DNA from: an uncultured Ruminococcus sp.
GTDB taxonomy: Bacteria > Bacillota > Clostridia > Oscillospirales > Acutalibacteraceae
Direction: 5' to 3'
NCBI GenBank assembly: GCA_902794395.1
Contig: CADBHB010000003.1
Location: 22,569-86,568, forward strand
DNA length: 64,000 bases
Position 1 is the first letter of the stretch; the number at the start of each line of letters is the position of its first letter. The notes under the pieces were generated by a model. That model made no database searches, had not been told where the DNA came from, and saw only the letters and a list, made by a program, of their open reading frames with translations. This document shows positions 1-64,000 of the stretch, one piece after another. The position numbers were made by a program, and so were the translations under genes.

Positions 1-1272
1 GCTGTGCATATCGCCGACCGCGGCATCGATGTGAGGCTTTACGAAATGAAGCCCCACAAGCGTACCCCCGCTCATAAAACCGATCTGTTCGGAGAGCTTG
101 TGTGCTCCAATTCCCTCAAGGCGATGCGCGTCGAAAGCGCCGCGGGGCTTTTAAAGGAGGAAATGCGCAGGCTGGACTCCTTTTTGCTCAAGTGCGCCGA
201 CAAATGTCGGGTGCCTGCCGGCGGAGCGCTGGCGGTAGACCGCGACATCTTTGCCGAGCTGGTCACCCAAGGGGTGCAGGCGCATCCCCGCATAACCGTC
301 ATCCGCGAGGAGATCACCGCCATACCCGAGGACGCGCTAACCGTCATCGCCACGGGACCCCTTACCTCAGACAGACTGGCAAGGGACATAGAAGCGCGCT
401 TCGGCGACTCGCTCGCCTTTTTCGACGCGGCAGCGCCAATAGTCACCGCCGACAGCGTAGATATGGAACACGCCTTCACCGCCTCGCGCTATGACCGCGG
501 CGGCGGAGACGACTACATCAACTGCCCTATGAACAAGGCGGAGTACGAGGCGTTTTACGACGCGCTGGTGCATGCCGAGCGCGCTCCGCTGCACGATTTC
601 GACGTCAGCGACCCCAAGGTGTACGAGGGCTGTATGCCGGTGGAGGTGCTGGCTCAGCGCGGCGAAGGCACCCTGCGCTTCGGTCCCATGAAGCCCGTGG
701 GGCTTATTGATCCGCGCACGGGGCACAGGGCGTGGGCGGTGCTGCAGCTTCGCAGGGAAAACGCCGCCGGCACCATGCTAAACCTGGTGGGCTTTCAAAC
801 CAATCTTAAGTTTCCCGAGCAAAAGCGGGTGTTCTCCATGATACCGGCTCTGCACCGCGCGGAGTTTGTCCGCTACGGTGTCATGCACCGCAACACGTTT
901 TTGTGTTCGCCTAAGGTGCTCAACTCGGATTATTCCTGTAAAGAAAATAAAGAACTCTTTTTCGCCGGTCAGATGACGGGCGTTGAGGGCTATATGGAGA
1001 GCGCCGCTTCGGGCATCATGGCGGGCATAAACGCCGCCCGTCTGGCTGCGGGCAGAAACACCGTTACTCTGCCCGGGGACACAATGATAGGCGCGCTCTC
1101 ACGTTATATCGCCGACCCCACGGTCAGGAAATTCCAGCCGATGGGCGCTAATTTCGGCGTGCTGCCCGAGCTTGCCGACAGACCCCGCGACAAACGCGAA
1201 CGCGCGGCGGCTTATGCACAGCGCGCGTTGGATTCCTTAAATAAATTTCTTTTTGAGAATTTTGGTGATTGA
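1..1272 (+). CDS. trmFO: TrmFO, folate/FAD-dependent tRNA (uracil-54-C5)-methyltransferase (5' end off the window)
   Basis: Makes ribothymidine (m5U54) in the tRNA T loop with methylenetetrahydrofolate as carbon donor and FADH2 as reductant. The frame is open from base 1, so the N-terminal GxGxxG FAD-binding stretch lies beyond the left edge and about 423 residues are visible. Two family-typical cysteine segments can be read: VCSNSLKAM near visible residue 35 and YEGCMPVEV near residue 211. The C-terminal half has the FAD-contacting FAGQMTGVEGYMESAASG segment. The stop is one base ahead of plsX. Identity is firm; the true start cannot be seen. Confidence 0.96.
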   Translation, partial: AVHIADRGIDVRLYEMKPHKRTPAHKTDLFGELVCSNSLKAMRVESAAGLLKEEMRRLDSFLLKCADKCRVPAGGALAVDRDIFAELVTQGVQAHPRITVIREEITAIPEDALTVIATGPLTSDRLARDIEARFGDSLAFFDAAAPIVTADSVDMEHAFTASRYDRGGGDDYINCPMNKAEYEAFYDALVHAERAPLHDFDVSDPKVYEGCMPVEVLAQRGEGTLRFGPMKPVGLIDPRTGHRAWAVLQLRRENAAGTMLNLVGFQTNLKFPEQKRVFSMIPALHRAEFVRYGVMHRNTFLCSPKVLNSDYSCKENKELFFAGQMTGVEGYMESAASGIMAGINAARLAAGRNTVTLPGDTMIGALSRYIADPTVRKFQPMGANFGVLPELADRPRDKRERAAAYAQRALDSLNKFLFENFGD

Positions 1273-1273
1273 T

Positions 1274-2257
1274 ATGAAAATAATCGTGGACGCCTTCGGC
1301 GGCGACAACGCGCCGCTGGAGATAGTAAAGGGCTGCGCCGATGCTGTAAGCGCGCACGGAGTAGAGGTTATCCTGACGGGAAAGGAAAGCACCATCAAAA
1401 AGGTCGCCTCCGAAAACGGTATCTCGCTTGAGCATATCGAGATAGAGGACTGCGACGAGGTGCTGACCATGCACGACGCTGCCGACAGCGTGCTCAAGGC
1501 TAAGAAAAACAGCTCTATGGGCGTAGGTCTGCGCCTGCTCAGCGAGGGCAGGGGCGACGCGTTCATCAGCGCCGGCAACAGCGGTGCGCTGTGTGTGGGC
1601 GCCACGCTCGGGGTGAGGCGCATCAGGGGCATCAAGCGTCCGGCGTTCGCTCCGGTGCTACCGTCGGCTACAGGCTGCTTCATGCTCATCGACGGCGGCG
1701 CAAATGTGGAGTGCCGCCCCGAAATGCTGCACCAGTTCGCCGTTATGGCGTCTGTATACATGGAGAAGGTAATGAAGGTTAAAAGCCCCCGCGTGGGTCT
1801 TGCCAACGTCGGCACCGAGGACCACAAGGGCACCGAGCTCTACCGCGATACCTACGCCATCCTCAAGGACAGCCCGCTCAATTTCATCGGCAACGTCGAG
1901 GGCAGAGACATCCCCAACGGCGTATGCGACGTGGTGGTCTGCGACGGCTTCACCGGCAATATGATCCTCAAAACCTACGAGGGCGTGGCGGCGGTTTTGA
2001 TGAAGGAGATCAAGACCATGTTTTCGGGCAGCGCCAAGGGAAAGATGGCTGCGGCGCTCTTGCTTAAGGACCTAAAGGGCATGAAGGCGCGGTTCGACTA
2101 CAACACCTACGGCGGAGCGCCCATTCTGGGTTCGTCAAAGCCCGTGTTCAAGGCGCACGGCGACGCGAAGGCGCGCACCATCAAAAACGCCATCGGTCTG
2201 TGCAAAGACTATGTGGACGCGCGGGCGATCGAGGAGATCTCCGCCGCATTGAAATAA
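1274..2257 (+). CDS. plsX: PlsX, phosphate acyltransferase
   Basis: Membrane phospholipid synthesis: converts acyl-ACP to acyl-phosphate, the donor used by PlsY to acylate glycerol-3-phosphate. The 327-residue protein opens with IIVDAFGGDNAP, the family's N-terminal signature, and carries SAGNSGAL near residue 98 and CDGFTGN near residue 222. I start it at the ATG at 1274, one base after the trmFO stop; an in-frame start at 1253 would add seven residues that lie inside trmFO and precede the signature. acpP, which often follows plsX, is absent; rnc begins 12 bases later. Confidence 0.96.
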   Translation: MKIIVDAFGGDNAPLEIVKGCADAVSAHGVEVILTGKESTIKKVASENGISLEHIEIEDCDEVLTMHDAADSVLKAKKNSSMGVGLRLLSEGRGDAFISAGNSGALCVGATLGVRRIRGIKRPAFAPVLPSATGCFMLIDGGANVECRPEMLHQFAVMASVYMEKVMKVKSPRVGLANVGTEDHKGTELYRDTYAILKDSPLNFIGNVEGRDIPNGVCDVVVCDGFTGNMILKTYEGVAAVLMKEIKTMFSGSAKGKMAAALLLKDLKGMKARFDYNTYGGAPILGSSKPVFKAHGDAKARTIKNAIGLCKDYVDARAIEEISAALK

Positions 2258-2269
2258 CGGAGTACACTA

Positions 2270-2944
2270 ATGGAACTGGAAGAAATAATCGGTTATCAAT
2301 TTCACAATAAAGAGTTGCTCACCACCGCCCTCACTCATTCCTCCTACGCTAACGAGCGCAAGGCGCAGCACGTCCAATACAACGAGCGGCTCGAGTTTTT
2401 GGGCGACGCGGTGCTGTCGGTGGTCGTAAGCGACTACATCTTCAAGCACTGCCCCGACCTGCCCGAGGGCGAGCTTACAAAGCTGAGGGCGTCGTTGGTC
2501 TGCGAAAAATCCCTTTATGAGTTCGCAAAGCAGATCGATCTGGGCAAATATCTATTGCTGAGCAAGGGCGAGCGGCACAACGGCGGAGCGGAGCGCCCGT
2601 CCATCCTCTCCGACGCGTTCGAGGCGCTTATCGCCGCGATTTACATCGACGGCGGCATCACCCCCGCGTCAAAGCATATCCTCAATTTCGTGGTCCCCGC
2701 CATCAAAGGCTCCCGCAAAAAGCAGGTCAAGGACTACAAAACCACCCTGCAGGAGATAATCCAGAAAAATCCCGGCGAGCGCCTGGAGTATGTTCTTGTC
2801 TCCGAAAGCGGACCCGACCACAACAAGCACTTTGTTTTCGAGGTGCATCTCAACAGCAACGTGATCGGCAAGGGCGGCGGCAGAAGCAAAAAAGAAGCCG
2901 AGCAGCAGGCGGCGCGCGAGGCTTTGGAGCTGATGGGCTATTAA
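2270..2944 (+). CDS. rnc: Ribonuclease III
   Basis: Double-stranded-RNA endonuclease that processes rRNA precursors and some mRNAs. At 224 residues it has normal length. The catalytic domain holds the signature NERLEFLGDAVLS (about residues 38-50) and the second acidic segment SDAFEALIAAIYID (about 113-126); a C-terminal dsRNA-binding domain (about 154-222) ends in GGGRSKKEAEQQAAREAL. The ATG at 2270 has GGAG about 8 bases upstream. Its TAA stop (2942-2944) overlaps the inferred ATT start of the next gene. Confidence 0.97.
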   Translation: MELEEIIGYQFHNKELLTTALTHSSYANERKAQHVQYNERLEFLGDAVLSVVVSDYIFKHCPDLPEGELTKLRASLVCEKSLYEFAKQIDLGKYLLLSKGERHNGGAERPSILSDAFEALIAAIYIDGGITPASKHILNFVVPAIKGSRKKQVKDYKTTLQEIIQKNPGERLEYVLVSESGPDHNKHFVFEVHLNSNVIGKGGGRSKKEAEQQAAREALELMGY

Positions 2945-3926
2945 ATCTGGTAACGTTTCAATTTTTATTCCGCACAACGGCTGCCCTCACAAGTGCAGCT
3001 TTTGCAATCAGAAGAATATCACGGGCAAAGGCTCTCAGCCCGCGCCCGAGGATGTGAGCAGCACGCTTGACAAAGCGCTCGCTGATTTGGGCGACAACGC
3101 GAAAACCGCCGAGATTGCCTTCTTCGGCGGCAGCTTCACGGCTATCGACAGAAAGTATATGCTGGCTCTTTTAAATGCGGCTCAGCCGTATTTGAAGTAT
3201 TTTTACGGCATCCGCGTCTCCACCCGTCCCGACGCGATAGACAGCGAGGTGCTGTCCGTCTTGAAAAAGTACGGCGTCACGGCTATTGAGCTGGGCGCGC
3301 AGTCGATGGACGACTTTGTTTTGAGCCTCAACGAGCGCGGCCACACGGCACAAGACGTCGCCGACGCCTGCGCGCTCATCCGCTCCCGCGGGTTTTCCCT
3401 CGGGCTGCAAATGATGACGGGGCTGTACGGCGCTTCGTTTGAAAAGGACATTTACACCGCCCGGCGCTTCATCGACCTTCGTCCCGACACCGTGCGTATC
3501 TATCCCACGGTAGTAATGAAGGACACGGCGCTTGCCGACGCCTTCCTCAGCGGAGAGTATGTGCCTTACACGCTTGAGGAATCGGTATCCCTGTGCGCAA
3601 AGCTTATTCTTATGTTTGCAAAAGCCGACATTCCGATCATAAGGCTCGGGCTGCATTATTCCGACAGTCTGGTAAAAAACAGCCTTTGCGGCAACTATCA
3701 TCCCGCCTTTAAGGAGCTGTGCGAAAGCAAGATCTTTTACGACAGCTTTTACCGCGCCGCCAAAAACACGGACACAAAAGATGTTACCGTAACCGTCAAC
3801 CCGCGGTCGCTGTCCAAGTTTTTGGGGCAAAAAAAGAGTAATTACAATGCGTTTACCGCTTCAGGCTACAGGCTGAAGCTTCAATATGACGACAGATTAG
3901 GAAAGTACGACATCATTATCAACTAG
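2940..3926 (+). CDS. Radical SAM protein (Elp3/MiaB-like superfamily), inferred ATT start
   Basis: Radical SAM enzyme of unknown substrate, in the place between rnc and smc where many Clostridia carry an Elp3-like radical SAM gene. The 4Fe-4S motif CPHKCSFC (CX3CX2C) is encoded at 2982-3005, upstream of the first in-frame ATG (3054), so a start at 3054 would remove the catalytic site. The frame is closed by TGA at 2931-2933, and between that stop and the motif there is no ATG, GTG or TTG. The best candidate is ATT at 2940, overlapping the rnc stop as ATTAA, with GGAG about 11 bases upstream. This gives 328 residues beginning with KSGNVSIFIPHNGCPHKC after the initiator. Further motifs: FFGGSFTAI (about 62-70, the GGE-like SAM contact) and a C-terminal substrate-domain region. 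The start is inference; the motif and the missing normal start codon are seen. Confidence 0.85.
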   Translation: MKSGNVSIFIPHNGCPHKCSFCNQKNITGKGSQPAPEDVSSTLDKALADLGDNAKTAEIAFFGGSFTAIDRKYMLALLNAAQPYLKYFYGIRVSTRPDAIDSEVLSVLKKYGVTAIELGAQSMDDFVLSLNERGHTAQDVADACALIRSRGFSLGLQMMTGLYGASFEKDIYTARRFIDLRPDTVRIYPTVVMKDTALADAFLSGEYVPYTLEESVSLCAKLILMFAKADIPIIRLGLHYSDSLVKNSLCGNYHPAFKELCESKIFYDSFYRAAKNTDTKDVTVTVNPRSLSKFLGQKKSNYNAFTASGYRLKLQYDDRLGKYDIIIN

Positions 3927-3935
3927 GGGTATGGA

Positions 3936-6900
3936 ATGCGACTGAAATCACTTGAAGTCCACGGCTTCAAAACCTTTCCCGATAAAACAAAGCTGTCCTT
4001 TGAGAAAGGCATCACCTCCGTTGTCGGACCCAACGGCTCGGGCAAAAGCAACATCAGCGACGCCATTCGCTGGGTGCTGGGCGAACAGTCGCCCAAAAGC
4101 CTGCGCTGCTCCCGCATGGAGGACGTGGTGTTCAACGGCACCGACAAGCGCAAAAAGACCGGCTATGCCGAGGTGACGCTCAACATCGACAACAGCGACC
4201 GCTTTCTCGACTTCAACGGCGACGAGATCGCCGTTACCCGCCGCTATTACCGCAGCGGTGAAAGCGAGTATCTCATCAACAAGGCGTCGGTTCGCCTCAG
4301 GGACATCAACGAGCTGTTCATGGACACCGGTCTGGGACGCGACGGCTATTCGATGATAGGGCAGGGCAAGATAGACAGCATCGTGTCCTCCAAAAGCGAG
4401 GACAGGCGCGAGATTTTCGAGGAAGCCGCGGGCATCTCAAAATACCGCTACCGCAAGATCGACGCGGAGCGCAAGTTAAAAAACACCGAGGACAACCTGC
4501 TGAGGCTGCGTGACATAGTCACCGAGCTTGAGGAGCGCGTGGGTCCTCTGAAAAAGCAGAGCGAAAAGGCAAAGCAGTTTTTGGAGTATTCCGAGGAAAA
4601 GCGCGGACTTGAGATCGCGCTGTGGCTGCAAACGCTCGACCGCTCTCAGGGAAGCCTCAAACTTCAGGATGAAAAAATATCCATCGCCAAATCGCAGTAC
4701 GACGAGGCGGAGCAGGAGCTGGAAAGCATCCGCGAGGAGACCGAGGAGATATATCAAAAAAACGGTGCGCTCGCTTCTCAAATAGATACCGTTCGCGCTC
4801 GGATAACCGCCATCGACGGCGAGATCGCCGAAAAAAACGCGCTTATTTCCGTAGCGGAAAATGACATCCTGCACAGCAACGAAAACATCGCGCGAATCAA
4901 CAGCGAAATAGAGCAGGCGGACAAAAACGCCGATGAATACGAAAAGAGCATAGCCGAAAAGCAGGGGCGCATCAACGTGCTCGATACGCAGATCATCTCT
5001 CGGCAGAAGCACTACGCCGAGGTCAGCGAACAGCTGAACCTTATCAACATCGACTCCGGCAAAAGCAGCGACGCTCTGCAGGAGCTGACGGCGGCGCTGT
5101 CGGTGCTCACCTCGCAGTCCGCGGACGCGCGCGTAATAGATATGACCTCCGACACCTCCATCAACGAGCTGTCGCGGCGCATAGAGGCGCTCAAGGAGGC
5201 AAACGACGAAAGAGCGTCGCAGATAAAGGCGCTCACCGAAATGGGCGAGAGGTACGACGAGGACATTAGTGCGGCGGACGACGAGATCGCCTCGCTGTCA
5301 AATTCCATAGAAGGCCTCGCGCTGAAACAGGCTTCAAAAGAAAAAAAGAGGAATGAGATAAAGGAACGTTGCGACAGGCTGTCGCTCGACGTCAGGGAGC
5401 ATGAGCGCAGGATCAGCTTTTTGGAAAACATGGAGCGCAACCTCGAGGGCTTTTCCAAGAGCGTCAAAACCGTGGTCAACGCCGCTAAAAACGGCAGGCT
5501 GCACGGCGTTTACGGTCCCGTGTCGCGCGTAATCTCCGTTCCCGGGAAATACGCGGTCGCCGTTGAAACAGCTCTCGGCGCCGCCATGCAGAACATTGTC
5601 GTGCAAAGCGACGAGGACGCCAAGCAGGCTATACGCTTCCTGAAATCCACCGACGGCGGCAGAGCTACCTTTTTGCCGCTCAACACCATAAAGCCCCGCG
5701 AGCTGAGAGAGAACGGGCTTGACGACTGCTACGGCTTTGTCGGCATAGCCGCCTCGCTGTGCAGCTGCGACAGCAGGTTCCAAAACATCCTCGGCTCTCT
5801 GCTGGGCAAAATAGTTATCGCCGAGGACCTCAACAGCGCCGCGTCCATCGCAAAGCGCTACAGCTACCGCTTCAAGGTTGTCACCCTGGACGGACAGGTA
5901 GTCAACGCGGGCGGCTCCCTAACGGGCGGCTCGCTTGCAAAAAGCACGGGCGTGCTCAGCCGAGCCTCCGAGATAGCCGGACTGAGAGAGCAGAGCCGAA
6001 AGCTTCAGGCAGAGCTTGATAAGTCCCGTGAGCTGCTTGAGCAGCTTGACCGCGAATTTGCTTCCATCGAGGCTCAGACCCTGGGCGCTCGGGCAGACCT
6101 TTCAAACCGCCGCCAGGATCTGGTGCGCCTGGACGCCGAAAAACGCGCCTGCTTAAACGAGCTGCAATTGCAGACCGACGCCGCCGAAGCCGCGCGCCGC
6201 GAGACAGCCGACTGCCTTGACCGCATAGAGGGGCTAAAGCGCAGCCGCGAGCAGGCGAGAGTCCGCCTCATGGAGCTTAACATCAAGATAGCCGAGGCGG
6301 AGGAAAAGGTTAACGCCGTAACGGGCAGCCGCGCCGAGCTGACCCAAAAGCGCGAGGAGCTGACCTCGGTGCTGCAAAACATCCGCCTTGAAATAGTCAC
6401 CGCGCAAAAGGACATCGACGCCCTAAACGCCGAGATAGTCAACGCGAAAAACTCAGGCACCGACAACACCGAGCGCAAGCGCGAGCTGTTGTCGCAGATA
6501 GCTCAGACAGAGCGCGCCGTAGAGGAAAAAACAGAGGAGATCGCCGCGCTGCGCCGTCTTATCGAAGAAGCAAAGCAGACCCAGGAACGGCACAGGCAGC
6601 AGATCGAGGCGCTAAACGCCCAAAGAGAGCTGCTTGAGAAGCGCAGCGTAGACATCCGCCTGATCGAGCGCGACAAATCGAGCGAACGCGAAAACGCCGG
6701 CAGAGAGCTGGCGCGTCTGGAGGAGCGCAAGATCAATCTGCAAAAGGATTATGACAACATAATCTCCAAGCTGTGGGAGGAATACGAGCTGACCCGCCGC
6801 GAGGCTGAAAAGACAGCCATAGAGATAGAGGACTCCGCCAAGGCGCAGAAGCGCCTTACAAGCCTTAAGCAGAGCATAAAGGCGCTGGGCAACGTCAATG

Positions 6901-7511
6901 TGTCCGCCATCGAAGAATACAAGGAGGTCTCCGAGCGCTACGAGTTTATGAGCGTTCAGGTCTCCGACGTCGAAAAGTCAAAAAGCGAGATCGAAAGGCT
7001 GATAACCACCCTTACCAAGCAGATGAAGGAGAGCTTTTTGGAGAGCTTTGAGCAGATAAACCGCAACTTCACCTTTACCTTCAAGGAGCTGTTCGGCGGC
7101 GGCACCGCGTCGCTTTCGCTCTCAGACCCCGAAAACATCCTCACCAGCGGCATCGACATCGTCGTGCATCCCCCCGGCAAGATCGTCGTCCACCTCGACG
7201 CGCTGTCGGGCGGCGAAAAGGCGCTGGTAGCCATCGCGCTCTACTTTGCCATTATGAAGGTGCGCCCCGCGCCGTTCTGTGTTATGGACGAGATCGAGGC
7301 GGCGCTCGACGACGTTAACGTAAACCGCTTCGCGAGCTACCTGCGCAGGCTGACAGATAAAACCCAGTTTATTTTGATAACACACCGCCGCGGCACTATG
7401 GAAGAAGCAGATGTGCTATACGGCGTCACCATGCAGGACGAGGGCATATCCAAGCTTTTGGAGCTGCGCTCCTCCGAGGTAGCCGAAAAGCTCGGCGTAA
7501 AGACCAATTAA
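3936..7511 (+). CDS. smc: SMC, chromosome partition/condensin ATPase
   Basis: Core of the bacterial condensin (SMC-ScpA-ScpB), which loads near the origin and compacts and segregates the chromosome. The 1191 residues show the full layout: Walker A GPNGSGKSN (31-39), long Gln/Glu/Lys-rich coiled coil, a hinge near residues 500-670 (GVYGPVSRVI...GGSLTGGS), a second coiled coil, then LSGGEKALVAIAL (about 1089) and Walker B with CVMDEIEAALDD (about 1112). I use ATG 3936, giving MRLKSLEVHGFKTF; another ATG five bases upstream is out of frame. ftsY follows after 12 bases, the usual Firmicutes pairing. Confidence 0.98.
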   Translation: MRLKSLEVHGFKTFPDKTKLSFEKGITSVVGPNGSGKSNISDAIRWVLGEQSPKSLRCSRMEDVVFNGTDKRKKTGYAEVTLNIDNSDRFLDFNGDEIAVTRRYYRSGESEYLINKASVRLRDINELFMDTGLGRDGYSMIGQGKIDSIVSSKSEDRREIFEEAAGISKYRYRKIDAERKLKNTEDNLLRLRDIVTELEERVGPLKKQSEKAKQFLEYSEEKRGLEIALWLQTLDRSQGSLKLQDEKISIAKSQYDEAEQELESIREETEEIYQKNGALASQIDTVRARITAIDGEIAEKNALISVAENDILHSNENIARINSEIEQADKNADEYEKSIAEKQGRINVLDTQIISRQKHYAEVSEQLNLINIDSGKSSDALQELTAALSVLTSQSADARVIDMTSDTSINELSRRIEALKEANDERASQIKALTEMGERYDEDISAADDEIASLSNSIEGLALKQASKEKKRNEIKERCDRLSLDVREHERRISFLENMERNLEGFSKSVKTVVNAAKNGRLHGVYGPVSRVISVPGKYAVAVETALGAAMQNIVVQSDEDAKQAIRFLKSTDGGRATFLPLNTIKPRELRENGLDDCYGFVGIAASLCSCDSRFQNILGSLLGKIVIAEDLNSAASIAKRYSYRFKVVTLDGQVVNAGGSLTGGSLAKSTGVLSRASEIAGLREQSRKLQAELDKSRELLEQLDREFASIEAQTLGARADLSNRRQDLVRLDAEKRACLNELQLQTDAAEAARRETADCLDRIEGLKRSREQARVRLMELNIKIAEAEEKVNAVTGSRAELTQKREELTSVLQNIRLEIVTAQKDIDALNAEIVNAKNSGTDNTERKRELLSQIAQTERAVEEKTEEIAALRRLIEEAKQTQERHRQQIEALNAQRELLEKRSVDIRLIERDKSSERENAGRELARLEERKINLQKDYDNIISKLWEEYELTRREAEKTAIEIEDSAKAQKRLTSLKQSIKALGNVNVSAIEEYKEVSERYEFMSVQVSDVEKSKSEIERLITTLTKQMKESFLESFEQINRNFTFTFKELFGGGTASLSLSDPENILTSGIDIVVHPPGKIVVHLDALSGGEKALVAIALYFAIMKVRPAPFCVMDEIEAALDDVNVNRFASYLRRLTDKTQFILITHRRGTMEEADVLYGVTMQDEGISKLLELRSSEVAEKLGVKTN

Positions 7512-7523
7512 AGGAATGATGAT

Positions 7524-8438
7524 ATGGGACTGTTTAAAAAAATCAAAGAAGGACTTAAAAAAACCCGCAAGGCGGTCATGGGTCAAATCGAATCCATGCT
7601 CAATTCCTTCACCAAGATCGATGAGGAGCTGTTTGAGGAGCTCGAGGAGCTGCTTGTCATGGCGGATGTGGGCGTGCCCACCGCCGAGAAGATCTGCGAG
7701 GAGCTCAGGGTACGCGTAAAGAAAAACGGCGTAAAGGACCCCTCCGAGATCACCGGACTTCTGCAGGAGATCATCACCGAGATGCTCGAGGGCGGCGAGG
7801 AGCTGGATATTTCCACCCAACCCTCTATCATACTTGTTATCGGCGTCAACGGCGTCGGCAAAACCACCACCATCGGCAAGCTGGCAAAACAGCTCTCCGA
7901 CCAAGGCAAGCGCGTGCTGCTGGCGGCGGCGGACACCTTCCGCGCTGCCGCTATCGACCAGCTCGACATCTGGGCGCAGCGCAGCGGCTGTGAGATCATA
8001 AAGCAAAAAGAGGGCAGCGACCCCGCGGCGGTCATTTTTGACGCTATCGCGGCGGCAAAGGCAAGGGGCGCCGACGTTATAATCTGCGACACCGCGGGCA
8101 GGCTCCACAACAAAAAGCACCTGATGGACGAGCTGGCGAAAATCAACCGCATCATCGACCGCGAGCTTCCCGACGCGGCAAAGGAAAAGCTGCTGGTGCT
8201 TGACGCCACCACCGGACAAAACGCCGTCAATCAGGCGGAGCAGTTCCGCGAGGCGACCGGCATCACGGGCATAGTGCTCACAAAGCTCGACGGCACCGCA
8301 AAGGGCGGCGTCGTGCTGGCAATAAAGGAAGGTCTGGGTATTCCCGTAAAATACATCGGCGTGGGAGAGCAGATCGACGACCTGCAGCCCTTTGACGCGC
8401 AGGACTTCGCGCGCGCGCTGTTTGAAACCACGGAGTGA
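7524..8438 (+). CDS. ftsY: FtsY, signal recognition particle receptor GTPase
   Basis: Membrane-associated receptor that docks SRP-ribosome complexes at the Sec translocon. The 304-residue protein lacks the long acidic A domain of the E. coli form and starts almost directly with the N domain. GTPase motifs: GVNGVGKTTTIGKLA (about 109-123), DTFRAAAIDQL, DTAGRLHNK and TKLDGTAKGG. AAAGGA lies 8 bases before the ATG. It closely follows smc and overlaps the upstream region of rdgB. Confidence 0.97.
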   Translation: MGLFKKIKEGLKKTRKAVMGQIESMLNSFTKIDEELFEELEELLVMADVGVPTAEKICEELRVRVKKNGVKDPSEITGLLQEIITEMLEGGEELDISTQPSIILVIGVNGVGKTTTIGKLAKQLSDQGKRVLLAAADTFRAAAIDQLDIWAQRSGCEIIKQKEGSDPAAVIFDAIAAAKARGADVIICDTAGRLHNKKHLMDELAKINRIIDRELPDAAKEKLLVLDATTGQNAVNQAEQFREATGITGIVLTKLDGTAKGGVVLAIKEGLGIPVKYIGVGEQIDDLQPFDAQDFARALFETTE

Positions 8439-8443
8439 TCACA

Positions 8444-9040
8444 ATGAAATTCATTATAGCCACCAACAACGCGAAAAAGCTCGTTGAGCTGGAGCGTATC
8501 TTAAATCCCCTTGGCATCGAGGCGGTTTCCGCCCGGGAAGCGGGCGTGGTGCTCGACGAGGTAGACGAAACCGGCACCACCTTTTCGGAAAACGCCTTCA
8601 TCAAGGCAAATGCCGCCTTTGAAAAGACCGGAATGCCCGCGGTCGCCGACGACTCGGGCATCTGCGTGGACGCGCTCGGCGGCAGACCCGGCATTTTTTC
8701 CGCGCGCTACTGTCCCGAGCTGTGCAAGACCGACGAGGACAGGACGCAGCGCATCCTCGACGAGCTCGAGGGCGTGCCCGACGAGCAGCGCGGCGCTCAC
8801 TACACCTGCGCTATCTGCTGCATACTGCCCGACGGCGGCAAAATCGAGATAGAGGAGATCTGCGAGGGCAGGATCGGCTATTCCTTTATAGGAGACGGCG
8901 GCTTCGGCTACGATCCCATCTTCATGCAGGGCGACAGGACCTTCGCTCAGCTGAGCGCCGAGGAGAAGGATAAGGTCAGCCACCGCGGCAAGGCGCTGCG
9001 GGCGCTGAAAGCGAAACTGGAAGAGTATTTGAAAGGATAA
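8444..9040 (+). CDS. rdgB: RdgB/HAM1, XTP/dITP diphosphatase
   Basis: House-cleaning enzyme that hydrolyses non-canonical purine triphosphates (dITP, XTP) to monophosphates before they reach DNA. N-terminal FIIATNNAKKLVEL, the ADDSGICVDALGGRPG substrate loop (about residues 66-81) and GDGGFGYDPIF near 148 are all family landmarks. I prefer ATG 8444 (198 residues) to the GTG at 8435 that overlaps the ftsY stop: the family starts immediately before the FIIAT strand, and GGAG at 8432 is well spaced for 8444. yhbY follows after three bases. Confidence 0.95.
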   Translation: MKFIIATNNAKKLVELERILNPLGIEAVSAREAGVVLDEVDETGTTFSENAFIKANAAFEKTGMPAVADDSGICVDALGGRPGIFSARYCPELCKTDEDRTQRILDELEGVPDEQRGAHYTCAICCILPDGGKIEIEEICEGRIGYSFIGDGGFGYDPIFMQGDRTFAQLSAEEKDKVSHRGKALRALKAKLEEYLKG

Positions 9041-9043
9041 ACG

Positions 9044-9355
9044 ATGCTTACTAGTAAACAGAGAGCCTATTTAAGAGGACTTGCCAATAATCTGGATACC
9101 ATCCTGATAGTAGGCAAGGGCGAGATAACCGACAACATCATCATGCAGGCGGACACCGCCCTGACCGCGCGCGAGCTAATCAAGGGCAAGCGGCTTGAAA
9201 ACAGCGCCTACACCGCGCGCGAGTGCGCGGACATCCTTTCCGAAAAATGCGGGGCGGACGTGGTGCAGGTCATCGGTTCCAAATTCGTATTGTACAGACC
9301 AAATCCCGACGAGCCGGTGATAGTGCTGCCTAAGGCGAAAAAAGAGCGGAAGTGA
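9044..9355 (+). CDS. yhbY: YhbY-type CRM-domain RNA-binding protein
   Basis: Small ribosome-assembly-associated RNA-binding protein consisting of a single CRM domain. The 103 residues show the family pattern: LTSKQRAYLRGLANNL at the N terminus, then the GKGEITDN loop (about 24-31), LIKGKRLEN, and a C-terminal IGSKFVLYRPN strand. It lies three bases after rdgB. In many Firmicutes nadD follows; here yqeK comes next. Confidence 0.93.
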   Translation: MLTSKQRAYLRGLANNLDTILIVGKGEITDNIIMQADTALTARELIKGKRLENSAYTARECADILSEKCGADVVQVIGSKFVLYRPNPDEPVIVLPKAKKERK

Positions 9356-9359
9356 TCGC

Positions 9360-9932
9360 ATGCTGGACACGGAATACAAGCAGATAATCAGAAAAATGAT
9401 GGGGGACTACCGCTATGTCCACAGCTGCAACGTCGCCGACGAGGCGGTAACGCTCGCAAAGCTTTACGGCTGCGACCCGCAAAAGGCGTATGTCGCGGGC
9501 ATACTGCACGACATCACCAAGGAGCTGCCGCGTGAAGAACAGTTGCAAATTATCCGCGACGGTGGTATAATCTTAGACGATGTGCAAAAAAACGCCCCAA
9601 AGCTGTGGCATTCAATCAGCGGCAGCGTCTATGTGCGCCTTAAGCTCGGCATCACCGACGAGGATATTATCAACGCTGTCCGCTATCACACCACGGGCAG
9701 GGCGGGAATGTCGCTGCCGGAGAAGATAATCTACATCGCCGACTACACCTCTGCCGAGCGCAGCTACGACGGCGCGGACGTCATGCGCGAAAAATCCCGC
9801 AAAAGCTTAGAGGAAGCCATGCTGTTCAGCTGTCAGTACACGCTGCAAAAGCTGTCCTCACAGCAGGCGGCCATCCATCCCGACCAGCTGTTTTGCTACA
9901 ACGAACTTGTTTTGAAAGGAAAGAATTTATGA
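9360..9932 (+). CDS. yqeK: YqeK, HD-domain diadenosine tetraphosphate hydrolase
   Basis: Symmetrical Ap4A hydrolase of the HD superfamily, by family knowledge. The 190 residues carry the metal-binding pattern: HSCNVADEAV (H near 21), GILHDITKE (HD near 50-51), HSISGSVYVR (H near 80), RYHTTGRAGM and YIADYTSAERSYDG (D near 125). The ATG at 9360 begins 4 bases after the yhbY stop. The last four bases overlap rsfS as ATGA. nadD, the usual partner upstream, is missing here. Confidence 0.93.
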   Translation: MLDTEYKQIIRKMMGDYRYVHSCNVADEAVTLAKLYGCDPQKAYVAGILHDITKELPREEQLQIIRDGGIILDDVQKNAPKLWHSISGSVYVRLKLGITDEDIINAVRYHTTGRAGMSLPEKIIYIADYTSAERSYDGADVMREKSRKSLEEAMLFSCQYTLQKLSSQQAAIHPDQLFCYNELVLKGKNL

Positions 9933-10288
9933 CATCTTTAGATACCGCGCTGCTTGCCGTAAAAGCGCTTGACGGCAAAAAGGGCGAAAATATACAGGTG
10001 ATCGAGATCAGCGACATCTCGGTGCTCGCCGATTATATGGTCATCTGCACCGGCTCAGGCACCACTCACGTCAAGGCGCTCGCCGACGAGGTGGAGTATC
10101 AGCTTGACAAGGCGGGCGTCTCCGTCAGCCACATCGAGGGCTACCGCTCCAACACGTGGATACTGCTCGACTATATCGATGTTATAGTCAATGTCTTTGA
10201 CAACGAGGCGCGCGCCTTCTACGACCTAGACAGAATGTGGCAGGACGGCAAGCCCGTTGATATTTCGGACGTAGTTACCGAAAACTAA
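9929..10288 (+). CDS. rsfS: RsfS, ribosomal silencing factor
   Basis: Binds L14 on the 50S subunit and blocks subunit joining when nutrients are short. 119 residues; landmarks are [19 protein letters not shown] (about 24-42), the [15 protein letters not shown] segment and the C-terminal [11 protein letters not shown]. The ATG overlaps the yqeK stop (ATGA), and AAAGGA lies about 10 bases upstream, so an upstream in-frame start at 9893 is unnecessary. Confidence 0.95.
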
Positions 10289-10325
10289 GTCAACACCGCA
10301 GATAAAATCTCATGGAGGGATCATT

Positions 10326-12740
10326 TTGAAATACAATCACAAGGCAGTAGAGCCTAAATGGCAGCAAATCTGGGAAGAGAAGGGCGTGTTCCACGCGAGC
10401 GACGACGTAAGCAAGGAAAAGTTTTACGCGCTTATCGAGTTCCCCTATCCTTCGGGTCAGGGACTCCACGTAGGTCATCCGCGCCCCTATACCGCGCTGG
10501 ACACCGTAGCCCGCAAAAAGCGTTTGCAGGGACTCAACGTACTCTATCCCATCGGCTGGGACGCCTTTGGTCTGCCCACCGAAAACTACGCTATCAAAAA
10601 CCATATCCACCCCGAGATCGTCACCAAGAAAAACATCGCGCGCTTTAAAAAGCAGATACAGTCGCTGGGCATCTCCTTCGACTGGAGCCGCGAGATAAAC
10701 ACCACCGATCCCGATTACTACAAGTGGACGCAGTGGATCTTCATCCAGCTGTTCAAGCACGGTCTCGCCTATAAAAAGGAGATGAACGTCAACTGGTGCA
10801 CCTCCTGCAAATGCGTGCTTGCCAACGAGGAGGTCGTCAACGGCGTGTGCGAGCGCTGCGGCAGCGAGGTAGTACACAAGGTCAAGAGCCAGTGGATGCT
10901 CAAGATAACAGAGTATGCCGACCGCCTCATCAACGATCTCGACCTGGTCAACTATCCCGACCGCGTAAAGGCGCAGCAGAAGAACTGGATAGGCAGAAGC
11001 ACCGGCGCCGAGGTGGATTTTGAGACCACCACCGGCGACATCCTCACCGTATACACCACCCGTGCCGACACCCTGTTCGGCGCGACCTACATGGTCATCT
11101 CTCCCGAGCATCCGCTTATCGAAAAGTGGGCGGACAAGCTTGATAATATGGACGACATCCGCGCCTATCAGGCAGCCGCCGCCAGAAAGTCCGACTTTGA
11201 GCGCACCGAGGTCGCCAAGGACAAGACCGGCGTTAAGCTTCAGGGCGTAAGGGCTATAAACCCCGTAAACAACACCGAGATCCCCATTTTTATCTCCGAC
11301 TATGTCCTCGTGTCCTACGGCACCGGCGCCATCATGGCGGTGCCCGCGCACGATACCCGCGACTGGGAGTTTGCCAAGAAATTCGACCTGCCCATCATCG
11401 AGGTGGTCAAGGGCGGCAACGTGCAGGAGGAGGCGTTCACCGACTGCGCCACCGGCGTCATGGTCAACTCCGGCATGCTCGACGGCCTCTCGGTCGACGA
11501 AGCTAAGGTCAAGATAATCGACTGGCTCACCAAGGAGGGCAAGGGCCACTCCAAGGTCAACTACAAGCTCCGCGACTGGGTGTTCTCACGCCAGCGCTAC
11601 TGGGGCGAGCCTATCCCGATAGTAAGCTGCGACAAGTGCGGCTATGTGCCGATAGACGAGAGCGAGCTTCCGCTCAGACTGCCTATGGTGGAGTCCTACG
11701 AGCCCACCGACACAGGCGAGTCGCCGCTTGCCAACATGACCGACTGGATCAACACCACCTGCCCGTGCTGCGGCGGACCTGCTAAGCGCGAGACCGACAC
11801 CATGCCCCAGTGGGCGGGTTCGTCGTGGTACTATCTGCGCTACATGGATCCCCACAACAGCGAGGCGCTCGCCTCCAAGGAGGCTCTCAACTACTGGTCG
11901 CCCGTCGACTGGTACAACGGCGGCATGGAGCACACCACGCTCCACCTGCTCTACAGCCGCTTCTGGCACAAGTTCCTCTTTGACATCGGCGTGGTGCCCA
12001 CTCCCGAGCCCTACGCCAAGCGCACCTCGCACGGCATGATCCTCGGCGAGAACGGCGAAAAGATGAGCAAGTCCCGCGGCAACGTCGTCAACCCCGACGA
12101 CATCGTGGACGAGTACGGCGCCGACACCATGCGCCTGTACGAAATGTTCATAGGCGACTTTGAAAAGGCTGCTCCCTGGAGCCAGGCGAGCATAAGAGGC
12201 TGCCGCCGCTTCATCGAGCGCTACTGGAACCTTCAGAACATCCTCGTCGACGGCGATACTATCCGTCCCGAGCTGGAAAGCGCCTTCCACAAAGCCATCA
12301 AAAAGGTCGGCGACGACATCGAGAACATCAAGTTCAACACCGCCATCGCCGCGCTTATGGCGCTCATCAACGACATCTCAAATGTAAAATCCATTAGCAG
12401 GGAAGAGCTGCGCGTCTTTTCCATCCTGCTCAACCCCTTCGCTCCGCACGTGACCGAGGAGGTATACGAGGCGAACAAGCTGGGCGAGGGCATCCTTGCC
12501 GAGGCTCAGTGGCCGCAGTATGACGAGAGCAAGTGCGTGGACGAGACCGTAGAGATCGTCGTTCAGGTCAACGGAAAAATCAAGGCTAAGCTCAACATCC
12601 CCGTTGACGCCGACAAGGAAACCATGCTCGCCATGGCTAAGGAAAACGAGAAAGTCACCGCCGCTCTTGACGGAATGTCTATTCTCAAGGAGATAGTTGT
12701 ACCTAAAAAGCTTGTAAATCTTGTTGTAAAGCCCAAATAA
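10326..12740 (+). CDS. leuS: Leucyl-tRNA synthetase
   Basis: Charges tRNA-Leu and edits mischarged products. 804 residues: HIGH-class motif HVGHPRPYT near residue 48, KMSKS motif [14 protein letters not shown] near 578, a zinc-type cluster CTSCKC...CERCG (about 157-180), and a CP1 editing insert with the T-rich stretch [13 protein letters not shown] (about 242-254). HVGHPRPYT and [11 protein letters not shown] differ from the commoner HVGHPEGYT and GLPAEQYAIKT, which places it in a divergent LeuRS branch. No T-box lies in the 37 bases between rsfS and the start; GGAGGG precedes the ATG. Confidence 0.96.
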
Positions 12741-12770
12741 ATAAAATTATTCTAATTTTCTACATTTCTA

Positions 12771-12799
12771 TTGACATTAATAGCGACATAATGTATAAT
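12771..12799 (+). promoter_or_regulatory. Consensus sigma-A promoter of rpsU
   Basis: TTGACA (12771-12776) and TATAAT (12794-12799) separated by exactly 17 bases: a perfect match to the housekeeping consensus. It lies 58 bases upstream of the rpsU start and downstream of the leuS stop, so rpsU is transcribed on its own as well as possibly by read-through. Confidence 0.9.
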
Positions 12800-12856
12800 A
12801 GTTTTTGCAAATTATGCATATTACCCATGCCTTATGGCAGATGGGAGGGAAGATAG

Positions 12857-13033
12857 ATGGCAGAGATTAGATTAAAAGAGAATGAATCTCTTGAAAGTGC
12901 TTTAAGACGATTCAAAAAGCAGTGTGCCAGAGCTGGCGTTATTGCTGAGGTTCGCAAAAGAGAAGCTTACGAAAAGCCCTCTGTAAAGCGCAAAAAGAAA
13001 TCCGAAGCAGCTCGCAAACGCAAATACAGGTAA
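12857..13033 (+). CDS. rpsU: Ribosomal protein bS21
   Basis: Small-subunit protein at the mRNA exit path, near the anti-Shine-Dalgarno end of 16S rRNA. The 58-residue, very basic protein reads [19 protein letters not shown] near the start, continues with [20 protein letters not shown], and ends in a Lys/Arg-rich tail [22 protein letters not shown] lies about 9 bases before the ATG. It sits between its own consensus promoter and a strong terminator, so it forms a one-gene transcription unit. Confidence 0.96.
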
Positions 13034-13040
13034 TCAAATA

Positions 13041-13069
13041 AGCGGACAGGGCTTTCTGTCCGCTTTTTG
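13041..13069 (+). terminator. Rho-independent terminator after rpsU
   Basis: Nine-base perfect stem AGCGGACAG (13041-13049) and CTGTCCGCT (13056-13064), six-base loop, then a T run. It starts 7 bases after the rpsU stop. Confidence 0.92.
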
Positions 13070-13093
13070 TTTGTATGAAAAGCAGGTGTAAAC

Positions 13094-13525
13094 ATGAAAA
13101 GAATACTCGTTTTGCTCGGACCCAACCTCAACATGGTCGGCATCCGCGAAAAGGGCGTATACGGCACCGAGACCGCCGAGACCATCGAGGCTGAGATAGT
13201 GGCGTTCGCCGCCGACAACGGCTATGAGGCAGAGGTGTACCAATCCAACCACGAGGGCGACCTTATCGACAAGATCCACGCCTCCCGCCTGGAGTTTGAC
13301 GGCGCGGTCATAAACGCCGGCGCGCTTACCCACTACAGCTACGCGCTGCGCGACGCCATCGCCTCCGTCGACATACCCTATGTGGAGGTGCATATGTCAA
13401 ACATCCACGCGCGCGAGGAGTTCAGGCATCATTCCGTCATTGCGCCGGTCTGCGCGGGACAGATAGCGGGCTTCGGCAAGCACAGCTATTTTCTGGGCGT
13501 CACCGCCTTAAAGGATCTGATGTGA
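13094..13525 (+). CDS. aroQ: Type II 3-dehydroquinate dehydratase
   Basis: Third step of the shikimate pathway, 3-dehydroquinate to 3-dehydroshikimate. 143 residues with the class II landmarks: GPNLNMVGIREKGVYG (about 9-24, with the catalytic Tyr), YQSNHEGDLID, INAGALTHYSYALRDA and VEVHMSNIHAREEFRHHS (His ligand). A small domain found alone, as usual. Its stop overlaps the start of the next gene (TGATG). Confidence 0.97.
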   Translation: MKRILVLLGPNLNMVGIREKGVYGTETAETIEAEIVAFAADNGYEAEVYQSNHEGDLIDKIHASRLEFDGAVINAGALTHYSYALRDAIASVDIPYVEVHMSNIHAREEFRHHSVIAPVCAGQIAGFGKHSYFLGVTALKDLM

Positions 13526-14613
13526 TGGGCGCGGTGTATGAAAACAGGCTTTGCGCGCTAAGGGAGCTGCTCGACGGCGAATGTGAGGCGCTGCTGCTTT
13601 CCCGTGAGGTCAACATCGGCTATTTTACGGGCTTTTTCCACAGCGAGGGCTGCCTATTGGTCACGCGAAGCCGCGCGGTGCTGCTGGTCGATTTCCGCTA
13701 TTTTGAGGCGGCGCAGAAAAAGGCGGCGGGCTGCGAGGTGGTCTGCTTCAAAAGTCTGAGCGAGAGCATAGGGGACATCCTTTCCGCCGAGTCTGTCGCC
13801 CGAGTTTGCGGCGAAGCGAACGATCTCACCGTCAACCGCTGTGAGCTTCTTCGCAAAAAGCTCGGTGAGCGGCAGATCACCCTTATCGCCGACGGCAGGC
13901 TCGACAGGCGTATCGGCGAGCTTCGCCTGATAAAGCACCCCTCCGAGCTGGTGCATATCGCCTCCGCGCAAAAGATCGCCGAGCAGGCGTACTGCGAGAC
14001 CCTCAACTATATCAAGCCCGGGGTCAGCGAACGCGCCATAGCCGCCAGGCTTGAGTATGAGATGAAGCTTCGCGGGGCGGAGGACGTGTCCTTCAGCCTC
14101 ATCACCGTGACCGGCAAAAAGACCTCTCTGCCGCACGGCGTGCCCTCCGATGACAAGGTCGCCGAGGGTGACTTTTTCACCTGTGATTTCGGCGCGGTGG
14201 TCGAGGGCTATCACAGCGACACCACGCGCACGGTCGCGGTGGGCTTTGCCACCGATGAAATGCGCGAGGTCTACTCTGTTGTCCTTCGCGCGCAGCTTGC
14301 CGCGCTTGACACGGTCAAGCCGGGCGTTACCTGCGCTCAGGCGGACAAAACCGCGCGCGACATAATCTCGGCTGCGGGCTACGGCGAATACTTCGGTCAT
14401 TCCACCGGACACGGCGTCGGGCTGGACATCCACGAGCTGCCCTTTGTGTCCTCCAAAAGCGACACCGTGCTGCGTGAGGGCATGGTCATCACCGACGAGC
14501 CGGGCATCTACCTGCCCGGAAAATTCGGCGTGCGCATCGAGGACATGCTCGCCGTCACCTCGGACGGCGTACACAACTTTGTGAATTTGCCAAAGGATTT
14601 GATAATTCTTTAA
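13525..14613 (+). CDS. M24-family aminopeptidase, Xaa-Pro peptidase type
   Basis: Cytoplasmic metallopeptidase of the pita-bread fold, probably removing N-terminal residues from proline-containing peptides. 362 residues: a creatinase-like N-terminal domain (about 1-125) and a C-terminal M24 domain whose five metal ligands can be read as CDFGAV (Asp), SDTTRT (Asp), GHSTGHGVG (His), DEPGIY (Glu) and RIEDML (Glu). I start it at ATG 13525, which overlaps the aroQ stop, rather than GTG 13522. In Firmicutes an aroQ-pepP-efp order is common and efp follows here too, from its own promoter. Confidence 0.93.
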   Translation: MGAVYENRLCALRELLDGECEALLLSREVNIGYFTGFFHSEGCLLVTRSRAVLLVDFRYFEAAQKKAAGCEVVCFKSLSESIGDILSAESVARVCGEANDLTVNRCELLRKKLGERQITLIADGRLDRRIGELRLIKHPSELVHIASAQKIAEQAYCETLNYIKPGVSERAIAARLEYEMKLRGAEDVSFSLITVTGKKTSLPHGVPSDDKVAEGDFFTCDFGAVVEGYHSDTTRTVAVGFATDEMREVYSVVLRAQLAALDTVKPGVTCAQADKTARDIISAAGYGEYFGHSTGHGVGLDIHELPFVSSKSDTVLREGMVITDEPGIYLPGKFGVRIEDMLAVTSDGVHNFVNLPKDLIIL

Positions 14614-14618
14614 AACAC

Positions 14619-14647
14619 TTGCATTTTTCCGCGTAATTATGTATAAT
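14619..14647 (+). promoter_or_regulatory. Sigma-A type promoter upstream of efp
   Basis: TTGCAT (14619-14624) and TATAAT (14642-14647), spacer 17 bases, starting 6 bases after the peptidase stop. An AGGAGG site at 14691 lies 8 bases before the efp ATG. Confidence 0.8.
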
Positions 14648-14704
14648 GATTATATCTTAGCTGCACCCGCGAGGGAGTAGTTTGAAAAATAGGAGGTTAT
14701 TCAA

Positions 14705-15262
14705 ATGATTTCAGCAGGTGATTTCAGAAACGGCGTGACATTTGAAATGGATGGACAGGTTGTTTCCATCGTTGAGTTTCAGCACGTAAAGCCCGGTAAA
14801 GGCGCCGCGTTTGTAAGAACCAAGATCAAAAATGTGATTACAGGCGCTGTGGTTGAAAAGACTTTCAACCCCAACGACAAATACCCCACCGCTTTTATTG
14901 AGAGAAAGGATATGGAGTACAGCTACTCGGACGGTGATCTCTATTACTTCATGGACACCGAAACCTGGGAGCAGCTTCCCATCAACAAGAGCGTTCTGGG
15001 CGATAACTTCAAGTTTGTAAAAGAAAACATGGTGTGCAAGGTACTGTCCTACAAGGGCAACGTTTTCGGCGTAGAGCCTCCGAACTTCGTTGAGCTCGCC
15101 GTCACCAAGACCGACCCCGGCTTCAAGGGCGACACCGCCACCAATGCAACCAAGCCCGCTACTCTCGAAACAGGCGCGGAGATCAAGGTGCCCCTCTTTA
15201 TCGACGAAGGCGAGGTCATCCAGATCGATACCCGTACCGGAGAGTACATGGGCAGAGCGTAA
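14705..15262 (+). CDS. efp: Elongation factor P
   Basis: Relieves ribosome stalling at polyproline motifs by entering the E site. The 185-residue, three-domain protein starts [18 protein letters not shown]; the loop tip that contacts the peptidyl-transferase centre is [12 protein letters not shown], with Lys32 as the residue that is modified in many bacteria. No epmA/epmB-type modification gene is seen nearby. C-terminal [16 protein letters not shown] and [10 protein letters not shown] are typical. Confidence 0.97.
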
Positions 15263-15275
15263 TTAGGAGAGTATC

Positions 15276-15758
15276 ATGGATCTAACCGAAAAAATCTGTT
15301 ATATCAAAGGTCTTGCCGAGGGTCTTGCCCTTGACGACAGCAAACCCGAGGTCAAGGTGCTCAACGCCATCATCGACTTGCTCGACGATATAGCCTATGA
15401 CCTGCAGGACATGGAGGAGCTATACGATGAGCTCAGCGCCCAGGTCGACGAGATCGACGAGGATCTCTCGGTCGTTGAGGACGACCTCTATGACGATGAA
15501 GACGAAGAAGACCTCGACGATTTCGAGGACGACTTCGACGGCTTTGACGAAGAAGAGGATGTTTTCTATGAAGTGACCTGCTCTTCCTGCGGCGAAAAGA
15601 TCAACGTTTCCGAGGATGTATTGCTCGAGGGCGAGATCAATTGCCCCAACTGCGGCGAGACGCTGGAGTTTGATTTCTCCGACATCTTCGCCGAGGATCA
15701 GGACTGCGACTACGACTGCGACAGCTGCGAGGCAAAAGACAACTGCGGCAAGTTATAA
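15276..15758 (+). CDS. Acidic zinc-ribbon protein of unknown function (CD1247-like)
   Basis: Function unknown. The 160-residue protein has an N-terminal helical segment LTEKICYIKGLAEGL (3-17), a very acidic middle (about 65-100, mostly Asp/Glu), and a zinc ribbon CSSCGE...CPNCGE (about 104-128), followed by a second cysteine cluster CDYDCDSCEAKDNC at the C terminus. The N terminus resembles the family named after C. difficile CD1247, from memory. It lies 13 bases after efp and is followed by a terminator, so the two form one unit. The acidic and cysteine-rich make-up suggests a metal-binding accessory protein, but this is inference. Confidence 0.75.
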   Translation: MDLTEKICYIKGLAEGLALDDSKPEVKVLNAIIDLLDDIAYDLQDMEELYDELSAQVDEIDEDLSVVEDDLYDDEDEEDLDDFEDDFDGFDEEEDVFYEVTCSSCGEKINVSEDVLLEGEINCPNCGETLEFDFSDIFAEDQDCDYDCDSCEAKDNCGKL

Positions 15759-15769
15759 TCAACATTTTT

Positions 15770-15805
15770 CACCCCTTGTATAGTATGTACGAGGGGTGTT
15801 TTTTT
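15770..15805 (+). terminator. Terminator after the efp unit, touching the yunB start
   Basis: An 11-pair stem with one G-T wobble: CACCCCTTGTA (15770-15780) and TACGAGGGGTG (15788-15798), seven-base loop, then eight T residues. The T run ends in the TTG used as yunB start, and the descending arm contains GAGGGGTG, which resembles a ribosome binding site. Confidence 0.85.
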
Positions 15806-16463
15806 GTTTGTCTGCAAAACCAAACGGAAAAAACGCAAAAAGCGGCGCATAGCTTTATTCTGCGCGGCGCTTTTTGTGTTTGCGCTGATACTTGCCGTCC
15901 GCGGCTTTGAAAAAAAGGTGGAGGTGTTCAGCGGCAGCTATCTGCCCGGCTTCGCGCGGCAGACCGCGACAAAGGCGGTGTGCGGCGCGGTTGAACAGGC
16001 GCTTGCCGAAGGGCATTACAGCTACGGCGACTTTGCGTCAGTCCGCTATTCGGACGGCAGGGCGGTGTCCGTCGAAACCGACCCCGCCGCGGTGAACGAG
16101 CTTAAAAGCAGGGTAACGAAAAACGCAGAGCTGGAGTGCGAAAAAATCCACAACAGCGTCATGTACATTCCGCTGGGCGCCTTTACGGGGCTGAGCCTTA
16201 TAGCCAACGAGGGCCCCAAAATACCGCTGACCTACTGCCTGACGGGCAGCTTTTCGGCAGAGCTGGAAAGCACGTTTGAGGAGGCGGGCATCAACCAGAC
16301 CATCCACCATATCCGCCTTGTAGTCACGTCCGAGATAGTCACCGCCTCAGTCGATTATAAGGACACAATGACCTTTACCACCGACTTCGAGATAGCCCAG
16401 AGTGTGATAGTGGGCGATATACCCACTACATATGGTGGGTATTTAACGCCGATACGCGGATAA
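15804..16463 (+). CDS. yunB: YunB-like sporulation protein
   Basis: Homologue of B. subtilis YunB, a mother-cell protein of the spore formation programme. 219 residues: a basic N terminus KTKRKKRKKRR, one membrane segment (about 17-33), then a domain outside the cytoplasm. The C-terminal half carries the matching pieces YIPLGAFTGL, NEGPKIPLTYCLTGSF, the helix-strand ESTFEEAGINQTIHHI and VIVGDIPTTYGG. The only plausible start is TTG 15804, inside the T run of the preceding terminator, with GAGGGGTG about 6 bases upstream. The gene suggests the lineage makes or once made spores. Confidence 0.87.
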   Translation: MFVCKTKRKKRKKRRIALFCAALFVFALILAVRGFEKKVEVFSGSYLPGFARQTATKAVCGAVEQALAEGHYSYGDFASVRYSDGRAVSVETDPAAVNELKSRVTKNAELECEKIHNSVMYIPLGAFTGLSLIANEGPKIPLTYCLTGSFSAELESTFEEAGINQTIHHIRLVVTSEIVTASVDYKDTMTFTTDFEIAQSVIVGDIPTTYGGYLTPIRG

Positions 16464-16489
16464 AAACCGAAATATTGTGGAAAAATATA

Positions 16490-16518
16490 TTGAAAACCCC
16501 GGGCGGTTGTGCTATAAT
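16490..16518 (+). promoter_or_regulatory. Extended -10 promoter upstream of miaB
   Basis: TTGAAA (16490-16495), 17-base spacer, TATAAT (16513-16518) preceded by TGC, an extended -10. Because an open frame continues upstream to 16477, this promoter shows that the true miaB start must lie downstream of it. Confidence 0.85.
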
Positions 16519-16554
16519 AAAACAGTTAATCAAAATGGGTTAGGAGGCGTTTGT

Positions 16555-17967
16555 TTGCCTGATATGCCAAATAAAGCGCGTCAACTGTCGGAAAAGCAAT
16601 CCGAGTATATGCATCTTATCGCCGAAATAATGGAGATACGCAAGCGCGGAGAAAAGCCGCTCGCCTTTATCCACACCTACGGCTGTCAGCAAAATGTCGC
16701 CGACAGCGAACGCATCAAGGGCATGCTCGACAAGTCCGGCTTCGGCTTTACGGACACACCCGATGACGCGGATTTTATCCTCTTCAACACCTGCGCGGTG
16801 CGCGAGCACGCGGAGGACAGGGTGTTCGGCAACGTCGGCGCCCTTAAAAACCTCAAGCGGCGCCACCCGCAGATACTCATAGCGCTCTGCGGCTGCATGA
16901 TGGAGCAGGAGCACATAGCGGACCGCATCTACAACAGCTTCCCCTTTGTGGGGCTGGTGTTCGGCACCCACTCGCTCCACCGTTTTCCCGAGCTGCTTTA
17001 CCGCTCGCTGGTAGACGGCAGGCGCGTGGTAGAACGCGGCAACGACGACAGGCTGGTGTACGAGGGCTTTCCCGTTCACCGCGACGGCAGCTTCAAGGGC
17101 TGGCTGCCTGTCATGTACGGCTGCAACAACTTCTGCACCTACTGTGTGGTGCCTTATGTGCGCGGCAGAGAGCGCAGCAGGGAAAAGGACGTTATCCTCA
17201 GCGAGGCTAAGGAAATGATAGCCGGCGGCTTCAGGGACATCACCCTGCTCGGGCAAAACGTCAACTCCTACGGAAAAACGCTTGAAACGCCCGTGAGCTT
17301 TGCGCAGCTTATCCGCGAGATAGACAGCATCGACGGCGACTATTGGCTTCGCTTTATGACCTCTCATCCTAAGGACTGCTCAAAGGAGCTCATCGACGCC
17401 ATCGCGGAGGGACAGCACATCAGCAATCACCTGCACCTGCCGTTCCAGAGCGGCTCCGACCGAGTTTTAAAGGCGATGAACCGCCACTACGACCGCAAAA
17501 AATACCTGGAGACCGTAGCCTACGCCAAGGAGCGCATCGACGGGCTGTCGCTGACCAGCGACATTATCGTCGGCTTCCCGGGCGAGACCTACGAGGATTT
17601 CAAGCAGACGCTGTCGCTCATCCGCGAGGTTGAGTTCACCTCGCTGTTCACCTTTATCTTCTCGCCGCGAAAGGGGACTCCCGCCGAAAAAATGGACGAT
17701 CCCGTGCCCGCAGAGGAAAAGTCAAAATGGTTCCGTGAGCTGCTCGATGTGCAGGAGGAGATCGCCGCCAAGCGCTGCGCCTCTATGGTCGGTCAGACCG
17801 AGCGCGTGCTTATCGAGGGCGTAAAGGAAAAGACGGGCGAATTGAACGCCCGCACCGGCGGCAATATTATAGTGGAGCTTACAGGTAACAAGGACCTGAT
17901 AGGCACCTTTCAGAATGTTAAGATCACCAAAGCCCGCAACTGGATACTCAAGGGCGAGCTGAACTGA
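16555..17967 (+). CDS. miaB: MiaB, tRNA-2-methylthio-N6-isopentenyladenosine37 synthase
   Basis: Radical SAM methylthiotransferase that adds the 2-methylthio group to i6A37 of tRNAs reading U-starting codons. Three regions are visible: the N-terminal UPF0004 domain with cysteines in TYGCQQN, FNTCAVRE and CGCMMEQ (auxiliary cluster), the radical SAM motif CNNFCTYCVVP (about 212-222), and a C-terminal TRAM domain. I start at TTG 16555 (470 residues) since AGGAGG lies 7 bases upstream and a promoter lies at 16490-16518; the ATG at 16477 is upstream of that promoter. miaA, whose product MiaB modifies, is in the same gene run. Confidence 0.96.
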   Translation: MPDMPNKARQLSEKQSEYMHLIAEIMEIRKRGEKPLAFIHTYGCQQNVADSERIKGMLDKSGFGFTDTPDDADFILFNTCAVREHAEDRVFGNVGALKNLKRRHPQILIALCGCMMEQEHIADRIYNSFPFVGLVFGTHSLHRFPELLYRSLVDGRRVVERGNDDRLVYEGFPVHRDGSFKGWLPVMYGCNNFCTYCVVPYVRGRERSREKDVILSEAKEMIAGGFRDITLLGQNVNSYGKTLETPVSFAQLIREIDSIDGDYWLRFMTSHPKDCSKELIDAIAEGQHISNHLHLPFQSGSDRVLKAMNRHYDRKKYLETVAYAKERIDGLSLTSDIIVGFPGETYEDFKQTLSLIREVEFTSLFTFIFSPRKGTPAEKMDDPVPAEEKSKWFRELLDVQEEIAAKRCASMVGQTERVLIEGVKEKTGELNARTGGNIIVELTGNKDLIGTFQNVKITKARNWILKGELN

Positions 17968-17982
17968 TAGGAGGAATAATAA

Positions 17983-18384
17983 ATGGACGTTATAGCACTG
18001 GCAAGAGAATTGGGAAAAGCCCTGCAGCAGGAGGAAGCCTACGCCAAATGGCAGGAGGCTCAGCACACCGCCGACGCCGACGCCGAGCTGCAGCAGCTCA
18101 TCGGCGAGTTCAACCTCAAGAGAATGATAATCAACGACGAGGCAGGAAAGGCGGACAGAGATCAGGACAAGCTGACGCAGGCAAACAAGGAGATGCGCGA
18201 GGTGTACTCCAAAATCATGTCCAACAGCAATATGATAGCCTACAACGACGCAAAATCCGCGTTTGACGTTATACTCAACCGCGTCAACGCCATCATACAG
18301 CAGAGCGCTCAGGGCGCCGACCCCGAAACGGCAGACCTGGCGGACTGCACCGGCAGCTGCAGCACCTGCGGCGGCTGCTCATAA
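17983..18384 (+). CDS. ricA: YlbF/YmcA-family protein (RicA-like) with a cysteine-rich tail
   Basis: Small helical protein of the YlbF/YmcA family. In B. subtilis, RicA (YmcA) acts with RicF and RicT in a complex that carries iron-sulphur clusters and adjusts mRNA maturation, sporulation and biofilm decisions. The 133 residues have the coiled helical core (about 1-112) and end in CTGSCSTCGGC, a CX3CX2CX2C cluster fit to hold metal. Position between miaB and mutS matches ymcA in B. subtilis (miaB-ymcA-cotE-mutS). GGAGG lies 9 bases before the ATG. The exact paralogue is inferred from position. Confidence 0.85.
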   Translation: MDVIALARELGKALQQEEAYAKWQEAQHTADADAELQQLIGEFNLKRMIINDEAGKADRDQDKLTQANKEMREVYSKIMSNSNMIAYNDAKSAFDVILNRVNAIIQQSAQGADPETADLADCTGSCSTCGGCS

Positions 18385-18417
18385 TCAGCATTAAATCTAC
18401 GGAAAGGGTGTGAGGGC

Positions 18418-21009
18418 TTGGCTGAACTGTCACCGATGATGAAGCAGTACTTTAAAATAAAGGAAGCTAACAAGGACTGTATCCTGTTTTACCGTCTGGG
18501 CGACTTTTATGAAATGTTCTACGACGACGCGAAAATAGCTTCCCGTGAGCTCGAGCTCACCCTAACCGGCAGGGACTGCGGTCAGGAGGAGCGCGCGCCA
18601 ATGTGCGGCGTGCCCTTCCACAGCTGCGAGGGCTACATAGCCCGTCTGGTCGCAAAGGGCTACAAGGTGGCTATCTGCGAGCAGACCGAGGACCCCAAGG
18701 CGGCAAAGGGACTGGTCAAGCGCGACATCATCCGCGTCATCACCCCCGGCACCGTAATGGAGCAGAGCATGCTTGAGGAGGGCAAAAACAACTACATCTC
18801 CTGCATGTACTCCGTAAATAAGGTGATAGGGCTTTGCTTCTGCGATATTTCTACAGGAGAATTATACGCGACCGAGATAAGCGGCAAGGACTCATACAAC
18901 ATCCTCACCAACCAGCTTTCCTCCTACAGTCCCCGCGAAATACTGCTCGGCGGCGACATAGTGAAGTTCAAGGCGCTGCCCTCCTTCATCAAGACCGGAC
19001 TTTCCGCGGGCGTTGAAATGCTTGAGGACGAAAAGTTCGAGCTGAAGCTCTGCTCGCAGACAGTGCTCGATCAATTCGGCGCTGAATACGACTCCGTTAA
19101 AGCTCAGCCCGCGCTGGTTTCCGCGGTGGGCGCGCTGATAAACTACCTCAAGCAGACCCAGATGTCGGGTCTGGAGCGCATAAGCCATCTGGAGCTGTAC
19201 TCCGAGGCGCAGTACATGCGGCTGGACTTCAACACCCAGCGCAACCTTGAATTGACCCGCACCATGCTCACCAAGGAAAAGCGCGGTTCGCTGCTGTGGG
19301 TCATCGACAAAACCAAGACCGCCATGGGCAAGCGCCTTTTGCGTTCGTGGCTTGAGCATCCGCTGATGAACGTGTCACGCATCAACAACCGTCAGGCGGC
19401 GGTGGAGGAGCTGGTAAACGACACGGTGCTGCGGCTGGAGCTCACGGATTCTCTCACCGGTATCTTCGACATCGAGCGCCTTATGACCAAAATAGTCTAC
19501 GGCTCGGCAAACGCCCGCGACCTGCGCTCGCTTTGCTCCGCCATCCAAAACCTCCCGCGCCTTTCCGCCCTTATAGAGGACTGCCGATCCTCTCATTTGA
19601 AGAGGGTGCACCGCAGCATGGACCTGCTCGAGGACATCCATGAGCTGATCGACACGACGATAGTGGAAAACCCGCCGTTCACCATCCGCGAGGGCGGTAT
19701 GATACAGCGCGGCTGCAACGCTGAGCTGGACGCGGTGGTTTCGGATATGACCGACTCCAAGGGCATCCTTGCCCGCATCGAGGCTGAGGAAAAGGAAAAG
19801 ACCGGCATTCCCAAGCTGCGCGTCGGCTACAATAAGGTTTTCGGTTACTACATAGAAGTCACAAATTCATATAAATCACAGGTGCCCGACACCTACATCC
19901 GCAAGCAGACGCTCACCAACTGTGAGCGCTACATCACGCCCGACCTAAAAGAGATCGAGTCACGCATCCTGGGCGCAAAGGACAGGAGCGTCGCGCTGGA
20001 ATACGCCATCTTCGACTCTGTCCGCCTCAAGGTGGCGGAAAATCTGGAGCGTATACAAAAGACGGCAAAGGCTCTCGCCGCCCTGGATGTGCTCAACTCA
20101 TTGGCGAACGTGGCAAGCGACAACCGCTATGTGCGCCCCGAGGTCGGTCAGTCAAGCGGCATCTTTATCAAGGATTCCCGCCATCCCGTGGTAGAGGCGC
20201 TTCTCAAGGACGCTCCCTTCGTGCCCAATGACGTCAGCCTAGACAGCAAGGGGGACAGGGTAGCCATAATCACAGGTCCCAACATGGCGGGCAAATCCAC
20301 CTATATGCGGCAGATCGCCCTTATCGTGCTGCTGGCGCAGATGGGCAGCTTTGTGCCCGCGTCCTCGGCGCGCATCGGCATCGTAGACAGCATCTTCACC
20401 CGCGTCGGCGCGTCCGACGACCTGGCGTCGGGTCAGTCCACCTTCATGGTTGAGATGAGCGAGGTCGCGCATATCGTGCGGTCGGCGACCGACAAAAGCC
20501 TGCTTATCCTCGACGAGATCGGCAGAGGTACCTCTACCTTCGACGGCATGAGCATCGCCCGAGCGGTGCTGGAGTTTTGCGCCGACAAAAAGAAGCTGGG
20601 CGCCAAGACCCTGTTTGCCACCCACTACCACGAGCTGACCGTGATGGAGCAGCTCCTCGACGGAGTAAAAAATTACAACATCGCCGTTAAAAAGCGCGGC
20701 GACGACATCACCTTCCTGCGGCGGATAGTTCCGGGCGGCGCCGACGACAGCTACGGCATCGAGGTCGCAAAGCTTGCAGGCGTGCCAAATTCCATAATAA
20801 ACCGCGCCAAGGAGATACTTTGTGAGCTTGAGAGCGGCAAGGGCGAGGCGACGGGTGAGAGCAAGCCCCGCGAAGCGGAGGACATGCAGCTTTCGCTTAT
20901 CTCCGCCGCGCAGAGTCCCGTGACAGAAAAGCTGAGGGACGTGGATCTCAACACACTCACACCGATAGAAGCGATGAATTTGCTTTATGAATTGAAAAAC
21001 ATGATATAA
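18418..21009 (+). CDS. mutS: MutS, mismatch recognition ATPase
   Basis: Finds base mismatches after replication and recruits MutL. 863 residues: mismatch-binding domain with YRLGDFYEMFYDDA (about 23-36, containing the Phe-X-Glu reader FYE), connector, lever and clamp domains, and the ATPase with Walker A GPNMAGKSTYMRQ (about 620), Walker B LLILDEIGRGTSTFDG and the helical ATHYHEL motif. TTG 18418 is the start: the GAAAGGGTG site lies about 10 bases upstream and the next ATG would remove six conserved residues. Confidence 0.97.
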   Translation: MAELSPMMKQYFKIKEANKDCILFYRLGDFYEMFYDDAKIASRELELTLTGRDCGQEERAPMCGVPFHSCEGYIARLVAKGYKVAICEQTEDPKAAKGLVKRDIIRVITPGTVMEQSMLEEGKNNYISCMYSVNKVIGLCFCDISTGELYATEISGKDSYNILTNQLSSYSPREILLGGDIVKFKALPSFIKTGLSAGVEMLEDEKFELKLCSQTVLDQFGAEYDSVKAQPALVSAVGALINYLKQTQMSGLERISHLELYSEAQYMRLDFNTQRNLELTRTMLTKEKRGSLLWVIDKTKTAMGKRLLRSWLEHPLMNVSRINNRQAAVEELVNDTVLRLELTDSLTGIFDIERLMTKIVYGSANARDLRSLCSAIQNLPRLSALIEDCRSSHLKRVHRSMDLLEDIHELIDTTIVENPPFTIREGGMIQRGCNAELDAVVSDMTDSKGILARIEAEEKEKTGIPKLRVGYNKVFGYYIEVTNSYKSQVPDTYIRKQTLTNCERYITPDLKEIESRILGAKDRSVALEYAIFDSVRLKVAENLERIQKTAKALAALDVLNSLANVASDNRYVRPEVGQSSGIFIKDSRHPVVEALLKDAPFVPNDVSLDSKGDRVAIITGPNMAGKSTYMRQIALIVLLAQMGSFVPASSARIGIVDSIFTRVGASDDLASGQSTFMVEMSEVAHIVRSATDKSLLILDEIGRGTSTFDGMSIARAVLEFCADKKKLGAKTLFATHYHELTVMEQLLDGVKNYNIAVKKRGDDITFLRRIVPGGADDSYGIEVAKLAGVPNSIINRAKEILCELESGKGEATGESKPREAEDMQLSLISAAQSPVTEKLRDVDLNTLTPIEAMNLLYELKNMI

Positions 21010-21044
21010 ATTATTTCAAATAGATTTGAAAGGCAGGTGAGCGT

Positions 21045-23030
21045 ATGGGTGTTATAAATGTGCTGGACAGGCACGTCGCGGAATTGATCGCGGCAGGCGA
21101 GGTCGTTGAGCGACCCGCCTCGGTCATAAAAGAGCTGGTGGAAAACGCCGTCGACGCGGGCGCCGGACACATCACCGTCGAGATAAAAAACGGCGGCACC
21201 ACCTTTATGCGCGTCACCGACGACGGCTGCGGCATCCAAAAGGATGACGTCAAGGTAGCCTTTCTGCGCCACGCCACCAGCAAGGTCAAAGAGGAGAACG
21301 ATCTTGACAGAATATCGACCCTCGGCTTTCGCGGCGAAGCGCTGGCGTCAATATCAGCCGTGTCGCGCCTGCAGCTCATCACCAGAGCCGCCGGCGAGGA
21401 CATCGGCTCCAACTACATCATAGAGGGCGGCGAGGAGGTCTCCTTTGACGAAGCGGGCTGTCCCGTGGGCACCACCTTTGTTGTCCGCGACCTGTTTTAC
21501 AACATCCCCGCGCGCGCCAAGTTTTTGAAAAAGGACGTTTCCGAGGGCAACGCGGTGTCAAACATCATCGACAAAACCGCGCTTTCTCATCCCGAGGTCG
21601 CCTTTACATATATCCGCGACGGCAGGCAGGCGCTCAAAACCGCCGGCGACGGCAAGCTGCTTTCGGCGGTCTACGCGGTGTTCGGCAGGGATTTCGCCAA
21701 CGGGTTGATACCCGTCGATTATAAGCTCGACTCCATAAAAGTCAGCGGCTATATCTCCAAGCCCGTTCACGCGCGTCCTAACCGCAACATGCAGAACTTT
21801 TTCATCAACGGAAGGTACGTAAAGTCACGCACGGCTATGGCGGCGCTGGAGGAAGCCTTCAAGCACTCTGTCATGGTCGGCAAATTCCCCTCCTGCGTGC
21901 TTTCTTTGTCGCTGCCTTATGAGATGATAGACGTCAACGTCCACCCGTCAAAAATCGAGGTGCGCTTCATCAACGAGCGGCCGGTGTTCGACGCGGTGTA
22001 TCACGCGGTAAAAACCTCGTTGATGCAGTTTGACACACAAAAGCAGATAACCTTCAAGAAGGACACGGCGTTCAACGACATCCGCAAATTCAGCCCCTTC
22101 CAAAACGCGGAGGTCATTCTCAACCATCCCTCCAAGCCTTCAGAGCCTGTTTTTGCCGAGCCGAAAAAGCCGGACGTTATCAGGGAGCTGGACTTAGACG
22201 TGCTCGAACGAGCCACGGCGTCGCCGCTCGACAACAGCAGTGCAGCCGACGCCGCCGACCCGTTTTCCGTCTTTTCAAAGAGGGCGGTGCAGGCGGCAAA
22301 AAGGGAAGAGCGCTATAAGCCGCAGTCCTCGCCCGACTCAAAGCCGCTTTTTGTCAACACTCCGGCAAAAGCGCCATTCGGGGAAAAGCCCGCGGCAGAG
22401 CAGCCCTTAGCTCCTGCCGAGGCGGACGCCGAGCCCGCTCCGCTTATCTCGCCGCCCGAAAACGAGCTGCGCTACATAGGCGAGGCATTCGGCACCTACA
22501 TTATAGTTGAACGCAACAAAAAAGAGCTTATGCTCATAGACAAGCACGCGGCGCATGAGCGGATCATTTACGAAAAGCTCAAGGCTGAAAAGGCGGGCGC
22601 CTCGGCGCAGCTGCTTTTGCAGCCCGTTACGGTTACCCTGGACAAGGCGGAGTACAACGCTGCCGTAAGGCATTTGGAGCTGTTTGAAGCCTGTTCCTTT
22701 GAGGTTGAGGACTTCGGCAACTCTACCGTTCTGGTGCGCAGCGCGCCGCAGTACATCGACGCGGCTGAAATAGAGGACTGTATCGCGGAGATGGCGGATC
22801 ATATCGCGCAGGGAAAAAACGACATCTTCACTGAGAAGATGGACTGGTTTTATCACAACGTCGCCTGCCGCAGCGCTGTCAAGGCGGGCAACCAAAACTC
22901 CGCGCAGGAGCTGATCGAGATAGTAAAGACCCTCGAGGCAGACCCCGACATTCGCTATTGTCCGCACGGCAGACCCATAACGGTCGTGATGAAGAAAAGC
23001 GAAATCGAACGACAATTCGGCAGGGCGTGA
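21045..23030 (+). CDS. mutL: MutL, mismatch repair endonuclease
   Basis: Couples MutS to strand removal. The N-terminal GHKL ATPase has ELVENAVDAGA (about 30-40), VTDDGCGI and GFRGEALASISAV; a proline- and alanine-rich linker (about 345-470) joins a C-terminal endonuclease domain with DKHAAHERIIYEKL (about 503-516), ACRSAVKAG and CPHGRPI, the metal-binding elements of nicking MutL proteins. No mutH would be needed. 661 residues, starting at ATG 21045 with GGCAGGTGA upstream. Confidence 0.97.
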   Translation: MGVINVLDRHVAELIAAGEVVERPASVIKELVENAVDAGAGHITVEIKNGGTTFMRVTDDGCGIQKDDVKVAFLRHATSKVKEENDLDRISTLGFRGEALASISAVSRLQLITRAAGEDIGSNYIIEGGEEVSFDEAGCPVGTTFVVRDLFYNIPARAKFLKKDVSEGNAVSNIIDKTALSHPEVAFTYIRDGRQALKTAGDGKLLSAVYAVFGRDFANGLIPVDYKLDSIKVSGYISKPVHARPNRNMQNFFINGRYVKSRTAMAALEEAFKHSVMVGKFPSCVLSLSLPYEMIDVNVHPSKIEVRFINERPVFDAVYHAVKTSLMQFDTQKQITFKKDTAFNDIRKFSPFQNAEVILNHPSKPSEPVFAEPKKPDVIRELDLDVLERATASPLDNSSAADAADPFSVFSKRAVQAAKREERYKPQSSPDSKPLFVNTPAKAPFGEKPAAEQPLAPAEADAEPAPLISPPENELRYIGEAFGTYIIVERNKKELMLIDKHAAHERIIYEKLKAEKAGASAQLLLQPVTVTLDKAEYNAAVRHLELFEACSFEVEDFGNSTVLVRSAPQYIDAAEIEDCIAEMADHIAQGKNDIFTEKMDWFYHNVACRSAVKAGNQNSAQELIEIVKTLEADPDIRYCPHGRPITVVMKKSEIERQFGRA

Positions 23031-23034
23031 TCGT

Positions 23035-23985
23035 TTGGAAAAGAAAATAAAACTTGTTTCGGTGGTCGGACCCACCGCCTCGGGCAAGACCTCACTTTCG
23101 GTGGAGCTGGCAAAGCGTTTCGACGGCGAGGTGGTCTCGGCGGACTCGATGCAGATATATCGGGGAATGACCATAGCCACCGCAAAGCCCACGGCTGAGG
23201 AGATGCAGGGCGTACCGCATCACATGATGGACTTTCTACCGCCCGACAAAAGCTATTCCGTAGCCTGCTTCGTCAGCGACGCCAAGCGCTGCATACGGGA
23301 CATCGACCGTCGCGGCAAGCTGCCCTTTTTGGTGGGCGGCACGGGACTGTATGTCGACTCGCTGCTAAATGACCTTAGCTTCTCGGGCGACACGCGCGAC
23401 GAGGCGTTGTCCGAGCGGCTTAAGCAGGCTTACCTTAAAGACGGCGCCGAGCCGCTGCTGCAGGAGCTTGAGAGCTTTGATCCCGAAACGGCGCGGCGGC
23501 TTCGCGGTGAGCCGAACCCCAAGCGCCTGATCCGGGCCATAGAGATATACAGGACCACGGGCGTCACCATCAGCGAGCAAAACCGACGCTCGCGCCCTTC
23601 GGAAAGCCCCTACAGCACTGTAAAGCTCGGCATCAACTTCCGCGACCGCGAAAAGCTGTATGAGCGCATAAACCGCAGGGTAGACCTCATGCTGGAGCAG
23701 GGCTTGACGGAGGAGGCGGAAAAGGTCTTGTCCTCAAACCTCAGCTTTACCTCGGGAATGGCGATCGGCTACAAGGAGCTGGCGCCGTATTTCAGGGGCG
23801 AGGCGAAATTGGAAGACTGTATTGAAAAGCTGAAGCGCGAAACCAGGCGCTACGCCAAGCGGCAGCTAACGTGGTTTCGCCGTGACAAAGAGATCAATTG
23901 GCTGTATCCGGATGATTATACTTCTTTTGAAGAATTATTCGACACGGCTGTTCAGATAATAAACAAAGGACTGTTATATGGATAA
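23035..23985 (+). CDS. miaA: MiaA, tRNA dimethylallyltransferase
   Basis: Adds the isopentenyl group to A37 of tRNA, the substrate step before MiaB. 316 residues with P-loop GPTASGKTSLS (about 11-21), DSMQIYRGM (substrate Asp), VGGTGLYVDSLL and the tRNA-binding EQNRRSRP / SSNLSFTSGMAIGYKE segments. TTG 23035 is the start, 4 bases after mutL, with CAGGGCGTGA upstream. In Bacilli hfq follows; here a membrane protein gene overlaps the end instead. Confidence 0.95.
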   Translation: MEKKIKLVSVVGPTASGKTSLSVELAKRFDGEVVSADSMQIYRGMTIATAKPTAEEMQGVPHHMMDFLPPDKSYSVACFVSDAKRCIRDIDRRGKLPFLVGGTGLYVDSLLNDLSFSGDTRDEALSERLKQAYLKDGAEPLLQELESFDPETARRLRGEPNPKRLIRAIEIYRTTGVTISEQNRRSRPSESPYSTVKLGINFRDREKLYERINRRVDLMLEQGLTEEAEKVLSSNLSFTSGMAIGYKELAPYFRGEAKLEDCIEKLKRETRRYAKRQLTWFRRDKEINWLYPDDYTSFEELFDTAVQIINKGLLYG

Positions 23986-25258
23986 ACTACTGTTTAAGCG
24001 AATACTGGTCGCGGCGCTGACAATTCTGGCGCTGGTTTATGTGACCTATCTGCTGATAAGCGCCAACTTTGACATGTATCCTACCGAAAACGCGGTGCTG
24101 ACCACCGTCACCGACACCATCAGTACCGACGGCTTCATCATCCGCGAGGAGACCGTCATCAACGACGATTCCAACGGCATACTCTCGTACTCGGTTTCCA
24201 ACGGCTCCGCGGTGGAAGCCAACAGCGAGATAGCCAAGGTGTTTTCCAACGAGTCGGACGCCGTAGCCAACAGCCGTGCGGACGCCCTTGACGAAAGGGT
24301 GCGCATGCTTCAGGAAAGCCAGAAGAGCAGCCTGATGGGCACGGTCAGCGTGGATGTAATAAACAACAACATCAAAAACAACCTCATAAGCTATCTTAAC
24401 GACGTCAATAAATACGACGTCGGCACCGCAGGCTCGGACGCCGACAAGCTGCTCAACTCCATCAACCAGCGTCAGCTGCTCACGGGCAAGATAAGCAATT
24501 TCAACGCCCAGATCTCGCAGCTCAGCGCCGAGGCGGCGAGCCTGAGAGGATCCTCGGGCGCCAGCATCGGCACGGTAACAACGCCCAAGGCGGGCTATTT
24601 CACGGAGTTTTTGGACGGCTACGAAAACGCCTACCCGTTTTCCGAGATAGATGTTATGACGCTGGACGATTATCACAATATCGGCAGCTCCTCAATTCCC
24701 TCGAACACCGCGGGCAAGGTGATCAGCAACGTCAACTGGTTCGTCGCCTGCGAGGTCACGGACGATCAGGCGTCCGCCATCTCCATCTACGACGGCGACA
24801 TCACCGTGCTTCTCTCCGCGGCTTCCTCCGACCCCATTCCCGCCACTCTGAGGCGCGTGCAGCGCAACAGCGGCGGCAACGCGCTGGTCATTTTGGAATG
24901 TGACTACATGGACAACCGTCTGCTTGAGGCGCGGTTCGAGTCGGTTGAGATAGGCATGGGCACCTACACGGGTCTGCGCGTAAGCAAGCGCGCCATCCAT
25001 GACGACTACGTCACCCGCACCACCTACGACGAAAACGACAAGCCCCACAAGGAGCGCCAAAAGGTTCAGGGCGTGTATGTGCTTTACGGCAGCGAGGTCC
25101 AGTTCAAGCAGATCTCCATCCTCTATTCCACAAAGGACTATGTAATCTGCGACACCTCGCCCGACGACAAGGTGCTGTTTAACGGTGAAACGATTTCACT
25201 GTATGATAAAGTTATCGTAAAAGGAGACGACTTGTATGACGGAAAGGTTATTTCGTGA
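23978..25258 (+). CDS. HlyD-like membrane-anchored protein of the division-cluster neighbourhood
   Basis: Function not known. 426 residues with one N-terminal membrane segment (about 8-28) and the rest outside. Residues 35-80 look like the first half of a barrel-sandwich (biotinyl-lipoyl-like) domain: TISTDGFIIREETVI, then SYSVSNGSAVEANSEIAKVF. A coiled segment with NINN-type repeats (about 85-190) and a C-terminal beta-rich part follow, as in HlyD/MacA adaptors, but no transporter gene is next to it. It overlaps miaA by 8 bases and yggS by 23, so it is co-translated with the yggS-sepF genes; a role in envelope or division is inference. Confidence 0.75.
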   Translation: MDKLLFKRILVAALTILALVYVTYLLISANFDMYPTENAVLTTVTDTISTDGFIIREETVINDDSNGILSYSVSNGSAVEANSEIAKVFSNESDAVANSRADALDERVRMLQESQKSSLMGTVSVDVINNNIKNNLISYLNDVNKYDVGTAGSDADKLLNSINQRQLLTGKISNFNAQISQLSAEAASLRGSSGASIGTVTTPKAGYFTEFLDGYENAYPFSEIDVMTLDDYHNIGSSSIPSNTAGKVISNVNWFVACEVTDDQASAISIYDGDITVLLSAASSDPIPATLRRVQRNSGGNALVILECDYMDNRLLEARFESVEIGMGTYTGLRVSKRAIHDDYVTRTTYDENDKPHKERQKVQGVYVLYGSEVQFKQISILYSTKDYVICDTSPDDKVLFNGETISLYDKVIVKGDDLYDGKVIS

Positions 25259-25949
25259 CGTTGAATACAATTATAAGCTGATTAACGAGCGCATCGCCGA
25301 GGCGGCGGAAAAGTCCGGCAGAAGGCGTGAAGACATCACCTTTCTGGCGGCTACCAAAACCGTAGACGCCGACACCATCAATCACGCTGTATCGCTGGGC
25401 TTGGATCACATCGGCGAAAACCGCGTGCAGGAGCTGCTCTCAAAATACGATAAGTATGACCTGGAGCACTGCTCGCTGCAATTCATCGGACATCTGCAAT
25501 CAAACAAGGTGCGGCAGATAGTAGACAAGGTCGACCTTATCCAGTCCGTAGATTCCCTAAAGCTCGCCAAAGAGATCTCCGACCGCTCCCTCAAATGCGG
25601 CAAGACCACCGATATACTGGTTGAGGTGAACATCGGCAGGGAAGAGAACAAGTCCGGCGTTTTTGAGGAAAACCTCGAGGAATTGCTGGTGCAGATAGCG
25701 GCTTTGCAGGGAATTTCGGTCAAAGGATTGATGACGATACCCCCTATTTGTGAAAATAAACACAAAATTTCAAAATATTTTTATAATATGCACAAGTTAT
25801 TTATTGACATTTTGGAAAAAAAATTAGATAATGTAAGTATGACTATACTTTCCATGGGTATGTCTGCCGATTATTACGAGGCGATACTGGAAGGCGCGAA
25901 TATGGTTAGGATCGGCTCTGCGCTGTTCGGCGCGAGAAACTATACATAA
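25236..25949 (+). CDS. yggS: YggS/YlmE, PLP homeostasis protein
   Basis: Pyridoxal-phosphate-binding barrel protein that buffers PLP and affects amino-acid pools. 237 residues: FLAATKTVDADTI (Lys near 36 binds PLP), HIGENRVQELLSKY, FIGHLQSNK, and LSMGMSADYYEAI plus the phosphate-binding RIGSALFG at the end. It begins 23 bases inside the previous gene. Bases around 25740-25850 are much richer in A and T than the rest of the gene and contain a promoter-like pair. Confidence 0.95.
   Translation: MTERLFRDVEYNYKLINERIAEAAEKSGRRREDITFLAATKTVDADTINHAVSLGLDHIGENRVQELLSKYDKYDLEHCSLQFIGHLQSNKVRQIVDKVDLIQSVDSLKLAKEISDRSLKCGKTTDILVEVNIGREENKSGVFEENLEELLVQIAALQGISVKGLMTIPPICENKHKISKYFYNMHKLFIDILEKKLDNVSMTILSMGMSADYYEAILEGANMVRIGSALFGARNYT
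25804..25832 (+). promoter_or_regulatory. Internal promoter in yggS, facing sepF
   Basis: TTGACA (25804-25809), 17-base spacer, GATAAT (25827-25832), within an AT-rich island at the 3' end of yggS and about 135 bases upstream of sepF. It would let sepF-ylmH-divIVA be transcribed apart from the mismatch-repair genes. Seen in sequence only; function inferred. Confidence 0.55.
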
Positions 25950-25966
25950 AACAGGAGGAAGAAACA

Positions 25967-26449
25967 ATGGCAGGAATAGTTGACAAGTTCAAACGTATGT
26001 GGGACGCTCCCGACGACGAGTATGAGTATGATGAGTACGGCTACTCGGACGAGGGCGAAGACGATTACCAGGAGGCAGCTCCCCGCGAGAGAGAAAGAGA
26101 CCGCGACCGCGACCGCGCTCCGGTGAGCAACAGCTCCAGAGGCAAGGTGGTCAACATCAACGCGACCGCAAAGCTCCAGGTAGGCATTTTCAAGCCCGAG
26201 CGCTTCGGCGAGGAGACCCGCTCCATAGCCGACGAACTTATGAAGACCCACACCGTTGTGCTCAACCTTGAGGACACCAACAAGGATATGGCGAGAAGGA
26301 TCCTCGACTTCCTCAGCGGCGTCGCCTATGCGAACGACGGCAAGATCAAGCGCGTTGCTACCAATACTTATATCATCATTCCCAGCAACGTAGATCTCAC
26401 CGGCGACGACCTCTTGGACGAACTGGAAAACAGTGGCGTATACTTCTGA
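25967..26449 (+). CDS. sepF: SepF, cell division protein
   Basis: Bundles FtsZ filaments and ties them to the membrane in Gram-positives. 160 residues: an N-terminal membrane-binding helix MAGIVDKFKRMW, an acidic Tyr/Asp-rich linker with a striking RERERDRDRDRAP run (about 43-55), and the C-terminal SepF domain with KPERFGEETRSIADEL and VLNLEDTNKDMARRILDFL. AGGAGG lies 9 bases before the ATG. The end overlaps ylmH by 17 bases. Confidence 0.96.
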   Translation: MAGIVDKFKRMWDAPDDEYEYDEYGYSDEGEDDYQEAAPRERERDRDRDRAPVSNSSRGKVVNINATAKLQVGIFKPERFGEETRSIADELMKTHTVVLNLEDTNKDMARRILDFLSGVAYANDGKIKRVATNTYIIIPSNVDLTGDDLLDELENSGVYF

Positions 26450-27179
26450 TAACGACAAACTGTTTTTCTCCAAGCTTGACGACGGTATATACCTTTGCGA
26501 AAAGCGGCAGAGGGCATATTTCTTCCCGTTTTTCACCGAGCGGGAGCAGGCGCTTGCCGAGGCGCATCTTCGCGCGGCAGGCGTTGAGAGCTACGCCTTC
26601 TTCGGCGGCTATGAGGACGCCGAGCGCAGGATGCTGGGGCTGTTCTCCTATGAGGAGGAACCCTTTCCCGTCAAGGCGCTTCAGTTCTCCTTCCGCAACA
26701 GCGACAAGCTCAGCCACCGCGACTTCCTCGGCGCGCTGATGTCGCTGGGAGTCGAGCGCGAAACGGTCGGCGACATTCTGGTGGAGGACGGCAGGTGCGT
26801 TGTCTTTTTAAAGGCGGACATCTCGGACTATGCAGCATCGCAGATAAGCAAGGTGGGCAACACCGGCGTGACGGTTTCCGAAGCAGCGGCTTCCGATCTG
26901 CCAAAGGGCAGGGGATATGTTGAAAAGGAATACACCCTGGCTTCTCTCAGGCTCGACGCGGCAGTGGCGGCGGTAACGGGACTTTCAAGGGAAAAAGCCA
27001 AGTCGCTTATCCTGTCGGGAAACGCGGCGCTAAATCATCTGGAGTGTCACAACATCAGTCGTACGGTTGGAGAAAAAGATGTATTGACCATCAGGGGCAA
27101 GGGGAAATTTGTAATCAACGGTGTTCTCGGGGAAACGAAAAAGCACCGTATCAGAATATCGATTATTCACTATAGATAA
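26433..27179 (+). CDS. ylmH: YlmH-type S4-domain RNA-binding protein
   Basis: RNA-binding protein of the division cluster; the B. subtilis homologue takes part in ribosome rescue/quality control by family knowledge. 248 residues: an N-terminal domain with FFSKLDDGIYLCEKRQRAYF and FGGYEDAERRML, a middle strand region, and a C-terminal S4 domain YTLASLRLDAAVAAVTGL (about 168-185) followed by KAKSLILSGNAALNH. GTG 26433 inside sepF is the start; the pairing implies translational coupling. divIVA follows after 12 bases. Confidence 0.9.
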   Translation: MAYTSDNDKLFFSKLDDGIYLCEKRQRAYFFPFFTEREQALAEAHLRAAGVESYAFFGGYEDAERRMLGLFSYEEEPFPVKALQFSFRNSDKLSHRDFLGALMSLGVERETVGDILVEDGRCVVFLKADISDYAASQISKVGNTGVTVSEAAASDLPKGRGYVEKEYTLASLRLDAAVAAVTGLSREKAKSLILSGNAALNHLECHNISRTVGEKDVLTIRGKGKFVINGVLGETKKHRIRISIIHYR

Positions 27180-27191
27180 GGAGTGTAAACA

Positions 27192-27881
27192 ATGCTTACG
27201 ATCGACGAAATCAAAAATATCAGCTTCAGAAAAGCCACCCTCAGCGGCGGCTACAGAGCTGAGGATGTAGACGCGTTCATTGACGAAGTCATCGCTACAT
27301 TTGAACAGCAGAAAAAAGAAAAAACCAATCTGGTACATAAAATCGACCGCCTGGCGACCCGTCTTGAGGAGTACAGAGAGGACGAGGAGACCGTGAGAAA
27401 CGCGCTGCTCACTTCTCAGAAAATGTCGGACGCCTGCATAAGAGAGGCAAAGGAAAAGGCGGCTAAGATAATCAGAGAGGCAGAGGAGAAGGCTCAGACT
27501 CTGGTGTCGGAAGCCAACGCCATGACCGCTCTGGAAAAGGACAAGTATCTGCAATTGCAGTCGGACGCGGTAGAACTCAGAAACGAGCTTATCGAGCTGT
27601 ACACCAAGCACATCCAGTCTATCGACGATCTGCCCACCTCCTCCGATGTGGCGCAGAGCAAGGAAGAGCTTGACAAAAAATATCCCACCACACCCGTTGC
27701 GCAGCCCTCGCCTCAGCCGGCGGCACAGCCCGCTCCCGCTCAGGCTCCCAAGGCAGCCAAGCCCGCAAAGCCCGCCGAGGCTCCCAAGGTGACCGACGCT
27801 ACCACCAGAGTGGCAATCAAGCGCCCGGGCAAGTTCAATCACCTGAAATTCGGCGACAATTATGATGTTTCCGACGAATGA
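27192..27881 (+). CDS. divIVA: DivIVA-domain protein
   Basis: Coiled-coil polarity and septum protein that senses negatively curved membrane. 229 residues: the N-terminal DivIVA membrane domain MLTIDEIKNISFRKA...GGYRAEDVDAFIDEV (1-32), a coiled coil to about 155, then a Pro/Ala-rich low-complexity linker (about 173-205, runs of AQPAPAQAPK-type residues) and a short basic C-terminal end. GGAG is 8 bases ahead of the ATG. It is the last gene of the yggS-sepF-ylmH-divIVA string. Confidence 0.94.
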   Translation: MLTIDEIKNISFRKATLSGGYRAEDVDAFIDEVIATFEQQKKEKTNLVHKIDRLATRLEEYREDEETVRNALLTSQKMSDACIREAKEKAAKIIREAEEKAQTLVSEANAMTALEKDKYLQLQSDAVELRNELIELYTKHIQSIDDLPTSSDVAQSKEELDKKYPTTPVAQPSPQPAAQPAPAQAPKAAKPAKPAEAPKVTDATTRVAIKRPGKFNHLKFGDNYDVSDE

Positions 27882-27898
27882 TACGCTGCGGCGTCGTT

Positions 27899-28046
27899 CG
27901 TAAGGCAGCGCCGCGGTGTTCGCGGCGCGACACCCTATATATGTCGGGCGGCAGGCTGTGCGTCCGCGTTTAGCAGCGCGGGCTGAGTATCCCTGTGCCC
28001 GGCAAAGCTTTGACCGCGCGGCACGCGGTCTGAGCATGCGGTAATT
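27899..28046 (+). repeat. Structured GC-rich intergenic element between divIVA and ileS (copy C of a small repeat family)
   Basis: The 203-base gap holds two clean hairpins: GCGCCGCG (27908-27915) with CGCGGCGC (27921-27928), and GACCGCG (28012-28018) with CGCGGTC (28024-28030). The left end TAAGGCAGCGCCGCGGT (27901-27917) matches the start of the clpX-lon element (41335-41351) at 15 of 17 positions, and TGTCGGGCG occurs in both. The right end holds GCGGTAATT (28039) and again CGCGGTAATT. It does not show a T-box (no AGGGTGGNACCGCG). It may be a degenerate mobile-type element or a structured ileS leader. Confidence 0.55.
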
Positions 28047-28084
28047 CCGCGGTAATTTTGTAATTTATTGGAGAGAGCAAGTAT

Positions 28085-30859
28085 ATGTGTAAAGATTGTA
28101 AGGATTATAACGCTACCTTAAATCTTCCCAAAACCGATTTCCCGATGCGCGCGGGTCTGCCCAAAAGCGAACCCGTCATGCTCGGCAAGTGGGAAGAGGA
28201 AAAACTCTATGAAAAGCTGATGGAGCTTAACGAGGGCAAGCCCAGGTTCATCCTCCACGACGGACCTCCCTACGCCAACGGCGACATCCACCTCGGTCAC
28301 GCCCTGAACAAGATACTCAAGGATTTCATCGTCCGCTACAAAAACATGGCGGGCTTCAAGTCCCCCTTTGTTCCCGGCTGGGACACCCACGGTCTGCCCA
28401 CCGAGCTTAAGGCGCGCCAAAAGGCGGGCATCGGCAACTCTGCCGACATCTCCGTTGTCGAGCTGCGCAAGCTCTGCGATGAGTTTGTAACAGGCTACAT
28501 CAACGACCAGCGCGAGCAGTTCAAGCGTCTGGGCTGTATCGGCGAGTGGGATGATCCTTATATCACCTTAAAGCACGAGTTTGAGGCTGAGCAGATTAAG
28601 GTGTTCGCCGAAATGGCAGACAAGGACTATATCTACAGAGGATTAAAGCCCGTATACTGGTGCCCCGAGTGTAAGACCGCTCTCGCCGAGGCTGAGATCG
28701 AATACGGCGAGGATCCCTGCCACTCCATCTATGTTAAATTCAACGTCACCGACGACCTCGGCAAGTTTGCCGCCATGGGCATCGACCCCAAAAAGGTCTA
28801 CTTCGTCATTTGGACCACCACCACCTGGACGCTTCCTGCCAACGTCGCCATCTGCGTGGGTCCGCGTTACGAGTATTCCGTAGTCAAGTGCGGCGAGGAG
28901 TACTATGTAATGGCTACCGACCTGGTCGAAGCCGCTATGGCAGAGGCGGGCATTACCGAGTATGAAACAGTTGCCTCCGTAAAGGGAAGCGAGCTGGAGT
29001 ACATGAAGACACAGCACCCCTTCCTCGACCGCGAATCTCTGCTTATCGTCGGCGACCACGTCACACTGGAAAGCGGCACCGGCTGCGTACACACCGCGCC
29101 CGGACACGGTGTCGACGACTATAACGTATGCCGCAACTACCCCGAGATCCCTGTTATCTGTCCCGTTAACGGCGACGGCGTGCTCACCGAAGAAGCCGGC
29201 GAGTTTGCTGGCCTTACCACCGATGAGGCCAACAAGAAGATCGCCATCAAGCTGGACGCTACAGGCGCATTGTTTGCATTGAAAAAAATCATCCACCAAT
29301 ATCCCCACTGCTGGAGATGTAAGTCTCCCATCCTCTTCCGCGCTACCGACCAGTGGTTCTGCTCGGTCGACGACTTCAAGGAGGAGGCGGTAGACGCCAT
29401 CAATACCGTTGAGTGGATCCCCGCGTGGGGCAAGGACCGCATCACCTCCATGGTGCGCGACAGAAAAGACTGGTGCATTTCGCGCCAGCGCAAATGGGGC
29501 GTGCCTATCCCCATTTTCTACTGCAAGGACTGCGGCGAGCCCTATATCGACAAGGGCGCCATGCTCGCGGTAGCCGAGCTGTTCGGCAAGGAAGGCTCCA
29601 ACGCCTGGTTTGACCGCGACGCCTCCGAGATCCTGCCCGAAGGCACAAAATGTCCCAAGTGCGGCGGTCAGGCTTTTGACAAGGAAAAGGACATCATGGA
29701 CGTGTGGTTCGACAGCGGTTCCTCTCACACCGCCGTCTGCAAGCGCCGTGAGTACCTCGGCTTCCCCGCCGATCTCTACCTTGAGGGCAACGACCAGTAC
29801 AGAGGCTGGTTCCAGTCCTCTCTGCTCACCGCTGTTGCCACCGAGGGCACCGCGCCCTACAGGACCGTACTGACCCACGGCATGATCCTCGATATGGAAA
29901 AGCGCAAAATGAGCAAGTCGCTCGGCAACGGCATCAGCCCGCAGGAGGTAATGAAGCAGTTCGGCGCCGACGTGCTCAGACTCTGGGTCGCTTCCTGCGA
30001 CTACCAGTCTGACGTCAGCATTTCCTACGACATCCTCAAGCAGCTTGCCGAGGCATACAGAAAGATCCGCAACACCGCGCGTTACATCCTCGGCAACCTC
30101 TCGGACTTCGACCCCGACACCGACATGGCGGCGCTCAGCGACCTCAAGCCCATCGACAAGTGGGCGGTGGCTACGCTTAACGACCTCATCGACAAGGTCA
30201 AGTCCTCCTACGATAAATACGAGTTCCACATCGTCTACCACAGCATCCACAACTTCTGCGTGGTGCAGATGTCCAACTTCTATCTCGATGTGCTCAAGGA
30301 CAGACTCTACACCGAGAAGAAGGACAGCCCGTCCAGAAGGGCGGCGCAGACCACCATCTACCTCATCCTCAATGCGATGACCAAGATGATCGCGCCCATC
30401 CTCGCCTACACCTCGGACGAGATCTGGCAGTATATGCCTCACGGCGCCGAAGATAACGCCGAGCACGTTATCTTCAACGAAATGCCCGAAAAGGTCGACT
30501 TCGAGACCGACAGCGACTTCATGGCGTTCTGGGACGAGATCCACGCTTTGAGAGACGACGTCAAAAAGGCGATCGAGCCTCTGGTAAAGGAAAAGACCGT
30601 CAAGGGTTCGCTGGAAGCCAAGGTCACCATCTCCGCGGGCGGCGAAAAGCTCGCCTTCCTCAAGAAAGCCGAGGAGGAGCTTGCAGCTGTGTTCATCGTC
30701 AGCGGCGTAGAGATCGTCGACAACGGCGGCGAGCTGGAGATCAAAGTCGAGAAGGCTGAGGGCGAAAAGTGCGAGCGCTGCTGGTGCGTCAGCAAGACTG
30801 TCGGACAGAACAGCGAGCATCCCACCCTTTGCGCGCGCTGCTGTGACGTTTTAAAATAA
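28085..30859 (+). CDS. ileS: Isoleucyl-tRNA synthetase
   Basis: Charges tRNA-Ile, with editing of valine. 924 residues: HIGH motif YANGDIHLGHALNKI (about 59-73), GWDTHGLPTE, editing insert with WTTTTWTLPANVAI, KMSKS motif KRKMSKSLGNG (about 605) and a C-terminal zinc finger CERCW...CARCC (about 899-921). The N terminus MCKDCKDYNATLNLP is the bacterial type. GGAGAG lies 10 bases before the ATG. No T-box could be identified in the leader, which is unusual for a Firmicutes ileS. Confidence 0.97.
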   Translation: MCKDCKDYNATLNLPKTDFPMRAGLPKSEPVMLGKWEEEKLYEKLMELNEGKPRFILHDGPPYANGDIHLGHALNKILKDFIVRYKNMAGFKSPFVPGWDTHGLPTELKARQKAGIGNSADISVVELRKLCDEFVTGYINDQREQFKRLGCIGEWDDPYITLKHEFEAEQIKVFAEMADKDYIYRGLKPVYWCPECKTALAEAEIEYGEDPCHSIYVKFNVTDDLGKFAAMGIDPKKVYFVIWTTTTWTLPANVAICVGPRYEYSVVKCGEEYYVMATDLVEAAMAEAGITEYETVASVKGSELEYMKTQHPFLDRESLLIVGDHVTLESGTGCVHTAPGHGVDDYNVCRNYPEIPVICPVNGDGVLTEEAGEFAGLTTDEANKKIAIKLDATGALFALKKIIHQYPHCWRCKSPILFRATDQWFCSVDDFKEEAVDAINTVEWIPAWGKDRITSMVRDRKDWCISRQRKWGVPIPIFYCKDCGEPYIDKGAMLAVAELFGKEGSNAWFDRDASEILPEGTKCPKCGGQAFDKEKDIMDVWFDSGSSHTAVCKRREYLGFPADLYLEGNDQYRGWFQSSLLTAVATEGTAPYRTVLTHGMILDMEKRKMSKSLGNGISPQEVMKQFGADVLRLWVASCDYQSDVSISYDILKQLAEAYRKIRNTARYILGNLSDFDPDTDMAALSDLKPIDKWAVATLNDLIDKVKSSYDKYEFHIVYHSIHNFCVVQMSNFYLDVLKDRLYTEKKDSPSRRAAQTTIYLILNAMTKMIAPILAYTSDEIWQYMPHGAEDNAEHVIFNEMPEKVDFETDSDFMAFWDEIHALRDDVKKAIEPLVKEKTVKGSLEAKVTISAGGEKLAFLKKAEEELAAVFIVSGVEIVDNGGELEIKVEKAEGEKCERCWCVSKTVGQNSEHPTLCARCCDVLK

Positions 30860-30923
30860 TACAATATCGCTTTACAGATCGGTGTGATGGAAATTGCACC
30901 GATTTGTTGATATGGAGGAAACT

Positions 30924-31463
30924 ATGCCTTTTATCGCGCTTGCCGTCGGCGTTTTGCTGGCGGCGATCGACCAAATCATAAAATACTTTGTCGTCACCGA
31001 CCTCAAGCCCGTGGGAACGGTAAATGTGCTCGGCGAAGTCTTTCGGCTAACCTATGTTGAAAACCCCGGAGTCGCCTTCGGGATGTTCGCCGGAAAGCAG
31101 TGGATATTTATTATCCTAACGGCGGTGCTGCTCGCGCTTATCATTTTTTATATGTTTAAAAAGCGCCCGAAAAGCAAGCTGTTCTACATCACCGTAGCCA
31201 TGATAATCGGCGGCGGCATAGGCAATCTGATCGACCGTGTCCTCTACCGCTATGTGGTGGACTATTTAAGCTTTTCCTTTTTCCCGCCCGTCTGCAATTT
31301 TGCCGATTACTGCATAACCATCGGCGTATTTTTGCTGGCGTTCTACCTGCTGTTTTTAGCCGACAGGGAAACCAAAGGGGAGGCGGATAAAGCCGCCGAA
31401 GAAGCCGAAGAATCCGCGAAAGCCGAAGAAGCCGAGGAAGAAGAGGACAACGGCGATGACTGA
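30924..31463 (+). CDS. lspA: Lipoprotein signal peptidase (signal peptidase II)
   Basis: Inner-membrane aspartyl protease that cleaves prolipoproteins after diacylglyceryl transfer. 179 residues with four membrane segments; conserved blocks are NPGVAFGMF (about 48-56), GGGIGNLIDRV (Asp near 104) and NFADYCITIG (Asp near 127), the catalytic pair. The cytoplasmic tail (about 150-179) is almost only Glu, Ala and Asp, an unusual addition. I choose ATG 30924, with GGAGG 5 bases upstream, over ATGs at 30894 and 30912 in the same frame. A client lipoprotein is encoded at 45949. Confidence 0.93.
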   Translation: MPFIALAVGVLLAAIDQIIKYFVVTDLKPVGTVNVLGEVFRLTYVENPGVAFGMFAGKQWIFIILTAVLLALIIFYMFKKRPKSKLFYITVAMIIGGGIGNLIDRVLYRYVVDYLSFSFFPPVCNFADYCITIGVFLLAFYLLFLADRETKGEADKAAEEAEESAKAEEAEEEEDNGDD

Positions 31464-32373
31464 GCACAGCTTGATATGCGCCGAAAGCGGCGTGCGGCTG
31501 GACAAATTTCTCTCGTCCTCGGACATCGGGCTGTCGCGCAGCATGGCGGTCAGCCTTATCGACGGCGGTAAGGTGCTGGTGAACGGCAGACCGTGCAGCA
31601 AAAAGCAGAAGCTTTGCGCGGGCGACGGGGTAGAGGTAAGCGTACCCGATCCCGTGCCTTACGAGGCAAAGGCTGAAAACATCCCGCTGGACATCGTTTA
31701 TGAGGACGGCGACCTGCTGGTGGTCAACAAGCCGAAGGGCATGGTGGTGCATCCTGCGGCTGGCAATTACGAGGGAACGCTGGTCAACGCCCTGCTCTAT
31801 CACTGCGGCGGCAGCCTGTCGGGGATAAACGGCGTTATGCGTCCTGGCATTGTACACCGTATCGACAAGGACACCAGCGGTCTGCTCATAGTCGCGAAAA
31901 ACGACGCCGCCCACGCGGGGCTGGCCGCGCAGATCAAGGAGCACTCATTCACCCGCGAATATGAGGCTGTGGTGTTCGGCTCGCTCAAGGACGACAGCGG
32001 AACGGTCGACGCGCCCATCGGCAGGCACCCTGTAGACCGCAAAAAAATGTGCGTCACCGAAAAAAACAGCAAGCGCGCCGTTACTCACTACCGGGTGCTC
32101 GCCCGTTACAAGGGCTACACCCATATAAAATGCGTGCTTGAAACGGGCAGGACCCATCAAATCCGCGTCCACATGGCATATCTGGGGCATCCCGTGGCGG
32201 GCGACCCTGTTTACGGCGTCAAAAACGAGAGGCTTCACTTTACGGGTCAGTGCCTTCACGCCCGCAAAATCGGCTTTGTGCACCCCGTTACGGGCGTTTA
32301 TTTGGAGTTTCAATCGGAATTGCCCGATTATTTCAGGGATTTTTTAATCAAATTAAATAATATCAGTAAATAA
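31456..32373 (+). CDS. rluD: RluD-family 23S rRNA pseudouridine synthase
   Basis: Isomerises uridines in 23S rRNA. 305 residues: N-terminal S4 domain VRLDKFLSSSDIGLSRS (about 14-30), a catalytic domain with VVNKPKGMVVHPA (about 92-104) and HRIDKDTSGLLIVAK (Asp near 139, the nucleophile), and GRTHQIRVHMAYLGHPV near 233. It overlaps lspA by eight bases, the common Firmicutes lspA-rluD pair. In B. subtilis the equivalent is YlyB; the exact target sites are not known. Confidence 0.92.
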   Translation: MTEHSLICAESGVRLDKFLSSSDIGLSRSMAVSLIDGGKVLVNGRPCSKKQKLCAGDGVEVSVPDPVPYEAKAENIPLDIVYEDGDLLVVNKPKGMVVHPAAGNYEGTLVNALLYHCGGSLSGINGVMRPGIVHRIDKDTSGLLIVAKNDAAHAGLAAQIKEHSFTREYEAVVFGSLKDDSGTVDAPIGRHPVDRKKMCVTEKNSKRAVTHYRVLARYKGYTHIKCVLETGRTHQIRVHMAYLGHPVAGDPVYGVKNERLHFTGQCLHARKIGFVHPVTGVYLEFQSELPDYFRDFLIKLNNISK

Positions 32374-32396
32374 TTTACAGTTTTTAAAAAAAAGAC

Positions 32397-32425
32397 TTGA
32401 ATTATAATTCTTTTTATGATAATAT
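32397..32425 (+). promoter_or_regulatory. Probable rplS promoter
   Basis: TTGAAT (32397-32402) and an AT-rich -10 region; the best -10 with a 17-base spacer is TAATAT (32420-32425), with GATAAT two bases to the left at 15-base spacing. The assignment of the -10 is uncertain. Confidence 0.5.
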
Positions 32426-32442
32426 AGATAAGTGTTTGAGAC

Positions 32443-32512
32443 CGTCGTTACTCGCGACGCGATTCACAAAACGTCTTTGACGTCATTATGAAGCTGATAG
32501 TCCGCTGCCGGA
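32443..32512 (+). promoter_or_regulatory. Structured 5' leader of rplS
   Basis: Three small hairpins follow the promoter: CGTCG/CGACG (32443-32447 with 32455-32459), ACGTC-TTT-GACGT (32471-32483) and TCCG/CGGA (32501-32504 with 32509-32512). Leaders of L19 genes carry an autoregulatory structure in many Firmicutes, so this could be the local equivalent; I could not match it to a known consensus. Confidence 0.4.
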
Positions 32513-32548
32513 AGGGTATGAATATCGGGTAAAATCAGGAGGATAAAA

Positions 32549-32896
32549 ATGGACGCATTGAAAACAATTGCAGCCGAATCGGTTAAGGAATCCACCCCCG
32601 AGTTCGGCATCGGCGATACCGTAAGAGTATCCGTCAACATTCGCGAAGGCGAAAGAGAAAGAATTCAGATGTTCGAGGGCACTGTCATCGCAAAGCGCGG
32701 CAGTGGCGTAGCGGAGACCTTCACCGTAAGACGTGTAGCTTACGGCGTAGGCGTAGAAAGAGTATTCCCGCTTCATTCCCCCAACGTAAAGGACATTAAG
32801 GTTGTCCGTTACGGTAAGGTCCGCAGAAGCAAGCTCTATTATCTGCGTGACAGAGTAGGTAAGGCCGCCAAGGTCAAGGAGCAGATCCGTAAGTAA
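32549..32896 (+). CDS. rplS: Ribosomal protein bL19
   Basis: Large-subunit protein at the interface with the small subunit. 115 residues with [22 protein letters not shown]...[21 protein letters not shown] and the C-terminal [22 protein letters not shown] lies 8 bases ahead of the ATG. It stands alone here between a leader and a terminator; rpsP, rimM and trmD, which often precede it, are not in this window. Confidence 0.97.
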
Positions 32897-32911
32897 TTCT
32901 CGAATAATCTG

Positions 32912-32940
32912 AAAGGGAACTGCTTTAGTTCCCTTTTTTA
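32912..32940 (+). terminator. Terminator after rplS
   Basis: Ten-base perfect stem AAAGGGAACT (32912-32921) and AGTTCCCTTT (32927-32936) with a five-base loop and a T run. Confidence 0.92.
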
Positions 32941-32982
32941 CTACTGTCAATACGGTATGGTCAAGTAAAGCAGGTGACGATA

Positions 32983-33723
32983 GTGAGCGAAGAAAAAACC
33001 AATCGTTTTTCAAAAGACGAAGAAGCTGTTATAGACGACGCCTCCGCGGCGGACGGCGTGACCTCCGACGAGTCGGGCGATGAATTTGAAAAGCAGTTCA
33101 AAGCGGTTTTTGAAGATGAAGAAGCCCCGCAAAAGCCGAAGGAAAAATTCCGCGTTATGGATCCCGACGGGTTCACCGCGGGTATTTACGACTGGATCCG
33201 CTGCATGGTTTTCGCGGTGGCGATCGTGGTGTGCTGCCTAACCTTCGGATTCCGTCTGGTCGAGGTGGACGGCACCTCCATGAACGATACGCTCGCGCAT
33301 CGTGACAAGGTCATCGTTACCGACCTGTTTTACAAGCCGCACAATAACGATATAATTGTTATCTCGCACGCCGAGAACTACCAAAAGCCCATCATCAAGC
33401 GCGTTATCGCCATCGGCGGACAGAATGTCAAGCTCGACTATGAAAACGACAGGATTTTTGTCGACGGCATCGAGCTTTCCGAGCCTTATCTCAAGGACGT
33501 CAGCAGCACGTTCTCGGGCAACTTCGGCGACAAGTACCTTCCGCTCAACGACGATGGCAGCTTTGTGGTGCCCGAGGGCAAGGTCTTTGTAATGGGCGAC
33601 AACAGACAGGTGTCGCTCGACAGCCGCAGCGAAAAGATAAACCTTATCGACGTACACGACATCATCGGCAAGGCGCAGGCGGTCGTTTGGCCGTTCAATC
33701 ACTTCGGCGGCGTATACAAATAA
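32983..33723 (+). CDS. lepB: Signal peptidase I
   Basis: Removes signal peptides of Sec-exported proteins at the outer face of the membrane. 246 residues: an unusually long, acidic cytoplasmic N-terminal segment (about 1-65), one membrane segment (about 70-88, WIRCMVFAVAIVVCC), then the catalytic domain with Ser in DGTSMNDTL (about 98), Lys in KRVIAIGG (about 139) and MGDNRQVSLDSR. GTG 32983 is favoured over GTG 32974 because AGGTG is well spaced for it. It lies in the common rplS-lepB-ylqF-rnhB order; its likely substrates include the secreted proteins at 58.2 and 62-63.8 kb. Confidence 0.94.
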   Translation: MSEEKTNRFSKDEEAVIDDASAADGVTSDESGDEFEKQFKAVFEDEEAPQKPKEKFRVMDPDGFTAGIYDWIRCMVFAVAIVVCCLTFGFRLVEVDGTSMNDTLAHRDKVIVTDLFYKPHNNDIIVISHAENYQKPIIKRVIAIGGQNVKLDYENDRIFVDGIELSEPYLKDVSSTFSGNFGDKYLPLNDDGSFVVPEGKVFVMGDNRQVSLDSRSEKINLIDVHDIIGKAQAVVWPFNHFGGVYK

Positions 33724-33734
33724 TATTGACGCAG

Positions 33735-33770
33735 AAAGCTTATTTCCGTTCTGAGAAATAAGCTTTTCTT
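33735..33770 (+). terminator. Terminator after lepB
   Basis: Twelve-base perfect stem AAAGCTTATTTC (33735-33746) and GAAATAAGCTTT (33755-33766), followed by TCTTTT. Confidence 0.88.
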
Positions 33771-33807
33771 TTAAGGCGATACCGCACTATTCAGGCGTGC
33801 GGATCGC
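33771..33807 (+). repeat. Short inverted element upstream of ylqF (copy B of the repeat family)
   Basis: TTAAGGCGATACCGC (33771-33785) followed at once by an imperfect reverse complement GCGGATCGC (33799-33807), so GCGATACCGCA can pair with TGCGG-ATCGC around an 11-base loop. The left part equals the start of the clpX-lon element at 13 of 15 positions, and GGCGATACCGC recurs there at 41422-41432. Confidence 0.55.
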
Positions 33808-33823
33808 AAACAGGGGGGAAAAC

Positions 33824-34702
33824 ATGAGCGAAATGCAGAATATACAATGGTTCCCTGGTCACATGACCAAAACCAAGCGGCAGATACAGGCAAGCCTAAA
33901 GCTGGTGGATGCGGTGGCGGAGATCATCGACGCGCGCATACCCGTCAGCAGCCGCAATCCCGACCTAAGCAAGCTTATCCAAAACAAGCCGCGCGTTATT
34001 TTGATGAACAAGTGCGACATGGCTAACCAGACCGCCACCAAAATGTGGATAGACCACTACGCCAAGCAGGGCGTTACCGCCTTAGCCGTTGACTGCAAAA
34101 GCGGCAGGAACCTCAACAAATTCCCCGCTGCGGTAGATTCGGTCATGCGCGAAAGGATAGAGCGCCTGAAGGCGAAGGGCATGAAAAACCCCACTATGCG
34201 CATAATGATAGTGGGCATACCCAACGTGGGAAAATCCTCTTTCATCAATAAGATCTCAAAACAGAACCGCGCCAAGGTCGAGGACAGACCCGGCGTAACC
34301 CGAGGCAATCAGTGGTTCACCATCAGCAAAAACCTCGAAATGCTCGACACCCCCGGCGTGCTCTGGCCTAAATTCGACGACAAGCTCGTGGGCGAGCACC
34401 TCGCGTTCACCGGGGCGGTCAAGGATCAGGTCATCGACATCGAGCTGCTGGCGGTGCGCCTGCTCGACTTTTTAAAGCGCCTCAAGCCCGCGGAATTCAT
34501 CTCCCGCTTCAAGCTTGAGCAGACAGACCTGGACAGCACCGACTCCTATGAGCTGCTGCGCCTTATCGGCAAAAAGCGCGGCATGCTGGTTTCGGGCGGT
34601 GAAATAGACACCGAGCGCGCGGCTATAATGCTGCTGGACGAGTTCCGCGCCGCGAAGCTCGGCAGAGTGACGGTTGAAATGCCGAACGGAGAAATGCGAT
34701 GA
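33824..34702 (+). CDS. rbgA: YlqF/RbgA, ribosome biogenesis GTPase
   Basis: Circularly permuted GTPase needed for late 50S assembly. 292 residues: G4 motif MNKCDMA (about 62-68) comes before G1 [13 protein letters not shown] (about 130) and G3 [10 protein letters not shown], the permuted order diagnostic of the family. N-terminal [15 protein letters not shown] is typical. ATG 33824 follows GGGGGG by 5 bases; a GTG at 33797 in frame has no site. The end overlaps rnhB by 4 bases (ATGA). Confidence 0.96.
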
Positions 34703-35298
34703 ATTGGCTTGAATTTGAAAACAAAGCGCTGGAGCGCGGCTACCGAAATATTTGCGGCGTAGACGAGGCGGGAAGAGGTCCTCTGGCGGGACCGGTCTGC
34801 GCGGCGGCGGTCATTTTGCCCGAGGGCAGGGTGATAGAGGGTGTTAACGACTCCAAAAAGCTCAGCGAAAAGAAGCGCGAGGCGCTGTTTGACGTCATAA
34901 AAGAGCAGTCAAAGGCATATTCTATAGCGTTTGCCACTGTTGAGGAGATCGAGGAGCTCAACATCCTCAACGCCACCATGCTCGCCATGAAGCGCGCCGT
35001 TGAGGGGCTCGGCGTTCCCGCAGACTACGCGATGATCGACGGCAACCGCCTGCCGAAGCTTGACATCGACTGCGAGTGCATAATCAAGGGCGACTCAAGG
35101 TCAATGTCAGTCGCCTGCGCCTCTATTTTAGCCAAGGTATCAAGGGACAGGCTTTTGTACGAGTACGCCAAGGAGTACCCGCAGTATCACTTTGACAAAC
35201 ACAAGGGCTACGGCACCAAGCTGCACCGCGAGGCGCTGCTGGAGTACGGTCCCTGTCCTTACCACAGAATGAGCTTTTTGAAGAAGATACTGAAATGA
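34699..35298 (+). CDS. rnhB: Ribonuclease HII
   Basis: Cuts RNA at RNA-DNA junctions, removing misincorporated ribonucleotides. 199 residues: [13 protein letters not shown] (about 20-32, Asp-Glu catalytic pair), [20 protein letters not shown] and [19 protein letters not shown], then [15 protein letters not shown]. Its start overlaps ylqF and its end overlaps yraN, each by 4 bases. Confidence 0.97.
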
Positions 35299-35666
35299 CA
35301 CTGTTTACCAAAAAACAAACGGGCGACGCGGGCGAGGGCTACTGCGTCAGGCACCTTAAAAAGCACGGCTACCGCGTACTTGAGCGAAACTACCGCAAGC
35401 CCTGCGGCGAGATAGACGTCATCGCCGAAAAGGGCGGCGTGCTGTGCTTTGTGGAGGTCAAGACGCGCCGCTTCGACTCGCTCACCGCGCCTTATGAGGC
35501 GGTCGATAATAAAAAGCAGCGGCGGCTCATCAGGGCGGCACAGGTCTATCTGGCTGAAACCGGCTGGTCGGGCTTTTGCCGCTTCGACGTCTGCGAGGTC
35601 ATCACCGACCCCGGCACGCTGCGGCTGCTCATGCTCAATTACATTGAAAATGCCTTTGAATCGTAG
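35295..35666 (+). CDS. yraN: YraN/UPF0102 family protein
   Basis: Small restriction-endonuclease-fold protein of unknown role. 123 residues with [22 protein letters not shown], the catalytic-type core [20 protein letters not shown] (Asp and ExK), and [11 protein letters not shown]. It overlaps rnhB, the standard partner. No terminator was identified between it and the thrC promoter. Confidence 0.93.
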
Positions 35667-35732
35667 AAAATGACCGCTATTTCGTCGTGTAGAAGCGTTT
35701 TTTCGGTAATTCGGAGAAAATCCGTGAAAACT

Positions 35733-35761
35733 TTGACATTCGGCGCAGAATAGTGTAAAAT
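35733..35761 (+). promoter_or_regulatory. Promoter upstream of thrC
   Basis: TTGACA (35733-35738), 17-base spacer, TAAAAT (35756-35761). It lies in the 129-base gap after yraN, 35 bases before the thrC ATG. Confidence 0.8.
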
Positions 35762-35795
35762 AAATTGTTAAAAGAATCCGGAAAGGAAGATTTGT

Positions 35796-37304
35796 ATGTT
35801 GTATAACAGCACCCAAAACGCTGCCGAGGCGGTATCCGCCGCTCAGGCTATCGCACAGGGTATTTCCAAGGACGGCGGACTTTTTGTTCCGCAGCAGTTC
35901 CCCAAGTACGACGAGGCTGCCCTTCGCGCGCTCCTCAAGGAGGATTACAGGGGCAGGGCAAAAAAGGTATTCTCCGATTTTCTGACGGACTTTACCGCAG
36001 AGGAGATCGATGAGTGTGTCGAGAAGGCGTACACCGCCCAAAAATTCGGCGGCGAGGATCCCGCGCCTATGGCTTACACCAAGCTCGGCGACACCGACCT
36101 GAATATTCTGGAGCTCTGGCACGGTCCCACCTGCGCGTTCAAGGATATGGCGCTGCAAATCCTTCCGCACCTGCTCACCAAATCCCTGAAAAAGACCTAT
36201 GACGGCAAGGACGCTGTCATTCTGGTAGCTACCTCGGGCGACACCGGCAAGGCGGCGCTGGAGGGCTTTAAGGACGTAGAGCATACCAAGATCATCGTTT
36301 TCTACCCCGTGGACGGCGTAAGCCCCATGCAGAAGCATCAAATGAACACACAGGAGGGTGAAAACGTCACCGTCTGCGCCATCAAGGGCAACTTTGACGA
36401 CGCTCAGACCGGCGTGAAAAAGATATTCACCACGCCCTCGATCTCCGAAAAGCTCGCCGAGAACGACATGCTGTTCTCCTCGGCGAACTCCATCAACTGG
36501 GGCAGACTGCTGCCGCAGATAGTCTACTATATCTCGGCTTACTGCGACATGGTCAACGACGGCAAGATCGCCTTCGGCGACAAGATCAACGTCGTTGTGC
36601 CCACCGGCAACTTCGGCAACATCCTCGCGTCCTACTACGCCGCTCAAATGGGTCTGCCGATCGCCAAATTCATCTGCGCCTCAAACGCCAACAACGTCCT
36701 GACAGATTTTATCAACACGGGCGTTTACGATAAAAACAGAGAGTTCTACACCACCATGTCGCCCTCGATGGATATTCTGGTTTCCAGCAATCTCGAGCGC
36801 CTGCTCTACAAGCTTTCGGGCGACAGCGACGAAACCACCCGCGCGTGGATGACTTCGCTCAAGACCGAGGGCAGATACGAGGTCAGCGAGGATGTCAAGG
36901 CGCAGATGCAGGAAAGGTTCTTCGGCGGCTTCTGCGACGACGAACAGACTCAGGACACCATCAGAAGGCTCTTTGAGCAGGAGGGCTACCTCTGCGACAC
37001 CCACACCGCGGTCGCCGTGAATGTGTATGAGCAGTATGTTAAGGCTACCGGCGACGCCACTCCCTCGGTCATCGCCTCTACCGCAAGCCCCTACAAGTTC
37101 TCAAAGTCCGTACTGCAGGCGGTCGTGCCCGGTCAGGCGCTGCCCGAAACCGAGTTTGAGATGGTGGATATGCTCAACGCGCTTACCAAAATGCCCGTTC
37201 CCGCTCCGCTCGCGAGCCTCAAGGACAAAAAGGCGCGCTTCTCCGACGTTACGGAGGTAGAGGCTATGCCGCAGTATGTCCTCGCGGCGCTCGGCATCGA
37301 ATAA
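35796..37304 (+). CDS. thrC: Threonine synthase
   Basis: Last step of threonine synthesis, O-phosphohomoserine to threonine, PLP-dependent. 502 residues: N-terminal YNSTQNAAEAVSAAQAIAQG, PLP Lys in GPTCAFKDMALQ (about 114), ATSGDTGKAALEGF and GNFGNILASYYA. Length and the C-terminal insertion fit the long (type 1) enzyme. GAAAGGAAG precedes the ATG. Its final base is shared with the ATG of the next gene. No threonine-leader sequence was found. Confidence 0.96.
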   Translation: MLYNSTQNAAEAVSAAQAIAQGISKDGGLFVPQQFPKYDEAALRALLKEDYRGRAKKVFSDFLTDFTAEEIDECVEKAYTAQKFGGEDPAPMAYTKLGDTDLNILELWHGPTCAFKDMALQILPHLLTKSLKKTYDGKDAVILVATSGDTGKAALEGFKDVEHTKIIVFYPVDGVSPMQKHQMNTQEGENVTVCAIKGNFDDAQTGVKKIFTTPSISEKLAENDMLFSSANSINWGRLLPQIVYYISAYCDMVNDGKIAFGDKINVVVPTGNFGNILASYYAAQMGLPIAKFICASNANNVLTDFINTGVYDKNREFYTTMSPSMDILVSSNLERLLYKLSGDSDETTRAWMTSLKTEGRYEVSEDVKAQMQERFFGGFCDDEQTQDTIRRLFEQEGYLCDTHTAVAVNVYEQYVKATGDATPSVIASTASPYKFSKSVLQAVVPGQALPETEFEMVDMLNALTKMPVPAPLASLKDKKARFSDVTEVEAMPQYVLAALGIE

Positions 37305-37993
37305 TGTCCCTGTTCGGTTTGGGCGATCTGCACCTCTCTCTGGGGACGGATAAGCCCATGGACGTGTTTTCGGGTTGGAACGACTATGTGGAGCGCCTGG
37401 AGCAAAACTGGAAAAAGCTTGTCACAGCCGACGACACCGTCGTGCTGGCGGGTGATATTTCCTGGGCAATGAAGCTCGAGCATACGTTCACCGACTTCAG
37501 CTTCATCCACTCGCTCCCGGGAAAAAAGCTCCTGCTTAAGGGCAACCATGACTACTGGTGGTCTACCAAGCGCAAAATGGACGAATATCTCGCCGCTAAC
37601 GGCTTTAGCTCAATGCAGATACTCTTCAACAACGCCTACCGCGTGGGCGATCTCACGGTCTGCGGCACCCGGGGCTGGTTTCTTGAAAACGACACGCCCG
37701 AGGATGTAAAGGTGCTCAACCGCGAGGTGGGCAGGCTGAGGATGTCGCTTGACGAGGCGCGAAAACTCGGGGGAGAGCCGGTTGTGTTTCTGCATTACCC
37801 GCCCTATTACCGCGGTATCGAGTGCCGCGAGATAACGGATGTACTGGTGGAGTACGGTGTCAGGCGCTGCTATTACGGTCACATCCACGGAAAGAAAAAC
37901 TTTCGCCTCGCCTTCGAGGGCGAATACCGCGGGGTCGGTTTTCGGCTGATTTCCTGCGATAAAGCGGCGTTTATGCCCGTATTCGTCAGATAA
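37304..37993 (+). CDS. Calcineurin-like metallophosphoesterase
   Basis: Predicted binuclear-metal phosphoesterase, substrate unknown. 229 residues contain the whole motif series: GDLHLS (about 6-11), AGDISWAMKLEH (about 49), KGNHDYWW (about 77-84), HYPPYYRG (about 166) and GHIHGKKN. The short WWxxKRKMDEYL insertion and length match a clostridial group often called YkuE/MPE-like. It starts on the last base of thrC, so the two are translationally linked, though no functional tie is evident. Confidence 0.9.
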   Translation: MSLFGLGDLHLSLGTDKPMDVFSGWNDYVERLEQNWKKLVTADDTVVLAGDISWAMKLEHTFTDFSFIHSLPGKKLLLKGNHDYWWSTKRKMDEYLAANGFSSMQILFNNAYRVGDLTVCGTRGWFLENDTPEDVKVLNREVGRLRMSLDEARKLGGEPVVFLHYPPYYRGIECREITDVLVEYGVRRCYYGHIHGKKNFRLAFEGEYRGVGFRLISCDKAAFMPVFVR

Positions 37994-38007
37994 TAGCTCA
38001 ATATAAC

Positions 38008-38036
38008 TTGATTTCACGGTTTTTTTATGTTAAAAT
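38008..38036 (+). promoter_or_regulatory. Promoter upstream of tig
   Basis: TTGATT (38008-38013), 17-base spacer, TAAAAT (38031-38036) preceded by TGT, an extended -10. It drives tig and probably clpP-clpX. Confidence 0.78.
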
Positions 38037-38069
38037 AAGTCGATAATTATATTTATGGAGGAATCAAAA

Positions 38070-39350
38070 ATGGCACTGAAAGAATGTACAAAAAAGGAAG
38101 AAGCAAACAAGTACGAGCTCGTCGTTTCCGTTGACGGCGATGTCTTTGAAAAAGCAATCGACGCGGTATATAAAAAGCAGGTCAAAAAAATAAACATCCA
38201 GGGCTTCAGAAAGGGCAAGGCGCCCCGCAGGATCATCGAGAAGATGTACGGCACCGAGGTGTTCTATGACGACGCCATGCAGGACTGCTATCCCGACGCG
38301 CTCTACGATGCGGCAAAGGAAGCCGATGTAAAGATCGTAGCGGTGGAGTCGCTTGAAGCGGTTGAGGCAGGCAAGGAAGGCTTTACCTTCAAGGCACAGG
38401 TCATTGTTGAGCCCACCATGGAGATCGACAACTACAAGGGCATCGAGGTGGAGAAAAAGTCCACCGAGGTGACCGATGAGCTTATCGACAAGGAGATCGA
38501 GCAGGTCCGTGAGAGAAATTCCAGACTCGTCACCGTTGAGGACAGAGCTGCCGAGAACGGCGACACCGCCGTGATCGACTTCGAGGGCTTTGTTGACGGC
38601 GTGCCCTTTGAGGGCGGCAAGTCCGAGGGCTACAACCTCTCTCTCGGTTCCGGCAACTTCATCCCCGGCTTTGAGGAGCAGATCGTCGGCCACAAGGCGG
38701 GCGAGGAGTTCACCATCGACGTAAAGTTCCCCGAGGAGTATCAGGCTGAGGAACTCAAGGGCAAGGACGCGCAGTTCAAGATCGTGCTGCACGAGGTAAA
38801 GACCAAGGAGCTGCCCGAGGTCGACGACGAGTTCGTTCAGGACGTTTCCGACAAGGAGACCCTCGACGAGTACAAGGAAGAGCTCAGGGAGACCGTTGCA
38901 AAGCGCCTTAAGGACGAAGCCGAGAAGGACGTTGACGACCAGATCTCCGAAAAGCTGATGGAGCTGCTCGAGGGCGAGATCCCCGAGGCTATGTATGAGA
39001 ACCAGGCAAACGACATGGTAAGAGATTTCGAGCTGCGTCTGCGCTCTCAGGGCATGGATATGCAGACCTATATGCAGTATATGGGCATGGACGTCAACGC
39101 CTTGAAGGGCATGTACAGAGAGGACGCCGAAAAGCGCGTTAAGATCAGACTCGCGCTCGAGACCATCGCCAGGAAGGAAAATATAGAAGTGACCGAGGCT
39201 GATCTGGATGATGAATACTCCAAGATGGCTGAGGTTTACAAGATGGAAGTCGACAAGGTAAAGGACGCCGTGCCCGCAGACTCCCTCACCGAGGACGTAA
39301 AGGTGCAAAAGGCGCTTGAGCTTGTCAAGAACAGCGCGATTATCAAATAA
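38070..39350 (+). CDS. tig: Trigger factor
   Basis: Ribosome-bound chaperone that holds nascent chains at the exit tunnel. 426 residues: the ribosome-docking loop [17 protein letters not shown] (about 43-59), a peptidyl-prolyl isomerase domain with [19 protein letters not shown] (about 167-185) and FIPGFEEQI, and a helical C-terminal arm. GGAGGA at 38057 fixes ATG 38070; an ATG at 38055 in frame would swallow the binding site. clpP and clpX follow, a classical order. Confidence 0.97.
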
Positions 39351-39403
39351 GAAGTATATTATTTGATTTTCTGCCAACTATTAAACAGAAAGGTCTTGAT
39401 AAT

Positions 39404-39985
39404 ATGCCACTGGTACCTTATGTAGTGGAGCAAACCAACCGCGGCGAACGCTCCTATGACATTTATTCCCGCCTGTTGAACGACAGGATAGTGATGCTCA
39501 ACGAGGAAGTAAACTCGGCGACCGCAAGCGTCATCGTGGCTCAGCTGCTGTTTTTGGAAAGTCAGGATCCCACAAAGGACATCAGCCTTTACATCAACAG
39601 CCCCGGCGGCAGTGTTACCGACGGCTTTGCCATCTATGACACCATGAAATATATCAAGTGCGACGTGTCCACCATCTGCATGGGCATGGCGGCAAGCATG
39701 GGCGCGTTCCTGCTTTCCGCGGGCACCAAGGGCAAGCGCATCGCCCTGCCCAACAGCACCATAATGATCCACCAGCCGCTCGGCGGCTATCAGGGTCAGG
39801 CTACCGATATGGAGATCCATACCAAGTATATGCTTGACATCAAAGCCCGCTTAAATCAGATCCTCGCCGAAAACACAGGCAAGCCCCTCGATGTTATCAA
39901 GCAGGATACCGAGCGCGACAACTTTATGACCGCGCAGCAGGCTTTGGAATACGGTTTGATTGATAAGGTTATCGATAAAAGATAG
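39404..39985 (+). CDS. clpP: ClpP, ATP-dependent protease subunit
   Basis: Proteolytic barrel of ClpXP. 193 residues; catalytic triad from [14 protein letters not shown] (Ser98), MIHQPLGG (His near 123) and the Asp near 172. N-terminal [22 protein letters not shown] is the standard mature start, so little or no propeptide is present. Lies 53 bases after tig; clpX follows after 14. Confidence 0.97.
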
Positions 39986-39999
39986 GGTGAGGGTAACTC

Positions 40000-41337
40000 A
40001 TGGCAGGTAAAAACAACGACAAGGAGATCTACTGTTCCTTCTGCGGCAAGCCGCAGGATATGGTGCTGCGGATGATAGCCGGAAACGGCGCGTATATCTG
40101 CGACCGCTGTGTGGACCTCTGTATGAATATACTTGAACAATCGGGTGAGGTAGAGCGCGAGCGTCCGGATGAACGACAAAGCCTTGCGCCCGCTGTGCCC
40201 GAAGCTTCAATTGCCGAGCTTTTAAAGCCAAAGGAAATAAAGGCGATACTCGACGAGTACGTCATCGGACAGGACTCTGCCAAGGTGACGCTCAGCGTAG
40301 CTGTGTACAATCACTACAAGCGCGCCTTTGCCAATGACGACGCCGTGGACTTTTCCAAAAGCAACGTGCTGCTGCTGGGACCCACCGGCGTGGGCAAGAC
40401 GCTGCTGGCGCAGACGCTCGCCAAGGCGCTCGACGTACCCTTTGCCATCGCCGACGCCACCACCCTCACGGAAGCCGGCTATGTCGGCGAGGATGTGGAA
40501 AACATCCTTCTCAAGCTGATACAGGCGGCGGATTACGACATTGAACGCGCAGAGCGCGGCATCATCTATATTGATGAGATAGACAAAATCGCCCGCAAAT
40601 CGGAGAACCCGTCCATCACCCGCGACGTTAGCGGCGAAGGCGTTCAGCAGGCGCTGCTGAAAATAGTCGAGGGCACCGTTGCCAACGTTCCTCCGCAGGG
40701 CGGCAGAAAACACCCGCAGCAGGAGTTTTTACAGGTCGATACCAAAAACATCCTCTTTATTTGCGGCGGCGCGTTTGACGGTCTGGAAAAGATCGTCGAA
40801 AAGCGCAAGGGCAACTCGGTTATCGGCTTTGAGTCGCACGTGCAGTCCAAGGTACAGCTCGATTCCACCGACTGGATGAAGGACGTTACCGCGCACGATC
40901 TGGTAAAATACGGCATCATCCCCGAGCTTATCGGCAGACTTCCCGTCATCACCGCCCTCAGCGGACTTGACACCGAAGCGCTGATAAAGATCCTCACCGT
41001 CCCCAAAAACTCAATTGTTCAGCAGTACAAGCGGCTGTTTGAGCTTGACGACGTGGAGCTCTACTTTGAGGAGGACGCGCTGAAGGCAATAGCCGAAAAA
41101 GCGCAGGAGCAGCGCACCGGCGCCAGAGGTCTGAGAGGCATAATGGAGGGCATATTGACCGACCTTATGTTTGAAACTCCGTCGGACAACACTATAGAGA
41201 AGATCATCATTACAAAAGAGGTTGTCACCGACGGCGCAGAGCCTCAGATCACAAGAAGAAAAGAAAAAGCATCATTTCCCGTTAAACTGTCAAAAAAAGA
41301 ATCGGGCAAGCGCTCAAAGCGCAGCTCCGCTTCTTAA
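40000..41337 (+). CDS. clpX: ClpX, ATPase and unfoldase subunit
   Basis: Recognises and unfolds substrates for ClpP. 445 residues: N-terminal C4 zinc domain CSFCGK...CDRCVDLC (about 9-35), Walker [16 protein letters not shown] (about 126), [15 protein letters not shown], Walker [19 protein letters not shown] loop VIGFES (ClpP docking, about 275), and sensor-2 [13 protein letters not shown]. The stop is inside the left end of the hairpin element that fills the gap to lon. Confidence 0.97.
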
Positions 41338-41461
41338 GGCAACACCGCGGTCTGCAATTATGCAGCAAGCGGTATTGCGTTAAACCAAATCACTAAGCGG
41401 TAGGTTTGATACTGCTTGTCGGGCGATACCGCTTACGGCTCTGCCGTGATCTGTGTCGCCC
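41334..41461 (+). repeat. Multi-hairpin intergenic element between clpX and lon (copy A of the repeat family)
   Basis: A 15-base pair of near-perfect inverted repeats, TTAAGGCAACACCGC (41334-41348) and GCGGTATTGCGTTAA (41369-41383), 13 of 15 pairs, encloses a CTGCA/TGCAG hairpin. It is followed by TAAGCGGTA (41394-41402) with TACCGCTTA (41427-41435), nine pairs; ACGGC-TCT-GCCGT (41435-41447); and GGGCGA (41421-41426) with TCGCCC (41456-41461). The left repeat overlaps the clpX stop. It looks like one or two degenerate mobile hairpin elements and also forms the lon leader. No CIRCE or promoter was found. Confidence 0.6.
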
Positions 41462-41509
41462 ATATCTATTTTTAGGCACAATCCACTAAACCTTATGAAA
41501 GGAAAAACA

Positions 41510-43831
41510 ATGGAAAATAAAAATAAAACCACACTGACGCTTCCCGTGCTGCCGCTGCGGGGAATGGTTGTGTTCCCCAAATCTGTCATTCATTTCGACA
41601 TCGGCAGAAAGCACAGCATTTCCGCAATCAACAAGGCGATGAGGGACAATCAGCTGGTCTTTCTGGCGGCGCAGAAGGACCCCACGGTCAACGAGCCAAA
41701 GCTGATCGACCTCTACTCAATAGGCGTTGTCGCAAAAGTCATCCAGGTGCTTAAGCAGCCTGACGACGTGACCTGTGTGGTGCTGGAGGGCAAGTACCGC
41801 GCTAAGATCGAGGCACCTGTGTTTGACAATAAAATGCTTGTAGCCGAGCTTTCGCCGCTCTCTGAGCAGATCCTTCCGCTCTCAGCTTCCGATGTCGCCA
41901 TGCTGCGCACTGTTAAGACGCAGTTCGAGCGCTATATCGAGGTGACCGCCAAAATGCCTTCCGACATTATCTTCAAGGTCGCCATGTGCAAGCATCCGGG
42001 CGAGCTGGCGGACTACATAGCATCTACCATGTATCTGGATTACCAGACAAAGCAGAGCATACTCGAGATCCTCAACCCATCCGAGCGTCTTGACAATGTG
42101 CTCGACGTTTTGATAGACGAAACCTACATCACCCGTCTTGAGCGCGACATTGAGCGCAAGGCGAAGAGCAGGATAGACGAAAACCAGCAGATATACTTTC
42201 TGCGCGAGCAAAAGCGCGTAATAGAGGAACAGCTGGGCGAGGAGGACGACCCCTCGGCAGACGCCGAGGAATACGCCGAGCGCATCGAGCAGCTCCACCT
42301 CGACCCCAAAACCGAGGAGACGCTCATCAAAGAGTGCCGCAAGCTGATGAAAATGCCCTACGGCAGCCAGGAGGCGTCGGTCATCCGCTCCTACCTCGAC
42401 ATCGTGCTCGATCTCCCGTGGAACAAATCCACCAAGGACAAGATAGTTCTGCCCAAGATCCGCAAGGAGCTTGACAAAAGCCACTACGGTCTGGAAAAGG
42501 TAAAGGACAGGATAATCGAGCAGCTCGCCGTAAGAAAGCTCAGCGAAAAGCAGCGCGGTCAGATCCTATGTCTGGTGGGACCTCCGGGCGTCGGAAAAAC
42601 CTCCGTCGCGCAGTCTATCGCCGGGGCGATCGGCAGAAACAGCCAGCGCATCGCTCTGGGCGGCGTGAAGGACGAGGCTGAGATACGCGGACACCGCCGC
42701 ACCTACATAGGCTCGATGCCGGGCAGGATAATGTCGGCTCTTATCAGCGCCGAAAGCAACAACCCCCTGCTTATCCTCGACGAGGTGGACAAGCTGTCCG
42801 CCGACTACAAGGGCAACCCCACATCGGCACTGCTCGAGGTGCTGGATATGGAGCAAAACAACAAGTTTGTAGACCACTATATCGACGTGCCGTTTGATCT
42901 GTCAAACGTCATGTTCATCACCACCGCCAACGATCTCAACGCCATCCCGTCGCCCCTGCGCGACCGAATGGAGATCATCGAGATAAACAGCTATACCCGC
43001 GAGGAAAAGTTCCAAATCGCGAAAAAGCACCTGCTTCCCAAGCAGCTTGATCTGTGCGGCTTTACCGGCAAAGAGGTCAAGTTCACCCAAAAGGCTATCT
43101 ATGCCATTATCGACTATTACACCCGCGAGTCGGGCGTGCGTCAGCTTGAGCGCGAAATAGCCTCTATCTTGCGCAAGTGCGCGGTAAAGAAGCTCGACGG
43201 CGAGGCCGAGACCTTTAAAATCGACGATAAGCTTGCCGAGGAACTGCTGGGTCAAAAGAAATTCCTGCCCGATCAGCTCTCCAAAAAGGACGAGATCGGC
43301 GTTGTGAACGGTCTTGCGTGGACCGCAGTCGGCGGCGAGCTGCTGCCGATAGAGGTCGCCGTGATGGACGGCACCGGCAAGGTGCAGCTTACAGGCTCGC
43401 TGGGCGACGTTATGCAGGAATCCGCCAAGGCGGCTATCACCTGCATCCGCAGTCACGCCAAGGTGCTGGGACTTGACGGAGATTTTTACAAGACAAAGGA
43501 CATCCACATCCACGCTCCCGAGGGCGCTGTGCCCAAGGACGGTCCTTCCGCGGGCATCACCATGGCTACCGCCATCTATTCGGCACTGGCCGAAAAGCCC
43601 GTGCGTCACGACGTTGCCATGACAGGCGAGATAACCCTGCGCGGCAAGGTGCTTGCCATAGGCGGCTTGAAGGAAAAGAGCATGGCGGCGTTCAAAAACG
43701 GCATCGACACCGTTTTTATCCCCAAGCAGAACGAGCGCGACATCGTCGACTTTGATAACGCGGTCAGGGAAAAAATCAACTTTATTCCCGTAGAGAATTT
43801 TACCGAGGTCATCTCGGGCGCCATCGTCTGA
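41510..43831 (+). CDS. lon: Lon, ATP-dependent protease
   Basis: Degrades misfolded and regulatory proteins. 773 residues: N-terminal substrate domain LPVLPLRGMVVFPKS (about 11-25), AAA+ domain with Walker A GPPGVGKTSVAQ (about 357) and LLILDEVDKLSADY, and the protease domain with the Ser-Lys dyad in KDGPSAGITMA (Ser near 680) and GEITLRGKVLAIGGLKEKSMA (Lys near 721). ATG 41510 has AAAGGA 7 bases upstream; earlier in-frame starts at 41453 and 41495 lack a site. engB follows, as in B. subtilis. Confidence 0.97.
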   Translation: MENKNKTTLTLPVLPLRGMVVFPKSVIHFDIGRKHSISAINKAMRDNQLVFLAAQKDPTVNEPKLIDLYSIGVVAKVIQVLKQPDDVTCVVLEGKYRAKIEAPVFDNKMLVAELSPLSEQILPLSASDVAMLRTVKTQFERYIEVTAKMPSDIIFKVAMCKHPGELADYIASTMYLDYQTKQSILEILNPSERLDNVLDVLIDETYITRLERDIERKAKSRIDENQQIYFLREQKRVIEEQLGEEDDPSADAEEYAERIEQLHLDPKTEETLIKECRKLMKMPYGSQEASVIRSYLDIVLDLPWNKSTKDKIVLPKIRKELDKSHYGLEKVKDRIIEQLAVRKLSEKQRGQILCLVGPPGVGKTSVAQSIAGAIGRNSQRIALGGVKDEAEIRGHRRTYIGSMPGRIMSALISAESNNPLLILDEVDKLSADYKGNPTSALLEVLDMEQNNKFVDHYIDVPFDLSNVMFITTANDLNAIPSPLRDRMEIIEINSYTREEKFQIAKKHLLPKQLDLCGFTGKEVKFTQKAIYAIIDYYTRESGVRQLEREIASILRKCAVKKLDGEAETFKIDDKLAEELLGQKKFLPDQLSKKDEIGVVNGLAWTAVGGELLPIEVAVMDGTGKVQLTGSLGDVMQESAKAAITCIRSHAKVLGLDGDFYKTKDIHIHAPEGAVPKDGPSAGITMATAIYSALAEKPVRHDVAMTGEITLRGKVLAIGGLKEKSMAAFKNGIDTVFIPKQNERDIVDFDNAVREKINFIPVENFTEVISGAIV

Positions 43832-43861
43832 CGCGCCGCTCGCACAGAATAAGGAAATACT

Positions 43862-44452
43862 ATGAATTTTAACGAAGTACAGTTTGAATTTGCCGCGGGC
43901 ACTGTAGGTCAGCTGCCCGCGTCCGACCTGCCCGAAATCGTTTTTTCGGGACATTCTAATGTCGGCAAATCCTCATTGATAAACAAGCTGGTGCAGCGCA
44001 AGGCGCTCGCCAGAGTCAGCGCGCAGCCCGGCAAAACGGCTACCATCAATTTTTACCGCCTTAAAGAGTTCCGTCTGGTCGACCTTCCGGGCTACGGCTA
44101 CGCCAAGGTGTCAAAGGCGGAAAAGGAGCGCTGGGCAAAGCTTGTGGAAGGCTATCTCTCCGCGCAGCGCAACATCCGTCTTATCGTTCAAATCATCGAC
44201 ATCCGCCACAAGCCCACCAAGGACGACTACGATATGCTCGACTTTCTCTATCACAGCAACGCGCCCTTTGTGATAGTGCTTACCAAAAAGGACAAGCTTA
44301 AAAAACTGGCGTATGAAAAACGGCTTGAGGAAGTCCTCGATGAGCTGCAAAACTATGAGGGCATCCAACTGATCCCCTTCTCGGCTGTGGACGGCAGCGG
44401 GGCAGAGGACATAAAAGAGGTAATTGAGGAATACATCACAGAGGAGGAATAA
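43862..44452 (+). CDS. engB: EngB/YsxC ribosome-assembly GTPase
   Basis: Small GTPase required for 50S maturation. 196 residues: GHSNVGKSSLINKLV (G1, about 35-49), PGKTATINFYR (G2), VDLPGYGYAKV (G3), LTKKDKLKK (G4). The gene lies 30 bases after lon, and the next gene starts 3 bases after its stop. Confidence 0.95.
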   Translation: MNFNEVQFEFAAGTVGQLPASDLPEIVFSGHSNVGKSSLINKLVQRKALARVSAQPGKTATINFYRLKEFRLVDLPGYGYAKVSKAEKERWAKLVEGYLSAQRNIRLIVQIIDIRHKPTKDDYDMLDFLYHSNAPFVIVLTKKDKLKKLAYEKRLEEVLDELQNYEGIQLIPFSAVDGSGAEDIKEVIEEYITEEE

Positions 44453-44454
44453 CA

Positions 44455-45732
44455 GTGGAAAAGAAGCCGTTTTTGACGCTTGAACAGGCAAAGGACATCA
44501 TCAGGGACGTCCCCACGCCGTTCCACGTTTACGATGAAAAGGGTATAAGGGAAAACGCCCGCGCGCTTAACAAGGCGTTTGCGTGGAACAAGGGCTACAA
44601 GGAGTATTTCGCGGTAAAGGCGACCCCCAACCCGTTTTTGATGAAGATATTGCAGGAGGAAGGCTGCGGCATGGACTGCTCGTCCTACACCGAGCTGCAG
44701 CTCTGTGAAGCCTGCGGCATCACGGGCAGCGACATCATGTTCAGCTCAAACGTCACACCCGCTGAGGATATGAAAAAGGCGTATGAGCTGGGCGCGAATA
44801 TCAACCTTGACGACTACACCCATGTGGAATTTATCAAAAAGGTCTGCGGCGTGCCCAAGACCATTTGCTGCCGCTACAATCCCGGCGGAGTTTTCAAGCT
44901 GGGCGACAGCAAGGACAAGGTCCAGGTAATGGACAACCCCGGCGAGTCCAAGTACGGCATGACCGAGGAGCAGATGGAAAAGGCGTTTTCGGAGCTTAAG
45001 GAAGCGGGCGCCGAGGAATTCGGCATCCACGCGTTTCTGGCGTCCAACACGGTTTCCAACGACTATTATCCCGCGCTGGCGGCTATCCTCTTCCGTTTGG
45101 CTGTCAGACTCCACGAAAAAACCGGCGTACATATCAAATTCGTGAACCTTTCGGGCGGTGTCGGCGTCGACTACAAGCCCGAGGACAGCAAAAACGATAT
45201 AGCCGTTATCGGCGAAGGCGTTCGCAGGGCGTTTGAGGAGATCCTCGTGCCCGCGGGCATGGGCGATGTGGAGATCTACACCGAGCTGGGCAGATATATG
45301 CTCGCGCCCTACGGCGCGCTGGTGGCTACCGCCATCCATGAAAAGCATATCTACAAGGAGTACATCGGGCTTGACGCCTGCGCGGCTAATCTTATGCGCC
45401 CCGCTATGTACGGCTCCTACCATCATATCACGGTGCTCGGCAAGGAAAACGAGCCCTGCGACCACATGTATGACGTAACGGGCGGTCTGTGCGAAAACAA
45501 CGACAAGTTCGCCATCGACCGCATGCTGCCCAAGATCGAAATGGGGGACATCCTCTACATCCACGACGCGGGCGCACACGGCTTCTCAATGGGCTACAAC
45601 TACAACGGCAAGCTGCGCAGCGCCGAGGTGCTGCTCTGCGAGGACGGCTCTCACAAACTCATCCGTCGCGCCGAAACTCCCAAGGACTACTTTGCGACCT
45701 TCGATTTTTCAGAGTTTGACTTGGGAAAGTAA
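44455..45732 (+). CDS. lysA: Diaminopimelate decarboxylase
   Basis: Last step of lysine synthesis: decarboxylates meso-diaminopimelate. 425 residues; PLP Lys in YFAVKATPNP (about 51), HAFLASNTVSND in place of the usual HIGSQ region, a glycine-rich phosphate site NLSGGVGVDYKP, and ELGRYMLAPYGALVAT. GGLCENNDKFA takes the place of the classic CESGD. These differences indicate a divergent branch of the fold-III decarboxylases; other fold-III decarboxylases are less likely because of the length and position. GTG start, GAGGAGG 7 bases upstream. Confidence 0.88.
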   Translation: MEKKPFLTLEQAKDIIRDVPTPFHVYDEKGIRENARALNKAFAWNKGYKEYFAVKATPNPFLMKILQEEGCGMDCSSYTELQLCEACGITGSDIMFSSNVTPAEDMKKAYELGANINLDDYTHVEFIKKVCGVPKTICCRYNPGGVFKLGDSKDKVQVMDNPGESKYGMTEEQMEKAFSELKEAGAEEFGIHAFLASNTVSNDYYPALAAILFRLAVRLHEKTGVHIKFVNLSGGVGVDYKPEDSKNDIAVIGEGVRRAFEEILVPAGMGDVEIYTELGRYMLAPYGALVATAIHEKHIYKEYIGLDACAANLMRPAMYGSYHHITVLGKENEPCDHMYDVTGGLCENNDKFAIDRMLPKIEMGDILYIHDAGAHGFSMGYNYNGKLRSAEVLLCEDGSHKLIRRAETPKDYFATFDFSEFDLGK

Positions 45733-45785
45733 ATGACTTTCAGCCGCGTTTTTTTGGCGGCTTCATAAAACATAAAGCTGAAATG

Positions 45786-45821
45786 ACAAGCGATGGCTGT
45801 TAAGCTGTCGCTTGTTTTTTG
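45786..45821 (+). terminator. Terminator after lysA
   Basis: ACAAGCGA (45786-45793) pairs with TCGCTTGT (45808-45815), with an inner GCT/AGC pair, then TTTTTG. A weaker hairpin AGCCGC/GCGGCT lies just upstream at 45742-45762. Confidence 0.87.
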
Positions 45822-45861
45822 TTAAAATAACTTAAAAAATACCGTTTTTTTCAAAAAATAC

Positions 45862-45890
45862 TTTACTTTAGTAATAAGATAATGTATAAT
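45862..45890 (+). promoter_or_regulatory. Promoter of the amino-acid ABC transporter operon
   Basis: TTTACT (45862-45867), 17-base spacer, TATAAT (45885-45890). The transcript leader has a GCGC/GCGC hairpin near 45903-45918, then GGAGG 8 bases before the first gene. Confidence 0.75.
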
Positions 45891-45948
45891 AACTCTGTTC
45901 GTGCGCGAGGTTTGCGCGTAATATCATTATAAAAACGGAGGAAATAAC

Positions 45949-46749
45949 ATGAAAAAAGCATTGGCATTGACGCTGGCTTGCCTTATCGCGCTTTTGGCGC
46001 TTGCGGGCTGCGGCAGTAAAAAGAAGGACTGGGATTACATCAAGGATAAAGGCAGACTGAAAATCGGTATCACCTATTTCCAGCCTATGAACTACAAGGA
46101 CGACAACGGCGAATTGACCGGCTTTGAAACCGAGTTTGCAAAAGCGGTCTGCGAGGAGCTGGGCGTAAAGGCTGAGTTCCAGGAGATCAAGTGGGAATCC
46201 AAGGAGCTCGAGCTCAAATCCAAGAAGATCGACTGCATCTGGAACGGTCTGACCATTACCGACGAAAGAAAAGAGAATATGGACATCTCCATTCCCTACA
46301 TGCAGAACAAGCAGGTAATGGTAGTAAGAAAGGCAGACGTTGAGAAATACAGCACTGCCGAGGGAGTAAAGGGCGCCAAGGTAGTTGCCGAGGCGGGCTC
46401 TGCCGGCGAGGACGTAGCCAAGGAGGACGAGTTCTTCAAGGGCGCCAGCTACACCGCGCTCGACGCGCAGGCTAAGGCTCTGCTCGAGGTCAAGGCTGGC
46501 ACCTCCGACATCGCCGTTATCGACTATGTAATGTCCAAGGGCACCATCCGCGAAGGCACCGACTACGCCGATCTGGCTGTTATCGAGAGCAAGAGCTTCG
46601 CCGAGGAGCAGTACGGCATCGCGTTCAGAAAGGACAGCCCCAAGACCCTCGAGAAGGTCAACGCGGCTATCCAGGCGGTAAAGGCGAGCGGCAAGCTCGA
46701 TGAGATCGCCTCCAAGTACAACCTCAACGATCTTATCATTGTAAAATAA
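45949..46749 (+). CDS. Amino-acid ABC transporter substrate-binding lipoprotein
   Basis: Extracytoplasmic receptor for a polar amino acid, tethered as a lipoprotein. 266 residues: signal sequence with lipobox LALAGC (Cys near 22), then a GSKKK spacer and the family-3 solute-binding fold LKIGITYFQPMNYKDDNGELTG-type start (about 38-60), LTITDERKENMDISIPY, and VIDYVMSKG. Family members bind glutamine, arginine, cystine or similar; the substrate cannot be told from the sequence alone. First gene of a three-gene operon; maturation needs LspA (30924). Confidence 0.92.
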   Translation: MKKALALTLACLIALLALAGCGSKKKDWDYIKDKGRLKIGITYFQPMNYKDDNGELTGFETEFAKAVCEELGVKAEFQEIKWESKELELKSKKIDCIWNGLTITDERKENMDISIPYMQNKQVMVVRKADVEKYSTAEGVKGAKVVAEAGSAGEDVAKEDEFFKGASYTALDAQAKALLEVKAGTSDIAVIDYVMSKGTIREGTDYADLAVIESKSFAEEQYGIAFRKDSPKTLEKVNAAIQAVKASGKLDEIASKYNLNDLIIVK

Positions 46750-46750
46750 T

Positions 46751-47395
46751 ATGGATTTTTTGACCGTAACAAATGAGTTGCTCAAGGGCTTTGGGCAGAA
46801 CTGTCTGCTCTTTGCCCTGACGCTGTTGATGGCTATTCCGCTGGGTCTGGTTATCTCTATGGGTTCCATGTCGCGCATAGCGCCGCTCAAGGTGTTCACG
46901 CGCACCGTGGTGTGGATAATCCGCGGCACGCCGCTTATGCTGCAGCTTATGGTGGTGTTCTATTTGCCCGCGCTGTTCTTCGAGGTCAATCTCGAGCGCT
47001 TCCATGCGGCGGTCATCGCCTTTGTCATCAACTACGCCGCCTATTTTTCCGAGATATTCCGCGGCGGCATCGAGGCTATCCCCAAGGGACAGTACGAGGC
47101 GGGCTATGTGCTGGGCATGAAGAAAAGCCAGATCTTTTTCAAGGTCGTGCTGCTCCAGGTCGTCAAGCGCATCACCGCGCCTATGGGCAACGAGATAATC
47201 ACGCTTATAAAGGATACTTCTCTGGCGCGTATCATCTATGTCGCCGAAATGCTGCTGACCGCTGAGAACATCGTCGCGCAGAAGGTCATCGTATGGCCGC
47301 TGTTCTACACCGGCGTGTACTTCCTGGTGTTCTGCGGCGCTCTGACGCTTCTCTTCCGCTTTATCGAGAAGAAGCTCGATTACTATAAGGGTTAG
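46751..47395 (+). CDS. Amino-acid ABC transporter permease (HisMQ family)
   Basis: Membrane channel of the transporter. 214 residues with about five membrane segments and the EAA loop NYAAYFSEIFRGGIEAIPKGQYEAGYVLGM-type region (about 96-125, shown by YFSEIFRGGIEAIPKGQ), which binds the ATPase. It starts one base after the lipoprotein stop, so is translationally coupled. Confidence 0.93.
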   Translation: MDFLTVTNELLKGFGQNCLLFALTLLMAIPLGLVISMGSMSRIAPLKVFTRTVVWIIRGTPLMLQLMVVFYLPALFFEVNLERFHAAVIAFVINYAAYFSEIFRGGIEAIPKGQYEAGYVLGMKKSQIFFKVVLLQVVKRITAPMGNEIITLIKDTSLARIIYVAEMLLTAENIVAQKVIVWPLFYTGVYFLVFCGALTLLFRFIEKKLDYYKG

Positions 47396-47406
47396 GGGGA
47401 GAAGAT

Positions 47407-48216
47407 ATGGCATTACTTGAAGTCAAAAACATCAAAAAGCACTTCGGCAAGACCGAGGTGCTCAAGGACATCAGCTTTTCGCTGGATAAGGGCGAGGTGT
47501 TGGCTATCATCGGCTCCTCAGGCTCAGGCAAGACCACGCTGCTGCGCTGCATCAACTTTTTGGAGACTCCGCAGGCGGGCGTTATCGCCGTGGGGGACGA
47601 GGTGCTGTTCGACGGCAGCGACCCCGCAAAAAAGAAGGATAAGGAGATACGCAAAAACCGTTTGCATTTCGGCATGGTTTTCCAGCAGTTCAACCTTTTC
47701 CCGCAGTATACGGTCTATGAAAACCTGATACTCGCGCCAAAGCTGCTCGCCAAAGAGAAGCTGAAAGCCGGCGAGACCTATATGGGAGAAAGCTCCTACA
47801 GGGCGGCGGTGGACAAGATAAAAGAGGAAGCCGAGCAGCTGCTTGAAAAGGTGGGACTCACCGAAAAGCGTGACGAGTACCCCTGCAACCTCAGCGGCGG
47901 ACAGCAGCAGCGTGTGGCAATAGCCCGCGCGCTGGCGCTCAATCCCGATGTGCTCTGCTTTGACGAGCCGACCTCGGCGCTCGACCCCGAGCTTACAGGC
48001 GAGGTGCTCAACGTCATAAAGGGGCTTAAAAGCTCCGACAGCACGATGATAGTCGTCACCCACGAGATAAGCTTCGCGCGCGACGTCGCCGATAAGGTAA
48101 TCTTCATGGCGGACGGCGTTATCGAGGAGGAGGGCACTCCGCAGCAGGTCATCGAAAACCCGCAAAGCCCGAGAACTCAGGCGTTTTTATCGCGCTTCAA
48201 CCGCTTTTCGGACTGA
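47407..48216 (+). CDS. Amino-acid ABC transporter ATP-binding protein
   Basis: Energises the permease. 269 residues: Walker A GSSGSGKTTLLR (about 38-49), Q-loop VFQQFNLFP, signature LSGGQQQRV (about 162), Walker B VLCFDEPTSALDPE and the switch VTHEISFA. An insertion of roughly 25 residues between the Q-loop and signature (KEKLKAGETYMGESSYR region) makes it longer than the usual 240-250. GGGGGAG lies 7 bases before ATG. Confidence 0.94.
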   Translation: MALLEVKNIKKHFGKTEVLKDISFSLDKGEVLAIIGSSGSGKTTLLRCINFLETPQAGVIAVGDEVLFDGSDPAKKKDKEIRKNRLHFGMVFQQFNLFPQYTVYENLILAPKLLAKEKLKAGETYMGESSYRAAVDKIKEEAEQLLEKVGLTEKRDEYPCNLSGGQQQRVAIARALALNPDVLCFDEPTSALDPELTGEVLNVIKGLKSSDSTMIVVTHEISFARDVADKVIFMADGVIEEEGTPQQVIENPQSPRTQAFLSRFNRFSD

Positions 48217-48248
48217 TGCATCCTAAAATCCAATATCCAAATGATACC

Positions 48249-48287
48249 AAGAGCGCTTTTGCCGGTGACGGCAGGGCGCTCTTTTGT
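48249..48287 (+). terminator. Terminator of the ABC transporter operon
   Basis: AAGAGCGC (48249-48256) pairs with GCGCTCTT (48276-48283), with an inner GCCG-GTGA-CGGC stem (48261-48272), then TTGTG. Confidence 0.85.
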
Positions 48288-48319
48288 GTTATGCATTAAA
48301 CTTTCCGAACAAATCATAC

Positions 48320-48348
48320 TTGCAAAATCTGTTTGATAATGCTATAAT
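48320..48348 (+). promoter_or_regulatory. Promoter of thyX
   Basis: TTGCAA (48320-48325), 17-base spacer, TATAAT (48343-48348) preceded by TGC, an extended -10. Confidence 0.82.
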
Positions 48349-48386
48349 ACTTATAACTATGTAAAATGGAGAAGTGGGGGATAAAA

Positions 48387-49190
48387 TTGGCTATCAAGGT
48401 TCAACTGCTGGCGCATACGCCCGACCCCGAGCAGGTGGTGGCTATGGCGGCAAAGCTCTGCTATTCACCGTCGGACATCACCGACATCCGCGAGGGGCTC
48501 ACAGAGGAAAAGACCGCCGCGTTTATCGACATGCTGGCGGGTCTGGGTCACGCCAGTCCCATCGAGCACGTGTCTTTCACCTTCGGCATCGAGGGCATCT
48601 CTCGCGCCTGCTCCCATCAGCTTGTGCGTCACCGCATCGCCTCCTACAGTCAGCAGTCGCAGCGCTATGTGGACGGCACCAAATTCGACTTCGTAACGCC
48701 GCCCGAGATAGCAAAAAATTCCAGGGCGCTCGCCGCCTATGAGCGCGTCATCGACGCCCAGGCGCAGGCGTACCGCGAGATACGCGACGCGCTGGCGGCA
48801 GGCTACATCAACGACTTTCTCGGAGAGACTCAGGACGGCACGGACGAGGAGATCATCGAGGCGTTCCGCCTCGCCGACAAGGCGCGCTGCTCCGCCTTTA
48901 TCAAAAAGGCTAACGAGGACGCGCGGTTCATCCTGCCCAACGCCTCCACCACAAAGATAGTCTGCACCTTCAACGCCCGCAGCCTGCAAAACTTTTTCGC
49001 CCATCGCTGCTGCAACCGCGCTCAGTGGGAGATCCGCGAGGTCGCCGAAAAAATGCTGCTGCTTTGCCTGGAGGTCGCGCCGCACCTCTTCAAAAACTGC
49101 GGACCCTCCTGTCTGTTCGGACCCTGTCCCGAGGGCGGCATGAGCTGCGGCAGGCAAAAGGAGATGCGCGAAAAATACCGCAGGGGTTGA
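48387..49190 (+). CDS. thyX: ThyX, flavin-dependent thymidylate synthase
   Basis: Makes dTMP from dUMP with methylenetetrahydrofolate, FAD and NADPH. 267 residues with the ThyX motif RHRIASYSQQSQR (about 79-91), QLVRHR and the C-terminal HRCCNRAQWEIRE. TTG 48387 is chosen over ATG 48366: a GGGGG run lies 6 bases upstream of the TTG, and the ATG is only about 11 bases from the expected transcription start with no site. No thyA appears in the window. tmk follows after 8 bases, giving the two steps from dUMP to dTDP. Confidence 0.95.
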   Translation: MAIKVQLLAHTPDPEQVVAMAAKLCYSPSDITDIREGLTEEKTAAFIDMLAGLGHASPIEHVSFTFGIEGISRACSHQLVRHRIASYSQQSQRYVDGTKFDFVTPPEIAKNSRALAAYERVIDAQAQAYREIRDALAAGYINDFLGETQDGTDEEIIEAFRLADKARCSAFIKKANEDARFILPNASTTKIVCTFNARSLQNFFAHRCCNRAQWEIREVAEKMLLLCLEVAPHLFKNCGPSCLFGPCPEGGMSCGRQKEMREKYRRG

Positions 49191-49198
49191 GCACAGCT

Positions 49199-49864
49199 AT
49201 GAAATCAAAACTTATCGTAATAGAAGGGCTTGACGGCTCAGGCAAGGCTACTCAGACCAAGCTTATCGCCGAAACACTTTCGGCGCGCGGCTACAGCGTC
49301 AAGAGGCTGGAGTTCCCTGACTATGAAAGCCCGTCGTCGGCGCTCGTCAAAATGTATCTTAACGGCGAATTCGGCGGCAGCCCGGGGGACGTCAACGCCT
49401 ACGCTGCATCCGCGTTTTACGCGGTAGACCGCGCGGCAAGCTTCCTCAGAGACTGGCAGCGCGACTGTCAAAACGGCACCGTGCTGCTCTGCGACCGCTA
49501 CTGCACGTCAAATATAATCTACCAGATGGCTAAGGTCGACCCGTCAGAGCGCGATGGCTTCATCCGCTGGCAGGCGGATTTTGAATACGACAAGCTCGGT
49601 CTGCCGCGTCCCGATCTGGTTATCTACCTCGACGTGGAGCCGGAGGTTTCTCAGAAGCTGATGGAAAAGCGCTACGGCGGAGACAACAGCAAAAAAGACC
49701 TGCACGAAAGCAATCTCGGCTTTCTGCTTTCCTGCCGCGAAAGCGCGCTCTACGGCGTGGAACACTGCGGCTGGCGGCTGATAAACTGCTGCGAAAACGG
49801 CGACATCCGCTCCATCGAGAGCATCGCCGCGGACATAGATGAGCTGGTGCAACAGATTTTATGA
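49199..49864 (+). CDS. tmk: Thymidylate kinase
   Basis: Phosphorylates dTMP to dTDP. 221 residues: P-loop GLDGSGKATQTKL (about 10-22), EFPDYESPSS, CDRYCTSNIIYQ (DRY motif, about 98-109) and YLDVEPEV. The P-loop has Lys-Ala where most bacterial Tmk have Lys-Thr-Thr. ATG 49199 is the only start giving a normal N terminus, although the AGGGG site is about 11 bases away. The stop overlaps the next gene by 4 bases. Confidence 0.94.
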   Translation: MKSKLIVIEGLDGSGKATQTKLIAETLSARGYSVKRLEFPDYESPSSALVKMYLNGEFGGSPGDVNAYAASAFYAVDRAASFLRDWQRDCQNGTVLLCDRYCTSNIIYQMAKVDPSERDGFIRWQADFEYDKLGLPRPDLVIYLDVEPEVSQKLMEKRYGGDNSKKDLHESNLGFLLSCRESALYGVEHCGWRLINCCENGDIRSIESIAADIDELVQQIL

Positions 49865-50748
49865 TCGACTTTCAACAAATCAAAATAGAGAATATCGCGG
49901 CATACAAGGCGTTTTACAGCGACAGCTCACCCATAGGCTGCGAGGCGAATTTCGTCAGCGGCTATCTGTGGGACGAGGCGTACAAGCTGCGTGTCGCGGT
50001 TATCGACGATACGCTCGTCAAGGCGTATTTCCGCGACGAAAGCCGCGTTTGGGGCTACTGTATGCCCTGCGGCAAAAACCCGCGCGGCGCCCTTGAGGCG
50101 GTTTTCGATGACGCTGCCGAACGCGGTCAGCGCGCGCGCATAGACTACATGACCTCGCGTGAACGCGACCTGCTTGAGGGGTTGTGTCCCGACGTCTTTG
50201 TGTATGAACGCGAGCCCGATAACCAAGACTATATATATCTTTCGCAGGATCTTGCAACGCTTGCGGGCAAAAAATACCACGCCAAGCGCAACCACATCTC
50301 AAGGTTTTACCGCACCTACGCCGACGACGCGCGGTTTTCCACTATTGACCGCGGCAATCTCGGCGACGCGGTGAGGGTGATGGAGCTTTGGTGCCGCGAA
50401 AACGGCGTTGACCCGCGCGGCCACGCCGAGTACGCTGTGTTTAAAAAGGCGTGCGCGGATTATGAGACCCTCGGCATGCAGGGCGCGGTGCTCTATGTGC
50501 ACGGTCAGCCCGTCGCCATGACGGTGGGCAGCGAGATCTCGCCGCTTTGCTTTGACATAATCTTTGAAAAGGCGCTGCGCGGCTGCGACGGCGCTTACGC
50601 TGTGATAAACAATGAATTTGCCAAGACCCTTACCGCATACAAATATATCAACCGAGAAGAGGATCTGGGGCTTGAGGGACTGCGCAAGGCAAAGCTATCC
50701 TATCATCCCGTTATCATCTACGACAGATTCTCCGCTGAACCGAAGTGA
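49861..50748 (+). CDS. DUF2156 protein (aminoacyl-lipid transferase C-terminal-like fold)
   Basis: 295 residues that match the DUF2156 fold, a tandem GNAT-like domain also seen in the catalytic part of MprF lysyl-phosphatidylglycerol synthases. Landmarks are CEANFVSGYLWDEAY near 24, AKRNHISRF (the conserved KRN segment) near 141, WCRENG and AVINNEFAK. No membrane segments, so it is a soluble stand-alone version. It starts in the tmk stop (ATGA) and ends in the next start (TGATG). Substrate unknown; cell-envelope or peptide acylation is inference. Confidence 0.85.
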   Translation: MIDFQQIKIENIAAYKAFYSDSSPIGCEANFVSGYLWDEAYKLRVAVIDDTLVKAYFRDESRVWGYCMPCGKNPRGALEAVFDDAAERGQRARIDYMTSRERDLLEGLCPDVFVYEREPDNQDYIYLSQDLATLAGKKYHAKRNHISRFYRTYADDARFSTIDRGNLGDAVRVMELWCRENGVDPRGHAEYAVFKKACADYETLGMQGAVLYVHGQPVAMTVGSEISPLCFDIIFEKALRGCDGAYAVINNEFAKTLTAYKYINREEDLGLEGLRKAKLSYHPVIIYDRFSAEPK

Positions 50749-51545
50749 TGCGCTATCGAACAACTAACCCTGAGGACACCTCCGCTCTCACCGCGCTGTG
50801 GCTCAACTGCTTTGAAGAAAAGCGCGAGGCGGCAGAATCGTTCTTTAAAAGAAATATAAATACCTACCACGGCTACGCGGCTGAGAACGACGGCAGTATC
50901 GTTGCGGCTCTCTATCTGCTGGACGCTGTGCTCGACGGTGAGCGCGCGCACTATCTCTGCGGCGCGGCAACTCGGCGCGACTGCCGCAACCGGGGCGTTA
51001 TGACGGCGCTTATCCGCTTCGCTCTCGATGACGCTAGGGCGCGCGGCGACGTCTATTCGCTGCTGCTTCCCGCCGACGAGGGGCTTTACCGCTTTTACGC
51101 GCGGCTCGGTTACGAGGCGACCTGCACGGCGTTTTCCCGTGAGTTCACCTGCGGAGAAGCCCGACAAACTCCCCGAGGCGAGGCGGACACAGATCGCCTG
51201 CAGCGCGTTCGTATGAGAAACAAATTTCTCTTTTGGAATAATAATCAAATAAGGTTTGCCGAGGAATACTACGGCTGCTACGGCGTCAAGTCCCTTGAAA
51301 GCGAAGGTGCGTTTGCGCTTTACGAGCAGGACGGCTGTGAAGCCGAGGTGTTTTACGCGGTTTTTAATGACATAGAAGAATTAAAAAGGCTGTTATCCGC
51401 CCGTGGCGTGCGGCGCTTCAACCTGACAGGCGGCGGAGCCGATCCGCTGTTTACGGGACAGCCGCCGCTTAGGTGCGGCATGATAAAGCCTTTGACCGAT
51501 AAAAAAGCCCCGAAGGGCATATACATTGGATTGACATTGAGTTAG
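50748..51545 (+). CDS. GNAT-family acetyltransferase
   Basis: Predicted acyl-CoA-dependent N-acyltransferase; substrate unknown. 265 residues: an N-terminal GNAT domain (about 1-140) with LCGAATRRDCRNRGVMTALI, the acetyl-CoA-binding R/Q-x-x-G-x-G/A variant RNRGVM, and YRFYARLGYEATC (C-terminal GNAT strand), then a second domain of about 120 residues, as in Eis-like two-domain enzymes. ATG 50748 overlaps the stop of the upstream DUF2156 gene (TGATG), so both are probably made together. Confidence 0.88.
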   Translation: MRYRTTNPEDTSALTALWLNCFEEKREAAESFFKRNINTYHGYAAENDGSIVAALYLLDAVLDGERAHYLCGAATRRDCRNRGVMTALIRFALDDARARGDVYSLLLPADEGLYRFYARLGYEATCTAFSREFTCGEARQTPRGEADTDRLQRVRMRNKFLFWNNNQIRFAEEYYGCYGVKSLESEGAFALYEQDGCEAEVFYAVFNDIEELKRLLSARGVRRFNLTGGGADPLFTGQPPLRCGMIKPLTDKKAPKGIYIGLTLS

Positions 51546-51561
51546 AAAAGGAAGGAAAGTT

Positions 51562-52101
51562 ATGTATTATTTGTTTTTGGCAAATGGATTTGAGATCGTC
51601 GAGGCGATGGCGCCTCTGGATATTATGAAGCGCGCCGGTCTTGATGTGCAGACCGTCGGCGTAACAGGCGATTTGGTGCAGAGCTCCCACGGCGTGGTAG
51701 TAAAGCCCGACATCTCTCTCGGCGATGTCAACTACGAGATCATCGAGGGCGCTATTCTGCCCGGCGGCATGCCCGGCACCCACAATCTCAGAAGCAGCAA
51801 AGAGGTAGCGGAATGTGTCCGTTACTGCTACGACAACGGCCTGCTTATCGCGGCTATCTGCGCCGCTCCGTCGGTATTCGGCAGGATGGGTCTGCTGCGC
51901 GGCAAAAAGGCTACCTGCTTCCCGGGCTTTGAAAAGGAGCTGGAGGGCGCCGAGTATACGGGCGCTCACGTGGAGTCCGACGGCAACGTCATCACCGGCA
52001 AGGGCGCGGGCTGTGCGCTTACCTTCGGCAGAGCGATAGTCAGCTACGCGCTGTCGGATGAAGAAGCCGAAAAGGTATTGAGTGATATGCAATGCTTTTG
52101 A
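51562..52101 (+). CDS. DJ-1/PfpI family protein
   Basis: Glutamine-amidotransferase-like fold of the DJ-1/YajL/ThiJ group; members act as deglycases, proteases or redox sensors. 179 residues with the nucleophile elbow AAICAAPSVFGRMG (Cys near 100), LFLANGFEIVEAMAPLDIMKRAG at the N terminus including the conserved Glu, and ILPGGMPGTHNL. GGAAGG lies 8 bases before the ATG. It overlaps the next gene by 10 bases. Function not predictable within the family. Confidence 0.92.
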   Translation: MYYLFLANGFEIVEAMAPLDIMKRAGLDVQTVGVTGDLVQSSHGVVVKPDISLGDVNYEIIEGAILPGGMPGTHNLRSSKEVAECVRYCYDNGLLIAAICAAPSVFGRMGLLRGKKATCFPGFEKELEGAEYTGAHVESDGNVITGKGAGCALTFGRAIVSYALSDEEAEKVLSDMQCF

Positions 52102-52685
52102 CCAATGTAAAAGAAGAAAAGCGCAGGCTGCGCCGCCGCTGTAAAAAGCTGCGTGCCGCCTGTCCTCCCGAGGTCAAGGAGCGGCTGGACAAGGCGCTTA
52201 CCGCGCAGGTGCTCGGACTTGAGGAGTACCTTGAGTGTGACCGGCTGTTTATCTTTGTTTCCTCGCCGATAGAGTGCGACACAAAGCGCATAATCCTCGA
52301 CGCCTTCGCGCGCGGAAAGCGTGTGGCGGTGCCGCGCTGTGCCGACAGGTCGGGCAGGATGGATTTTTACTACATCAATTCTCTCGACGAGCTCAAGCCC
52401 GGTATGTTCTCGCTGTTAGAGCCGGATCCCGCTGTCTGCGAAAAAGCGGACGACCTTTCGCGCGGGCTTTGCATAGTCCCGGGACTGTGCTTCGACCTCG
52501 AGGGCTACCGCGTAGGCTTCGGCAAGGGCTACTACGACCGTTTTCTGGACGACTTCGGCGGAGTTACCGCCGGTATCTGCTATTCCAAGTATACGTTAAA
52601 GCAGCTGCCGCGCGGCGCCTATGATAGGCATACAGATATTTTGATAACCGAGCGGTTTGTCAACCGCAACAGTTGCAACCGTTAA
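52092..52685 (+). CDS. 5-formyltetrahydrofolate cyclo-ligase
   Basis: Returns 5-formyl-THF to 5,10-methenyl-THF using ATP. 197 residues: N-terminal KEEKRRLRRRCKKLR basic segment, RVAVPRCADRSGRMDFYYI, and the substrate loop PGLCFDLEGYRVGFGKGYYDRFL (about 137-158, shown by GFGKGYYDRF). It belongs to the folate chemistry that also feeds thyX upstream. It overlaps the DJ-1 gene; the site for its ATG lies inside that gene. Confidence 0.93.
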   Translation: MLLTNVKEEKRRLRRRCKKLRAACPPEVKERLDKALTAQVLGLEEYLECDRLFIFVSSPIECDTKRIILDAFARGKRVAVPRCADRSGRMDFYYINSLDELKPGMFSLLEPDPAVCEKADDLSRGLCIVPGLCFDLEGYRVGFGKGYYDRFLDDFGGVTAGICYSKYTLKQLPRGAYDRHTDILITERFVNRNSCNR

Positions 52686-52737
52686 ACCTATCGCAATATA
52701 AAACCGCGCCTCTATACAACATAAGCTTTTGAGGCGC
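52673..52737 (+). promoter_or_regulatory. Possible promoter and leader hairpin of mltG
   Basis: TTGCAA (52673-52678), 18-base spacer, TATAAA (52697-52702), followed by a hairpin GCGCCTC (52706-52712) with GAGGCGC (52731-52737). A GAAGGTG site precedes the mltG start. The hairpin has no T run, so it is not a clear terminator. Confidence 0.45.
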
Positions 52738-52755
52738 CATTAAGAAGGTGTGTGA

Positions 52756-54084
52756 ATGGAACGATACGAAAACGACCGCCGCGACTTTGAGGAGCAAAGG
52801 CGCAAAAAGGCGGAAAACTTTCATTTGAACATTTCCGAAAGCATAGAAGATGTGCCCGAGGAGCGCGTGCCCGAGGAGATCAACTCCTACAGCGGGCAGG
52901 ACGTGAAGGAGCAGATCGCCAGGGAATCCAAAAAGTCGCTCAAAAAGCGTCAGCGCGCGCAAAAGCGCGACCTCAAGCGCCGCAACCGCCGCAACCGCCG
53001 CTACTTCAGCATCATGTGGATAGTGTCGGTGCTCATCGTGGGCGGAATGCTCTCGCCCTACTTTGTTACGGCGCTGAACGATTTGCTGGCTGTCAAGCGT
53101 ACCGATGATTCCGTGGTCTCGGTCAAGATACCCGAAAACGCTAATCTGAACGATGTGGCGCAGATTTTGGCTAACAACGGTGTAGTAGACGACCCTTACT
53201 ACTTCACGCTGTTTGGCGTAATGACCAAGACAGGGTCTTTTTCTCAGGGCACCTACGAGCTGAAAAAGAATATGGACTATCAGGCTATCCTAACTAATCT
53301 CGGCGGCAAGGCAAGCCGCACCGACACGGTGGAGGTCACCGTCATCGAGGGCATGAGCGTGGTTGAGATAGCGGAAAAGCTGGTCAATGAGGGCGCTCTT
53401 GCCGAAAAGGACAAGGACAAGTTTTTGGAGCTGTGCGCTTCCGATAAATTCGACGACGACTTCGACTTCCTTCAGGCAATCAAAAATTCGGGCGAGCGCT
53501 ACTACAAGCTCGAGGGCTATCTCTACCCCGATAAATACGAGTTCTATGAGCACGACGACCCGCTCAGCATCATCTACCGCTTCCTCAACAACTTTGAGGC
53601 CAAGTACTATGAGAAGCAGGCGTTCGAGGGCTATGAAAAGCTCTACTCCCTGCACAAGATGCTCGAAAAGACCGAAACGCCCTACAGCCTCGACCAGATC
53701 CTGACCATAGCCTCTATCGTGCAGGCTGAGGCGGCGGACAAGGAGGATATGTACTATGTTTCCTCCATTATCCACAACCGTCTCACGGCGGACGATTACA
53801 TGGGCGTATCCTCGCTGGGTCTTGACTCCACCAGATACTATCCCTACCGCAGCGCGGACAAGCTTCCCGCTACGGCAGGCAAGAACTACAAGAGCCGCTA
53901 CGACACCTTCACCCTTAAGGGTCTGCCTCCGGGACCCATCTGCAACCCCGGTATGGAAGCGATAAAAGCGGCGCTGATGCCCTATGACACCAGCTATTAC
54001 TACTTCTGCCACGACAAGGACGGCAACGCCTACTATGCTTCTACCATGGAGGAGCATCAGATGAATTTGGAGTACATTGAGTGA
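52756..54084 (+). CDS. mltG: MltG, endolytic murein transglycosylase
   Basis: Cuts nascent glycan chains near the cytoplasmic membrane and sets their length. 442 residues: a long charged cytoplasmic N-terminal part (about 1-80, rich in Arg and Lys), a membrane segment (about 83-105), a LysM-like segment VKIPENANLNDVAQILANNGV (about 117), and the catalytic YceG domain with IVQAEAADKEDMYYVSSI (Glu near 326), IHNRL and LKGLPPGPICNPG. It ends in overlap with the following U32 gene, a common Firmicutes pairing. Confidence 0.94.
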   Translation: MERYENDRRDFEEQRRKKAENFHLNISESIEDVPEERVPEEINSYSGQDVKEQIARESKKSLKKRQRAQKRDLKRRNRRNRRYFSIMWIVSVLIVGGMLSPYFVTALNDLLAVKRTDDSVVSVKIPENANLNDVAQILANNGVVDDPYYFTLFGVMTKTGSFSQGTYELKKNMDYQAILTNLGGKASRTDTVEVTVIEGMSVVEIAEKLVNEGALAEKDKDKFLELCASDKFDDDFDFLQAIKNSGERYYKLEGYLYPDKYEFYEHDDPLSIIYRFLNNFEAKYYEKQAFEGYEKLYSLHKMLEKTETPYSLDQILTIASIVQAEAADKEDMYYVSSIIHNRLTADDYMGVSSLGLDSTRYYPYRSADKLPATAGKNYKSRYDTFTLKGLPPGPICNPGMEAIKAALMPYDTSYYYFCHDKDGNAYYASTMEEHQMNLEYIE

Positions 54085-55307
54085 TGAACAGCAAACCTGA
54101 GATTCTTTCGCCCGCCGGCGATCCGGATTCCCTGCAAGCCGCTCTCGATTTCGGAGCCGACGCGGTGTTCCTTGCCGGCAAGCGCTTCGGTATGCGCACC
54201 TCTCCGCGGAATTTCGACGACGCTCAGCTCAGGGCGGCGTGCGAAGCCGCTCATGCCTTGGGCAGGCACATACATCTAACCGTCAACACCCTGCCGCGCT
54301 GTGACGAGCTGGGCGATCTGCCCGACTTTCTGACCATGGCGCAGGACTGCGGTGTAGACGCCTTCATCATCGCCGATTTGGGCGTGTTTGAAACGGCAAA
54401 GCGCTGCGCGCCCAAGGTGGCGCGGCACATCTCGACCCAGGCGGGCGTCACAAATCACGCCGCCGCCAACGTGCTCTATAACATGGGCGCGTCGCGGGTC
54501 GTGCTCGCGCGGGAGCTTTCGCTTGAGGAGATAGCGCAGATACGCGCCAAGGTGCCCGGCGAGCTTGAGCTGGAGTGCTTTGTTCACGGCGCCATGTGCG
54601 TGTCGTTTTCCGGCAGGTGTCTTATCTCCAGCTACCTCACGGGGCGCGACGCCAACCGCGGCGACTGCGCTCAGCCCTGCCGCTGGAAATACCATCTCTT
54701 TGAAGAAAAACGCGAGGGGCAGTATTTCCCCGTGGAGGAGACCGGCGACGGCACCTACCTTTACAACTCGCGCGACCTGTGCATGATAGAGCACATCCCC
54801 GAGCTGGTGAAAGCGGGCGTTTCCAGCTTCAAGATAGAGGGCAGAGCCAAGTCGGCTTACTACACCGCCGTCATCACAAATGCCTACCGCAAGGCTGTTG
54901 ACGCCTATTTCGAGCAGGGCGACCCCTTTGCGCTGCCCGACTGGATACGCGAGGAGACAGAAAAAATCAGCCACCGCGCCTACAGCACGGGCTTCTACTT
55001 CGGCGGCGAGCCGGGGCAGGAGACGGTAAACGGCGGATACATCCGCCGCTACGACAACGTCGCCTTTTGTGAAAGGAATATCGACGGGCACACCGCCGTC
55101 ATTTCCCAGCGCAACAAGTTCTTGGCGGGCGATACCCTCGACGTGCTTCCGCCGGACGGCTATCCGTTTTTGATACAGTGCCAAAGCCTTGTTAACGAGG
55201 CAGGGGAGAGCGTGGACAGCGCTCCGCATCCGATGGAGCTGCTTACCCTCACCTCGGACAAGCCTGTACCCGCCGGTTCGGTGCTGCGCAGAAGGCGCAG
55301 TGAATAG
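54084..55307 (+). CDS. U32 peptidase-family protein (TrhP-like)
   Basis: Despite its name the family includes tRNA hydroxylation proteins (TrhP, ho5U34). 407 residues: N-terminal ILSPAGDPDSLQAALDFGADAVFLAG, GDCAQPCRWKYHLFEEK (conserved Cys pair near 196-200), SSFKIEGRAKSAYY and a C-terminal domain ending in PVPAGSVLRR. Cysteines in the central part could hold an iron-sulphur cluster. ATG 54084 overlaps the mltG stop (TGATG). The partner trhO is not seen here, so a tRNA role is inference from family. Confidence 0.9.
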   Translation: MNSKPEILSPAGDPDSLQAALDFGADAVFLAGKRFGMRTSPRNFDDAQLRAACEAAHALGRHIHLTVNTLPRCDELGDLPDFLTMAQDCGVDAFIIADLGVFETAKRCAPKVARHISTQAGVTNHAAANVLYNMGASRVVLARELSLEEIAQIRAKVPGELELECFVHGAMCVSFSGRCLISSYLTGRDANRGDCAQPCRWKYHLFEEKREGQYFPVEETGDGTYLYNSRDLCMIEHIPELVKAGVSSFKIEGRAKSAYYTAVITNAYRKAVDAYFEQGDPFALPDWIREETEKISHRAYSTGFYFGGEPGQETVNGGYIRRYDNVAFCERNIDGHTAVISQRNKFLAGDTLDVLPPDGYPFLIQCQSLVNEAGESVDSAPHPMELLTLTSDKPVPAGSVLRRRRSE

Positions 55308-55348
55308 TTTTTAACAACAATATATAATTATAATTCATAATTAAATGA

Positions 55349-55375
55349 CGCGCCGCCGAGGCAGGCTTAGGCGCG
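55349..55375 (+). promoter_or_regulatory. Hairpin in the alaS leader
   Basis: CGCGCC (55349-55354) pairs with GGCGCG (55370-55375) within the 90-base gap before alaS. TATAAT-like sequences occur at 55323-55334 but I found no convincing -35. No T-box is present. Confidence 0.4.
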
Positions 55376-55397
55376 CCGAAAAAAGGAGTAATTTCAA

Positions 55398-58031
<2,634 letters not shown>

Positions 58032-58129
58032 GTATTCATTTTTCTTATACTGATAATTATTTGTCAATTTCAAACAAATCTAATCATTAATTATTGTAAA
58101 AACCGACGAACAGATTTTTTTTAAAAGTA

Positions 58130-58158
58130 TTGAAGTTTTTCATTAATTATTGTATAAT
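58130..58158 (+). promoter_or_regulatory. Promoter of the secreted Gly/Ser-stalk protein
   Basis: TTGAAG (58130-58135), 17-base spacer, TATAAT (58153-58158), in a strongly AT-rich region (58032-58200). AGGAGG lies about 8 bases before the ATG at 58215. Confidence 0.82.
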
Positions 58159-58214
58159 TATTTTACTGAGATATTGTATTCTCGGACAATGAACGATATT
58201 AGGAGGAGTTTCAA

Positions 58215-59309
58215 ATGTTCAAGAAATTTGCAAGCATCGCTCTTGCGGCAATGCTGATCGGCAGCACTTCCATTTTGGCTGCCGGCGCGGCTGATGACAG
58301 CGCTGCTTCCGTTGGCGCTGACGACAGCGCGGCTTCTGTAGGCGCTGATGACGCTTCTGAGGCTACAGGTGCTTCCAGCAAGATTTATTTTGACGTCAAC
58401 ACCACACCTTGGAATGTATCTAACGCTAAGCCCACGTTCTATCTTTATGAGCATGGCGGCGGAGAGATCATCACCTGGGGTTCCAAAAAGGGTAAAATGA
58501 CCGACGAAGGCAGCGGCGTGTTCTCTTATGACCTGGCTGCAAAGGGCATCACCCTCGATTCCAGCAAGGCTTATGGTTGTATTTTTACCGATGACTGGAA
58601 CGCTCAGACCTGCGATCTGATCCTCGGTGCCGACAGTGCCGGCGATACCGCTGTATGTACTGCGGACAAAGTTGAAAACAGCGTTGACTCCAACAAGAAG
58701 AGCCAGATGGTTAAGTGGAAGAGCGGCAAATACGGCAACCCCAAATGCATCACTTCCATCGGTAACGTTATCGGCGATACCCTCTGGCCCGGAGATACCG
58801 ACTATGCTATGTTCGTTCGCTTCCTCACCTCCACCGGTAAGGATGGCCTTGCCAACGCGCTGAAGTTCAACGGCAAAGACGAGCAGACCACTATCGATGA
58901 TACCGCTAAGGCTCTCGGTCTCGGCAAAGAGGATGTTAAGAAGGCTGTTTCAGAAGCAACTGCTGCGGGCGTTACCATTAACTGGGACGAGAGCAAATCC
59001 TCTCTGTCCGGCGGCAGCACCTCCGGCGGCAGCACCTCCGGTGGCAGCTCTTCCGGCGGCAGCTCTTCCGGCGGCAGCACTTCCGGCGGCAGCTCCTCGG
59101 GCAGCAGCTCTTCGGGCGGCAGCTCTTCCGGCAGCAGCTCTTCGGGCAGCAGCTCCTCGGGCAGCAGCTCTTCGGGCGGCAGCTCCTCCGGCGGCAGCAC
59201 AGGTTCCGTAACTTCCGGTGAGGATTCCACCATCTACTTCGTGATCGGCGGCGTTATGCTGGCAGCTATCGGCGTTCTCTTCCTCGCAAGAAAGAAGAGA
59301 CAGTATTAA
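58215..59309 (+). CDS. Secreted, membrane-anchored protein with possible carbohydrate-binding domain and Gly/Ser stalk
   Basis: Not assigned to a named family with certainty. 364 residues: signal peptide (1-about 25, ending AAGA), a short acidic repeat DDSAASVGA twice then DDASEATGA (27-53), a beta-rich domain (about 57-180) beginning KIYFDVNTTPWN with aromatic pieces PTFYLYEHGG, IITWGSKKGKMT and IFTDDWNAQTCDL, a helical region (about 180-265), a 66-residue run of only Gly, Ser and Thr (about 266-331), and a C-terminal anchor IYFVIGGVMLAAIGVLFLARKKRQY-type end (hydrophobic 340-358, then RKKR). The YFD-W-Y/W pattern recalls CBM25/26 starch-binding modules. No LPXTG motif is seen ahead of the anchor. 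Confidence 0.72.
   Translation: MFKKFASIALAAMLIGSTSILAAGAADDSAASVGADDSAASVGADDASEATGASSKIYFDVNTTPWNVSNAKPTFYLYEHGGGEIITWGSKKGKMTDEGSGVFSYDLAAKGITLDSSKAYGCIFTDDWNAQTCDLILGADSAGDTAVCTADKVENSVDSNKKSQMVKWKSGKYGNPKCITSIGNVIGDTLWPGDTDYAMFVRFLTSTGKDGLANALKFNGKDEQTTIDDTAKALGLGKEDVKKAVSEATAAGVTINWDESKSSLSGGSTSGGSTSGGSSSGGSSSGGSTSGGSSSGSSSSGGSSSGSSSSGSSSSGSSSSGGSSSGGSTGSVTSGEDSTIYFVIGGVMLAAIGVLFLARKKRQY
59010..59203 (+). repeat. Tandem Gly-Ser coding repeat
   Basis: About 65 codons built from units of 12-15 bases, mostly GGCGGCAGC(A/T)C(C/T)TC-type and GGCAGCAGCTC(T/C)-type, encoding (GGSTS)(GGSSS)(GSSS)-like repeats. Third-base differences (ACC, TCT, TCC, TCG) show that copies have diverged, but the unit length would permit slippage and length variation between strains. 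Confidence 0.85.
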
Positions 59310-59321
59310 TCTGTTAATTAA

Positions 59322-59350
59322 AAAAGGTGTGCGAAAGCACACCTTTTTTT
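59322..59350 (+). terminator. Strong terminator after the secreted protein
   Basis: Eleven-base perfect stem AAAAGGTGTGC (59322-59332), GAAA tetraloop, GCACACCTTTT (59337-59347), continuing in a T run. Confidence 0.95.
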
Positions 59351-59418
59351 CTGCATGTAAGTGATTGCAATATCCTGTTGTATATTTTGTTTTCCGCCTG
59401 AGGCGCAATAATAAATAC

Positions 59419-59464
59419 AGCCGCGGCGCGCGACATGAGAAAGTCGGTGCGCCGCGGCTTTTGT
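59419..59464. terminator. Bidirectional hairpin terminator between convergent genes
   Basis: AGCCGCGGCGC (59419-59429) pairs perfectly with GCGCCGCGGCT (59449-59459), with an inner CGAC/GTCG stem; TTTTG follows on the plus strand, and on the minus strand a weaker TGTATTTATTATT follows. It ends the minus-strand DUF4236 gene and backs up the plus-strand terminator 70 bases away. Confidence 0.8.
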
Positions 59465-59473
59465 CTGCGATGT

Positions 59474-60460
59474 TTACGGCAGCGGTTCAACGGGATAAAA
59501 GCCCGTTGCGGAGTCAAACTGCATGGCTGTGGGGAATTTTTGCATGGTATCGGAGGGGTCGATAAAGCCGAACTTCACCATGTTGAGGGTATGGCGGTCA
59601 AAGTCTGTTGAGAGGATTGTCTTTCCGTCCATAACGGTATGGACGATAACGTGCTCGACCGGCAGCAGAGCCAGCATGTCGCGGGCTATGCGGATGCTCA
59701 GGCTGCACACGAAGTCCTGCAAAAGGTTGTTGTAGGCATAGCGCGCCAGCGTGCGTTCGCTTCTGGCGAGCAGCGCCTTGTTCACGGTATACTCTACATA
59801 TATCTTGTCGGGGTCGTCGGTGCCGAATTCAAAGGCGGAGCCGTATTCCATCAAGTCGCCCAACGGGTCTACCTCCTGTATCAGGCGCAGGTAGGTGTCG
59901 ATGTCGCCGTCCAGCACCGCGGGAGCGAGCGCGTAGTAATAACTCCACATCTCACGGTTGTAGGAGCCGTCGGGCGGAGTGGGGGAGTTGGCTATCTCTG
60001 CCCAGTCAATGGTGTCGTCCGCCATTTTGTGTATGCTTTTCAGCGCGTTTTCATCCACCTGCTTGGTGAGGTCGGGCGTGTTATACGACGCGCCCGGACG
60101 GTAGGCGGGGATGGCTGATGTGCGCTGCGGCGGAGTGTAGGTGTACTGCGGCTGAACAGGCTGAGGCGCGGGCTGCTCCGGCTCGGCTTTCGCGCGGGGA
60201 GTTTTGGCTTTCGGGGCGGAGGTTTTCTTTTCCGAAGCCGCTTTCTCGCTTTTAGCCTTGGTTTTACTGCCGCCCAGCTTCTTTTTGTCGGTGTAATAGA
60301 TGCCCGTTCCCGGTATGCTCGCGGTGGTTGTCACCTGCCCCTTGGTGTTTATGCTTTTGCGCAGGCCCTTTACGCCGCCGCTTATGCTGGCGCCGCCCTT
60401 GCTGAGGTTAAGCTTCACACCCGGCAGGATAGAAATGCTTTTTCTGAAATTCAAGCCCAT
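59474..60460 (-). CDS. DUF4236-domain protein
   Basis: Function unknown. Read on the minus strand from ATG at 60460, with AAGGAGG 8 bases upstream; 328 residues. The N-terminal DUF4236 domain (about 1-55) is recognisable: MGLNFRKSISILPGVKLNLS, then KGGASISGGVKG and TASIPGTGIYY. A Lys/Ala/Pro linker (about 60-125) with KTKAKSEKAASEKK-type residues and proline-glutamine repeats follows, then a helical C-terminal domain with no recognised family. A longer frame to 60508 has no better site and would cover the promoter. It is transcribed on its own. Confidence 0.8.
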   Translation of the reverse strand: MGLNFRKSISILPGVKLNLSKGGASISGGVKGLRKSINTKGQVTTTASIPGTGIYYTDKKKLGGSKTKAKSEKAASEKKTSAPKAKTPRAKAEPEQPAPQPVQPQYTYTPPQRTSAIPAYRPGASYNTPDLTKQVDENALKSIHKMADDTIDWAEIANSPTPPDGSYNREMWSYYYALAPAVLDGDIDTYLRLIQEVDPLGDLMEYGSAFEFGTDDPDKIYVEYTVNKALLARSERTLARYAYNNLLQDFVCSLSIRIARDMLALLPVEHVIVHTVMDGKTILSTDFDRHTLNMVKFGFIDPSDTMQKFPTAMQFDSATGFYPVEPLP

Positions 60461-60507
60461 AGTGCAGACCTCCTTGTCTATCGATAATACTGACTTGCTT
60501 TTATTCA

Positions 60508-60536
60508 ATTATAGCCCACTTTGCGCCGGATTTCAA
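60508..60536 (-). promoter_or_regulatory. Promoter of the DUF4236 gene (minus strand)
   Basis: On the minus strand: TTGAAA (60536-60531), 17-base spacer, TATAAT (60513-60508), 48 bases upstream of the ATG at 60460. Confidence 0.83.
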
Positions 60537-60584
60537 GGACTTTCGCTGTTTTCCGAACAGTTCTTCCCGCCGTACACGCAGGCG

Positions 60585-60613
60585 TTGCAATTTTGCTTTA
60601 AATCTGATATGAT
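60585..60613 (+). promoter_or_regulatory. Promoter of acyP
   Basis: TTGCAA (60585-60590), 17-base spacer, TATGAT (60608-60613). It is back to back with the minus-strand DUF4236 promoter about 50 bases away. Confidence 0.7.
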
Positions 60614-60644
60614 ATTACCATAAACCACCGCAGGAGGTGCTGTC

Positions 60645-60926
60645 ATGGAACAGAATATAACACGCCGCCGTCTGTGCTTTTACGGCAGAGTGCAGGGAGT
60701 AGGCTTTCGCTACACGGCTATGCGCGCCGCGGGTGAATCGGGCGTCTCGGGCTGGGTGCGCAACGAGTTTGACGGTTCGGTCACTATGGAGCTGCAGGGC
60801 ACCTCGGATCAGATAGAGCTGACCGTTCGCCTGCTCGACCATGACCCGTATTTGCGCATTGACCGCGTCGAGGGCAAGACCCTTCCCGTAGAGAAAAACG
60901 AGCGCGGCTTCCGCGTGAGATACTGA
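60645..60926 (+). CDS. acyP: Acylphosphatase
   Basis: Hydrolyses carboxyl-phosphate bonds such as acetyl-phosphate. 93 residues, ferredoxin-like fold; the signature GRVQGVGFRYTAM (about 15-27, with the phosphate-binding Arg) and GWVRNEFDGSVTMELQG (about 37-53, with the catalytic Asn) are both intact. AGGAGGT lies 8 bases before the ATG. Convergent with the glycosyltransferase gene downstream. Confidence 0.95.
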   Translation: MEQNITRRRLCFYGRVQGVGFRYTAMRAAGESGVSGWVRNEFDGSVTMELQGTSDQIELTVRLLDHDPYLRIDRVEGKTLPVEKNERGFRVRY

Positions 60927-60935
60927 GCATAATAA

Positions 60936-60966
60936 AACGCAGGGCGTCAGGGCCTGCGTTTCTTTT
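60936..60966. terminator. Bidirectional terminator shared by acyP and the glycosyltransferase gene
   Basis: AACGCAGG (60936-60943) pairs with CCTGCGTT (60953-60960), followed by TCTTTT on plus and by TTATTATG on minus. The hairpin overlaps the last bases of the glycosyltransferase frame, whose stop is at 60949-60947. Confidence 0.8.
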
Positions 60967-61927
60967 CGTTATACTCACGGTACAGCTCGAACCGCTTTGC
61001 TTTCAGCACCGCCTTTTCTTCCGGCAAACACACCTTGGCGCTTGCGTGCTCTGCGGTCTCCTGAAACACCTCGTCGCTGAACATCCGTTGGCAATACCGC
61101 GTTTTTTCGCTGTCGCTCTCTTTGTTGCGCTCGTCCCAGACAAATTCCGTGCAACGCATAAAGCGCACAAAGGAATAGTCGTAAAAATCCTGCATGTGCT
61201 CCGCCGCGACGTGCTCCCTGCGCGCAAGGTATATCTGCTTCATATCATCAAAGTAGTGCGCCGAAAAACCTCGGGTTATCGTTTCGGTGCCGTTGTTCGC
61301 CCAGAAGTATAGGCATTGGTGGATGAAGTAAAAGCTCTCACAAAAGTGCAGGTAGTCGCAAATGAATATCATATCCTCGCCCTCGGTCAGCAGCTCGCGG
61401 AAGCGCAGACCGTGCTCACGAATGACCTCCGCGCTGAAGATTCGCGTCCAAAGGTGCATCATCTGTCCGCAGTAAAGCAGGGGAAAGAAGGCGCGTTTTT
61501 CTATCGTCTGGCTCTTGGTCAAGCCCGGCAGCAGCTTTGGCTTCACGGTGCCCTTAGAGGGCGTCGCCATGGCGTATTCACAGTTACACAGCGACATCGG
61601 ATGCTCCAAAGCCGCCATATAAAGCGCCTCCATCCAGCCCGGCGCCACATAATCGTCGCTGTCGCAGAACATCACGAACCTGCCCTCAGCCTCATCCAGC
61701 CCTCGGTTTCGCGCCGCTCCTACGCCGCCGTGCTCCAGCGTGATAAGCCGCATACGGCTGTCGTGCGCTGCGTAGGCTCGGCAGATTATCCCGCTGTTGT
61801 CCGTGGAGCCGTCGTCCAGCAAAAGGACTTCAAAATCTTTAAAGGTCTGTTTTTTCAGGCTGTCCAGACAGCGCGGCAGGAATCTTTCCGTGTTGTAAAC
61901 GGGGACTATAACAGTGACAGCGGGCAT
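60947..61927 (-). CDS. Family 2 glycosyltransferase
   Basis: Predicted sugar transferase acting from a nucleotide-sugar donor, probably on the envelope; acceptor unknown. Minus strand from ATG 61927 with AAAGGAGG 8 bases upstream; 326 residues. GT-A fold landmarks: TVIVPVYNTERFLPRCLDSL (about 4-23), LLDDGSTDNSG (about 37-47), GGVGAARNRGLDEAEG and the metal site FCDSDDYV (about 86-93). The C-terminal 120 residues are helical and basic at the end. A single gene with its own promoter, not in a polysaccharide cluster. Confidence 0.93.
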   Translation of the reverse strand: MPAVTVIVPVYNTERFLPRCLDSLKKQTFKDFEVLLLDDGSTDNSGIICRAYAAHDSRMRLITLEHGGVGAARNRGLDEAEGRFVMFCDSDDYVAPGWMEALYMAALEHPMSLCNCEYAMATPSKGTVKPKLLPGLTKSQTIEKRAFFPLLYCGQMMHLWTRIFSAEVIREHGLRFRELLTEGEDMIFICDYLHFCESFYFIHQCLYFWANNGTETITRGFSAHYFDDMKQIYLARREHVAAEHMQDFYDYSFVRFMRCTEFVWDERNKESDSEKTRYCQRMFSDEVFQETAEHASAKVCLPEEKAVLKAKRFELYREYNEKKRRP

Positions 61928-61961
61928 AGATGATCCTCCTTTTGACAGTTTGTTCTGTTTT

Positions 61962-61989
61962 ATTATAACAAAAAAGCCAAAAAAATCAA
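61962..61989 (-). promoter_or_regulatory. Promoter of the glycosyltransferase gene (minus strand)
   Basis: Minus strand: TTGATT (61989-61984), 16-base spacer, TATAAT (61967-61962) preceded by TGT, an extended -10. Confidence 0.75.
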
Positions 61990-62018
61990 CTTTACGCACA
62001 AAAATAATGAAATAAGCA

Positions 62019-62048
62019 TTGAAATGACCTGAGGTTTTGTGCTATACT
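62019..62048 (+). promoter_or_regulatory. Promoter of the secreted protein/peptide/dockerin unit
   Basis: TTGAAA (62019-62024), 18-base spacer, TATACT (62043-62048) preceded by TGC, an extended -10. Divergent from the glycosyltransferase promoter 30 bases away. Confidence 0.75.
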
Positions 62049-62086
62049 ATAGGAGGATTATTGTAATTTCAAAGGAGGAATCCATA

Positions 62087-63274
62087 ATGAGAAAATCATT
62101 CAAACGCATCCTCAGCCTGATTATGGCTGTTGTAATGCTCGGCACACTGCTGATGCTGGCGCCCCTGACTGTCAGCGCGGATACCGAGCAAGCCGAGTTC
62201 CTCGGCGAGACCGTGTCACTGGACAGCGTAATCCGTCTGAATTTTTATGTCGATACAAAGGGCTTGAATGTCAGCTATTATGCGCAGAATTATGATTATG
62301 ATGAGCGTAATGACGGTTATTATGATTTTAGATGCGAGGTCGAGGACGTTGAGGGCAGACCCAACATCCAGAAGTGCTCGGTCGCCGTTCCGGCAAAGTG
62401 CATGTCCGACCGCATTTCCGTAGAGCTTTCTTTTGAGGATGCCGAAAATAACTGGCAGGAGGTTGACCGGGTGTTCAGCGTTAAGGAGTACCTTGAGGCT
62501 CTGGCTGAAAACACCGAGGCGTACGCGCCCAACGGCAAGGCTGACGCTTTGAGATACCTCTGCTATGCCACCCTCAATTACGGCGCGGCGGCTCAGCTGC
62601 AGTTTGGGCACTTCAGCGATAATCTTCCTCTCGCTAACGAGAACGTGAATTATCAGACCCCTGCCTACGGTTCCGATGAGCTTCCCGAGCTGACCGTTGA
62701 CGAGGGCAGCCAAACTGATTTTGAGTCTGTCGGCTTGAAATACTACGCGTCCAGTTTGGGCTTGTATTCCGACACCAGCTACGCTGTCTGCTTTGAGGAT
62801 CTTAACTTGCCCGGAAATGTGGATGTACATGACAACAGAGAAGACAAAGGCTACAGCGTTTGGGGTCAGTACGTCGGTAAAAAGAAAATCGGCGTTGATT
62901 CTGATGGCTACGATAATTATAACTATATGGTATCCTATGCCTTAAGCGGTATCGCCGCGCAAGATCTGCTCAATGACATCCCTGTGACCATTTCCTACTA
63001 CAATAATTATTATGATTACGAGAATGGCACACAGATCTACGAGAACGCTGAGATCAAAACCACCTTCAGCCCCCGCACCTATATCGCGAAGGTCATGGCA
63101 AATAAGGGCGTTCACCCGAAGTACTATGATTATGAGAACGGCGGCTACTATAATGAGGAAACCGATGAGTATGAGTATTATCCCGAGGATATGAGTTATG
63201 AGGAATCATGTCTTGAAAACACCGTGCTCGCTATCTACGACTACAGCGTAAGGGCTTCGGCTTACTTTAACTAA
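62087..63274 (+). CDS. Secreted Tyr-rich protein with an internal duplication, unknown function
   Basis: No family assigned. 395 residues: signal peptide (1-about 31, RKSFKRILSLIMAVV... ending VSA), then two modules. Module 1 (about 37-200) begins GETVSLDSVIRLNFYVDTKG, is beta-rich, and ends in a helix pair VKEYLEALAENTEAYA and ALRYLCYATLNYGAAAQLQF. Module 2 (about 226-395) repeats that order, SVGLKYYASSLGLYSDTSY ... SPRTYIAKVMANKG ... VLAIYDYSVRASAYF. The NYGAAAQ helix occurs, from memory, in many Clostridia surface proteins. Tyr/Asn/Asp-rich stretches (about 63-75, 305-315, 345-365) are unusual. ATG 62087 has AAAGGAGG 8 bases upstream. First gene of a three-gene unit ending in a dockerin. 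Confidence 0.75.
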   Translation: MRKSFKRILSLIMAVVMLGTLLMLAPLTVSADTEQAEFLGETVSLDSVIRLNFYVDTKGLNVSYYAQNYDYDERNDGYYDFRCEVEDVEGRPNIQKCSVAVPAKCMSDRISVELSFEDAENNWQEVDRVFSVKEYLEALAENTEAYAPNGKADALRYLCYATLNYGAAAQLQFGHFSDNLPLANENVNYQTPAYGSDELPELTVDEGSQTDFESVGLKYYASSLGLYSDTSYAVCFEDLNLPGNVDVHDNREDKGYSVWGQYVGKKKIGVDSDGYDNYNYMVSYALSGIAAQDLLNDIPVTISYYNNYYDYENGTQIYENAEIKTTFSPRTYIAKVMANKGVHPKYYDYENGGYYNEETDEYEYYPEDMSYEESCLENTVLAIYDYSVRASAYFN

Positions 63275-63287
63275 GGAGGACAGATCG

Positions 63288-63431
63288 ATGAAAGACTATG
63301 AACGCGCGCAGATGATCGTGACCGATCTTTCTGCCGAGGATGTTATCGTTACTTCCGAGCCGGATATGTACAGCCCTAACTATCAGAGCGGCGAAAGCTA
63401 CTACGGCTTCAATTGGACGCTGTGGCAGTGA
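63288..63431 (+). CDS. 47-residue peptide, unknown function, coupled to a dockerin gene
   Basis: Too short for routine gene calling but well supported: GGAGGA 8 bases before the ATG, 13 bases after the previous stop, and its TGA overlaps the ATG of the dockerin gene (TGATG). The peptide starts MKDYERAQMIVTDLSAED, continues VIVTSEPDMYSP, and ends in the aromatic stretch ESYYGFNWTLWQ. It has no signal sequence and no hydrophobic segment. It could be a regulator, a chaperone-like partner, a peptide modified after translation, or a leader whose translation sets dockerin expression. I recall similar MKxYE... peptides with DVIxTS in Clostridia, but cannot verify that here. Confidence 0.75.
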   Translation: MKDYERAQMIVTDLSAEDVIVTSEPDMYSPNYQSGESYYGFNWTLWQ

Positions 63432-63811
63432 TGAAGCGCTTGCTTCGGGCGCTTTTGCCCCCCTGCTGTGCGGCGCTAGCCTCGGCAGTTATCATCACGG
63501 CGGTCAGCGCCGTAAATACCGATACCCGTTACATCCGCGGTGACGCCGACGGAAACGGCAGGGTCACTGTGTCCGACGTCACTCTCATCCAGCGCTGCCT
63601 CGCCGATCTGGTCAAGCTTTCACAAGCCGACATCAAGGCAGCCGACGTGAACGGCAACGGCATTGTGGATGTAGACGACGCCACGGCTATTCAGCGCTGG
63701 CTGGCGTTGTATGGGAATGAGTATAATATAGAAGAAACGGTTTTTTGCCAAACCGAGCCACCCACTGTGGTGTTCAGCACACAGGGAGGCAACGATCTAC
63801 CGTTTGTATAA
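63431..63811 (+). CDS. Stand-alone secreted type I dockerin protein
   Basis: Dockerins bind cohesins of cellulosome/amylosome scaffoldins with calcium. 126 residues: signal peptide (1-about 26; KRLLRALLPPCCAALASAV), a few residues, then two calcium-loop/helix repeats, DADGNGRVTVSDVTLIQRCLA (about 38-58; loop D38-D49) and DVNGNGIVDVDDATAIQRWLA (about 72-92; loop D72-D83), and a 34-residue tail. No catalytic or other module is attached, which is unusual: dockerins are normally the tail of an enzyme. ATG 63431 overlaps the TGA of the 47-residue peptide. An in-frame TTG at 63413 would remove the signal peptide character at the start. Confidence 0.88.
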   Translation: MKRLLRALLPPCCAALASAVIITAVSAVNTDTRYIRGDADGNGRVTVSDVTLIQRCLADLVKLSQADIKAADVNGNGIVDVDDATAIQRWLALYGNEYNIEETVFCQTEPPTVVFSTQGGNDLPFV

Positions 63812-63824
63812 AGTAATACAGCTT

Positions 63825-63857
63825 AATCTCCCTTGAGTTTTTCAAGGGAGATTTTTT
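63825..63857 (+). terminator. Terminator after the dockerin gene
   Basis: AATCTCCCTTGA (63825-63836) pairs perfectly with TCAAGGGAGATT (63842-63853), five-base loop, then TTTT. Confidence 0.93.
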
Positions 63858-63909
63858 ATGACGATAAAGCAAAAAACACACCGCGCGACTTAATACTAAA
63901 TTCAAATAA

Positions 63910-63937
63910 AAAACAGACAATCTTTGCGGTCTGTTTT
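63910..63937 (-). terminator. Terminator-like hairpin read on the minus strand at the right edge
   Basis: AAAACAGAC (63910-63918) pairs with GTCTGTTTT (63929-63937). On the minus strand GTCTG is followed by a long T run (TTTTTTATTT), so it would end a minus-strand transcript entering from beyond the right edge. Confidence 0.6.
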
Positions 63938-64000
63938 CCGCAATACTTCGTTGTCGTCCTTGCAAGGCGCCAGCCTTGCGGCGTCCTTCGCCTCGTCTTG
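63938..64000. other. Right-edge non-genic sequence with a hairpin
   Basis: After the minus-strand hairpin comes GCAAGGC (63962-63968) with GCCTTGC (63973-63979), loop GCCA, in a GC-rich context. A minus-strand frame open from the edge to 63902 covers 32 codons, but its stop lies past the terminator T run and it looks like no known protein end. No supported gene here; it could be the edge of a dispersed element. Confidence 0.35.

Follow-up and report, generated by a model that had tools for sequence, protein, structure and literature searches.

The window analysed here is the whole stretch of 64,000 nucleotides, which corresponds to contig C3, positions 22569-86568, of a 2.2 Mb source genome in 51 contigs. 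Near its end lies a unit of three genes encoding a secreted protein (P0001), a 47-residue peptide and a free dockerin (Table 1). The last base of the window is also the last base of contig C3, and sequence further downstream of the trio is therefore unseen. The earlier note had joined the three genes by tight spacing, one promoter and one terminator. The grouping is real: the secreted-protein gene and the peptide gene are separated by a gap of 13 nt, the ATG of the dockerin gene overlaps the TGA of the peptide gene by one base (TGATG), and a strong terminator closes the unit. For the single promoter, a good consensus site does lie at 62019, but it is a consensus match only, and 7 such sites were found in the scanned stretch 61000-64000 against 2.9 +/- 1.9 expected. 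No maturation genes for the peptide are present at the window locus up to the contig end. The peptide is described below as a RiPP-type precursor resembling those of the linear polyphosphorylated peptides (LPPs), reported by Popov et al. (Nat Commun 2026) from the lpp cluster of Paenibacillus alginolyticus (PMC13381572).

Table 1. Features of the three-gene unit, in window coordinates.
Feature	Position	Strand	Basis
Sigma-70-like promoter site TTGAAA-18-TATACT, TG before second hexamer	62019..62048	+	Consensus match only, 10/12
Secreted protein P0001, 395 aa, Tyr-rich	62087..63274	+	Gene call; no Pfam/NCBIfam family at E<=1
Signal sequence of P0001	about 62087-62179	+	By eye
NFY duplicated domain, first half	62198..62608	+	Own model, 87.6 bits; window among the model's seeds
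NFY duplicated domain, second half	62591..63271	+	Own model, 67.8 bits; window among the seeds; halves homologous by profiles
Shine-Dalgarno AAGGAGG of peptide gene	63273..63279	+	Sequence
Putative LPP-like (RiPP-type) precursor peptide, 47 aa	63288..63431	+	Leader to about Ser23, variable part after
Ser23 codon, candidate phospho-acceptor	63354..63356	+	Suggested from core Ser3 of LppA, its analogue (PMC13381572)
Free type I dockerin, 126 aa	63431..63811	+	Pfam; signal sequence by eye
Dockerin domain, two calcium-loop repeats	63539..63697	+	Pfam, residues 37-89; loops by eye
C-terminal tail NDLPFV of dockerin, ELPFIP-like class	63791..63808	+	Tail comparison
Intrinsic terminator	63825..63853	+	MFE -18.2, z -4.5, 0/200 shuffles as good

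P0001 was rightly called Tyr-rich and secreted in the earlier note, with 43 Tyr making up 11% of its 395 residues and a signal sequence recognized by eye. Searches with its single sequence gave matches at E<=0.001 in 4 of 250 genomes of the family, its own included, and at E<=1 in 58 of 100 genus genomes, many of them at the signal-sequence end only. Profiles took the place of such searches. The duplication claimed for this protein stands at the level of the family, where profiles detect it, whereas the window protein, aligned with itself, does not reveal it (best E 0.39). Iterated models of the half-domains cross-matched, and the duplication was therefore retested on the separated halves of 66 proteins, which hhalign joined at 97.6% (E 2.9e-12); the model of first halves recovered 40 of the 66 second halves, the halves having been chosen with models that cross-match. 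Independent support for the domain comes from the best relative of P0001, a likewise short protein of genome G270 that is 35% identical (E 1e-22) and is encoded in the order free dockerin, secreted protein, peptide. The same locus holds divergent glycosyltransferase-like genes, noticed by eye. The NFY domain also recurs in long proteins. Among six of these that were scanned, four exceed the cut-off for BspA-type leucine-rich repeats or InlB-type B-repeats, and two match such repeats below it only. Counting the NFY-domain ORFs whose stop lies inside the fetched loci, 69 of 83 end within 15 residues of the domain match. P0001 is a minimal member of a surface-type protein family that ends in the duplicated domain. 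AF2 gave no usable structure for P0001 alone (pLDDT 38.7, pTM 0.27), and the model was not taken into a fold search. Compared as a profile with solved structures, the NFY domain had an adhesin chain as its sole match, at E 0.02, and this was not accepted.

The 47-residue product had been taken for a small cytosolic-looking peptide. This description gives way to that of a RiPP-type precursor, because of the leader, the enzyme neighbours found in relatives and the expansion in copy number. In an alignment of eight peptides (A1), Tyr4, Glu17, Asp18, Ile20 and Ser23 are invariant. With this alignment, 65 of 88 genus genomes (>=90% complete) gave matches at E<=0.1 and 23 gave none; the own genome gave 12 matches. 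Across the family, 38 of 200 genomes matched at E<=0.01, in 24 of 107 genera, the own one included. A model of 103 relatives that excluded the window peptide picked it alone among the 659 ORFs of the window (E 1.7e-10), these relatives having originally been recruited by a seed that included the window copy; a model of 23 peptides from other genera also returned it (E 8.5e-8). Judged by these searches, the window peptide is not a chance ORF.

The leader is ungapped across the 104 collected peptides, and the variable part lies behind it. All 104 have the Tyr, 102 have Asp 14 residues on (Asn in the other 2), and 103 have Ser 19 residues on; at the position of Ser23, Ser is found in 80 of 81 genus peptides and 23 of 23 peptides from other genera. 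Since the peptides were collected by models and placed by their Tyr-Asp/Asn spacing, this conservation is partly selected and provides no independent test. The Pro of a YxxP motif is kept in 16 of 23 peptides from other genera and 5 of 81 from the genus. The window leader keeps Tyr4 and has Ala in place of Pro (YERA).

Within the genus, a regular neighbour is the secreted protein. Its domain is encoded directly upstream in 50 of 67 genus peptides at loci fetched for the peptide, and a free dockerin lies within 3.5 kb in 15 of them. Near the same 67 peptides, PqqD was counted 12 times, the peptidase and NTP_transf_5 4 times each and the kinase 0 times, and a loose model found no ABC exporter within 3.5 kb. 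The 60 peptide regions fetched were nearly all the best of more than 150 matches listed, so that weaker peptide matches are under-represented. Secreted protein, peptide and free dockerin follow one another in this order at three loci of the own genome (window, C13 and C7) and in G351, and a locus in another genus (G233 C74) has exactly the gene order of the window, with a dockerin of 32.3 bits to PF00404. The earlier note would have given up the unit if these genes were never adjacent elsewhere; related genomes were searched for the same trio, and the adjacency was found.

The gaps between the secreted-protein and peptide genes are of a few nucleotides at many loci. Such spacing, and the lack of local enzymes at most genus loci, might be expected of an unmodified small partner of the secreted protein, acting as a pilot or chaperone and made through translational coupling. 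The peptide has, however, a RiPP leader, a variable C-terminal part and, in other genera, an enzyme neighbourhood, and a role of this kind is judged to be rather improbable.

The enzyme neighbourhood was studied at 20 loci with 23 peptides, which the peptide model had found in other genera. Using own models, within 3.5 kb and on the same strand, PqqD was counted near 12 of these peptides, an HprK-like kinase near 11, an S24/S26-type peptidase near 10, an ABC transporter near 7 (by a loose model), and NTP_transf_5 and a free dockerin near 3 each. A secreted-domain gene stands directly upstream of 9. Pfam recovered all three PqqD proteins tested (39-48 bits) and both NTP_transf_5 proteins. Of the peptidases tested, that of locus L189 fell below the Pfam cut-off, and that of L187 had no Pfam match and reached 40.9 bits with the NCBIfam model of signal peptidase I, archaeal type, where the cut-off is 51.85. 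The kinases matched PF07475 at E 0.0003-0.004 in three cases and not at all in two; in NCBIfam they resembled ScmC- or HprK-related types, below cut-off. ABC transporters are clear at L187 and L196 (PF00664), and one locus clearly encodes a RiPP-maturase-type radical SAM/SPASM protein. In a comparison with solved structures, an RRE reached the lasso RRE TbiB1 at no better than E 0.029.

The [Y/W]xxP leader logic is lasso-like (PMC13381572), and some cores, inspected by eye, start with Gly and have Asp or Glu at positions 7-9. An antimicrobial or lasso peptide is nevertheless very unlikely at the window. Inspection of the fetched loci by eye showed no cyclase, and the window core, also by eye, has neither the Gly start nor the Asp/Glu pattern.

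Candidates for the missing machinery are encoded elsewhere in the own genome. PqqD exceeds the cut-off at five places, in contigs C5, C21 (two), C7 and C8; NTP_transf_5 is found in C21, C32, C7, C8 and C10, and kinase homologues in C14, C8 and C2. In C8, homologues of the kinase, RRE, peptidase and NTP transferase stand in a row and are followed by a polysaccharide-flippase-type protein; this kinase had no match in Pfam, and the peptidase is recognized by the own model only. In C21 and C7, a peptide gene and the free dockerin near it have as neighbours an RRE and a fusion of peptidase and NTP transferase. The C21 peptidase exceeds the cut-off of PF00717 (26.5 bits) and lies below that of TIGR02228, and the C7 peptidase lies below the cut-off of PF00717. 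The Ser/His/Asp motif of SipW-like peptidases was identified by eye. With candidates for RRE, peptidase, kinase and transferase elsewhere in the genome, maturation of the window copy in trans would be possible. Among the matches listed, three genus genomes have a kinase next to a peptide match, downstream and in the same orientation (G314 C106, G321 C69 and G074 C28). A kinase homologue is present in 86 of 88 genus genomes, compared with 65 of 88 for a peptide match, and the kinase is therefore not specific to the peptide.

The third gene was correctly named a stand-alone dockerin in the earlier note: it scores 39.7 bits to PF00404, against a cut-off of 22.9, with tandem calcium-loop repeats. 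The own genome has 57 dockerin matches. Its free dockerins are the five whose frames are shortest (123-149 codons), and each of them has a peptide gene within 2 kb (about 3% per dockerin on a simple area estimate). Among 80 genus peptides, a free dockerin is near 13 of the 16 with PqqD and 8 of the 64 without (Fisher p 2.5e-7, on rows that are related and in part come from loci retrieved because of a dockerin or domain gene). A dockerin tree was built from 62 sequences and a small number of alignment columns. The 20 free dockerins require 4 changes on it, against a shuffled mean of 17.3 (0/500), and the nearest to the window dockerin is that of G270. The tree includes 42 of 52 non-free dockerin matches (2 weak ones, 7 running into a stop and 1 removed by hand were dropped). 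Of the 18 short dockerins from other genomes it takes in 15, a text pattern having missed 3. The free dockerins are grouped away from the other dockerins of the genome and do not form one resolved clade.

These counts bear on whether the three products act together. It could be that the peptide is an LPP-like precursor and that the dockerin and secreted protein are just its operon-mates with no joint function. In line with this, PqqD and a free dockerin are both absent from the surroundings of 56 of the 80 genus peptides, and 14 of the 23 peptides from other genera have no secreted-domain gene directly upstream. On the other side are the recurrence of the trio order in G233, of another genus, and at three own-genome loci including the window, and the co-occurrence of free dockerins and PqqD, counted on rows that depend on one another. 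Mere co-residence in an operon is thus considered unlikely, although it retains some weight.

Candidate partners for a dockerin are also encoded in the genome, with five cohesin matches, four of them over the cut-off. One in a C1 protein passes in the Pfam scan (27.6 bits). A 1312-aa protein of C7 has none when scanned whole, while two stretches cut out of it pass (26.4 and 24.2 bits), and another C7 protein has a cohesin match below the cut-off in the protein scan. A C20 protein of the P0001 family reaches 28.4 bits in the genome search and 23.5 bits, against a cut-off of 24.1, in the protein scan. The dockerin might be an adaptor through which the secreted protein is delivered or held in place, or a competitor for cohesins, with the peptide incidental. 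The cohesins passing in C1 and C7 and the borderline one within the P0001 family would suit such a role, as would the C-terminal tail that dockerins and lipoproteins have in common (see below), which two adaptors with one partner might share. Against this, it is the peptide that accompanies the secreted protein constantly (50/67), the free dockerin being found with 15/67 only; in G139 it is the secreted protein that bears the tail, and the whole 1312-aa protein lacks a cohesin match in one scan. A pure adaptor function is regarded as improbable.

The tails of the free dockerins were compared with a motif chosen after the tails had been inspected. An ELPFIP-like tail is found in 16 of 24 free dockerins, or 16 of 23 without the locus-edge fragment G000 C7 33453, compared with 2 of 33 dockerin proteins longer than 175 aa, 24 of 104 peptides and 9 of 554 other ORFs, seven of which are small proteins of the same clusters. 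Most of the remaining free dockerins have GWG..F.P tails, and small lipoproteins beside free dockerins also carry the ELPFIP-like tail. In G139 the peptide ends in GWSDWWTPEF and the secreted protein itself in GWSDWWTPEY. In other genera, likeness between the tails of peptides and their neighbours was reached in 3 of 20000 permutations over 8 loci, and in 33 of 20000 over 7 loci without secreted-domain partners; it is carried by G139, G121, G233 and G160, the remaining four loci showing little or none. Peptide-dockerin tail likeness in the genus gave 182 of 20000 over 21 related loci. Taken over every small exported partner within the genus, tail likeness was not significant (12817/20000). Shared tails were rejected as a general rule: the window pair scores 10, which is no match, and the own genome gave 1438 of 20000, not significant.

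The ELPFIP tail common to free dockerins and lipoproteins, placed in both behind a flexible linker, and the like tails of peptide and exported neighbour in some other genera, as in G139, have led to the suggestion of a C-terminal tag system. In such a system surface proteins would be anchored through their tags to a cohesin scaffold or to the membrane, and the modified peptide could be an element of surface assembly, mimicking the tags of surface proteins or joined as they are. The tail likeness supports this in part only, being present in other genera and not in the own genome or at the window, and the suggestion is a tentative one, with the balance tilted clearly against it. If true, it would provide a first role for LPP-type RiPPs.

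The explanation that is favoured, with somewhat more than even confidence, is that the operon links two exported proteins with an LPP-like RiPP precursor, that the precursor is matured in trans and that the products act jointly at the surface. What can be read directly in the sequence are the three genes, the family to which the peptide belongs and the leader of that family, the genes that neighbour it in relatives, the candidate machinery in trans, the cohesin matches and the tail class. A PqqD-type RRE would bind the leader, which is of the RRE-binding type and runs from Tyr4 to about Ser23, and an HprK-like kinase would phosphorylate the peptide at the conserved Ser23. A cytosolic SipW-like peptidase would then cut off the leader, and the core would be exported. 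The enzymes acting on the window peptide would be encoded elsewhere in the genome, with candidates in C7, C8, C14 and C21. The free dockerin is expected to be exported to a cohesin and to display its short C-terminal tail on a linker, and the mature peptide probably acts at the cell surface together with the secreted protein and the dockerin. Confidence in this explanation was lowered by the non-specificity of the kinase and by the mixed results of the cohesin scans.

The interesting part is the tie between a peptide class and cohesin-dockerin surface proteins. A 12-copy LPP-like family, mostly behind secreted-protein genes, and partly in operons with cohesin-binding modules, offers concrete partners with which a role could be tested, and free dockerins gain a defined genomic company. 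In the limited collection of literature searched, no work linking PqqD with dockerins was found, and for the three papers mentioning both dockerin and RiPP no such link appeared in titles or abstract starts.

Three known systems may be compared with the locus. The dockerin resembles the type I dockerins of cellulosome and amylosome systems in its two calcium-loop repeats and its PF00404 score above the cut-off, and similar solved chains include those of Ruminococcus bromii amylases. It differs in that the free dockerins have no catalytic or binding module and carry instead a linker plus tail, together about 30-45 residues long, with an ELPFIP-like or GWG..F.P end. Lasso clusters of the paeninodin type, as described in PMC7533575 and PMC13381572, have in common with these loci a PqqD RRE, an HprK-like kinase, an NTP transferase and a Tyr/Trp-xxP leader. 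The loci considered here have a SipW-like peptidase, whereas neither a cyclase nor a B2 peptidase was noticed by eye beside the peptides.

The closest likeness is to the LPPs. According to PMC13381572, the LPP set comprises the RRE LppB, the SipW-like peptidase LppS, the HprK-like kinase LppK, which acts on core Ser3 of LppA, the NTP transferase LppN and the exporter LppD. The leader motif is YxxPxVLxHQxIxFETxxS, the Pro of YxxP is essential for RRE binding, and the biological roles of LPPs are stated there as unknown; the main text does not contain the words dockerin, cellulosome, Clostridia or Ruminococc. Measured against that description, both systems have a small precursor with an N-terminal leader, a Tyr with a Ser 18-19 residues on and a variable C-terminus, and the relatives of the window peptide add a PqqD-type RRE, a SipW-like peptidase, an HprK-like kinase, an NTP transferase and an ABC exporter. 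The motif itself differs, being about YxxPExExxEFDxEDVITxS in other genera, as does the distance from Tyr to Ser, which is 19 here and 18 in the LPP motif reported in that source. Up to 12 matches occur per genome, mostly behind surface-protein genes in the examined loci; free dockerins and lipoproteins belong to the clusters, and the peptidase and NTP transferase are fused at C21 and C7. The Pro of YxxP is mostly lost in this genus, with Ala in the window peptide, and for the window copy the machinery could act in trans only, the locus having no RRE, peptidase, kinase or MsbA-like exporter. With that Pro, the RRE, the peptidase, the kinase and the exporter all missing at the window, the peptide is therefore called LPP-like and not LPP, a likeness that is well supported by the sequence comparisons.

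In the same genome, homologues of the HprK-like kinase, the PqqD-type RRE, the SipW-like peptidase and the NTP transferase are encoded consecutively on contig C8 (C8:81000-92000, locus L161), and this row of genes is followed by one of flippase type. The profile of the LPP-like precursor family (the peptide model) detected no precursor peptide within the fetched stretch of this locus. Membrane-type proteins in the maturation clusters, namely L037 3899-4603 and its relatives, have in common an acidic C-terminus (e.g., EEDDDEIDLVM).

Another contig, C20, encodes a member of the window's secreted family (L165 1525-3090) with a borderline cohesin match, scoring 23.5 bits against a cut-off of 24.1, and a peptide gene lies downstream of it.

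Next to the trio, divergent glycosyltransferase-like genes were recognized by eye both in the window and in its nearest relative locus, L034.

Further genes, assigned by eye
Feature	Locus	Position	Remarks
Secreted-looking protein	window	58215-59309	long Gly/Ser repeat; hydrophobic C-terminal stretch, then basic residues
Glycosyltransferase-like genes	window	60947-61999	minus strand; divergent from trio
Glycosyltransferase-like genes	L034	6450-8319	divergent from trio

The contig ends inside a dispersed repeat (window 63900-64000). One 50-base piece of it has an exact second copy on this genome's contig C6 (minus strand, L101 1167-1216), and open reading frames in loci L052 and L163 have translations resembling, by eye, those of this repeat.

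At locus L098, a more distant peptide (6558-6683, containing YISPEFDY) has a large protein on one side and a dockerin protein on the other, with a peptidase-NTP transferase fusion downstream. Because the peptide model did not pick up this peptide when run, the precursor family may be wider than the matches of the model.
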